A stretch of 32,296 nt of DNA from a virus: the IMG/VR virus record IMGVR_UViG_3300009705_000065, positions 1 to 32,296 of that record, one strand, 5' to 3'. Of this stretch, positions 1 to 32,296 are shown piece after piece; the first letter of the stretch is position 1; each line of letters starts with the position of its first letter. Both the position numbers and the translations under genes were made by a program. Under the pieces are notes generated by a model. The model did not search any database, was not told the DNA's origin, and was given only the letters and a program-made list of their open reading frames with translations.

Positions 1-165
1 CAAAGTAAAATACTCGTAATCATATACAGAAGTAAATACATTCATTTTACCATTATACATTTTGATGAATTCTTTATACTCTTCTTTAGTTTTTACTACA
101 ACTCTAGAAGGTTCTCTCGCATTACCTCTCAGGCTTCCTGCCCACATTTCTCTTGGAAATCTCAT
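1..165 (-). CDS. Probable small-subunit DNA primase (PriS-like), N-terminus only
   Basis: The first 55 codons of a gene that leaves the window on its 3' side. The protein begins MRFPREMWAGSLRG and reaches MNVFTSVYDYEYFTL at the edge. A segment of the form 'VF-SVY-[YF]' just before the catalytic Asp pair is typical of archaeo-eukaryotic primases, which make RNA or DNA primers at the replication fork. The catalytic DxD would lie just outside the window, so it is not seen. A clear ribosome binding site (AAGGAG) lies about 10 bases before the ATG. The gene follows polymerase and nuclease genes in the same direction, which fits a replication role. The name is an inference from a short N-terminal motif plus context. 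Confidence 0.45.
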   Translation of the reverse strand, partial: MRFPREMWAGSLRGNAREPSRVVVKTKEEYKEFIKMYNGKMNVFTSVYDYEYFTL

Positions 166-256
166 TTAAATCTACTCCTTCATGTATTGAACAATATGTT
201 TTGTTAATGTTAGTTAGTTCAGATTTACACCCTACTAACTTACATCGTTTTCCCAT
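122..256 (-). CDS. Tiny zinc-finger protein (44 aa)
   Basis: The ATG overlaps the TGA of the upstream gene by one base (TGATG), and the 3' part overlaps the next gene by 44 bases in another frame. The 44-aa product carries Cys5, Cys10, Cys22 and His25 in the arrangement CKLVGC ... YCSIH, a plausible single zinc-binding site. The rest is basic. No family was recognised. The large overlap with the next gene lowers confidence, but the spacing and Cys pattern match many other tiny zinc proteins in this window. Confidence 0.5.
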   Translation of the reverse strand: MGKRCKLVGCKSELTNINKTYCSIHEGVDLNEISKRNVGRKPER

Positions 257-729
257 CATATCATCCCTTGTTCTTTCATTTCTTTTTCTGATAGCATCTT
301 AGAATCATTACGGATTTTTTCTTTTAGTGTCACTATCTTCTCATCTTGGCTAAGAACATCCAAAACCTGTTCATCTTCCTTCTTCTCCAATACAATAGGT
401 TTTCCCATCTGTCTTTTATCTTCATCTTTAAATTCCACCTTTGCTGTTTTTAAATAATTACTCACTACAAACTGAACCATGTTTGTTAATTCTTCTCTTA
501 GAACTATTGAAACAATATTACCTACCGTTATAGTATCTCTAATAGGCATTGCACTATAATCAATGTCTTTTACAATATCATACTTTGATTCTATATCCAT
601 ACCTACAATTAAGTTCTGCACTATTTCTTCAACTGTTTTATCCATATCAAGAACATCATTTAATGTCCACTCCCTAGACATTATGGCATCTTCTATACAA
701 CCACTTTTTATATAATCAGAACCAATCAT
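256..729 (-). CDS. Unknown protein (157 aa)
   Basis: Start placed at the ATG giving MIGSDYIKSGC, which has an AAGGT-type ribosome binding site and overlaps the end of the Cas4-like gene by 14 bases; the frame is open further upstream, but that part would lie wholly inside the Cas4-like gene. The protein is mixed alpha/beta in appearance and has a highly charged C-terminus rich in Lys and Glu. I see no Cys cluster, P-loop or membrane segment. It lies between the nuclease and primase genes, so a replication accessory role is possible but not shown. Confidence 0.7.
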   Translation of the reverse strand: MIGSDYIKSGCIEDAIMSREWTLNDVLDMDKTVEEIVQNLIVGMDIESKYDIVKDIDYSAMPIRDTITVGNIVSIVLREELTNMVQFVVSNYLKTAKVEFKDEDKRQMGKPIVLEKKEDEQVLDVLSQDEKIVTLKEKIRNDSKMLSEKEMKEQGMI

Positions 730-1620
730 TTTGTTCACTACCTTGTGCTGCTTCGCAATGGTCAAAGTGTCCACAATGAATACATTTCTTATAGAAATAA
801 GTGTCATTAAATTGGTCTTCTAAATACGAATTAATTAATTTGTCCATTGAATTCAATACTGCTGTGGCTGACCTTGATGAAACCTTCTCAGTATAAACAT
901 AATTAGATGCAGGGAAATACCAACCCCAATGATTAATAGGAATCTCAGGGTCTAAACCTGCGGCTATAATATCTTCTGGGTTTGAATTCTCATATAACAT
1001 TTTATAAAATGCCATCTCCTTTCTCATTGAAGATTTCTTACCTGATGTTTCTTTCCATGCGCCTGTCTTCAATTCCATAAGAATATATCCTCCGTCTTCA
1101 TAAAAGATACGGTCAATGATTCCCATAAGATGAACACTTACTCCGCTTTCAGTAGTGAACGCACCATTCATTACTACTTCATTACCAACAGGTACAAAAT
1201 TACCTAATGTTTCTTCTTCAATACACTCTAAGAACCTTTCAGTATTATATGCTGTCATAGCACGATAAATATCTTCATAGTCTTCAGCAGGTGCTTCAGG
1301 ATAAATAGTTCTAAAGTGCTTTTGTAGTTTCATTGGTTCATCACTATGAGTTAATGCTTCTTCAATGTTAACCATCTTCCAGAATTGTTCTTGTGCGTCA
1401 TGTATAATAGTTCCCTTTGTCATAGCAGGACTAACTTTCTGATTAATATCATCAATATAACCATACTTATAATTAAGCGGGCAAAATTGATAACTACCAA
1501 CGAAGATTTAGTAATCTTAAGTATAGGTGCTTCTTCTTCAGGCTTCCACCTGTATGTAAATATTCCATTTTCCTTTCTCATTCTAAATTCCTTCCTGTAT
1601 TCTGGGTCTTGTTTCCTCAT
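716..1620 (-). pseudogene. Cas4-like 4Fe-4S PD-(D/E)XK exonuclease, broken by a one-base frameshift
   Basis: Two overlapping frames together give a complete Cas4/RecB-type nuclease of 301 aa if one T is restored in the minus-strand TTTT run at 1483-1486. The first 46 codons (MRKQDPEYRKEF...) end at VVINF; the other frame continues CPLNYKYGYIDDI. The joined protein has Cys47, then His74 (GTIIH), Asp170 (GIIDRI), Glu183-Leu-Lys185 (MELKTG), Tyr206, and Cys280, Cys283 and Cys289. One N-terminal plus three C-terminal Cys is the known Cas4 iron-sulfur pattern, and the H-D-ExK residues are the nuclease site. Cas4-like enzymes are 5' or 3' exonucleases common in archaeal viruses and may process DNA ends. 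The frameshift could be a homopolymer sequencing error, real inactivation, or a programmed -1 slip. No ATG exists in the second frame before the essential Cys47, so internal initiation could not give a whole enzyme. Confidence 0.8.
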
Positions 1621-2090
1621 TGATTCTCTTTCACTTTTTTTAATTCGTCTATTAGTAGACTTGCCCCCTTACGGGTTAAGTCATTAGGCACTTCTCCACC
1701 TAACTTCTTAATATAATTTAACTGTCTTTCAGTTGGTTCTGCTGAAGCATTTTCATCAGATACTTGACCTTTACCATCCATATTCTTTCTTAATAGAGAA
1801 GCAGTAGTTAAATCGTGGCATCTTTGACATAGTTCAATTACATTAGAACGAGAAGTAATTAAGTAATCTAATCCTTCTTGTCTACATTTATTTTGAGAAA
1901 TAATATGATGCCACTCAGTATAACCTTTAGCATTACATATCTCACAAGAACTTTTCTTAACCCATAGTTCCTGCTCTTCTTTTTCTAGAATAACTAAAGT
2001 CGCTTCAAGTGTATTATATTCACTTTCTAACCTAGCCATTGTTTCTTTCATCGTTTTTATTTCATCCATTTTACTATTTTCTCTTATCAT
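1617..2090 (-). CDS. HNH endonuclease-type protein with C-terminal 'TERQLNYI..LGGE' module
   Basis: A 157-aa protein: an N-terminal coiled coil, then an HNH/zinc region reading CEICNAKGYTEWHHI ... NVIELCQRCHDLT (two CxxC pairs around the WHH core), then a C-terminal module TERQLNYIKKLGGE ... GASLLIDELKK. HNH domains cut or nick DNA with one metal ion. The C-terminal module recurs at the end of the 402-aa protein at 19031-20239. The start used has GGTGA six bases upstream; an alternative ATG at 2102 overlaps the polymerase stop. The stop overlaps the Cas4-like start (ATGA). It could be a repair nuclease or a domesticated homing endonuclease. Confidence 0.75.
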   Translation of the reverse strand: MIRENSKMDEIKTMKETMARLESEYNTLEATLVILEKEEQELWVKKSSCEICNAKGYTEWHHIISQNKCRQEGLDYLITSRSNVIELCQRCHDLTTASLLRKNMDGKGQVSDENASAEPTERQLNYIKKLGGEVPNDLTRKGASLLIDELKKVKENQ

Positions 2091-2095
2091 ATTAT

Positions 2096-4495
2096 TCACC
2101 ATTCACTTAAACTTGTTTGCTTTCCTGTTTGTGTTATCTCATTTACATCCCAGCCTAAACTATCATACACTAATGATACCTTCATAACTATCTGGGAATC
2201 TGCTATTCTTTCCCAATTTATAGGGAATGAATCTATTACTTCTTCTATCTTTTTACATGCGATATATTCTACATCTCTAATTCTACCTTGAAATTCATAT
2301 CTTCTTGGGTAGCCTTTGATTAATTTATTATTTACATGGTAGAAGTAATAACTATCTCCTACTTTTATTTCACCTATCTCTTGTTCATTATAGAATAATA
2401 CTCCTGCTGAACCTCCAGCAATCATTTTATATTCTTCTAAAGGATTTCTTAAACGACTTCTTTTAATAACAGTTTTATAATCAATGCCACCATTTAAAGT
2501 AATCTTATACAAATCTCTAGCATATTTAGTAATTTCATCTTCTGTTTTTAATGATGCTACCATTTGCAGTACAGTTTTCTGAAACTCTTTTGATAATTTA
2601 CTCTCATTAGATTTTTTCATTTCAAAGCCCATCACAAAGAACTCCGACTCATCTAAATATTCACCATCTTTCCATGATAAATATCCACAATAACGATTCT
2701 TTTTCTTAGAAAGGAAAAAGGTTTCTGCTAACTTCTCAAACTCTAACTCTACACAATCATTGAATACTTCTTTTCTTATGTAATCATTAAGCCTAATACA
2801 TAATTGTTTTGCATCATCAACATCGTTAACGCTTACAAAGATTGAATCTGTATGTCCATACTTTACTGCATATCCTAATTCAATTGCCTTGAATGCTACG
2901 GCTCGCATGGCTTCTCTTGCACTTGCTGTAATTGAAGCGGCCATTTCCATATCTCCCCAACCATAACCATCCTTTGCTAAGACACCATAGAAAGCATTTA
3001 CAGCCCTCTTAGTTGCCATCTGTGCTGAATCCCACTTCCTGTATTCTTCATCAGTCTTAGACTCCTTTCTCTTGACCTTATAGCCATCTCTTAACTCCAT
3101 CATACTAAGAACTGCTTTAGGTAAGATACCTAATTCTCCTTTGCTATAACAAACATTAATGTTATCTTTACTCCAATCTTGAAGATTCTTAGGCACACTA
3201 AAATCTACTTCGTGACCTTCACTTCTTTTTGTTTCCCATGAAATGTTTCTTGCCGCCATCATACTAGGGTAAAGTGATTTAAAATCAAATACAGCAATTG
3301 AATTATGTAGCCCAAATGTTTGTTCTTCATCAGGATTCATAACGAATGCTGCTTCATACTTTTCTTTAGCACCCTTAACTCCTGTAGGTGCAATCCAATT
3401 AGAATGACGCATAAAATATGCAGCACCCATTTGTGAATTATAGAACACACAATCAAAAGGACAAATTAATAATCTTTGTAGGGCTAAATCATTCTCACTT
3501 ATGTTCATCTGATTATCAATTTTCACCATTAACTCAACATCTACTCGGTTGTATTCAAGGAATACTTCTGTATCTTCTAACCAAGAACGCTGAAAGAAGT
3601 CATCGTTTGTAAATTTAGCACCTGTTCTATCTTTACCGATGTCTTGCCCCAAAAGAGCCTTAGAACAATAATCCAAAGACAAAGAAGGAAGGTTTCCTTT
3701 CTGACTATCTAACCACAATCTTTCAAACCTAGTCATAAGACAATAGGATATTCTACCTTTTATTGGTTGAGTAGTATTACTATACTGCACATTGTTGATT
3801 TTGTTATGTGTCACTCCACTCACTTGATTATAAGGGCTTAATCTTCTAGGGTTAATATCATTAATTACTAACCTTTTAAGAATCTGTGGTATGTCAAAAC
3901 CTAGAATATACCATCCGATAATCATGTCTGGGTCTTTTTCTTCTACAAACTCTACGAATGCTTTAAGCATTTCTTCTTCATCCTCATAAACTAATACATT
4001 ATCATACTCAGGTAGTGGTTCTCTTGGAAACCATGTCATTACAAAATACTCTTTATCATATGAATCATAAAAAGTAAGCGCATTTATAGCACCATTATAT
4101 CTTCCACCTACTTGTGTTTCAATATCAAGATACCATTTCCTTAAATCATACTCAATAATTTCTTCTATAACATCATTTGTATATTTTCTAGCCATAGAAA
4201 TGTCTGCTTCATAAGTTTTATCCCAACTATTACGGGCATTATATAAATCACCTGTCGTTTCAAAAACAACTTTTACTAAAGATTGTTTATCAAGAGACTC
4301 CCAATTACCAAAATTATAAGTAGGTCTTACCCTTTTCACACCAAACCTACCATTCGTTTGTATAACTTCAGGCATATTACTTCCGGTAGCAATATAAAAA
4401 TAGGGTTTGTATTGTAAATCAACTGAAGACTTTCTATCTCCATTCTCATCACGCCACCTTAAGTGTACATTATTATTTGCTTCTGTTATAATCAT
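2096..4495 (-). CDS. polB: Family B DNA polymerase with 3'-5' proofreading exonuclease
   Basis: The 799-aa product has the family B motifs in order. Exonuclease: Exo I DIE at 124-126, Exo II ILGFD around 197-201, Exo III YNRVD at 315-319. Polymerase: motif A DFKSLYPS at 404-411, motif B KRAVNAFYG at 496-504, motif C YGHTDS at 546-551, then a KKKNRY motif. The length is typical for archaeal and viral PolB. Motif C normally reads Y-x-D-T-D-S; here the first Asp is His while the second, metal-binding Asp is kept. This is the replicative polymerase of the virus, expected to work with the clamp, clamp loader and primase also in the window. The ATG overlaps the stop of the 50-aa gene upstream. Confidence 0.97.
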   Translation of the reverse strand: MIITEANNNVHLRWRDENGDRKSSVDLQYKPYFYIATGSNMPEVIQTNGRFGVKRVRPTYNFGNWESLDKQSLVKVVFETTGDLYNARNSWDKTYEADISMARKYTNDVIEEIIEYDLRKWYLDIETQVGGRYNGAINALTFYDSYDKEYFVMTWFPREPLPEYDNVLVYEDEEEMLKAFVEFVEEKDPDMIIGWYILGFDIPQILKRLVINDINPRRLSPYNQVSGVTHNKINNVQYSNTTQPIKGRISYCLMTRFERLWLDSQKGNLPSLSLDYCSKALLGQDIGKDRTGAKFTNDDFFQRSWLEDTEVFLEYNRVDVELMVKIDNQMNISENDLALQRLLICPFDCVFYNSQMGAAYFMRHSNWIAPTGVKGAKEKYEAAFVMNPDEEQTFGLHNSIAVFDFKSLYPSMMAARNISWETKRSEGHEVDFSVPKNLQDWSKDNINVCYSKGELGILPKAVLSMMELRDGYKVKRKESKTDEEYRKWDSAQMATKRAVNAFYGVLAKDGYGWGDMEMAASITASAREAMRAVAFKAIELGYAVKYGHTDSIFVSVNDVDDAKQLCIRLNDYIRKEVFNDCVELEFEKLAETFFLSKKKNRYCGYLSWKDGEYLDESEFFVMGFEMKKSNESKLSKEFQKTVLQMVASLKTEDEITKYARDLYKITLNGGIDYKTVIKRSRLRNPLEEYKMIAGGSAGVLFYNEQEIGEIKVGDSYYFYHVNNKLIKGYPRRYEFQGRIRDVEYIACKKIEEVIDSFPINWERIADSQIVMKVSLVYDSLGWDVNEITQTGKQTSLSEW

Positions 4496-4644
4496 TCATT
4501 TATCCCCTGTTCTATACCTAATATAATTGCATTTCTTGACAAATTATTCATCATTTGTAGCAACTCTTTTATTTCTTTATGGGTTGATTCCCAAATTTCC
4601 TCATCACTATAAGATAGTTTGATAGTTAAATACTTAATTCTCAT
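4492..4644 (-). CDS. Small unknown protein (50 aa)
   Basis: Begins MRIKYLTIKLSYSDEEIW and ends IEQGINE. The start overlaps the upstream stop (ATGA) and its own stop overlaps the polymerase ATG, so it is a tight link in the operon. A short beta-strand followed by a long amphipathic helix is likely. Family not recognised. Coupling to polB is the only clue to function. Confidence 0.6.
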   Translation of the reverse strand: MRIKYLTIKLSYSDEEIWESTHKEIKELLQMMNNLSRNAIILGIEQGINE

Positions 4645-4889
4645 TGCTTATCTCTCCCTAAAACTTTATTATCACTAACTTTTAAGTCACCTAGAACCCA
4701 TCTAAGTGCATTAATAACCCCTTCTAATCCTTTATAACTTTTCATATGCTTTATTCTTAATGCTCTTGGGCAAGTTTGTAGAGCAACTAAATATTTATTT
4801 TGTTCTCTTTCTGCTTCATTAAGAAGGTTTTCTATTTGTACCCATGATTTATTATATCCAAAATTATTACTATCCTGATGGTCATTCAT
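4641..4889 (-). CDS. Unknown protein (82 aa)
   Basis: Begins MNDHQDSNNFGYNKSW. Mostly helical with a coiled-coil-like stretch (LLNEAEREQNKYLVAL) and a basic middle (RALRIKHMKSYKG). Start and stop both overlap neighbours by ATGA. No Cys cluster or known motif. It sits two genes before polB in a replication operon; function unknown. Confidence 0.7.
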   Translation of the reverse strand: MNDHQDSNNFGYNKSWVQIENLLNEAEREQNKYLVALQTCPRALRIKHMKSYKGLEGVINALRWVLGDLKVSDNKVLGRDKQ

Positions 4890-5002
4890 TCTTCTTCCTC
4901 CTTAATTACTTCTAATGGTTTAATTCCTTTAATACAGTAAACGCATCTCCTAAAACCTTTCATGGCTACTTGATTACATTTTCTGCTTACACATTCTCTC
5001 AT
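4886..5002 (-). CDS. Tiny zinc-binding protein (38 aa)
   Basis: Sequence starts MRECVSRKCNQVAMKG and continues RRCVYCIKG, giving four Cys (4, 9, 20, 23) as a probable zinc site, then an acidic tail of four Glu. The Glu codons (AAGGAGGAAGAAGAATGA) double as the ribosome binding site of the next gene. ATGA overlaps at both ends support it being real despite its size. Confidence 0.55.
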   Translation of the reverse strand: MRECVSRKCNQVAMKGFRRCVYCIKGIKPLEVIKEEEE

Positions 5003-5166
5003 TCTGTATCACCGCAAAAAGAACCTGCCCAAAATTGAGTAGCAACTTTAGCAACAATAGAAAGATATAACTCAACGGCTTTATCTCTACATACATTACA
5101 TATAGCGTGAACTCCGTAAGTCATACCTTGTGATGAACCTGTTCCACAAGACTCACAAACTCTCAT
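4999..5166 (-). CDS. Small C4 zinc-finger protein (55 aa)
   Basis: Begins MRVCESCGTGSSQG, with a second pair at CNVC (residues 23-26), so CxxC-15-CxxC: a zinc-ribbon-sized site. The C-terminal half is a helix ending SFCGDTE. Starts and stops by ATGA overlap with its neighbours. Such ribbons bind nucleic acid or protein; which one is not clear here. Confidence 0.65.
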   Translation of the reverse strand: MRVCESCGTGSSQGMTYGVHAICNVCRDKAVELYLSIVAKVATQFWAGSFCGDTE

Positions 5167-5363
5167 TCTTCCTCATCCTTCTTTAGTTCTTCAGCACATA
5201 ACGGACAAGAATCAATATAATCTGCACAATGTCCTGATTCATGTAAAATCTTTGCTGCTTCAAAGTTAGTTGCTTGTTGCATATATTGTTGCATCTGCAA
5301 CATAGTTCCTAATACTTCTTCTAGTGGTTTCTTTTCTGTCGCTTTATTTGTTTTTTCACTCAT
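5163..5363 (-). CDS. Small zinc-site protein (66 aa)
   Basis: Start chosen at MSEKTNKATEKK, eight bases inside the end of the upstream gene, because GGAGTG precedes it; eight more in-frame codons lie upstream. After a helical Gln/Met-rich segment comes ESGHCADYIDSCPLC, a possible HC...CxxC metal site. The tail is KKDEEE, whose codons carry the next gene's ribosome binding site. Family not recognised. Confidence 0.6.
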   Translation of the reverse strand: MSEKTNKATEKKPLEEVLGTMLQMQQYMQQATNFEAAKILHESGHCADYIDSCPLCAEELKKDEEE

Positions 5364-5559
5364 TATTCTCACTCCATGTTGTTTCATCTATTACTGCTTC
5401 TGGGTTATAACCTACTTCTTTTAACATTAAACTAACTAGGTGTCTAACTTCCATTAAATCAGATATATACATTTTTCTATCATCATGCATATTCTGATAA
5501 GCGTTATCTAATTCCCCTTCTAACATTTCTATCTTCATTTTATAATCATCTTTTTTCAT
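5356..5559 (-). CDS. Coiled-coil small protein (67 aa)
   Basis: Begins MKKDDYKMKIEMLEGELD and is predicted by eye to be a heptad-rich helix for about 50 residues, followed by VGYNPEAVIDETTW. GGAG lies nine bases before the ATG, inside the end of the upstream gene. No known family. It could be an oligomerising accessory factor of the neighbouring replication proteins. Confidence 0.65.
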   Translation of the reverse strand: MKKDDYKMKIEMLEGELDNAYQNMHDDRKMYISDLMEVRHLVSLMLKEVGYNPEAVIDETTWSENNE

Positions 5560-5771
5560 TCTTCTTCATCTCCTTTATTTGTTTCGTCTAAGAACTTTGC
5601 TATCTCAGCAATAAGATTTACTTGCCCTAAGTAATAGGCAATTCTTTCTTCAACAGCCATTACGCTACTGCTTCGTTCTTTCATATATTCTTCTAATGTA
5701 GTATAACCTGAGTCTTTCAAAGCAAGTTGTAATTCATTTGATGCTGGCCCTAAATAATTTAATAAGTTCAT
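5556..5771 (-). CDS. Small unknown protein (71 aa)
   Basis: Start placed at MNLLNYLGPASNELQ, where AAGGTGA sits six bases upstream and overlaps the end of the sliding clamp gene; a GTG three codons earlier is also possible. Helical, with an acidic tail (NKGDEEE) that encodes the next ribosome binding site. It is the first gene after the clamp and is probably co-translated with it. Function unknown. Confidence 0.65.
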   Translation of the reverse strand: MNLLNYLGPASNELQLALKDSGYTTLEEYMKERSSSVMAVEERIAYYLGQVNLIAEIAKFLDETNKGDEEE

Positions 5772-5776
5772 TTTTT

Positions 5777-6532
5777 TCACCTTTGTATTCTTGGTGCTCT
5801 TAGCATAACAAATCCTCCACTAATAACTGATAGTGGTGCGTCATCGTTAAAAGATAGAATCGTAGTGACGCTATCTAAATGCTTGAAGAATGGAGCACTA
5901 ACATCCATTGTTGTTTCTTTACCTATAAATTCAATTGGTTCAATTGAAACAATTACTTCTTCTGTATCTCTAGAAGAACTAACAGTTAACATTTCACCAT
6001 CAAATTCCAATTGGAAAATTGAATTTCCAACTGATTCACAAGACTTCATCGCCTCTACTAATTCAGCACTTGAAAGTTTAATTCTTGTATTCAATGTAGT
6101 ATTAGGAGTAATTGATATTTCTTTCTCCATATCTGTTTGAATAATATAATTCTTTCCTGTTCTAATAATAGAATCATTATTCTCATGTCTTTCTAATATA
6201 GGAATCTTAACACTTTTATGTATAGTATCTAGTTTCAAAACATTATCTTCTACTGAAACTTCAATGGTTTCATCAGTTAAATACTTAATTAAAGTATCTG
6301 AATCTACGGTGACTCTACCTTTTTCTGTTTCATCATAGTCATCTAACTCTAACTTAACTCTAACATAAGTATAGTTATCACCATTAAATAAATAAGATTC
6401 ATCACCAACACTAATTACTATATTAGATTGTAGTGACATACTCTTATGAGAAGTTCCACTATTCCATTTGCCTTTCATCAAGACACTCTCTATATTCTTT
6501 TTCATTTTATTACCGTTTATTCTAAATTTCAT
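5777..6532 (-). CDS. PCNA-like DNA sliding clamp
   Basis: A 251-aa protein, the usual PCNA length (about 245-260). It consists largely of alternating short beta strands with repeated hydrophobic patterns, as expected for two clamp domains, and ends APLSVISGGFVMLRAPRIQ, matching the PCNA C-terminal strand and the 'LAPR' motif. The trimeric ring would tether the polymerase, ligase and nucleases to DNA and be loaded by the RFC subunit at 9192-10097. AGGTGA lies upstream of the ATG. The central sequence is divergent, so the call rests on length, C-terminal motif and context. Confidence 0.75.
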   Translation of the reverse strand: MKFRINGNKMKKNIESVLMKGKWNSGTSHKSMSLQSNIVISVGDESYLFNGDNYTYVRVKLELDDYDETEKGRVTVDSDTLIKYLTDETIEVSVEDNVLKLDTIHKSVKIPILERHENNDSIIRTGKNYIIQTDMEKEISITPNTTLNTRIKLSSAELVEAMKSCESVGNSIFQLEFDGEMLTVSSSRDTEEVIVSIEPIEFIGKETTMDVSAPFFKHLDSVTTILSFNDDAPLSVISGGFVMLRAPRIQR

Positions 6533-6644
6533 TTATATTCACCTCAACTAAAACTAATGGGGAAACAACAAAGTGGGAGGAAAGTCACCTATCCTACTGC
6601 TGTTTTTTATTTGGACAAAACCCCATACTATTCATCGGTTGTTT

Positions 6645-6670
6645 AGGTTAGTCTTAACTTATGCTAACCT
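6645..6670. other. Inverted repeat between two transcription units
   Basis: AGGTTAG and CTAACCT form a perfect 7-bp stem with a 12-base loop. It lies just past the 3' end of the RecA-fold ATPase gene and before the clamp gene (about 150 non-coding bases, 6533-6681). A terminator or operator is possible. No strong T-run follows on the minus strand. Confidence 0.35.
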
Positions 6671-6681
6671 GTATAACCAAC

Positions 6682-7596
6682 TCAAAGAGTTCCATTCTTA
6701 ATTTCCTCAAGACCATTCCATGTAGTTTTCCCATTGTCTACTTCCATAATTAAGAAAGATTGACCTACATTATCCGAGTTAGTCTTAGACTTCTTAACCT
6801 TAGCATTTAACTTAAGGTTCTTTCCTCGTTCCTCAATAGTACATTCTATGTGTTGATATAACTTTGCAGTTGTAGATTTCTCCCAATCGGGTTTCATACC
6901 TACAATATCAAAACCATCATGCACTTCTTTCATGTGCGTGATGAAATACTTATCACATTCTAATTGACATGCTGCTTTAAACAAACGCTTGTATTCTTCA
7001 TTACGAGCAAACCATTGGGTCGGCACCATTTTAGCTTTATCTGCTGCTCTTGGGTCTTTCCCTTTTATATGGTTTAACCTAGCAATCATATTTGTAGTAT
7101 CTAACCATGAATCAAGACCATCAAAGATAATAGCCTTAACAGCCTCTACTATAATAGTATCATCTTCGTATTCAATTTGTCCTGTTTTAATTGCTTCATT
7201 AACCATAGCAATAAAGTATCTACTCATATCAGATGTTGCTAGATAATCTACTGTCATGTCTTCATTAAAGACAAACGGATTAAAGATAACTACCTTTTCA
7301 TCAGCACTCCAATGTTGCCTCCATGTAGGTTCAGCACCTTCATCATAATCCAATACAAAAATCCAATGTGTATCTTTTTCTTCTTCTGTTCTACAATCAA
7401 GAGCAATACCTGTTTTACCTGTTCCCGGATTTCCACTAATACCACAAATCATATGTGCTGATTCTTGTTCTAGTAGATTCTTTCGTTGTAACATTGCTCT
7501 TTGTTTAGCAAGTTTAAACGCACTTAACCCATCATTGTCTTTCGCTTTATCTAATACCTTTGTAGAGGCATTTCCTTTCTTATCTCCTATTCCCAT
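6682..7596 (-). CDS. RecA-fold P-loop ATPase, RadA/Sak4-like recombination protein
   Basis: A 304-aa protein with Walker A GNPGTGKT (about residues 55-62), a Walker B-type strand KAIIFDGLDSW, and a later strand YFITHMKE. This matches the AAA_24/Sak4 group of phage RecA-core ATPases, which help anneal or pair single-stranded DNA. It lacks the RadA N-terminal helix-hairpin-helix domain. The ATG used directly follows the upstream TGA, with AAGGAG nine bases before it; two earlier in-frame starts (TTG, ATG) fit the ribosome binding site less well. It could instead be a packaging or segregation ATPase, but the replication context favours recombination. Confidence 0.75.
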   Translation of the reverse strand: MGIGDKKGNASTKVLDKAKDNDGLSAFKLAKQRAMLQRKNLLEQESAHMICGISGNPGTGKTGIALDCRTEEEKDTHWIFVLDYDEGAEPTWRQHWSADEKVVIFNPFVFNEDMTVDYLATSDMSRYFIAMVNEAIKTGQIEYEDDTIIVEAVKAIIFDGLDSWLDTTNMIARLNHIKGKDPRAADKAKMVPTQWFARNEEYKRLFKAACQLECDKYFITHMKEVHDGFDIVGMKPDWEKSTTAKLYQHIECTIEERGKNLKLNAKVKKSKTNSDNVGQSFLIMEVDNGKTTWNGLEEIKNGTL

Positions 7597-7597
7597 T

Positions 7598-7822
7598 TCA
7601 TTCATCTCCTTCAATCAATTCTTTATATTGTTCTTTCACTTCTTCAAACTGTGTTTCAAACACTTGTCTAGTAAACATTTTACCACTACGCATATGAATT
7701 CTAAGCGAATACATATCTTGTTCTGCGATAACTTCATCGTCACTAATCTTTTTCCATTCAATTGTTTCTACTTGTCCTAAGTCTAAACAAATCTGATTCA
7801 TTCTAATATATCTTTCATTCAT
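7598..7822 (-). CDS. Unknown small protein (74 aa)
   Basis: Begins MNERYIRMNQICLDLGQVET; strands alternate (ETIEWKKI, YSLRIHMRSG), then an acidic helix ends LIEGDE. Its last codons (GAAGGAGATGAATGA) provide the ribosome binding site of the ATPase gene. First gene of its unit, preceded by an intergenic hairpin. Function unknown. Confidence 0.7.
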   Translation of the reverse strand: MNERYIRMNQICLDLGQVETIEWKKISDDEVIAEQDMYSLRIHMRSGKMFTRQVFETQFEEVKEQYKELIEGDE

Positions 7823-7845
7823 TTTACATCACCTATATTTAAAGT

Positions 7846-7862
7846 GTGGGCTTCGCACCCAC
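7846..7862. other. Small GC-rich hairpin in an intergenic gap
   Basis: GTGGG and CCCAC pair around a seven-base CTTCGCA loop, unusual GC content for this AT-rich window. It lies between the stop of the 413-aa gene and the start of the 74-aa gene. A second inverted repeat (GTGAT ... ATCAC) overlaps the upstream stop codon at about 7893-7908. Together they may end one transcript before the next starts. Confidence 0.4.
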
Positions 7863-7904
7863 TCGGTATACATCATGTGCTATACTACACAAGTGATATT
7901 GTAA

Positions 7905-9146
7905 TCACCAATAACTAATTTCTTCTCCTTCACCAGCAACTTCAACCGGTGCACCTAAAGCAACTCTTGGTAGAATACCATACACATTAATAGATACAGG
8001 ATTAAACTCATCCTCAAGATAAGTTCCATCATCATCTTTCTTTTGTGTTTGATTTGTACGACCAATCAAGATAACATCTGAGCCTACACCAAAATCAATA
8101 TCAACTGATTCGGGAATCCAACAAGGTGTTGAATCAGGCAAATCATCTTCATCAAACCCATAAGAAATATCGGCAGGTTCAATCCAAAGAACACAATTAC
8201 CGGTCTTCTCATTTCTTTTAAGGTTCATACTACTAACAATTCCATCAGTAATAACAAGTTTCATTCCTCTCTCTTGTGCTTGAGTGTTATGAAAGTCTTC
8301 AATCTCAATCAAATCTGCAACATAATCACCAAGACAATCAGCAAGCATATCTTCCATAGATAAATTATCTGTGTTTACATACTCATCTGATTCTGGGTCT
8401 AAGTTCTTATTGTATGATAATGATTCTAAGGTTCGGTTCTTGATACCATAGCAAGCATTTCTCTCTTCGTTAAACAAAGCATTCAAGTGCAACCATTCAA
8501 ACAACTCTACATTAAATGTTTTAGCCGCTTCATTCTTCAAGCCTAAAGTCCAATATTGGAAATCACCATTATCAGTCTTAGCAATTAGATGATGACGACT
8601 TCGCCATTCTTCAGCAGGTAAAGGTTTGCCGTAGTTCTTATTAACATCCCCACTTGTATATGCCTTGATATTATCAATAGGAACAATCCACTTGTTCTCA
8701 TCTACTTCAATTGCAGATACAGGTAATTTAGGGATTGTCTTTGAAGCAGACTCACCGTTAATCATTTGTACCTTTTCATAATCTCCTGAATCAGTTAATG
8801 TCACTTCTGCACACTTCTCTTCATTGAAGGGGGTATTAGGATTACTTCGGTAATCACTTAACAAAGTCTTTCTTCGCCATTCTTGTACATCTCTTGCTGG
8901 TTCACTACCAACAATAAACCCAAACGCATCATTACCAAAGGTGCTCTTACCTTTAGACTTGTTTCCTTTCAATGAACCTCTTACAAAATTACGGGTTAAT
9001 GTCAATGCTACCATTGATTGTCGCTCGTTTTCTGTATCAAGGTTATTAGAAGAAGCAATTTCATTATACTTCTCCAACATCTCTTCATCCGTCTTTCCTA
9101 GTTTAGTGGCTAATCCACTTAGTTCTTTTTCTATTCTATCATTCAT
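7905..9146 (-). CDS. Large acidic unknown protein (413 aa), possible OB-fold/ssDNA-binding protein
   Basis: The 413-aa product lies between the RFC subunit and the RecA-fold ATPase. It starts with a charged helix (MNDRIEKELSGLATKLGK), has a Trp/Tyr-rich middle (QYWTLGLKN, FEWLHLNALF) and a strand-rich C-terminal half (MKLVITDGIVSSMNL, SDVILIGRTNQTQ) ending in the acidic tail EVAGEGEEISYW. An acidic tail after strand-rich, OB-like sequence is common in single-stranded DNA-binding proteins, and a replication island without another SSB needs one. That role is inferred from context; no diagnostic motif is visible. AGGTGA precedes the ATG in an A-rich leader with CAAAA repeats. Confidence 0.7.
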   Translation of the reverse strand: MNDRIEKELSGLATKLGKTDEEMLEKYNEIASSNNLDTENERQSMVALTLTRNFVRGSLKGNKSKGKSTFGNDAFGFIVGSEPARDVQEWRRKTLLSDYRSNPNTPFNEEKCAEVTLTDSGDYEKVQMINGESASKTIPKLPVSAIEVDENKWIVPIDNIKAYTSGDVNKNYGKPLPAEEWRSRHHLIAKTDNGDFQYWTLGLKNEAAKTFNVELFEWLHLNALFNEERNACYGIKNRTLESLSYNKNLDPESDEYVNTDNLSMEDMLADCLGDYVADLIEIEDFHNTQAQERGMKLVITDGIVSSMNLKRNEKTGNCVLWIEPADISYGFDEDDLPDSTPCWIPESVDIDFGVGSDVILIGRTNQTQKKDDDGTYLEDEFNPVSINVYGILPRVALGAPVEVAGEGEEISYW

Positions 9147-9191
9147 TTTTTTTCACCTATCTTTTTGTTTTGTTTTGTTTCTTATTTTGTT

Positions 9192-10097
9192 CTACATAAA
9201 TTGTGCCGCAAACCATGACACTAAAATCTTGGGGGTCATGCTTCTTGACCTCCATTCCATCTCTCCAATATGCGTTAAGCACTTAAACATTTCATCGTTA
9301 TTTAAGTTCTTTTCTAATACACATTGATGAAGATTGTTTGCTATTTCTTTGACACTTCGACCACTATAAACTTCCTTTAATAATAAATCATTTCCTTCCC
9401 TAACTTGTGATGACGAAAGCAGTTTTATAATCTCGTTATACTTACTCATAAACTCTATAGTCTTTTCTTTAAGACTACTATTAGAAAATGCACATGCTTG
9501 TAGTTCGTTAATCGCTCTACGCATATCACCATTTAATGATTCACAAAAGTTAATTAGTTCATCATTGTTAACTTCTATTTGTTCTTCACTTATAATTACT
9601 AATAACATTTCTTTCATATCACTTACATTGAATGGACTAAATAGATAATTAGCACACCTACTTCTTATAGGGTACTCAACTAATTGTTCGTCATTACAAG
9701 TGATAATAAATCTAACATTCTGTGCTCTTTCCATTGTTCTCTTTAATGCTCTTTGAGAATCTTTAGTCATACCATCAAACTCATCTAATAAACAAACCTT
9801 GAACGGCACATCATCAGTAGACTTTAGAGAAGCAAATGTACTTATTGTATCTCTAATAGTATCTAGTCTTCTATCTTGACTAGCATTAATCTCTAGGTAA
9901 TTAGAACTAAAAGATTCTCCTAAGAACTGCTTTGCTAATACAATTGCTGCACTAGTTTTACCTGTTCCACCATTACCATACAGTAATACATTAGGCATAT
10001 CATTTCTAACTATCCAACTAGAGGCATCTTCTACAAACTTTCTTTGTCCTCTAATCTCTTCTATCCTTACAGGTCTATATTTCTCAGTCCAATTCAT
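9192..10097 (-). CDS. rfcS: Replication factor C small subunit (clamp loader ATPase)
   Basis: The 301-aa protein begins MNWTEKYRPVRIEEI, the hallmark RFC start. It has Walker A GNGGTGKT at 41-48, Walker B LLDEFDGM at 103-110, sensor 1 IITCND at 131-136 and the arginine-finger motif SRC at 146-148. It is a little shorter than cellular RFC small subunits (about 315-330 aa). The complex opens the PCNA ring at primer ends using ATP. The ATG overlaps the upstream TGA, with AAGGAG eight bases before. No clear RFC large subunit is present, but the P-loop protein at 10983-11825 is a candidate partner. Confidence 0.95.
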   Translation of the reverse strand: MNWTEKYRPVRIEEIRGQRKFVEDASSWIVRNDMPNVLLYGNGGTGKTSAAIVLAKQFLGESFSSNYLEINASQDRRLDTIRDTISTFASLKSTDDVPFKVCLLDEFDGMTKDSQRALKRTMERAQNVRFIITCNDEQLVEYPIRSRCANYLFSPFNVSDMKEMLLVIISEEQIEVNNDELINFCESLNGDMRRAINELQACAFSNSSLKEKTIEFMSKYNEIIKLLSSSQVREGNDLLLKEVYSGRSVKEIANNLHQCVLEKNLNNDEMFKCLTHIGEMEWRSRSMTPKILVSWFAAQFM

Positions 10098-10270
10098 TCT
10101 CTCAACTCCTTCATTACTTTATTAATAGCATTTGATGGTTCTCTAGCCATCACATTAACTTCTTTTTTAACACCGTTATCTGTATAAGATACTGTGTGCA
10201 TTACTTCATCCATCATATCAGACTCACGAGTATTTGGATATGTAGTGTGAGCACTAAAATTAGTCTTCAT
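10094..10270 (-). CDS. Small unknown protein (58 aa)
   Basis: Begins MKTNFSAHTTYPNTRESD and ends NKVMKELRE. Start and stop both overlap neighbouring genes by ATGA, joining the small membrane protein gene to rfcS. It has no Cys pairs or membrane segment. Its last codons carry the AAGGAG used by rfcS. Function unknown. Confidence 0.6.
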   Translation of the reverse strand: MKTNFSAHTTYPNTRESDMMDEVMHTVSYTDNGVKKEVNVMAREPSNAINKVMKELRE

Positions 10271-10404
10271 ACTAAAACCAACCCTATCATTATAACAGTA
10301 ACAATATTTACAGCAGTAACGATTCTTAATATCTTATTACCTTGTTTGATATTATCATTTAAATCTACTAGTAATTCATTTATCCTTTCTATCGTTTCTT
10401 TCAT
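10267..10404 (-). CDS. Tiny single-pass membrane protein (45 aa)
   Basis: An amphipathic N-terminal helix (MKETIERINELLVDLNDN) leads into one hydrophobic segment (ILRIVTAVNIVTVIMIGLVL) that runs almost to the C-terminus, a tail-anchored layout. GGAGTGA precedes the ATG, and the stop overlaps the next start. Placement next to the clamp loader gene is unusual for a lysis protein; membrane tethering is a guess. Confidence 0.6.
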   Translation of the reverse strand: MKETIERINELLVDLNDNIKQGNKILRIVTAVNIVTVIMIGLVLV

Positions 10405-10460
10405 TTAGATTCACTCCACTTTTATTTAACTGTATCATAACAATCCACCTAATAAATCTT

Positions 10461-10823
10461 CTATACAGATTCATCTGAAGGCAACTCCACACTATTACAT
10501 TCGGGGCAAGGCTTATTTAATTTATAACCACTACCATCACAAGATACACATAAAACAATTTTCTGATAAGTATTTACTTTATCCGTATTATTTACTCTAT
10601 ACATACTTTTTCTTGAAGATAGATAATTAGACACCTTACCTTTTTGTGGTACATAGGCTAAACCAATTCTATTAGAAGTATTGTTAATATAAGATATAAT
10701 CTCATCTACTACTTCAGTAGCACTTCTCCACATACCATCATTCATTGTTCTATCAATATACTTCTCAGAATAAGTTTTCTTATACTTTCTTTTCTTACCA
10801 TTAAAGTTATTTCTTCTTGACAT
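10461..10823 (-). CDS. Winged-helix plus zinc-ribbon protein (120 aa)
   Basis: After a very basic N-terminus (KKRKYKKTYSEKY), residues about 30-75 look like a winged helix-turn-helix (MWRSATEVVDEI, then GKVSNYLSSRKSMYRV). A C-terminal ribbon follows, CVSCDGSGYKLNKPCPECN, of the CxxCxGxG type seen in DnaJ-like zinc sites. Such proteins usually bind DNA and often regulate transcription. AGAGGGG precedes the ATG. The target is unknown. Confidence 0.65.
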   Translation of the reverse strand: MSRRNNFNGKKRKYKKTYSEKYIDRTMNDGMWRSATEVVDEIISYINNTSNRIGLAYVPQKGKVSNYLSSRKSMYRVNNTDKVNTYQKIVLCVSCDGSGYKLNKPCPECNSVELPSDESV

Positions 10824-10824
10824 G

Positions 10825-10983
10825 TTAACCCCTCTTTACAACTTCAACTGCTTCTAATGGAGTCATGTCACAATTATAAAAGTCACACCAGATTTTAAAC
10901 CCTGCTAACTTCCTATCAGTTTCTTCAATACAACCTAACCATGTAGATAAAGCAATACCTTGTCCTTTTCTTAAACGCTTCAT
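10825..10983 (-). CDS. Small unknown protein (52 aa)
   Basis: Begins MKRLRKGQGIALSTWLGC and ends EAVEVVKRG. The ATG overlaps the upstream TAA (TAATG), and the stop sits just before the next gene with its ribosome binding site. Three Cys (18, 33, 38) do not form a clear zinc pattern. Family not recognised. Confidence 0.55.
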   Translation of the reverse strand: MKRLRKGQGIALSTWLGCIEETDRKLAGFKIWCDFYNCDMTPLEAVEVVKRG

Positions 10984-11825
10984 TAGAAATCACTCAACTT
11001 TCTTGTTTGTTTGGTCACACTAATTCTTAATTTCTTTACTTTCTTTATATTAAGAATCTTACATTCATCGTTATCTAATCTATTAGCAGCCCAAAGTTTA
11101 TATTTATCCTCTTGTAAAAACGATTTAACTAAATAACTTTCTTTAGTCTTTAGATTTAACTTATAACAAATCTTAGGCACAGGGCTATAAGCATTTCTTG
11201 TAGGGAAATTAATTCTACCTGAGTTAGAACCACTTAATGAGTAGGCTAACAATTCATAGAAATAATCTATTGACCATTTCCTCATAATATTATCAAGAGG
11301 GGTTATAACATTAACACCAACATTAGGTTGAACCCACGATATAATGTGCATATCGCTAGGTTTAACAAACTTTAACATCTTAAGTACTTTAACTCTATCC
11401 TTGTTTTTAACAATCTCTTCAGTCAATTCATATATTGATTTATCCATATTAACTATTACATCTGAATTAGGTGCTAACTCTTTAATTTTCTTTTGTCTAC
11501 TATCAACTCTACCTAACTTCTTCTTACTACATACATTTAATATAAACTTAGCCACATCCTTTTCGTTAATGCTAGTCATTATAACATTTTCATTAGTTAG
11601 TAATAAGTTTAATACTTTATCTTTATCAGGTTTATAATTCACATCTTCTATAATTACACCATGATGTTTAGGGTAAGAATAAATATCTTCTATTGTAATA
11701 TCACTTGCTGGCATTATCATATGTGGTCGCTGCCCCATTAGTTTAATAGCCATAGTAGTTTTACCACTACCATAACCACCTATTATTAATACGGGTTTAG
11801 TTTTTGTCTGTGCCTTGTTTAACAT
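10983..11825 (-). CDS. P-loop AAA+-like ATPase, possible degenerate clamp-loader subunit
   Basis: A 280-aa protein with Walker A GGYGSGKTT near residue 18, a Walker B-type strand GVIIEDVNY, and a sensor-1-like strand NVIMTSINEKDVAKFI. The spacing of these three elements parallels the RFC small subunit encoded one block away (LLDEFDGM then IITCNDEQLVEY), but the arginine-finger SRC motif is missing. A role as the odd, larger-subunit partner of the viral RFC is plausible; a general NTPase is the alternative. The ATG used has GAGATGA upstream; a TTG two codons earlier is less likely. Confidence 0.6.
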   Translation of the reverse strand: MLNKAQTKTKPVLIIGGYGSGKTTMAIKLMGQRPHMIMPASDITIEDIYSYPKHHGVIIEDVNYKPDKDKVLNLLLTNENVIMTSINEKDVAKFILNVCSKKKLGRVDSRQKKIKELAPNSDVIVNMDKSIYELTEEIVKNKDRVKVLKMLKFVKPSDMHIISWVQPNVGVNVITPLDNIMRKWSIDYFYELLAYSLSGSNSGRINFPTRNAYSPVPKICYKLNLKTKESYLVKSFLQEDKYKLWAANRLDNDECKILNIKKVKKLRISVTKQTRKLSDF

Positions 11826-12216
11826 TTTCAATCATCTCTATTAATGTGCTCATTCCTTCTTTAGTTAAATGTAATCCTTCTTCTAAATACTCAATAACTA
11901 TATCAAACTTAGACCAATCGCTGTGAGAACATGGTACAGTTGTAGGCATTAGATTTCTTATAGCCCTAACAGATGGTTGCTGACCTATAATAAGTACAGG
12001 CTTATCTCTATTTACTCCTTCGCTATCTCTAAGTATTGAATTAACATTACCTTGTTCTAACCTTCTTTGTAAGGCTATTAAAAAATCTCTATTAGCCCTA
12101 AACATAATCCTTATCCTAATAGTATAACCCGAAGAACTTCTTACACTTTTGTAAATAGTCACTTCGGGTCTTGCTACTGTCAGTAAAATCCCTTCTAATT
12201 GTTCCTTTGTATACAT
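11797..12216 (-). CDS. LAGLIDADG-like protein lacking the catalytic acid (139 aa)
   Basis: The order of segments resembles one LAGLIDADG homing-endonuclease repeat: an N-terminal helix QLEGILLTVARPEV where LAGLIDADG should be, then strands GYTIRIRIMFRANRDFLIAL, then the typical C-terminal block SKFDIVIEYLEEGLHLTKEGM. The last block closely follows the family pattern 'F..v..l...k.HLT.eG...I'. The acidic residue that binds catalytic metal in the first motif is absent, so cleavage is unlikely and DNA binding is the probable remaining role, as in WhiA-type proteins. The gene overlaps the P-loop gene by 29 bases. The assignment is by eye and moderate. Confidence 0.55.
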   Translation of the reverse strand: MYTKEQLEGILLTVARPEVTIYKSVRSSSGYTIRIRIMFRANRDFLIALQRRLEQGNVNSILRDSEGVNRDKPVLIIGQQPSVRAIRNLMPTTVPCSHSDWSKFDIVIEYLEEGLHLTKEGMSTLIEMIENVKQGTDKN

Positions 12217-12218
12217 CT

Positions 12219-12368
12219 TTAACTTACCGCCTCATACATATGTTCTAAATATTCATCTGAACTATTATCTAATATCATCTTTATGATAACCATCTTATCC
12301 ATACCTTTCAATATTTCAGATAAAGAAACATTACGAGCCTCTACATAGTCATCATAAAATTCACTCAT
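12219..12368 (-). CDS. Small acidic unknown protein (49 aa)
   Basis: Begins MSEFYDDYVEARNVSLSEI and ends YLEHMYEAVS. Helical and acidic. GGTGAAGAG precedes the ATG, which overlaps the upstream stop (ATGA). It has no Cys or membrane segment. Function unknown. Confidence 0.6.
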   Translation of the reverse strand: MSEFYDDYVEARNVSLSEILKGMDKMVIIKMILDNSSDEYLEHMYEAVS

Positions 12369-12631
12369 TGCTCTTCACCATAATCAGTAAGTGATGTTTG
12401 AGTTAATAACAATTCATCCGGTAAAGGCTTTCCTAATTCTTCTACACAACAAGCAAACAAATGCTTAGGTAGCACACCTTCAATACGATATACCATTAAC
12501 TTACCAATACATCGTAGGTGATATAACGCTTCACCCGATTCAATTTCTTGTACAAACGCTTCTTCAATACCATTAAAGTTATCTCTACAATAATGGCACA
12601 TCTCTTTATCACTTACTATTTTTATATTCAT
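12365..12631 (-). CDS. Small zinc-binding protein (88 aa)
   Basis: Begins MNIKIVSDKEMCHYC; Cys12 and Cys15 with His38 and Cys41 (LYHLRC) suggest a LIM- or FYVE-like half site, and ACC at about 60-62 could add ligands. It is translationally coupled to the ligase gene: AAGGAAGTGA in the ligase end precedes its ATG, which overlaps the ligase stop. It may be a ligase-associated factor, but no family is recognised. Confidence 0.6.
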   Translation of the reverse strand: MNIKIVSDKEMCHYCRDNFNGIEEAFVQEIESGEALYHLRCIGKLMVYRIEGVLPKHLFACCVEELGKPLPDELLLTQTSLTDYGEEQ

Positions 12632-14115
12632 TGTTTCACTTCCTTCAATTGTGTTGGTTCATTTTTATCGTCACGATGTTTAACATAACGAGGGAATCTT
12701 AAACCATATTCACCCTTTTCATTTGTTGTAATCATATCACCTTTAACTTCAATAATCATATTGTTCTCTCCTTTATTATCATAGACATCTTTTAAGAACG
12801 CTAAGTCTTCATCAGTAAATCCTGAACCTACTAAACCAAATGGTATCAAAGTTTCTCCATCTTTAATAGCAATATGATAAGCACCATATGTTCCAACTCT
12901 TTTACCTGAACCTACATTAGCACCTGTCACTATACAATCTATATCTACAAGAGCAGGTTTATACTTCTCCCATCCCTTAGACCTCTTACCAAAATCATAA
13001 GCAAGTGCAGGGTCTTTAACAATAACTCCTTCAAAACCTGCGGCTATTGCTTCGTTATAAAACTCTAGCATTTCTTCCTTGTTATTTACTTCTGTTGTCT
13101 TAGCAACAATAGATTCATCAAAGTGCATCTGTAATGTTTGTAATCTAGTATCTAAGTTATCATCATATACAGGTTGTCCACCATACATCAAACAATCAAA
13201 CAATCTAATTGTGACTTCATTACGGTAAATAACTTCATCAGTCTTACCATGAATACGGCTCATCATATTCTTAAACTCGGCAGGGTTTCCATCTGTATCA
13301 ATAGGATAAATCTCTCCATCTGCAATCCAATCTACAGGGTCTGAAGCATCACCAATTACAGGGATTAAATCATTAGCAAACTTCATTGTAATATCATCAC
13401 CTTTACGATTAAAGATTTTAATACCATCTTCATTGTGATGAACTTGTGCTCTAATACCATCATACTTATAATCACACCATCTTCGGCCACGAGTATAATT
13501 CCCCGTCTTAGCCAACATAGGCTTCATATAATTACCAGCAATAGGTGTGTAATCTAATCCACCTGTATTAATTGCTTGATTAATAACTTCATCTAATGAA
13601 AGGAAATGTGAAGCCTTCTTTACTTCACTTGCTTTAATACCATATGACTTAGCCAACATTTTCTTTACTGCAGTTTCTCCACAACCATGACGAGTTTCTT
13701 TTAATACAAAGGCTGTCATCCACTTTCTACCCATAGGAGTTAATCGTGGTAATAGATTGAAGTAATGTTCATAGGTTGTTTCCCATGAATCAGTATACAA
13801 TGCTAAAGATACATCTTCAACTGATACTTCATCTCCAATTGGAGAACCTTGCATCAAATGAAATACTGATTCTGCTAATCCACCATGAACATCTGTTAAG
13901 ATATTAACATCTTCTACATCTATATTAGCATACTCAGCAAGTCTTTGTGATAAACCACTCTCACCTGCTCCATTATTAGGATAAGATTTAGTCCACATCT
14001 TAAATGCTGATTCTTCTTGTCCATTAAAATTAGTATTATCAACTTGATTAACCATTTGTGATGGTGTCATAGTGACAAACTGTTCATTCATCCTTGCATA
14101 TTCTTCCCAATTCAT
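12628..14115 (-). CDS. lig: ATP-dependent DNA ligase
   Basis: A 495-aa protein with the archaeal/eukaryal ligase plan: an N-terminal DNA-binding domain (LTPMGRKWMTAFVLKETRHG) and the adenylation motif I DYKYDGIR with its Lys near residue 217. Then come motif III-type IADGEIYP, motif IV EGVIVKDP, motif V KGWEKYKP and a C-terminal OB domain (NNMIIEVKGDMITTNEKG). It seals nicks between Okazaki fragments using ATP. It is somewhat shorter than cellular archaeal ligases (about 550-600 aa). The ATG used follows the histone-fold gene stop by one base, with AAGGAG nine bases upstream; earlier ATGs in frame fit less well. Confidence 0.95.
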   Translation of the reverse strand: MNWEEYARMNEQFVTMTPSQMVNQVDNTNFNGQEESAFKMWTKSYPNNGAGESGLSQRLAEYANIDVEDVNILTDVHGGLAESVFHLMQGSPIGDEVSVEDVSLALYTDSWETTYEHYFNLLPRLTPMGRKWMTAFVLKETRHGCGETAVKKMLAKSYGIKASEVKKASHFLSLDEVINQAINTGGLDYTPIAGNYMKPMLAKTGNYTRGRRWCDYKYDGIRAQVHHNEDGIKIFNRKGDDITMKFANDLIPVIGDASDPVDWIADGEIYPIDTDGNPAEFKNMMSRIHGKTDEVIYRNEVTIRLFDCLMYGGQPVYDDNLDTRLQTLQMHFDESIVAKTTEVNNKEEMLEFYNEAIAAGFEGVIVKDPALAYDFGKRSKGWEKYKPALVDIDCIVTGANVGSGKRVGTYGAYHIAIKDGETLIPFGLVGSGFTDEDLAFLKDVYDNKGENNMIIEVKGDMITTNEKGEYGLRFPRYVKHRDDKNEPTQLKEVKQ

Positions 14116-14116
14116 A

Positions 14117-14407
14117 TCATTCATCTCCTTCTGTATTCCATTCGCCAAATTCATTTACTTCTTCTTCTTCTTCTTCACTTGATTCTATTACCCTTTGGTC
14201 ATTCATTGCTACAAATGCTAACTTCACATGATTAGCAGTTAATCTACTATTACTACTATCTCCACCTGCTTCTGCATCGCATAACTCTACCATTGATTTC
14301 ATTATCATTTCAATTCTAGTTTGAAACTCTAATACTGCTATCATCGGCAATTGCCTTTCGGGTGTTATATCTTCAAACATTCTTCTTATTTCTCTTACGC
14401 TAACCAT
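14117..14407 (-). CDS. Probable histone-fold protein with acidic tail (96 aa)
   Basis: The middle reads as a histone fold: a short helix VREIRRMFEDI, a long central helix IAVLEFQTRIEMIMKSMVEL (about residues 23-42, continuing CDAEA), a loop with SRLTANHV, and a last helix KLAFVAMN. 'R-L-T-x-x-H-V-x-x-A' after a long helix is typical of TAF/CENP-S/NF-Y-like and archaeal histone folds. A strongly acidic tail (ESSEEEEEEV) follows, unlike short archaeal histones. It could package viral DNA, compete with host histones or act as a transcription or repair cofactor. GGAGATGG precedes the ATG. Its end encodes the ligase ribosome binding site, so the two are co-translated. Confidence 0.6.
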   Translation of the reverse strand: MVSVREIRRMFEDITPERQLPMIAVLEFQTRIEMIMKSMVELCDAEAGGDSSNSRLTANHVKLAFVAMNDQRVIESSEEEEEEVNEFGEWNTEGDE

Positions 14408-14787
14408 TTTTCCATCTCCTGTTTATTAAAAAAGTATTTTGGACTACTCAATTGTTTAAGGTCGTGTGCAATCCAAACACTACCACTTAGAGAATCAACT
14501 CTAATTACTTCATACTTCTTTGTTGTCACTTCTGTTGTCACTTCTGGCCCTTTACCATATAGTTTAGTTATCTCTTGAGAAACTTTATCCATATTGTCTA
14601 GTACATATTTAATGACTAAAGGTTCTTGCACTTCTACATATCCCTCTCTATCCATTTCATACTCTCCTGTATTATTACACACATTACATTTACTACCGCT
14701 ACATATAGGGCATTGAATAATAAGTGGGCCAATCACAGGAAATCTTACTCTTCTGAATCGTCTAACTCTATCATCTGAATTCTGCAT
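14395..14787 (-). CDS. Zinc-ribbon protein with 'YEVIRV.SL' module (130 aa)
   Basis: An Arg-rich N-terminus (DDRVRRFRRVRFPVIGP) leads to a zinc ribbon CPICSGSKCNVCNNTG. After a helix, a C-terminal module KYEVIRVDSLSGSVWIAHDL is shared with the protein at 20505-20735. The ATG giving MQNSDDRV has AAAGGAA upstream and was preferred over one ten codons earlier. It overlaps both the protease gene and the histone-fold gene. Nucleic-acid binding is likely from the ribbon; the role is unknown. Confidence 0.65.
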   Translation of the reverse strand: MQNSDDRVRRFRRVRFPVIGPLIIQCPICSGSKCNVCNNTGEYEMDREGYVEVQEPLVIKYVLDNMDKVSQEITKLYGKGPEVTTEVTTKKYEVIRVDSLSGSVWIAHDLKQLSSPKYFFNKQEMEKWLA

Positions 14788-15251
14788 AATTGTTCCTTTC
14801 CGTATTGTTTCCACCATTTCATTTTCTGTCTATCACCTAGAACAATTGCTGAATCTAAGATAGGCTTTTGATTATTAATAGTCATCCAATCAGTTCCGCT
14901 AAAATATGCTTGACCAAAGGGATGTGTATGAATCCAACATTTCAAAGGAATCTTCATACCTTTAACTGATTCACCTTCATAGTCTACAAAACTTCTAGTT
15001 CCTTTACTGATAAATAGTTGGTTATCTCTATCAACAATTACTGATACTTCTTTCTCCTCTAGTATATCAACAGATAAATCCCAGATAACATTATGGAAAT
15101 GTTCACTATCAAAGTTATTACCTTCTCTAACGAATGCTTCTCTAACATTAGTCTTATGAAACTCCCAATGTGCATCAAGTATTGCTTTACCATATGCTAT
15201 AACTTCCTCGGCTTCCGCTAACACTTCTTCTACTAGTTTTTCTTCATTCAT
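14745..15251 (-). CDS. JAMM/JAB (MPN+) metalloprotease, candidate Ubl deconjugase
   Basis: The 168-aa protein carries WIHTHPFGQAYFSGTD, an exact H-x-H-x7-S-x2-D JAMM signature (His108, His110, Ser118, Asp121) for a zinc metalloprotease that cuts isopeptide or peptide bonds after a ubiquitin-like C-terminus. The catalytic Glu should lie upstream; several candidates are present around residues 65-95. The N-terminal 60 residues are helical. A di-glycine Ubl (25291-25497) and an E1-like enzyme (16495-17052) are encoded nearby, so maturation of the Ubl (removal of KA) or deconjugation is the likely job. DNA-repair RadC-type function is less likely because RadC sequence context is absent. Confidence 0.85.
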   Translation of the reverse strand: MNEEKLVEEVLAEAEEVIAYGKAILDAHWEFHKTNVREAFVREGNNFDSEHFHNVIWDLSVDILEEKEVSVIVDRDNQLFISKGTRSFVDYEGESVKGMKIPLKCWIHTHPFGQAYFSGTDWMTINNQKPILDSAIVLGDRQKMKWWKQYGKEQLCRIQMIELDDSEE

Positions 15252-15468
15252 TGATAATCACCTTATTGTTTACTAGTCTGTCTTTACTACATTCAGTAGG
15301 GTTAGAATGAACTTGTCCATTAACCCTAGCATTACATAGTTTAATATTAGTTTGTTCTTTAGTAATAACTTTACCACAGACTCTACAACTAGCATTTCCT
15401 GTTCCTGTTCCTACTAACCATTCTACTTTAGGTTTGTCTATCTTCTTTTCTATCTTTTCATCATTCAT
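15244..15468 (-). CDS. Zinc-finger protein, PARP-finger-like spacing (74 aa)
   Basis: Start placed at MNDEKIEKKIDK, preceded by GGTGA. The fold signature is CRVCGKVITKEQTNIKL followed by a distal VHSNPTEC, resembling the C2HC spacing of PARP-type or similar C2HC zinc fingers. It lies directly upstream of the JAMM gene and overlaps it by eight bases, so it may be a partner of the conjugation system, or simply one more zinc protein. Confidence 0.6.
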   Translation of the reverse strand: MNDEKIEKKIDKPKVEWLVGTGTGNASCRVCGKVITKEQTNIKLCNARVNGQVHSNPTECSKDRLVNNKVIINE

Positions 15469-15592
15469 TTTTTTCACCACATTTACATTCACTATCTAAT
15501 CTTCTACAAGCATCAACATAAGAAACACTATCATATGTTCCGTTATACCATGTTGATTCGCCACATCCTTTACAATTAATTGTTGTTCTCAT
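15461..15592 (-). CDS. Tiny C4 zinc-ribbon protein (43 aa)
   Basis: Begins MRTTINCKGCGESTWYNG and ends ECKCGEKNE, giving CxxCG at the start and CxCG at the end, a compact zinc ribbon. Both ends overlap neighbouring genes, and GATGAAGAAGAATG upstream is a shared stop/ribosome-site arrangement. Function unknown. Confidence 0.6.
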   Translation of the reverse strand: MRTTINCKGCGESTWYNGTYDSVSYVDACRRLDSECKCGEKNE

Positions 15593-15747
15593 TCTTCTTC
15601 ATCTCCATAAAAATATATTTGCATAATAAAATCCATGCCAAACTTAAGTGCTAAGGCATCAAGGATTTCATTACTTTCAAATAACATTGTTGCTATTTGC
15701 TCTTTGGTTAATTTCATTATTTCGTTTATATCATTTCCATCAATCAT
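15589..15747 (-). CDS. Small unknown protein (52 aa)
   Basis: Begins MIDGNDINEIMKLTKEQI and ends QIYFYGDEEE. It has helices and an aromatic C-terminal segment; the acidic tail encodes the next ribosome binding site. ATGA overlaps at both ends. No family recognised. Confidence 0.6.
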   Translation of the reverse strand: MIDGNDINEIMKLTKEQIATMLFESNEILDALALKFGMDFIMQIYFYGDEEE

Positions 15748-16286
15748 TCTTTCCACTCCTTTATCCATAACGGTGTTTCTCTTTTAGTATAATGCATAAA
15801 ACTTTTCTTTGCTTTCATATAATATGTTCTGTATGCTGTAATCGTGTCCTCATGTTTGTAAACCATAGGCATACATTGAGGAGGTTCTTTAAATCCAGCA
15901 TCAGGAATATTTACAGGGTTGTTCTTTAGTAAAACTCTTAGTTTCTTATCTGTTAGATGCACCTTACCATATCTATAAGTATATTCATCACATAAAGAAA
16001 CAAATAACTTGTATAGATACTCATAATGAGAAGATGAATACCTAACCCATTTACTACAAGGGTGATTAAAGTGTGCCATTTTATAGACAACATCTCTATT
16101 ATCTTTCATAATACCTATTTGAGTAAAAATATATTCATCATCAGCATTAGGTAGGTAAAATTGGTCTAATTCTCTATGAGCAGTACACATCATTTGTGCG
16201 CTTTCTAAAATCATTTTCACACAATGTTTATCATTATGCATTAATGCTGCGATAGACGGGTCTTTATGTAAGTAAAATATATTCAT
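15744..16286 (-). CDS. Conserved phage protein of the 'MNIFYLxxDPxxAA...DKH' family
   Basis: The 180-aa product opens MNIFYLHKDPSIAALMHNDK and keeps DKHCVKMILESAQM, HPCSKWVR, EYTYRYGK and YRTYYMKAKK. This set of motifs is familiar from a widespread family in T4-like and marine phages, sometimes labelled as related to pyrimidine-dimer glycosylases; its activity is not established. I recognise the family but not a proven function. It sits between the JAMM and E1 genes in one operon. GGTGAAGAAG precedes the ATG. Confidence 0.75.
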   Translation of the reverse strand: MNIFYLHKDPSIAALMHNDKHCVKMILESAQMMCTAHRELDQFYLPNADDEYIFTQIGIMKDNRDVVYKMAHFNHPCSKWVRYSSSHYEYLYKLFVSLCDEYTYRYGKVHLTDKKLRVLLKNNPVNIPDAGFKEPPQCMPMVYKHEDTITAYRTYYMKAKKSFMHYTKRETPLWIKEWKE

Positions 16287-16489
16287 TCTTCTTCACCTTC
16301 ATTCTTAAAGTACAAATTTACTAAAGTATCATAGTTTTCCATCCATGATAATAGTATTTTATTTGCTTCTTGACTACTTAAACCAAATTCTTCTACTAAG
16401 AAAGGAGTAGCACCATACATATTGGTTTTTCCACTTCGTCTTAGCACTTCTAAATATTTGAAATATACTATCCATTCTTCATCATACAT
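16283..16489 (-). CDS. Small conserved phage-type protein (68 aa)
   Basis: Begins MYDEEWIVYFKYLEVLRRSG with TNMYGATPFLVEEFGL and EANKILLSWMENY. This resembles a small helical family found beside the previous gene's family in marine phages: a short helix-turn-helix-like unit without a known role. The tail EGEEE carries the following ribosome site. GGGTGAT precedes the ATG. Confidence 0.65.
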   Translation of the reverse strand: MYDEEWIVYFKYLEVLRRSGKTNMYGATPFLVEEFGLSSQEANKILLSWMENYDTLVNLYFKNEGEEE

Positions 16490-16494
16490 TTAAA

Positions 16495-17052
16495 TCACCC
16501 GTTAATCCTGAAATGTTTCTCAACATGTTCTTCATTAAACCATCGTTGAATCCATTGTGCCCCATAACCTGCAATTACTACTTGCATGAAATGAACTCCT
16601 TCTGCTTTTCCTTCCCATGAATCTCCTTGACAACTAAAAGAACCATCTGGCCCACTTGTAAATGTTGTATAAAGTTTAGGGTCTTCTAAATGTGAAATCA
16701 TTGCAGCATTTCTCGCTTGTGCTCTCAAATCTAACCACTTTGCTTTAGAATTATACATTGTTCTACGAATATCTAAATTATCTGCACAACATACTACTAA
16801 ATCATAACCTTTCAGTTGATTAGCAGTTAATACAGGGAAAGGATGAGCCTTAATATCATATCTTGCACTCATAGCATTCACTTTCTTCATATCTAATTCA
16901 CTCTTATCAAAATTTTGATATGTTAAGTTCTTTTCTTCTATAATATCTGGGTCATATACATCTAATGTATATAATCCCGTCTTATCTAGTAAAGGAATTA
17001 GAAAACTACCAATTCCACCTGCTCCAATTATCATTACTTTTCTCTTAGTCAT
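16495..17052 (-). CDS. E1/ThiF/MoeB-like Ubl-activating enzyme
   Basis: A 185-aa Rossmann protein: GAGGIG at 10-15 for ATP, an acidic strand DVYDPDIIEEKNLTYQNF (31-48, the E1 'D.D.V...N..RQ' motif with Tyr for Arg), VVCCADNLDIRR (86-97, the D-x3-R motif), and Cys141 in GSFSCQGD as candidate catalytic Cys. It is shorter than MoeB/ThiF (about 240-250 aa) and lacks the zinc CxxC pairs. The family adenylates the C-terminal Gly of a ubiquitin-like protein. With the Ubl at 25291-25497 and the JAMM protease at 14745-15251 it forms a conjugation set. Sulfur transfer is the alternative. GAGGTGA precedes the ATG. Confidence 0.85.
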   Translation of the reverse strand: MTKRKVMIIGAGGIGSFLIPLLDKTGLYTLDVYDPDIIEEKNLTYQNFDKSELDMKKVNAMSARYDIKAHPFPVLTANQLKGYDLVVCCADNLDIRRTMYNSKAKWLDLRAQARNAAMISHLEDPKLYTTFTSGPDGSFSCQGDSWEGKAEGVHFMQVVIAGYGAQWIQRWFNEEHVEKHFRING

Positions 17053-17195
17053 TATTCTTCACCTCGCAATAGAACATATTCTACACTATCTTTAATCAAT
17101 AAAAGTAAATTAAGATTAGTTGTTGTTTCCCAATTTACACCTTTATTTCCATCAAACATTTTTGCAATACTTATTATCGTTTCTCTTTCATTCAT
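17052..17195 (-). CDS. Small unknown protein (47 aa)
   Basis: Begins MNERETIISIAKMFDGNKG and ends YVLLRGEE. Preceded by AAAGGTGAG from the end of the TFB gene; its own GAGGTGAAGAATAATG drives the E1-like gene with a TAATG overlap. It is therefore tightly coupled to TFB and E1. No family recognised. Confidence 0.6.
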   Translation of the reverse strand: MNERETIISIAKMFDGNKGVNWETTTNLNLLLLIKDSVEYVLLRGEE

Positions 17196-17197
17196 TT

Positions 17198-17821
17198 CTA
17201 TCTCACCTTTTTTAAGTTTCTTTTTAGTGCTGGTATACTAATACCAAATATTTTACAAGTCTCTTTTTGTGTTAGGTCACTACATTCATAGAATATAGCA
17301 CTTGCTAAACCTCTCGTTAAAGTATAAGGTAAATCTTGCACCATTTGATTTACCCTTGCTTCATCTAATGAAGACACTTCAGCAATATATGGTTTCAAAT
17401 CTTCTAAATTAAAGATACCTGTCCTGCTGAAATGCCTATTTATTATCTTAATTAATCTTCTTACTCTTGTTATGTTAGCCCCTGAAAACCTACAATACTC
17501 TTTAAGATACGTTAGTTGTTTTAAATCTCTAAGAGTGAAATAAGTTAAAGAACAATACCTTTCACTTAAAGTATATGTTCCAAACTTCCCTGTGAATAAT
17601 AAAGTATTATAATTATCCATTATATCTTTCTTATACCTTATCATGTTAAACTCACTCAATAGAATAGATAATTCGGGTTCGTTTTCTGTTCTGACGAAAC
17701 TTTCTGCGCCAACTTTGACCCAAATCCTATTCACTTGAATCAATCCACACACATTACATACTACTAAACTGATTCTTTTGTCTAAGGATAAATCCCTAGA
17801 ACTACAATTAAGACATGGCAT
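17198..17821 (-). CDS. TFB/TFIIB-like archaeal transcription initiation factor
   Basis: A 207-aa protein with an N-terminal zinc ribbon (Cys3, Cys6, Cys22, Cys25: CLNCSS ... VVCNVCGLIQ), a linker, then cyclin-like helices ending in a helix-turn-helix (YTLTRGLASAIFYECSD, then TQKETCKIFGISIPALKRNL). That order is the TFB plan: the ribbon recruits RNA polymerase, the cyclin repeats bind TBP-DNA and the BRE. Cellular TFB is about 300 aa, so one repeat or the B-finger is probably reduced. A virus-encoded TFB could redirect host polymerase to viral promoters. It overlaps the 405-aa gene by 14 bases. Confidence 0.8.
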   Translation of the reverse strand: MPCLNCSSRDLSLDKRISLVVCNVCGLIQVNRIWVKVGAESFVRTENEPELSILLSEFNMIRYKKDIMDNYNTLLFTGKFGTYTLSERYCSLTYFTLRDLKQLTYLKEYCRFSGANITRVRRLIKIINRHFSRTGIFNLEDLKPYIAEVSSLDEARVNQMVQDLPYTLTRGLASAIFYECSDLTQKETCKIFGISIPALKRNLKKVR

Positions 17822-19025
17822 CCCAATCTAACCTAATATCCATTTGGTCTTTCTCATGACCTGTGATATACCTTCCAACAGTTGATACTAATTTAACTAA
17901 CATAGGGTCATTCATACAAGCAAATGCTCTTGCTGCGAATTGGTCACCTACACTAGCACCACTAGATAAATTATCAATACAAATTGGGCCACTCCATGTG
18001 TGACCATGTTCACCCATAGGAATTACCGGTTCTTTAATAGTAGGTATTACATTTTCATTACCTACCGCTTTAGTTAATACATAAGTAGATACATCTTGTA
18101 TACCTCTCTTGGATTGATTATCAACAATCATCCAATCTGCTAACTTACCACGAACATACATGGCTAAAACTTCTTCACCATCACCCTTAGTAAACTTACC
18201 TCTCTTAATGACATCATAATCTCTTACCATGCTATCAAACAATTCCATTGCTCTCTTCTCAACAATATCCTGCATACGATTTTGTTTAAGGTATTCTTTC
18301 ATAATTGTGACCTGAGCGTTGGTTGGTTTATCACCCGTTGTTTTAAAGAATAACTCTTCACAGCCAATCATATACCACTTACCTTTCTTATGTCCATTAA
18401 GATAAGTATTGATAAATGTATTTAAATCTTTTAGACCCATCTCTCCCCATACACCACTACTTATCTCAACAGCAAAATTAGCAGGTGCTATTTGCATTAC
18501 ATTCATTCTACAATTATGCTCTACAATTTTACCTTCTAGTCTTTGGAAGAACTTATACGGAACTCTATTCTCCATAACATATGTAATGTTCTCAGGCATA
18601 TCAATACACCTTTGCATATAATCATCTAATGATTCATCTGCTTCTTCACCATCTCCATCAATATAACATGAACGAAAAATTGTTCTTGCTAAAGCCTTAA
18701 CTAATATATCTAAATTACCATACACACCATTAAGATTATACCTGATACCATCTTTACGCAATACTGCTAAATATCCACAGTTCCCAATACGAATTACAAT
18801 TGATTTCTTTTCACTCTCTCTACACAGTTCAACTACTCTCAAGGTTTTCTTAATAGCGTCAGTAAAACCTTCAATTGTTGGTTCTTTTGACGATGAAACA
18901 CTACTTCGTCTAGCATATATATCTATAGTCCTATCTCTAACAAATGCCCTAGATACTATCTTAGTTTGAATAACAGAATTCCTGTCATCGCTTGCGTGTC
19001 TTACTCTAAATTGTACTTCTCCCAT
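17808..19025 (-). CDS. Unknown 405-aa protein, possible E2-like C-terminal region
   Basis: Start placed at MGEVQFRVRHASDD, with AGGTGA five bases upstream. The N-terminal 200 residues are alpha/beta without a known motif. The middle has TNAQVTIMKEYLKQNR and MYVRGKLADWMIVDN. The end reads HGHTWSGPICIDNL followed by a long helix: His-rich, then Gly-x-Ile-Cys-Ile-Asp, then helix, which resembles the active-site strand of E2 enzymes ('HPN...G.ICLD') with Cys349 as candidate. With the E1-like gene two genes downstream this is suggestive only; general sequence similarity to E2 is weak. A structural or regulatory role is equally possible. Confidence 0.7.
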   Translation of the reverse strand: MGEVQFRVRHASDDRNSVIQTKIVSRAFVRDRTIDIYARRSSVSSSKEPTIEGFTDAIKKTLRVVELCRESEKKSIVIRIGNCGYLAVLRKDGIRYNLNGVYGNLDILVKALARTIFRSCYIDGDGEEADESLDDYMQRCIDMPENITYVMENRVPYKFFQRLEGKIVEHNCRMNVMQIAPANFAVEISSGVWGEMGLKDLNTFINTYLNGHKKGKWYMIGCEELFFKTTGDKPTNAQVTIMKEYLKQNRMQDIVEKRAMELFDSMVRDYDVIKRGKFTKGDGEEVLAMYVRGKLADWMIVDNQSKRGIQDVSTYVLTKAVGNENVIPTIKEPVIPMGEHGHTWSGPICIDNLSSGASVGDQFAARAFACMNDPMLVKLVSTVGRYITGHEKDQMDIRLDWDAMS

Positions 19026-19030
19026 TATAT

Positions 19031-20239
19031 TCACCTATTTCTTAGTAATTCATTAATCATTTCACTTGCAGCAGACTTACTCATACCTTCTACTGATTCT
19101 CCCCCAAGCCTATCAATGTATCTGATTTGTTTAGAGGTTGCTTCTACTTCATTAGAATCTGAAGGGTCAATAATACGCATCAAAGCATTAAGTTGTTTCT
19201 CCGATAATTCTCTTCGGCTAATGATTCTATTACGCATATCATTTAAGAAGCGATTCTCCCAATCATTACCACCCATATCAATAGTAAATAAGGGTATATC
19301 ATAATAGGAACATGCTTCCATTAGAGCATCATCATTATATTCAGCACCTGTTTCTTCTCTAATTTCGTTAGCCTTTAATCTAAGTTCTTCTCTACGAATT
19401 AAGAGTTTTGCTTCAGCCGCTTTCTTTTCAGTATCAACGACTTCAATTCTATCTGCTCTTTCACTATCTTTAATATCTAATTCAGTATTGAACTTATCCA
19501 TTCTAGCGTATAACAACTGAACATCTTTCCATAGTTTTTCATTAGGATAACCACGAGTTTCTATTTGCTTACGGTCATTATCAGGATGATTCCAACGCCA
19601 AACAACTGAAGCCATTTTACCTAATGAACCAACCTTAGTCTTAGCAATAGTCCAATGCTTTTCATAACGCTTTGTTTGATGGTCAAAGTAATTACCCTTA
19701 GACCTTACATTGATACGCAAATCTAATTCTTTTACTTCATCAAAGAACTCTTCCCAATCTTCTCCATGTTCAGTCCACCACCATTCTTCTTTCATAGTCT
19801 TAACTGATTCTTTAATCCATTCAAGGATTTTTTCTTCTGTAATAGCATCATCAGGTATTCCTTTAATCTCTTTCAAGTGACGAATAATCATCCAATTGGT
19901 AATATGTTCACTACCTAATACTTCTAATTCTCCATTAACAGTATTCTCTACTTCAAAGTGCCATGCAATTTGATGACCACATATACATTCTTTAGGGTGT
20001 TTATCTAAATGAACTTGAGGTAATCTATATGCAGGTGCTCTAATAGGGATATACCATACTTGTCCTGTAACTCGCCATTCATCTTTAGCCTCAGTCCAAT
20101 TATCTGCTTGACTAATTTCAGTTAACCTACTAATAAGTGCCTTGTTTAAAGCACCATTACGATTAACATTTATTTCAGTTCTTTCTTCTCCATCAGTAAG
20201 ATGAAGATACCTTCCAAATTCGTTTGTATATTCTACCAT
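19031..20239 (-). CDS. Phage-type zinc protein (402 aa) with C-terminal 'TSKQIRYI' module
   Basis: Near residue 85 a CICGHQIAWHFEV ... GSEHITNW block resembles a phage zinc-knuckle family in which CxCG is followed by a 'G-S-x-C/H-I' element. A long charged coiled coil lies around residues 270-320. At the end, EKQLNALMRII and then TSKQIRYIDRLGGE ... SAASEMINELL form two related helical units; the second matches the C-terminus of the HNH protein at 1617-2090. GGAGGAA precedes the ATG. The function is unknown; DNA binding is plausible. Confidence 0.65.
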   Translation of the reverse strand: MVEYTNEFGRYLHLTDGEERTEINVNRNGALNKALISRLTEISQADNWTEAKDEWRVTGQVWYIPIRAPAYRLPQVHLDKHPKECICGHQIAWHFEVENTVNGELEVLGSEHITNWMIIRHLKEIKGIPDDAITEEKILEWIKESVKTMKEEWWWTEHGEDWEEFFDEVKELDLRINVRSKGNYFDHQTKRYEKHWTIAKTKVGSLGKMASVVWRWNHPDNDRKQIETRGYPNEKLWKDVQLLYARMDKFNTELDIKDSERADRIEVVDTEKKAAEAKLLIRREELRLKANEIREETGAEYNDDALMEACSYYDIPLFTIDMGGNDWENRFLNDMRNRIISRRELSEKQLNALMRIIDPSDSNEVEATSKQIRYIDRLGGESVEGMSKSAASEMINELLRNR

Positions 20240-20241
20240 AA

Positions 20242-20499
20242 TTATTCCTCCATATCCATAACTGCAAACATTAATTGCTCTTCTAAATAACCATCACATA
20301 ATTGATTTAACTTTTCTGCTAGGCTTTGTGCAATTCCAGGAATTGTATTACGGTGTAATCCTAACCATATCTTATGTGCTTGGTTAATTACTATAACACA
20401 ACTAGTTCCATCTGTTTCATTACCCTTAAAAATAAGTGCTGGTAATTCGTTATCTTCTATCAATCTAAATTCTATTTCTTTCTTTGGTTTCATTTGCAT
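20242..20499 (-). CDS. Unknown small protein (85 aa)
   Basis: The ATG giving MQMKPKKEIEFRLIED has GGAG eight bases upstream; a GTG three codons earlier is also open. The pattern is strand-rich first, then a helix with IAQSLAEKLNQL. The end MDMEE encodes part of the next ribosome binding site. Lies in the operon that starts near 20735. No family recognised. Confidence 0.65.
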   Translation of the reverse strand: MQMKPKKEIEFRLIEDNELPALIFKGNETDGTSCVIVINQAHKIWLGLHRNTIPGIAQSLAEKLNQLCDGYLEEQLMFAVMDMEE

Positions 20500-20504
20500 T
20501 TCAA

Positions 20505-20735
20505 TCACTCCATGTCTATTAAATACTCTAAGGGCGACTTCCTCAAAGTTTGTTTGGATAGTATAATGTGTGGGAACTTATTTAGTAGTAAAGGGATAAT
20601 AACATTATAGTCAATATCACTCTCATACGATTTAGTCCATACACTACCGTTGCTTTTAAGGCTCGTCACCCTAACAACTTCATACTTTTCATCTTTCTCT
20701 TCTATCTCTTTTTCATAATCCTTGCTTTCGCTCAT
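20505..20735 (-). CDS. Small protein with 'YEVVRV.SL' module (76 aa)
   Basis: A charged N-terminus (SKDYEKEIEEKDE) leads to KYEVVRVTSLKSNGSVWTKS, matching the C-terminal module of the zinc-ribbon protein at 14395-14787 (KYEVIRVDSLSGSVW). First gene of a long minus-strand operon, preceded by AAGGAT and by a candidate TATA box. It may share a binding partner with the other module carrier. Confidence 0.65.
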   Translation of the reverse strand: MSESKDYEKEIEEKDEKYEVVRVTSLKSNGSVWTKSYESDIDYNVIIPLLLNKFPHIILSKQTLRKSPLEYLIDME

Positions 20736-20835
20736 TGTATCATATCCTTATTTTTGTCCATTTTGAAAAAAGTCCTAATCTTCCTGACTTTATAGAGGGT
20801 GGAAGTCCTCGTTTTAATTACTTATACATAATGTA
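20736..20835 (-). promoter_or_regulatory. Intergenic promoter/terminator region before a long operon
   Basis: This 100-base gap follows the ribonucleotide reductase stop. On the minus strand it holds TCTATAAAG, a good archaeal TATA box, about 60 bases before the ATG at 20735. It also holds a short GAGG/CCTC stem and a run of six T. Termination of the reductase transcript and a new start for the 20735 operon are both plausible. Confidence 0.4.
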
Positions 20836-22695
20836 TTAGATTTCACATGAACTTCCAGCACATGCAATCTCTCCTTGTAAATCTGTATTGTCTGATAACT
20901 CAATAACTTTTGTCAAATCAATGTTGGTTAACTCCTTCAATAACTTGTCATATTTGTACTGTGTAATGCTCTCAAACGGTGCTTGTTTATATGAACCGCC
21001 ATCGTGAGGTAAGACACTTAAACCGTTGTAAAATTGCCTGTTAGTCCACATCCAATTAGCAACATTCTCCCATTCGGAATCTCTAATACTTATTGTGGCT
21101 GAAACATTATGAGTATTCATTCCTTGAGTATGTCCTGCTTTAACCCAAGTAGATGCTACTAATTTAACACGCTCTAATAAATCAATTGCTGATTCATCTC
21201 TAGTGATAGCACCCTTTGGTGCTTTCTGAGGAATACTAATTACTGCTGTATCATGTGGTCTAAAATAACAATCTTCAATTAGAGTAGGTTGCTTCATTTT
21301 TAAATAAGAATAGATTGCTTCATTCTTACCCACTCTTAATCTTCTAATATAATACTTGTCATGGTAAGCATGAATACCTGAAGAAGTTCCTAATACACAC
21401 GAAGTAGTTCCTGCAGGTTTAACACAAGTAATTCTTGTTGCAGGTTTAATACCTATTAGTTCTGCAATAGTTAAGTTAACTTTCTTAGCAATAATTGCTG
21501 CTTCTTCTAAATCTAATTTTAACACTTTATTAGAAGCAATACCTGTCATACTAACTCCAAGTAGTGCATCTTTCTCAGTTGTAGTTCTCCATATATCTCT
21601 AAGATAATGAAAATCAGTATAACCTGCTTGAAGAGTTCCTAAAAGAGTAGCGGCTGCGACTCTTGAGTTTAAATCTTCTTGACTAACAACATCACTAACA
21701 TTAATCTCGGTAAGATTACAAAATTGATTTGGTCTAAGAGCAATTTCACAACAAGGATTAGTTCCCCAATCCTTATCATTACTAAAGTAAATCCCCGGTT
21801 CTCCTGCACCACTATTTTTTATTCTTTCCCATAGTTCCATGAAGAACTTTTTATTAACTCTACTCCTAATTAGTACAGCACTATTGTTTGCTCTACCTCT
21901 TTGTGGGTTTAGTTCCCACCATGAACCTGTCTTAGCAGTAATCATATCCATATCATCAGCACTAAATAAACTAATTAATGCTGCTCTACGAATGCCACCT
22001 GCTAATACTGAATCAGCAATATGACAAAGAATATCATGAGCATCTATTGGAGTTAATCTATCTCCTGTCTCTTTAAGTTGTAGCATGTTTTCTATCTTAA
22101 CCATACATTCTTTAAGTGGTTGAGGGCCGGGTGCTTTACCACCAGATGTGACTAATCTTTCTCCTTTAGCACGAATATCAGAATAATCAAAGATAGGGAA
22201 TGGTTTTGATGTGCCGAAGTAAGCCTTCATTAATACTTTAATTGCATCAGCCCATCCTTCAATTGAATCACCAATTAAAAATCTCTTAGTCTTTTTCTTA
22301 TTAGGTTGTTGGATAGAAGGTAATAGGTCTATGTGATGATATTGTACTGAATACCCCACACCTGTTCCACCTAACAATAAAAACATTGCTTCGTTAAAAG
22401 CCTCTAAACAATCAACAGGCATATAAGCACAATTGTATATTCTATTAGGTGCTACTTCAATTGATTTACCACCAAATTGTAATGACCTCATGCTGGGTAA
22501 TACTTTCTTAGGTGATACATGTAAAGCATATACATCTTCTATTTGTTCACTTAGATGTGGATAATTCTTAATATGCATTACCATATTCCTATAAATTAAG
22601 TCACTCCAAGTTTCTCTTCTATTTTTATCAGCAACATACTTAGCATACTTCATATGTACAGTAATATCGGATAATATTTCATTCGCTATATTCAT
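20836..22695 (-). CDS. nrdJ: Adenosylcobalamin-dependent (class II) ribonucleotide reductase
   Basis: The 619-aa product has the reductase hallmarks: RIYNCAYMPVD (N-terminal redox Cys), EAFNEAMFLLLGGTGVGYSV, NPCCEIALRPNQFCNLTEIN (radical-site Cys and second redox Cys), KPAGTTSCVLGTSSGIH, and a C-terminal ACAGSSCEI redox pair. This pattern is that of the monomeric B12-dependent triphosphate reductase type, which makes dNTPs without oxygen or a small subunit. It is shorter than bacterial RTPR (about 740 aa). It would supply dNTPs for viral replication, given a host that makes or imports cobalamin. GGAG lies nine bases before the ATG used, inside the upstream gene's end. Confidence 0.95.
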   Translation of the reverse strand: MNIANEILSDITVHMKYAKYVADKNRRETWSDLIYRNMVMHIKNYPHLSEQIEDVYALHVSPKKVLPSMRSLQFGGKSIEVAPNRIYNCAYMPVDCLEAFNEAMFLLLGGTGVGYSVQYHHIDLLPSIQQPNKKKTKRFLIGDSIEGWADAIKVLMKAYFGTSKPFPIFDYSDIRAKGERLVTSGGKAPGPQPLKECMVKIENMLQLKETGDRLTPIDAHDILCHIADSVLAGGIRRAALISLFSADDMDMITAKTGSWWELNPQRGRANNSAVLIRSRVNKKFFMELWERIKNSGAGEPGIYFSNDKDWGTNPCCEIALRPNQFCNLTEINVSDVVSQEDLNSRVAAATLLGTLQAGYTDFHYLRDIWRTTTEKDALLGVSMTGIASNKVLKLDLEEAAIIAKKVNLTIAELIGIKPATRITCVKPAGTTSCVLGTSSGIHAYHDKYYIRRLRVGKNEAIYSYLKMKQPTLIEDCYFRPHDTAVISIPQKAPKGAITRDESAIDLLERVKLVASTWVKAGHTQGMNTHNVSATISIRDSEWENVANWMWTNRQFYNGLSVLPHDGGSYKQAPFESITQYKYDKLLKELTNIDLTKVIELSDNTDLQGEIACAGSSCEI

Positions 22696-22696
22696 T

Positions 22697-23143
22697 TCAT
22701 TCCACTCCTTTTCTTGTAGGGCAACTATCCCATTCATCAAATTGCCCTTTTAGTTTACCATATTTTTTATCCACTATTATCCAATCCATTGATTCATCCC
22801 AAACGATTTCATCAAGGTGTTTTAATGCTTCTATTCCTTCTACCTCAAAGAACTTTATAAAGTCAATATATACATTATCTCTATAAGTAAATTTGAAAGT
22901 TCCACTCGCCATAATCTCAGACTTGCGGCTATTTCCAATAACATAACCATCGGTATAAAAGTTTGGATTGGTAAGGATAACATCTAACTCTACAAGAGAA
23001 TCACTAAACACATGTATTGGCTTGTAGTCAATTGCTTTCCAACCTAAAACCTTTAAATCTGATTCAAACATTCTCTTAGATAAGAACCATTCTTCGTAAT
23101 TATCATCTATCTCATACTTATCTATAAATTCATTTCTTTTCAT
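22697..23143 (-). CDS. Unknown protein (148 aa)
   Basis: Start at MKRNEFIDKYEIDDN, six bases after AGGGG; an ATG two codons earlier overlaps the upstream stop. Trp- and Tyr-rich alpha/beta protein (DESMDWIIVDKKYG) without Cys pairs or nucleotide motifs. Its end supplies the reductase ribosome binding site, so the two are co-translated. No family recognised. Confidence 0.65.
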   Translation of the reverse strand: MKRNEFIDKYEIDDNYEEWFLSKRMFESDLKVLGWKAIDYKPIHVFSDSLVELDVILTNPNFYTDGYVIGNSRKSEIMASGTFKFTYRDNVYIDFIKFFEVEGIEALKHLDEIVWDESMDWIIVDKKYGKLKGQFDEWDSCPTRKGVE

Positions 23144-23145
23144 CT

Positions 23146-23388
23146 TCATCCCCTCTTAATTAATATCTCGCCTTCTTTCCGGAATACCTTTCTAACGCTA
23201 GAGCGTATTTCATGATAAACTCCTCTTGATTTTGGAGAACCAGCAACAGAAATTAATTTAATAGTTCCTGTTATTGGATTTTCTACTCTAAAGATAATAT
23301 GTTTGTTCATATACCAATCTAGCACATTAACTCCTGTGCTTTCTATCTCATCAATTATCTTTTTTATGTCCTTTCTACTCGTTGTCAA
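23146..23388 (-). CDS. HicA-like small protein, TTG start (80 aa)
   Basis: Pattern: SRKDIKKIIDEIESTG, then YMNKHIIFRV, then ISVAGSPKSRGVYHEIRSSV. This is the alpha-beta-beta-beta-alpha order of HicA/YcfA-type double-stranded-RNA-binding folds, with the His in the 'KH-I-F' strand where HicA has its catalytic His. No HicB antitoxin is adjacent, and phages often carry solitary members. The frame has no ATG before the conserved part; TTG overlaps the upstream TGA and has AAGGTGAT before it. Confidence 0.5.
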   Translation of the reverse strand: MTTSRKDIKKIIDEIESTGVNVLDWYMNKHIIFRVENPITGTIKLISVAGSPKSRGVYHEIRSSVRKVFRKEGEILIKRG

Positions 23389-23474
23389 TTAATCATCACC
23401 TTTATAACATATTTATTACCCATATTCTTCCTATTCTTCCACTTGACAAAAAAATTAGGAAGTTCTTGTTCCAT
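23385..23474 (-). CDS. Tiny ORF upstream of the HicA-like gene (29 aa)
   Basis: Begins MEQELPNFFVKWKNRKN and ends VIKVMIN. AGAGGTGA lies before the ATG, and its stop overlaps the TTG start of the HicA-like gene. It may be a real microprotein or serve to couple translation to the TTG start. No motif. Confidence 0.45.
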   Translation of the reverse strand: MEQELPNFFVKWKNRKNMGNKYVIKVMIN

Positions 23475-23476
23475 AG

Positions 23477-24106
23477 TCACCTCTTTTCATTATATTTTTG
23501 GTATTGGTTGCCTTTGATTAGGTTATCTTCAGCCCATAGCGGTTGTAAATTGCTTAATGCCCAACACTCCATGAATTGCTCATCCCCGTATTCGTTAATA
23601 ATGTATTTAGACTTAGGCTTAATGTGGTCTATATGCCAATCACCGTAATTACCCCAATCCATACCATACCAGAAATTCATTTCTAAGTGCTTAACTAATT
23701 GTTCAGGGGTGTAATCTATGCTGTACCAGAAGGAGTTTGTCTTCTCCAGGTTTAATCTTTTACAAAACTGATATACTTGTGTACTTATTCTATCTTGAAT
23801 TAGAAATGCTTTGTCTTCTTTTCTTTTACGAGCAATATAAATTCTTTTCTGCTCTCTATACCTTTCTGGATGATTCTCTCTATACTCTCTACATCTAGTA
23901 GCATTATCTTTCCTAAAGTATTTATTGTTCTTATTGTATTTCTTTTGGAATGCTCTATGACATAACTTACACTTACTCATATAAAATATAGTTTCCTTAC
24001 CTTTTCGTTTGTATGAGTAGTAATCGTTCTGCTTTTTAGAGTGTAAGCAGAAATTGCATTGTTTAGTTTCTAGGTATTTGGGTGAGTCTATCTTTAATTT
24101 TACCAT
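23477..24106 (-). CDS. HNH endonuclease with N-terminal zinc fingers (209 aa)
   Basis: N-terminal CNFCLHSKKQNDYYSYKRK and CKLCHRAFQKKY are two CxxC units typical of phage HNH homing-type enzymes. A basic helical linker follows, then the catalytic region DWHIDHIKPKS ... CWALSNLQPLWAEDN with the HNH residues (HIDH, N, N in SNLQPL and EDNLIKGN). It probably cuts DNA site-specifically and spreads as a free-standing mobile gene. It sits between nucleotide-metabolism genes and the tRNAs, and overlaps the upstream gene by 44 bases, consistent with insertion. Earlier in-frame ATGs exist but lie further into that gene. Confidence 0.8.
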   Translation of the reverse strand: MVKLKIDSPKYLETKQCNFCLHSKKQNDYYSYKRKGKETIFYMSKCKLCHRAFQKKYNKNNKYFRKDNATRCREYRENHPERYREQKRIYIARKRKEDKAFLIQDRISTQVYQFCKRLNLEKTNSFWYSIDYTPEQLVKHLEMNFWYGMDWGNYGDWHIDHIKPKSKYIINEYGDEQFMECWALSNLQPLWAEDNLIKGNQYQKYNEKR

Positions 24107-24296
24107 AACAATCATCACACACCACCGCCCACTTAGAATTAACAGTTGCACTACCATTATTTCCGCTAATTATACTCATGTCACAATGAGCAGAACCATA
24201 ATGAGCATATAATAATATATCTACTGCTTTTTTTAAGTTGCCCTCAAAGGGTTCTTTCATCATTTTAGTTTTCTTGTCACATCTTATACATTGCAT
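24063..24296 (-). CDS. Small zinc protein (77 aa)
   Basis: Begins MQCIRCDKKTKMMKEP, with a second pair VVCDDCYGKI near residue 60 and SAHCDMS between, so a four-Cys zinc site with a long middle loop. GAGGAGGAAATTAAAATG gives a strong ribosome site just after the tRNA genes. Its 3' end is overlapped by the HNH gene. Function unknown. Confidence 0.6.
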   Translation of the reverse strand: MQCIRCDKKTKMMKEPFEGNLKKAVDILLYAHYGSAHCDMSIISGNNGSATVNSKWAVVCDDCYGKIKDRLTQIPRN

Positions 24297-24324
24297 TTTA
24301 ATTTCCTCCTCTTGTAATAAATAA

Positions 24325-24399
24325 TGGCGGGCTTATCGGGAGTTGAACCCGAATCCTCGGCTTAGAAGGCCAAGATGCTATCCATTACACCATAAGCCC
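24325..24399 (-). tRNA. tRNA-Arg (anticodon UCU)
   Basis: Acceptor stem GGGCTTA/TAAGCCC, D arm with GTGT/GCAT (one G-U pair), anticodon stem TTGGC/GCCGA with loop CTTCTAA (anticodon TCT), T arm TCGGG-TTCAACT-CCCGA. G73 is followed by an encoded CCA (24325-24327). It reads AGA, a common codon in these AT-rich genes, so it probably supplements the host. Confidence 0.93.
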
Positions 24400-24411
24400 A
24401 TTGAATATAAG

Positions 24412-24493
24412 TGCTGAATGTAGGATTTGAACCTACGAAACATTATGTAGTGGAACTTAAGCCCACCGCCTTTGACCACTTGGCTAATTCAGC
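24412..24493 (-). tRNA. tRNA-Leu (anticodon UAA)
   Basis: Acceptor GCTGAAT/ATTCAGC with A73, anticodon stem GTGGG/TCCAC around CTTAAGT (anticodon TAA), a long type II variable arm (ACAT-A-ATGT hairpin) as required for tRNA-Leu, and T arm GTAGG-TTCAAAT-CCTAC. CCA is not encoded. It reads UUA, another AT-rich codon used heavily here. Confidence 0.93.
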
Positions 24494-24504
24494 ATGTTAT
24501 TTGT

Positions 24505-24840
24505 TTAACTATCTAATTGATAGTCAGATATATCTAAGCCATATGCTGTAGCATAAGAGCAAAGTGTATCTAGGTCTTCTTTTATTATTAACTTGTCATC
24601 TTTTTTCATACTCGGTATCATAAGAAGAAACTCGTGTAGCATTATCTTCTTTACTTTACTTGCATCTTCACCTAAATCTGTACCTTGTTCAAAGTGATAA
24701 AGGAATGTTGCTATGATACCTGTTTCTTTTTCCCTTTTAACAAAGGCTGCTTCTTCTTTACTCATTAACCTGAATGTTTTCCATACTTGAGGAATTGTTC
24801 TACATAAATTGTAGAAATCTTTTATAAACCTCTTAAACAT
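24505..24840 (-). CDS. Unknown helical protein (111 aa)
   Basis: Start placed at MFKRFIKDFYNLCRTIPQ, where AGGATGGATG lies upstream in the end of the previous gene; a longer frame is open, but its extra part lies inside that gene and has no ribosome site. Mainly helical, with an amphipathic start and an acidic end (GLDISDYQLDS). Ends eleven bases before the tRNA-Leu gene. Family not recognised. Confidence 0.65.
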   Translation of the reverse strand: MFKRFIKDFYNLCRTIPQVWKTFRLMSKEEAAFVKREKETGIIATFLYHFEQGTDLGEDASKVKKIMLHEFLLMIPSMKKDDKLIIKEDLDTLCSYATAYGLDISDYQLDS

Positions 24841-25153
24841 TTTCATCCATCCTTTTGAAATAATAAAACGCATCTTTAGCCTTGTTGAATTGTGCTGATT
24901 CTCCCATTGTTCTGTGATAATGAATATTATTAGATACCCACCTACTAAGTTGATAGGTTTTACCTTCACCATTTTGAGCGAGGAAAGATTCTGATGTAAG
25001 TAATTCCTCTAACTGTTCTAATGGTGCTTTGATAGGAAATTTCTTATGATAAAACGGGTGACTGTATGTTCCTATTCTACTTGAAGTAGTAAACTCCATA
25101 AGTTTTACTATTCCAATCAAATCCTCTATTTCATTAAACCTTCGCCATAACAT
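24833..25153 (-). CDS. Unknown protein (106 aa)
   Basis: Begins MLWRRFNEIEDLIGIVKLM and contains YHKKFPIKAPLEQLEEL and LSRWVSNNIHYHRTMG. It has no Cys pair or nucleotide motif. GAGGAA precedes the ATG. It is separated from the Ubl gene upstream by a hairpin with a T-run, so it probably heads its own transcript or depends on read-through. Confidence 0.65.
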   Translation of the reverse strand: MLWRRFNEIEDLIGIVKLMEFTTSSRIGTYSHPFYHKKFPIKAPLEQLEELLTSESFLAQNGEGKTYQLSRWVSNNIHYHRTMGESAQFNKAKDAFYYFKRMDENV

Positions 25154-25167
25154 AATTATTCCTCAAT

Positions 25168-25199
25168 AAAAAAATCCCATTTTGATAAAGGAGATGGGA
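25168..25199 (-). terminator. Hairpin plus T-run terminator after the Ubl operon
   Basis: On the minus strand TCCCAT pairs with ATGGGA around a 13-base loop and is followed at once by seven T. This is a bacterial-style intrinsic terminator shape; archaeal polymerase can stop at the T-run alone. The 90 bases between it and the Ubl stop (25200-25290) hold no gene or tRNA that I can see. Confidence 0.6.
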
Positions 25200-25290
25200 A
25201 ACTCCTATGGGGTTGAGTATTTTACGGAGATATTCAAACTCCATATGCCAAGTTGCATACTAACTAAAGAGACTTAAGCAATTACCCTAA

Positions 25291-25497
25291 TCAGGCTTTG
25301 CCACCGACAATTGCATGTGTCAATACCACATCTTCTACATTGTTAAAATCAATGTTTGGTAGTTCTTCTCTCGTTACTAATTCTCCATCAATGTACGCCC
25401 AATGTGTAGGATGTTCAATGATTTGGTCTAATGCTTCACTTGCACTAAGAGTTAGTTCGGTATGCCCTGTTTCATTTAAAATTGTTATCTTTACCAT
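25291..25497 (-). CDS. Ubiquitin-like protein with C-terminal di-glycine (68 aa)
   Basis: Reads as a beta-grasp domain: first strands MVKITILNETGHTELTLS form a hairpin, helix ASEALDQIIEHP, strand HWAYIDGELVTREEL, and last strand EDVVLTHAIVGG. The C-terminus is GGKA: Gly65-Gly66 as in ubiquitin, SAMP and ThiS-type proteins, with two extra residues that a protease would remove. It is therefore a candidate substrate of the E1-like enzyme (16495-17052) and JAMM protease (14745-15251). AAGGTGATG precedes the ATG. It lies after the 106-aa gene at 25509-25829 in a short unit with its own control region and terminator. ThiS/MoaD-like sulfur carrier is the alternative. Confidence 0.75.
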   Translation of the reverse strand: MVKITILNETGHTELTLSASEALDQIIEHPTHWAYIDGELVTREELPNIDFNNVEDVVLTHAIVGGKA

Positions 25498-25508
25498 ATT
25501 TCATCACC

Positions 25509-25829
25509 TTATTCTGTTGTTTCTTCATTCTCTAGTAGAGGAGAACCATCTGTATTCAAACTTCCACCATTAACAATATGCTTTACAATTGCTTTCTCTA
25601 GTTTGGTTGTTGTAGACTTAACTCTTTTATCGCTAATGACATTCAAAGTATGAAGGGTGCTAACTGTTAAGTTAACATATCCCTTAGCAACTTCAAACAA
25701 CTGCTTTTGTTCATCATCTAGATAAACTCCACCTGTCGCTCTTGCCATGATTCTTCGCAATTCAAAGTTTGTCATGATTCCTAGTTCTACTTGTTCTTTC
25801 AAATTATTTTCTAACGCATTTATATCCAT
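25509..25829 (-). CDS. Unknown protein upstream of the Ubl gene (106 aa)
   Basis: Begins MDINALENNLKEQVELG, mostly helical, with NFELRRIMARATGGVYL and a basic second half (DKRVKSTTTKLEKAIVKH), ending in acidic ENEETTE. It shares a two-gene unit with the ubiquitin-like protein (11-base gap), so it could be its target, carrier or regulator; this is inferred from position only. AGGAAGTGA precedes the ATG. Confidence 0.7.
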   Translation of the reverse strand: MDINALENNLKEQVELGIMTNFELRRIMARATGGVYLDDEQKQLFEVAKGYVNLTVSTLHTLNVISDKRVKSTTTKLEKAIVKHIVNGGSLNTDGSPLLENEETTE

Positions 25830-25897
25830 TCTTTTTCACTTCCTGTTTTTTTTATTGAACCTCTTTAGGGCGTGTTCCTTTCCACAGTTTACCATAA

Positions 25898-25970
25898 GGT
25901 AGATAGCATATAAACTATGCTACCACTCAACTATTTATTTTAAATAGTATAATGTGTCATATATTGACAC
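25898..25970. promoter_or_regulatory. Cluster of three palindromes before the Ubl operon
   Basis: Three perfect inverted repeats lie side by side: TAGCATA/TATGCTA (25904-25922, within a longer imperfect GGTAGA...CC arm from 25898), ACTATTTA/TAAATAGT (25930-25948) and GTGTCA/TGACAC (25954-25970). They fill the 164-base gap between the 33-aa gene and the 106-aa gene that opens the Ubl unit. Operators or RNA hairpins controlling this unit are likely. Confidence 0.5.
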
Positions 25971-25993
25971 TACTCTAACTCAATTTGTTATAC

Positions 25994-26095
25994 CTAATCG
26001 TCATCTTCATCTTCATCTTCTTCAGTCGCATTAGCAATAGCCGCAGATGAAACTAATGCTGTCATCATAGCCATTGTCCAATATTTTTTAGCCAT
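25994..26095 (-). CDS. Tiny protein with signal-peptide-like start and acidic end (33 aa)
   Basis: MAKKYWTMAMMTALVSSAAI gives a basic start and a hydrophobic core, then ANA suits signal peptidase, then ten residues TEEDEDEDDD, all acidic but the Thr. AGGAT precedes the ATG. It may be exported and leave a short acidic peptide, or stay as a membrane anchor. I know of no family with this layout. Confidence 0.5.
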   Translation of the reverse strand: MAKKYWTMAMMTALVSSAAIANATEEDEDEDDD

Positions 26096-26096
26096 C

Positions 26097-26324
26097 TTAA
26101 ATCCTGCCCCATATCAGAACTTTGTATGTGCTTCCGGATATACTCTTTACCCTTTCTTCACCGACTTTAACGAATTGTTTATTCTTTGCTAGAACATTAC
26201 CTAATGCTCTAGTGTTAATTCCCATATTAGTATTAATATTTAAATAATCTTTAATCTGTAATGTATTCATTTCGCCCTCTCCTAATTTATCATATATCAT
26301 TTTCATCGCTCTCATGTGTTTCAT
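26097..26324 (-). CDS. Small winged-helix-like protein (75 aa)
   Basis: Start at MKHMRAMKMIYDKLGEG, preceded by AGGTGA; an upstream in-frame GTG is less likely. EMNTLQIKDYLN, then TRALGNVLAKNKQFVKVG, then STYKVLIWGR fits a helix-turn-helix followed by a wing, as in small phage regulators. It could bind the palindromes further downstream, but that is a guess. Confidence 0.6.
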   Translation of the reverse strand: MKHMRAMKMIYDKLGEGEMNTLQIKDYLNINTNMGINTRALGNVLAKNKQFVKVGEERVKSISGSTYKVLIWGRI

Positions 26325-26329
26325 CAATC

Positions 26330-26599
26330 TCACCTATTCTTATTCCAGATGCGTATCTCCATAATAGTATCAACATCATCTATTACACCTTGTAGTTCAT
26401 TAGCAATATTGTTATGCGCCCAATCAATAAATTGTTGGTTCACATTCTCTTTATTACTAAACAGTATTTTATCCTTTGGCAAGTCAGCACCCATTGTGCT
26501 AAGTGTATATTTGAAGCCGTAATCCTTGTCAAGAATATAGATTAAATCTAGTTTAGTGCTAGTTATCTCTACTATCTTACTACTTATTAAGTTAGTCAT
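26330..26599 (-). CDS. Unknown small protein (89 aa)
   Basis: Begins MTNLISSKIVEITSTKLDL; strands (LIYILDKDYGFKYTLS) precede helices (NQQFIDWAHNNIANELQG). AAGGAGAGG precedes the ATG and its end overlaps nothing but lies close to the next gene. No motif recognised. Confidence 0.65.
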   Translation of the reverse strand: MTNLISSKIVEITSTKLDLIYILDKDYGFKYTLSTMGADLPKDKILFSNKENVNQQFIDWAHNNIANELQGVIDDVDTIMEIRIWNKNR

Positions 26600-26985
26600 A
26601 AGTTTCCTCTCCTTGTATGTTCTCTTGCTTGTCTACGGGTTGAACCACTACCATTAAAATTATTATTAAATCTATAATTATTATCTGCTTCAGTAGGCAT
26701 CCCTTTATGGTTTAACCTAATGGCTCTTAAAACTTTAGAATCATGCTTTGGTAGTGCATATTTCTTTTCTAAAGACAGTTTAAGTTTCTCTATTCTAATT
26801 TCAAGCCGACTAATCTTATTGAGAGTAGCATCTTTACGCTTAATCAGTCCGGCATTACCTAAAGGTACACCATAGTTAGCAATGTCTTTTTGTTCTTTAG
26901 TCTGTATATCCTCAAGTCTAACTATTAACTCTAGTTTAAGTATATCCATCTCATCATTCAACGCTTTCATCTTTTGGTTTATCAT
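26596..26985 (-). CDS. Coiled-coil protein with basic tail (129 aa)
   Basis: Begins MINQKMKALNDEMDILKLEL; a first coiled coil, a loop YGVPLGNAGLIKRKD, a second coiled coil (ISRLEIRIEKLKLSLEKKY) and a disordered basic end (GSGSTRRQAREHTRRGNL). The tail suggests nucleic-acid contact. AGGGAACAAT precedes the ATG, inside the end of the upstream gene. Function unknown. Confidence 0.65.
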   Translation of the reverse strand: MINQKMKALNDEMDILKLELIVRLEDIQTKEQKDIANYGVPLGNAGLIKRKDATLNKISRLEIRIEKLKLSLEKKYALPKHDSKVLRAIRLNHKGMPTEADNNYRFNNNFNGSGSTRRQAREHTRRGNL

Positions 26986-27118
26986 ATTGTTCCCTCATTT
27001 CTATAGCAACTTGTTTGGCTTGCTCCCAATTAGATATTTTAGTATTCATGAATAAGACCCACGCTACCATATCAATAGCGTGGTTGTTTTTAAACATCTT
27101 ATTTATCCTGTCCTCCAT
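26954..27118 (-). CDS. Small unknown protein (54 aa)
   Basis: Begins MEDRINKMFKNNHAIDMVAW and ends KPKDESVE. GAGGGATTAAAAATG is a good ribosome site just after the Nmad1-like gene stop. It overlaps the coiled-coil gene by 32 bases. Helical with two Trp; no family recognised. Confidence 0.6.
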   Translation of the reverse strand: MEDRINKMFKNNHAIDMVAWVLFMNTKISNWEQAKQVAIEMREQYDKPKDESVE

Positions 27119-27120
27119 TT

Positions 27121-27384
27121 TTAATCCCTCATACTCATTAGTAATAATACTAGATAACCTATCAAGTCTTTGATGACATCTTCATCAGTCTCAATAGAAT
27201 CATCGCCCTGCATAAGTCTATTTAACTTATCATCAATTCGGACTCTAATTAATTCTTCAGCCGAACCATTAGCAAATATACGCTTAGGTTCTAATGCCGA
27301 ATTACCATATTGTTCATTCTTCTGAAGAAGTAATTCCTGTACTTCTGCAATTGTCTCCTTTATCTTATCTTGCGTCTTTGTCAT
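27121..27384 (-). CDS. DUF1599/Nmad1-like phage protein (MazG-like helical fold)
   Basis: The 87-aa protein has the family pattern: LLLQKNEQYGNSALEPKRIF, then EELIRVRIDDKLNRLM, then EDVIKDLIGYLVLLL. DUF1599 has been named 'nucleotide modification associated domain 1' because members occur in phage gene sets for modified DNA bases; an all-helical MazG-like NTP pyrophosphatase fold is likely. The E/K/D positions needed for metal are present, but I cannot assign a substrate. AAGGTGATG precedes the ATG. It is the last gene before the large non-coding region. Confidence 0.65.
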   Translation of the reverse strand: MTKTQDKIKETIAEVQELLLQKNEQYGNSALEPKRIFANGSAEELIRVRIDDKLNRLMQGDDSIETDEDVIKDLIGYLVLLLMSMRD

Positions 27385-27475
27385 TACATCACCTTTTTTA
27401 ATTCTAAATCTTGAAAAAACTCTTACTAACTGTACTTTTTCTTAACATACGAAGGAATCTTCTTCCATTAAAAAA

Positions 27476-27827
27476 CTAATACAAATTGTAGGCTATTCCC
27501 ATTATCCCATCATACATATTGTATGAGATAACATAATGTCACATTACGATAGCACTATCTAATACATATTGTATATTTTCCCACTTATCCGGTTTTCCCA
27601 CACAAGACCCCTACATATATACATATTAAGTCATACATATTGATACGCATATATAGAGAAAGAGTAAGAAAGGAAAGGGAAAAGGGGAAAAGATAAGAAG
27701 TAATACAATATAACAACTAATATTGTTATATCTAATACAAAATGTTTTCTCCCCTTCATGGGAAATCGTGGGAAATCCCATCACAAATAATAACTAATAC
27801 AAAATGAGCGACTATTTAATACAGTTA
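27476..27827. repeat. Iteron-like TAATACAWATTG repeats (about eight copies)
   Basis: Copies or near copies begin near 27476, 27509, 27559, 27630, 27700, 27732, 27794 and 27816. The best forms are CTAATACAAATTG, CTAATACATATTGTAT and CTAATACAAAATG; two include the palindrome ATACATATTGTAT. All have the same orientation. Spacing is irregular (about 20-70 bases). Confidence 0.6.
27708..27731. repeat. Perfect 9-bp inverted repeat
   Basis: ATATAACAA and TTGTTATAT around CTAATA. It sits among the iterons, directly after the purine tract and before another repeat copy, as a possible initiator-binding dyad. Confidence 0.6.
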
Positions 27828-27992
27828 AAGATATTACTATTTGTGCCCTAATAATAAGTAATAAATTATAAGAGTTAAATTGATATAACAAGTAGTTATG
27901 TTATGCGAGTTAGTTATGTTTTATATATTGATTAGGTTATGCTTACATATGAAAGGCATATTGCTAACTTTATTGCTACTCCCTTTTTGAAG

Positions 27993-28050
27993 TGGCGATG
28001 TAGGCATGGCCGACCCCCTTATAAGGCCGACCCAGCGACCCAAAACCGCC
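27993..28050. other. GC-rich island with CGACCC repeats
   Basis: Very GC-rich for this window. It holds GGCCGACCC twice (28008-28016, 28025-28033), a third CGACCC (28036-28041) and the palindrome CCTTATAAGG (28017-28026) between the first two. Such islands beside AT-rich iterons are seen at some origins; no protein fits here. Confidence 0.5.
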
Positions 28051-28085
28051 TTATAGAGTTGAATAAACGCGTTTTTTCTCAAGTT

Positions 28086-28101
28086 AGAACCATATGGTTC
28101 T
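28086..28101. promoter_or_regulatory. 16-bp perfect palindrome (copy D)
   Basis: AGAACCATATGGTTCT, the most complete core of the repeated ACCATATGGT element. A GAACCTT box lies about 20 bases to the right, as in copy C. It lies in the non-coding region. A dimeric protein binding site is likely. Confidence 0.6.
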
Positions 28102-28192
28102 TCACTAATGAATGAACCTTGGGTTACTTTAGGAGGGAATACAATGTACGATGATGAAGATTAAGTAAACATAAATGTTTGGAATTTGAGTT

Positions 28193-28221
28193 GTATACCC
28201 TCCTGCAACCATATGGTATAC
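28193..28221. promoter_or_regulatory. ACCATATGGT palindrome inside a GTATACC inverted repeat (copy E)
   Basis: The core at 28208-28217 lies at one end of an inverted repeat GTATACC ... GGTATAC. An ACTTTG box follows about 15 bases to the right. It lies some 140 bases past the 3' end of the gene at 28355-28930 on the minus strand. Confidence 0.5.
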
Positions 28222-28354
28222 TATTTCATAACTTTGTGATACAGTAAATAGATATACCTTGGATTCTTGTTAAATATCGGCCAAAGCCAAGCAGTTTTTA
28301 TAATCGTGCTTAGGATTATGACTCGTTGGAGGATTTGACCCTCAATCTTCTTCT

Positions 28355-28930
28355 TCAGTCCTCAATTTTCGTCACCACAGGTTGAGGGTAGTCAATTGCC
28401 ATTGTGAGAAGCCCATTTTCAGTGCCATCCCATTTGTCCTCGTCAAACATCTTCTTGAGCATTGATATTCGACCATCAGCCCATGCGGTTGCCCTGTCAA
28501 TTGAATTATTGAAGCGTGTGCGGGTTTCAATTTTCTCATCTTTACCATTTACTTTTTCAGTCTTGTTTGACCGGCGGAACTCCACAAGTGAAGTGTATTT
28601 GCCATGTGCTGGAGTGCGTTCAATCACTAAACCGGCGTGAACCAATTCTAAAACATCTTGAACTTCTTGTGGGTAATTGCTGTTGCCACCTGTGCCTCCA
28701 ATTGGAGTTCCGGCGACATCCCGACATTCAGCGAGCATAGAAGCCCATGCTTTTGGCCTCTTCTCAAAGTTCTTGTTGCCTCTCTTGATATTCAATTTCA
28801 ATTGTTCAATTGTATCTTCAAGATTCTCATCTTTCTTGTTCAATTTAATCCATGTTTGAAGAAGTTCTACCTTCTCCGCCCATTTTGCGTCTGTCCATTT
28901 GTTATCTGTTGTCTCCTTATCATTGGTCAT
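28355..28930 (-). CDS. Member of a local paralogous family (191 aa), function unknown
   Basis: Begins MTNDKETTDNKWTDAKW. The region VELLQTWIKLNKK, then QLKLNIKRGNK and KAWASMLAECRD, aligns with the protein at 31239-31829 (KVQTWIKEHRP, IIKMNIKRGGK, KYWSSILLEGRN). The C-terminal ADGRISMLKKMFDEDKWDG also matches it and the partial gene at 32015. The GC content is clearly higher than in most neighbours (about 47% in one 60-base sample), which may indicate separate origin. CGGTGAT precedes the ATG, and a nested palindrome (28968-29016) lies 38 bases upstream. Helical and charged; no known motif. Confidence 0.75.
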   Translation of the reverse strand: MTNDKETTDNKWTDAKWAEKVELLQTWIKLNKKDENLEDTIEQLKLNIKRGNKNFEKRPKAWASMLAECRDVAGTPIGGTGGNSNYPQEVQDVLELVHAGLVIERTPAHGKYTSLVEFRRSNKTEKVNGKDEKIETRTRFNNSIDRATAWADGRISMLKKMFDEDKWDGTENGLLTMAIDYPQPVVTKIED

Positions 28931-28967
28931 TGTTAATCACCGTATTAGGGGTGTTTTCATAGTATGT

Positions 28968-29016
28968 AAGGTTCTGACCACAAAGTTAGAACCATATGGT
29001 AATGCTTTGCAGAACC
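28968..29016. promoter_or_regulatory. Nested palindromic element (copy A)
   Basis: Symmetrical layout: GGTTCTG (28970) - CAAAG (28981) - ACCATATGGT (28991-29000) - CTTTG (29005) - CAGAACC (29010). It lies 38 bases before the gene at 28355-28930. It shares order and outer boxes (AAGGT ... CCCTATAAG) with copy B. It could be an operator, an RNA hairpin in the leader, or a short mobile palindrome. Confidence 0.65.
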
Positions 29017-29140
29017 CTATAAGTTCATAAATCCTCATATAAAAGAGTAGTTTTAATTCATACTCAGGAATACCAAAACAAATCATCTGCCCAAGAAGTG
29101 AGAATATGAAAAACGCATATTGAACAGATTAATTGTTGGA

Positions 29141-29569
29141 TTAATATATAGTGAAAGAACCTTCTTTAAGAAACACTACAAACTCTTTTACATATGCTAT
29201 ACTATCTACATTAGAGAAATAGTCTCTTAATACATCTGCATCTTTGTTCCAAATATCTTGTCTTAATTGCTTATGTGCATCAGTCCTTAGCGAAGACCGT
29301 TCTTTACCATCATGTGTTAAATCCTTTAATGCTGCTTCTAATGCAATAGCCCAATTCATAGAATCTTCAGCACATACAGTTTGTCCATCATTACTATCAT
29401 ACCATGCTTCGGACTCTTCATATGAATTACCATCTTCATCATACCATGCTTCAATGATTGTTCCCATTGGTTCCCAGCCATATATTTCTGCTAAGAATCT
29501 AATAGGGGGAAAGCCCCATATGTTCCACCTAAAATAGTTATCATTACAGTTATTTAAATCAAATCCCAT
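29141..29569 (-). CDS. Unknown acidic protein (142 aa)
   Basis: Start at MGFDLNNCNDNYFRWNIWGF, with GAGAGG upstream; an ATG five codons earlier is less likely. Rich in Trp and Tyr (NIWGFPPIRFLAEIYGW, IIEAWYDEDGNSY), then helical (MNWAIALEAALKDL). No motif known to me. Its stop is followed by about 125 bases with no gene before palindrome copy A. Confidence 0.7.
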   Translation of the reverse strand: MGFDLNNCNDNYFRWNIWGFPPIRFLAEIYGWEPMGTIIEAWYDEDGNSYEESEAWYDSNDGQTVCAEDSMNWAIALEAALKDLTHDGKERSSLRTDAHKQLRQDIWNKDADVLRDYFSNVDSIAYVKEFVVFLKEGSFTIY

Positions 29570-29723
29570 TATTTTCCTCTCCATTTATCCAATTCAATCT
29601 ATCATTTATCATTTCATGAAGCCGGTATAAATCATCTGTTGATAAATCCATATACAATGCCTGTAAATCCCTGTCGCTTTTGCTCTTTGGTAGAGAGAAA
29701 CCGCTTAAAAAGTCCTTTGACAT
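29559..29723 (-). CDS. Small unknown protein (54 aa)
   Basis: Begins MSKDFLSGFSLPKSKSDRDL and ends WINGEENNGI. Helical after residue 18. Its end contains the GAGAGG used by the next gene and overlaps it by eleven bases. No family recognised. Confidence 0.55.
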   Translation of the reverse strand: MSKDFLSGFSLPKSKSDRDLQALYMDLSTDDLYRLHEMINDRLNWINGEENNGI

Positions 29724-29724
29724 A

Positions 29725-29943
29725 TCAAGCACCACCATTATTCAAAAGATAGCATTTATTATCAGCAATACTACAACCTTCATCAAGTATTTCTTTCAAT
29801 TCTTCGGATGAATCTGCTTGAACCCTTAATTCTGCTACAATCCAACAATTATTCCTATCTTGTTTTAACTTAACCACATAGGTTGATGTTGGCATAACTA
29901 CAGGCTCATCTTTTCCTTCATCTTGTTTCCACCAAAATTTCAT
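29725..29943 (-). CDS. Small unknown protein (72 aa)
   Basis: Begins MKFWWKQDEGKDEPVV; strands TYVVKLKQDRNNCWIVAEL then helix SEELKEILDEG and a strand CYLLNNGGA. The beta-beta-alpha-beta order suggests a small compact domain. AAAGGTGAAG precedes the ATG. The ending NNGGA leaves a near-terminal Gly-Gly, but the order does not otherwise fit a beta-grasp well. Confidence 0.65.
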   Translation of the reverse strand: MKFWWKQDEGKDEPVVMPTSTYVVKLKQDRNNCWIVAELRVQADSSEELKEILDEGCSIADNKCYLLNNGGA

Positions 29944-30044
29944 TCTTCTTCACCTTTCTCTTGTTTACATCCATAACAGTAATTATCCTTATTGGATATT
30001 ACTACTTCACAAATTACGCATTGGTTTTTAATTCTTATTTTCAT
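29940..30044 (-). CDS. Tiny C4 zinc-ribbon protein (34 aa)
   Basis: MKIRIKNQCVICEVVI and NYCYGCKQE give two CxxC pairs (9/12, 23/26), the minimum for a zinc ribbon. The tail KGEEE encodes the following ribosome site. GAGGAGGAATAATAAATG precedes the start. Confidence 0.6.
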   Translation of the reverse strand: MKIRIKNQCVICEVVISNKDNYCYGCKQEKGEEE

Positions 30045-30047
30045 TTA

Positions 30048-30233
30048 TTATTCCTCCTCTTTTTTCATTGCTTCTTGCATTTCATAATCTAAACATTGAT
30101 AACAAGAACAATCATTAGATGCTAAGTTAAATACAGCCACCATCAATTCTTCATGTGTCAATAATCCTAATAGATTAATTATGTTTTCCTTATGGTCTTT
30201 GGTAAATCCATCACCACGATTTAATTGAACCAT
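30048..30233 (-). CDS. Small unknown protein with CxC..C site (61 aa)
   Basis: Start at MVQLNRGDGFTKDH, where GGGAGGAG lies upstream and TAATG overlaps the preceding stop; the frame is open a little further. Helices and a NDCSCYQCLDYE cluster suggest a partial metal site. Tail AMKKEEE. Confidence 0.6.
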   Translation of the reverse strand: MVQLNRGDGFTKDHKENIINLLGLLTHEELMVAVFNLASNDCSCYQCLDYEMQEAMKKEEE

Positions 30234-30442
30234 TAGAACTCCTCCCTCATCATTACTATACCGCATTGTCTTAGGATTCTCATAACTGAATTTCGTGTGT
30301 TAATCTTACGCTTAGTTTTCTCAGTCCACCAAGATTGTTGTATCAATTCACATACTAAGATACTGATACCTTTTTCAACATCTTCTCCTTCCATTCTTTC
30401 TATGACTCTTACAGCCCACATTTCATATTCAATTTGTTTCAT
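30233..30442 (-). CDS. Unknown helical protein (69 aa)
   Basis: Start at MKQIEYEMWAVRVIERM, a TAATG overlap with the upstream stop and GGTGGA before it. Helical with a basic centre (WWTEKTKRKINTRNSVM) that may be a small helix-turn-helix. No family recognised. Confidence 0.6.
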   Translation of the reverse strand: MKQIEYEMWAVRVIERMEGEDVEKGISILVCELIQQSWWTEKTKRKINTRNSVMRILRQCGIVMMREEF

Positions 30443-30729
30443 TATTTCCACCATCCAGCAAAGCATTCTGTCATACCAAGTTCAAGGTTAAAGTCTACTA
30501 CTTTCGCTTCTTCTTTTATACATACATACAATCTATTGATTAAATGATTATTAACTTCTGTCCAATCAATTTTCTTATCAATCCTACGATTAACCAAGAT
30601 TAAAGTGTCTAAGTAATCTTCAACACACATATTATCTCCATGATTCTTAGTCTTTGATACTGTAGCATCTACAGCAACCATAAACTTAGCCCACTTTTCT
30701 TCAGTCCATGTTATATTGTTTCTCCTCAT
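30442..30729 (-). CDS. Unknown protein (95 aa)
   Basis: Begins MRRNNITWTEEKWAKFMVAV and has VEDYLDTLILVNRRIDKKID, ending ECFAGWWK. WTEEKW...F resembles the start of a Myb/SANT-like helix, but the rest does not confirm it. ATGA overlap with the upstream gene. Confidence 0.65.
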   Translation of the reverse strand: MRRNNITWTEEKWAKFMVAVDATVSKTKNHGDNMCVEDYLDTLILVNRRIDKKIDWTEVNNHLINRLYVCIKEEAKVVDFNLELGMTECFAGWWK

Positions 30730-31025
30730 TCTTCTTCCTCCTCTTTACACCAGCAAGAAGGATGACATACACCTTCTCCGAATAGATTCATTCCTCCGTA
30801 TAAATGTGTTCTCTCATCATCCCCTTGAGAATAAACTTTTTCCTCAATTTGTAGAACATCTTGAACTGTTGAATTAAGTAGTATACGGGTATCAGCCATA
30901 GCCTTTTTGTATTGACATATTTTCTGTGCCTGCACCCATAACAAATATAGGTTGTTTTCATATGTATTCAGTTCATCTATTGACATATTTTTCATTTCTT
31001 GTATCGTTTTCAATTGGTTTTCCAT
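30726..31025 (-). CDS. Coiled-coil protein with Cys-rich end (99 aa)
   Basis: Begins MENQLKTIQEMKNMSIDEL; a long helix to about residue 65, then YGGMNLFGEG and CHPSCWCKEEEEE. The Cys cluster may bind metal; the Glu run encodes the next ribosome site. GGTGAT precedes the ATG, and palindrome copy B lies 38 bases upstream, so this gene may share control with the family at 28 and 31 kb. Confidence 0.65.
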   Translation of the reverse strand: MENQLKTIQEMKNMSIDELNTYENNLYLLWVQAQKICQYKKAMADTRILLNSTVQDVLQIEEKVYSQGDDERTHLYGGMNLFGEGVCHPSCWCKEEEEE

Positions 31026-31063
31026 TAGATAATCACCGACATTAGCATGATAATTACATATGT

Positions 31064-31116
31064 AAGGTCGTCTGCAAAGCGACAGACCATATGGTACAAG
31101 GCTTTGCTGTTACCCT
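31064..31116. promoter_or_regulatory. Nested palindromic element (copy B)
   Basis: AAGGT (31064) - GCAAAGC (31074-31080) - ACCATATGGT (31086-31095) - GCTTTGC (31101-31107) - ACCCTATAAG (31112-31121). Same order as copy A, with a stronger inner stem. It lies between the T-rich end of the previous unit and the gene starting at 31025. Confidence 0.65.
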
Positions 31117-31121
31117 ATAAG

Positions 31122-31136
31122 AGAAAAAAAGAAAAA
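31122..31136 (-). terminator. T-rich stretch, candidate archaeal terminator
   Basis: On the minus strand TTTTTCTTTTTTTCTC lies about 100 bases after the stop of the gene at 31239-31829 and just before copy B. T-runs alone can stop archaeal RNA polymerase. The rest of 31137-31238 shows nothing else. Confidence 0.4.
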
Positions 31137-31238
31137 TATAGAGGTGATGTTTTTGATACGCAGAACATCTTAACTACGAACTGTTTTTTATGGTGTCAAT
31201 CACACACGAACATTACTTTGAAGACTCAATCTTCTTCT

Positions 31239-31829
31239 TCAAACAGTTGCAGGTGAATCCTCTCCTGTTTCTGTCTTTTCTGCACCTTCTTCTGCTGGCG
31301 GAGGACTGATATTAAATCCTGCTGCTGCATCAAAATCACCTGTCCAACGACCATCATTGAAATACTTAGTAAATCTTTGACGAACCGCTAATACCCGACC
31401 CTTAGCAAAAGTTTCAGCATCTTCATATGAAGAGCCACCTAATTCTTTGTTTCGGTCACTTACAACGCTAATCTGTTGGATGATTTCATTGTCATTCCAA
31501 AATCCTGTATAGGCTTCTGCTACTGCATTACCCATTTCTTTCAAGGATGTTTGAACATTCATAGGTAATGTAGATTCTTTACCCTTTTGAATAGGCCAAT
31601 CTTCTAAATTACGACCTTCAAGCAGTATAGAAGACCAATACTTTTTACGCATAGCGGCTCGCTTGCCACCACGCTTAATATTCATCTTAATAATATCAAC
31701 GGAATCGCTGACATCTTCATCTGCCTTAATCAAAGGTCTGTGTTCTTTAATCCATGTTTGGACTTTACCTATGCGGCTATCCCAATCATCATCATTCATG
31801 CTCATATCTTTATCGTTTTTATCGCTCAT
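31239..31829 (-). CDS. Second member of the local paralogous family (196 aa)
   Basis: Start at MSDKNDKDMSMNDDDW with GGTAGGAG upstream; the frame is open further, but that part covers palindrome copy C and is probably non-coding. KVQTWIKEHRPLIKADED, IIKMNIKRGGKRA and WSSILLEGRN match the 191-aa protein at 28355-28930; KGRVLAVRQRFTKYFNDGRW matches both it and the partial gene at 32015. The C-terminus is a disordered Pro/Glu/Thr tail. The function is unknown; abundant DNA- or capsid-associated protein is one possibility, from the repeated 'IKRG' and basic segments. Confidence 0.75.
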   Translation of the reverse strand: MSDKNDKDMSMNDDDWDSRIGKVQTWIKEHRPLIKADEDVSDSVDIIKMNIKRGGKRAAMRKKYWSSILLEGRNLEDWPIQKGKESTLPMNVQTSLKEMGNAVAEAYTGFWNDNEIIQQISVVSDRNKELGGSSYEDAETFAKGRVLAVRQRFTKYFNDGRWTGDFDAAAGFNISPPPAEEGAEKTETGEDSPATV

Positions 31830-31879
31830 ATATTTTTCTCCTACCTTAGTAAGTGATATAGGTGATGAAATTAGATTGA

Positions 31880-31941
31880 TAAGGTAACCGCCAAAGTCTC
31901 TTACCATATGGTTCTTTATACTTTGATAATACAGAACCTTA
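31880..31941. promoter_or_regulatory. Nested palindromic element (copy C)
   Basis: TAAGGT (31880) - CAAAG (31892) - ACCATATGGT (31903-31912) - CTTTG (31921) - ACCTTA (31936-31941). It lies 51 bases before the ATG of the gene at 31239-31829. Six A (31943-31948, T on the minus strand) flank it on the side of the upstream gene. The rest of the 31830-32014 gap shows nothing else. Confidence 0.65.
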
Positions 31942-32014
31942 CAAAAAAGAGGATGCTGGAGGTATATGAAAACCCCCAACACCCAATTTCCCACACCACA
32001 AGGACTTTATTTGA

Positions 32015-32296
32015 TTAATAATAGTCTGCCTTTGTATAGCAACCTTCCATGAATATTTCCCTATGCTTCTGGAAAGCCTTACCTATTGTTTCTTCCTGTC
32101 CATCCCAAGTTCCCTCTCGGTAAAACTTCAACAATGAGCGTCTAACTGCATTACCTTGAGTTAGTGCTAAACTATCTCCTTGAATTGCGTCATTAGCGGC
32201 AGGGTCATCTCGGTCAAGTATTCTTCGCTGTCTAACATTGAAAGGTATAAATCCTAACTGCATCTTCATCTTATAGTAATATTGTTCTGCTTCTGC
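32015..32296 (-). CDS. Third member of the local paralogous family, 5' end outside the window
   Basis: The frame is open to the window edge (beginning AEAEQYYYKMKMQLGF), so at least 93 residues are visible and the N-terminus is missing. GNAVRRSLLKFYREGTWDG matches the C-terminal block of the two related genes (KGRVLAVRQRFTKYFNDGRW; DGRISMLKKMFDEDKWDG). It ends GCYTKADYY. An internal ATG exists but has no clear ribosome site, so truncation by the window is the better reading. Confidence 0.65.
   Translation of the reverse strand, partial: AEAEQYYYKMKMQLGFIPFNVRQRRILDRDDPAANDAIQGDSLALTQGNAVRRSLLKFYREGTWDGQEETIGKAFQKHREIFMEGCYTKADYY

What the first reader, a model, noticed from the sequence alone, without database searches (positions are those of the whole stretch)
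14745..25497. Virus-encoded ubiquitin-like conjugation system (Ubl, E1, JAMM, possible E2)
A 68-aa beta-grasp-like protein ends in Gly-Gly-Lys-Ala (25291-25497). An E1/ThiF-like enzyme with GAGGIG, D-x3-R and Cys141 lies at 16495-17052, and a protease with an exact H-x-H-x7-S-x2-D JAMM signature at 14745-15251. The KA after the di-glycine is what a JAMM protease would trim. Bacterial gene sets with E1, E2, JAB and Ubl members (PRTRC plasmid cassettes, CBASS and Bil-type defence) show such sets are functional units. Here the parts are spread over about 10.7 kb among archaeal replication and transcription genes, without nucleotide-cyclase partners. A role in modifying viral or host proteins, or in virion assembly, is inferred.
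Basis: partly seen in the sequence, partly recalled or inferred. Interest (0 to 1): 0.9.

Follow-up and report, generated by a model that had tools for sequence, protein, structure and literature searches.

The report
Archaeal virus ubiquitin-like modifier system
This marine archaeal virus and its relatives all carry a three-gene kit (a small ubiquitin-like protein, the enzyme that activates it and the protease that trims or removes it), which suggests that a whole order of abundant ocean viruses tags proteins, or moves sulfur, with its own ubiquitin-like system.

Summary
The window is a fragment of a magrovirus-like genome (relatives of 84-103 kb in IMG/VR). Ubl (25291-25497): 77 of 77 distinct homologues keep the C-terminal Gly-Gly; 71 follow it with a variable 1-9-residue cap, 6 end at GG. 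AlphaFold gives a beta-grasp fold (pLDDT 83.5) whose Foldseek neighbours are ubiquitin, NEDD8, SUMO, ThiS and TtuB. E1 (16495-17052): Pfam ThiF 2e-14, with ATP-site residues and Cys141 invariant in 93 of 93. JAMM (14745-15251): Glu, HxH, Ser, Asp invariant in 109 of 109. Order and strand are fixed (Ubl, E1, JAMM) in 129 loci; all 22 long Ubl-bearing genomes also have E1 and JAMM, and absences fall at contig ends. Ubl and E1 have the lowest dN of the replication-module genes compared. No E2 was found. Intact JAMM persists where the Ubl already ends at GG, so it probably does more than trim caps. I favour an E2-less, SAMP-like conjugation-deconjugation cycle; a capped sulfur carrier (QbsE/PtmS2-like) is the main rival. 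In the open library searched, viral E1/ThiF genes had been noted; the Ubl and the three-gene unit I did not find described. Targets are unknown.

The parts
25291..25497 (-). Ubl: 68-aa beta-grasp protein ending ...AIVGG-KA
   Evidence: AlphaFold pLDDT 83.5 with beta-grasp order; Foldseek neighbours ubiquitin, NEDD8, SUMO, ThiS, TtuB; GG invariant 77/77
25294..25305 (-). codons of Gly65-Gly66 (25300-25305) and of the two-residue cap Lys67-Ala68 (25294-25299)
   Evidence: sequence; cap length and sequence vary among relatives, GG does not
16495..17052 (-). E1: 185-aa minimal ThiF/E1-type activating enzyme
   Evidence: Pfam ThiF 2.1e-14; profile hits UBA5, MccB, MoeB, Uba4, Cap2
16630..16632 (-). 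codon of Cys141, candidate thioester cysteine of the E1 (GSFSCQG)
   Evidence: invariant in 93/93 distinct E1 sequences
14745..15251 (-). JAMM: 168-aa metalloprotease-type protein
   Evidence: Prok-JAB hit in 31 of 33 members, best 4.5e-5; profile hits AMSH/STAMBP at 0.0015; AlphaFold pLDDT 91.6
14889..14930 (-). JAMM motif H108-T-H110-x7-S118-x2-D121; the catalytic Glu68 is encoded at 15048-15050
   Evidence: all five residues invariant in 109/109 distinct sequences
14395..14817 (-). candidate accessory, membership not shown: zinc-ribbon protein (CPxC...CxxC) whose ORF overlaps the end of JAMM
   Evidence: family in 159 loci with invariant cysteines; ORF overlap
15244..15492 (-). candidate accessory, membership not shown: 82-aa C..C..H..C protein overlapping the start of JAMM
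   Evidence: 34 loci only; ORF overlap

Best explanation
The three genes form one virus-encoded ubiquitin-like system of magroviruses (tailed viruses of Poseidoniales archaea). Proposed cycle: the JAMM protease trims the 1-9-residue cap to expose the di-glycine; the E1 adenylates the terminal glycine and holds it, probably as a thioester on Cys141; without an E2, as in archaeal sampylation by UbaA, the Ubl is joined to lysines of viral or host proteins during replication; the JAMM removes it again. Shown: the three genes, invariant catalytic residues, invariant GG, strict co-occurrence, strong purifying selection. Inferred from family knowledge: trimming and activation. Inferred with less support: conjugation rather than sulfur transfer, and targets in replication or transcription.
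For: E1 is ThiF-type. JAMM matches Prok-JAB and AMSH. The Ubl has a predicted beta-grasp fold. GG invariant in 77/77 with hypervariable caps. Catalytic residues invariant in 109/109 JAMMs and 93/93 E1s. Fixed order and strand in 129 loci; all 22 long Ubl-bearing genomes have E1 and JAMM; reverse tests from JAMM and PolB find no absence that a contig end does not explain. Low dN for Ubl and E1. JAMM stays intact in viruses whose Ubl ends at GG, which argues for cleaving conjugates. No rhodanese or PAPS reductase in 22 genomes. E2-less conjugation with a JAMM desampylase has precedent in archaea (PMC4895103; PMC4443979).
Against: No E2 was found, and the UQ_con search was uncontrolled. No conjugate has been observed. 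The Ubl is a beta-grasp protein only by prediction, with Foldseek E-values no better than 0.007. The 1-2-residue caps are just like those of sulfur carriers (PMC6006322). The E1 has Tyr45 where most E1s have Arg (NLxRQ). The Ubl gene lies kilobases away from E1 and JAMM.
Confidence: 0.5

Rival explanations
1. Capped sulfur carrier. The JAMM exposes the GG, the E1 makes the acyl-adenylate, a host sulfurtransferase converts it to a thiocarboxylate, and the Ubl donates sulfur to a tRNA, nucleotide or cofactor, as QbsE/QbsD or PtmS2/PtmS1 do. The Ubl is not joined to proteins.
For: The E1 is minimal, closest in NCBIfam to ThiF, with no E2. The virus carries two tRNA genes.
Against: No rhodanese and no PAPS reductase in 22 long genomes, with controls positive; no thiolating enzyme in the Pfam scans of a near-complete relative. 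Uncapped Ubls still travel with intact JAMM, although uncapped sulfur carriers need no trimming.
Confidence: 0.3
2. The three proteins do not act together: the E1 activates another substrate (for example a host Ubl or a peptide, as MccB does), the JAMM acts on host Ubl conjugates as a counter-defence, and the GG protein is an unrelated small protein.
For: The Ubl gene is 2.4-8.3 kb from the E1 gene with other genes between. crAss001 and FpV4 have the E1-JAMM pair where I saw no clear separate Ubl.
Against: GG invariance with a variable cap, a predicted ubiquitin-like fold and full co-occurrence with fixed order and strand.
Confidence: 0.12
3. A ThiF/ThiS or MoeB/MoaD cofactor pathway captured from a cell, as the GenBank label 'thiamine biosynthesis protein' on phage relatives suggests.
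For: ThiF and MoeB models are among the best NCBIfam hits of the E1.
Against: Scores far below the equivalog cut-offs (45.5 against 159 and 43.7 against 275); no other thi or moa gene seen; capped GG plus JAMM is not the ThiS arrangement; no cellular relative of the Ubl.
Confidence: 0.03

Closest known systems
Archaeal sampylation (SAMP1/SAMP2, UbaA E1, HvJAMM1; Haloferax volcanii)
   Same: Beta-grasp Ubl with terminal GG, one E1, a JAMM protease, no known E2, archaeal host range
   Different: SAMPs are cellular (that they end directly at GG is recalled, not tested); here virus-encoded and usually capped. The E1 scores 30 bits against a cut-off of 450 for the UbaA model
E1-JAMM pair of crAss-like phages (crAss001 gp76-gp77) and Flavobacterium phage FpV4
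   Same: Adjacent ThiF-type E1 and JAMM in the replication region of a tailed virus of about 90-100 kb; similar JAMM core ('FFSGTD')
   Different: The crAss proteins are about twice as long with extra domains, hosts are bacteria, and no small GG-ending Ubl shared by crAss001 and cr106_1 was seen in the stretches scanned
Capped sulfur-carrier cassettes (QbsCDE, PdtFGH, PtmS1/S2/S4)
   Same: GG followed by a 1-2-residue cap, a JAMM protease and an E1 (PMC6006322)
   Different: No sulfur source or acceptor enzyme found in the virus; JAMM kept even when the Ubl is uncapped
CBASS type II (Cap2/Cap3), Bil, PRTRC and 6A-type bacterial E1-E2-JAB sets
   Same: E1 and JAMM in one genetic unit; E1 domain detectably related (PADLOC E1-E2 1e-10)
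   Different: No E2 domain, no cyclase; the E1 is a free-standing 185-aa protein; virus core gene rather than a defence operon
Lambda-type tail proteins I (Ubl) and K (JAB + NlpC/P60)
   Same: Phage-encoded Ubl with a JAB peptidase (PMC1779556)
   Different: Tail module, no E1, fused domains; here replication module, separate proteins, with E1

Membership tests
Ubiquitin-like beta-grasp modifier | beta-grasp fold | tested here: met
   AlphaFold pLDDT 83.5, strand-strand-helix-strand-strand-strand; Foldseek top hits ubiquitin-like, E 0.007 and weaker, TM 0.4-0.6; no sequence-level hit
Ubiquitin-like beta-grasp modifier | C-terminal Gly-Gly, free or exposed by proteolysis | tested here: met
   77/77 distinct homologues
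Ubiquitin-like beta-grasp modifier | covalent attachment to lysines of target proteins | not testable with these tools
   needs biochemistry or proteomics
E1/ThiF superfamily | Rossmann ATP site (GxGGxG, Asp, Asn, Gln, Lys, Asp) | tested here: met
   Pfam ThiF 2.1e-14; residues invariant in 93/93. The Arg of NLxRQ is replaced by Tyr in most members
E1/ThiF superfamily | catalytic cysteine | tested here: inconclusive
   Cys141 invariant in 93/93, but its place in the active site was not modelled
JAMM/MPN+ protease | Glu plus H-x-H-x7-S-x2-D | tested here: met
   109/109
JAMM/MPN+ protease | JAB/MPN domain by profile or fold | tested here: met
   31 of 33 members hit Prok-JAB, best 4.5e-5; AMSH 0.0015; the window protein alone is below Pfam's cut-off and Foldseek is weak, RadC 0.036
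Archaeal sampylation (SAMP/UbaA) | E1 of the UbaA equivalog family | tested here: not met
   30.1 bits against cut-off 450
Capped sulfur-carrier cassette | capped GG with JAMM and E1 | tested here: met
Capped sulfur-carrier cassette | co-encoded sulfur source or acceptor enzyme | tested here: not met
   no rhodanese, no PAPS reductase in 22 genomes; host supply not excluded
CBASS/Bil/PRTRC-type E1-E2-JAB operons | E2 domain or protein | tested here: inconclusive
   none in Pfam scans; the UQ_con search had no positive control; a divergent E2 is not excluded
PRTRC ThiF | score above the TIGR03736 cut-off | tested here: not met
   30.6 bits against 144.75
Magrovirales (host Poseidoniales) | 90-110 kb dsDNA genome, opposed replication and morphogenesis modules, PolB replisome, DNA ligase | tested here: met
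   relatives of 84-103 kb; G005 has opposed modules; criteria from PMC12999244; no named magrovirus record was available for direct comparison

The most novel reading that the evidence does not exclude
An order of abundant marine archaeal viruses depends on its own complete, E2-less ubiquitin-like conjugation and deconjugation system, which tags viral or host replication and transcription proteins during infection.
Probability: 0.45. Interest if true: 0.88.

Novelty: new variant of a known kind. Interest (0 to 1): 0.74.

Why it matters
A ubiquitin-like modifier with its own activating and removing enzymes, kept by every sufficiently complete genome examined in a virus order, would be an unusually clear case of a prokaryotic virus running reversible protein tagging. 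It gives a small, defined three-protein set that can be reconstituted in vitro to ask how E2-less conjugation chooses targets, and it may explain what the E1/ThiF genes reported as common in archaeal viruses are for.

Tried and rejected
E2: Pfam scans of conserved window genes and about 30 proteins of near-complete genome G005 gave no E2; the UQ_con search was negative but uncontrolled. The 180-aa gene between E1 and JAMM (15744-16286) resembles a DNA-repair family weakly (Pyr_excise 0.0011) and does not look like an E2. CysH, reported in some magroviruses (PMC10160649), is absent from 22 triad genomes. Cellular source: no Ubl relative in the genome collection of 84,980 species; E1 hits above 50% identity were virus-like contigs binned into bacterial MAGs. 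crAss001 gp76 has a QTAIVGG stretch near its N-terminus, but the cr106_1 homologue does not, so I treat it as probable chance. Foldseek with the JAMM model gave only weak hits, RadC then cytidine deaminases; I reject a deaminase because the JAMM residues are invariant and the best sequence hits are JAB proteins. The founding magrovirus paper (PMC5434244) is not held.
Full report
WHAT THE WINDOW IS. The window is a 32,296-base virus record. Almost all genes run on the minus strand: family-B DNA polymerase, PCNA-like, RFC small subunit, ATP-dependent ligase, B12-type ribonucleotide reductase, a TFIIB-like zinc protein and two tRNA genes (some of these names rest on sequence features rather than on a family hit). 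Relatives in IMG/VR are 84-103 kb, and G005 has opposed replication and structural modules, as described for Magrovirales, viruses of Poseidoniales (PMC12999244). The placement is by size, layout and gene content; no named magrovirus record was available to compare.

THE THREE GENES. Ubl, 25291-25497: no family or sequence hit. AlphaFold on 12 homologues gives pLDDT 83.5 and the order strand-strand-helix-strand-strand-strand with a disordered tail. Foldseek's top PDB hits are almost all ubiquitin-like proteins, among them NEDD8, ubiquitin, SUMO, ThiS and TtuB; E-values are 0.007 and weaker and TM-scores 0.4-0.6, so the fold is credible but predicted. Across 77 distinct homologues the GG is invariant; what follows is 0 residues in 6, 1 in 31, 2 in 36 and 4-9 in 4, with free sequence. 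E1, 16495-17052: ThiF 2.1e-14; the profile hits UBA5, MccB, MoeB, Uba4 and Cap2; ATP-site residues and Cys141 are invariant in 93 sequences. At 185 aa it has no room for an E2 or rhodanese domain. JAMM, 14745-15251: Glu68, His108, His110, Ser118 and Asp121 are invariant in 109 sequences; 31 of 33 diverse members hit Prok-JAB; the profile hits AMSH, a deubiquitinase, at 0.0015 over the motif. In a pLDDT 91.6 model Glu68 begins a strand, HxH lies at the end of one and Asp121 lies at a helix start, which fits the JAMM layout; the Foldseek search with this model was weak (RadC 0.036).

THEY GO TOGETHER. In 27 first-round records, all 16 that hold the three genes have them on one strand in the order Ubl, E1, JAMM; every record lacking one ends within the distance where it should be. 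With wider sets, 129 loci hold all three, none with a strand mismatch, Ubl-E1 2.4-8.3 kb and E1-JAMM from slight overlap of open frames to 2.0 kb (loci cut from one record overlap, so these are not 129 independent genomes). All 22 Ubl-bearing genomes of 84-103 kb have E1 and JAMM. Reverse tests: JAMM-selected records have the Ubl in 15 of 18; PolB-selected records have the E1 in 14 of 17 and the Ubl in 11 of 17. In the missing cases the expected position lies at or beyond a contig end, judged from coordinates; G068 and G058 are borderline. In record G019 E1 and JAMM are 6 bases apart. Against G005, dN is 0.09 for the Ubl and 0.13 for the E1 at dS about 1, the lowest of the early genes compared.

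MECHANISM. The GG plus cap implies proteolytic maturation, and JAMM is the obvious protease; a Haloferax JAMM cuts precisely after a SAMP GG (PMC4443979). E1 activation of the exposed glycine follows from family knowledge. Two outcomes remain. Conjugation: archaeal sampylation uses the noncanonical E1 UbaA (PMC4895103), and E2 and E3 enzymes had not been detected in archaea (PMC2948915). For conjugation: intact JAMM persists in viruses whose Ubl is already uncapped, and no rhodanese or PAPS reductase is encoded in 22 genomes. Against: no E2, no conjugates known, and the host could supply sulfur enzymes. I put conjugation at about 0.5 and sulfur transfer at 0.3.

WHAT WAS KNOWN. A host-prediction study noted that a ThiF/MoeB gene is among the most prevalent auxiliary genes of archaeal viruses and mentioned ubiquitination (PMC8276007). 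The magrovirus and related papers held mention neither ubiquitin, ThiF nor JAB; the founding paper was not readable. Phage Ubl-JAB pairs are known from lambda-type tails (PMC1779556). crAss001 and FpV4 carry an adjacent E1-JAMM pair with a similar JAMM core. I found no earlier description of the magrovirus Ubl or of the three-gene unit, within an incomplete library. Hence 'new variant of a known kind'.

Noticed in passing
L273 / record G065 (184,733 bases): Holds two E1 and two Ubl genes about 90 kb apart: probably two magrovirus genomes joined, or a dimer.
   Followed up: no
L215, L216, L217: Contigs in bacterial MAGs (Altibacter sp., Maricaulis sp.) that encode a magrovirus-type E1 at 56-57% identity: virus contigs probably mis-binned into bacterial genomes.
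   Followed up: no
L326:28695-31093; L327:25916-28348; L328:2686-4618: crAss001, cr106_1 and Flavobacterium phage FpV4 carry an adjacent ThiF-type E1 and JAMM gene; annotated only as thiamine biosynthesis, metalloprotease or hypothetical.
   Followed up: partly
14395-14817 and 20505-20735: Both proteins contain a similar stretch (KYEVIRVDSLSGSVW / KYEVVRVTSLKSNGSVW); the first adds a zinc ribbon and overlaps the JAMM gene.
   Followed up: no
19031-20239: 402-aa protein with an invariant CxCGH-like motif, found in 123 loci, no family hit.
   Followed up: no
L317 / record G066 (92,771 bases): The E1 gene is split across the two contig ends, so the record looks like a circularly permuted, complete genome.
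   Followed up: no
L036:17783-18835: An IMP dehydrogenase/GMP reductase gene (Pfam 2.9e-91) lies next to PolB in G005; no counterpart was found in the window.
   Followed up: no
24325-24493: Two tRNA genes, tRNA-Arg (TCT) and tRNA-Leu (TAA), side by side.
   Followed up: no
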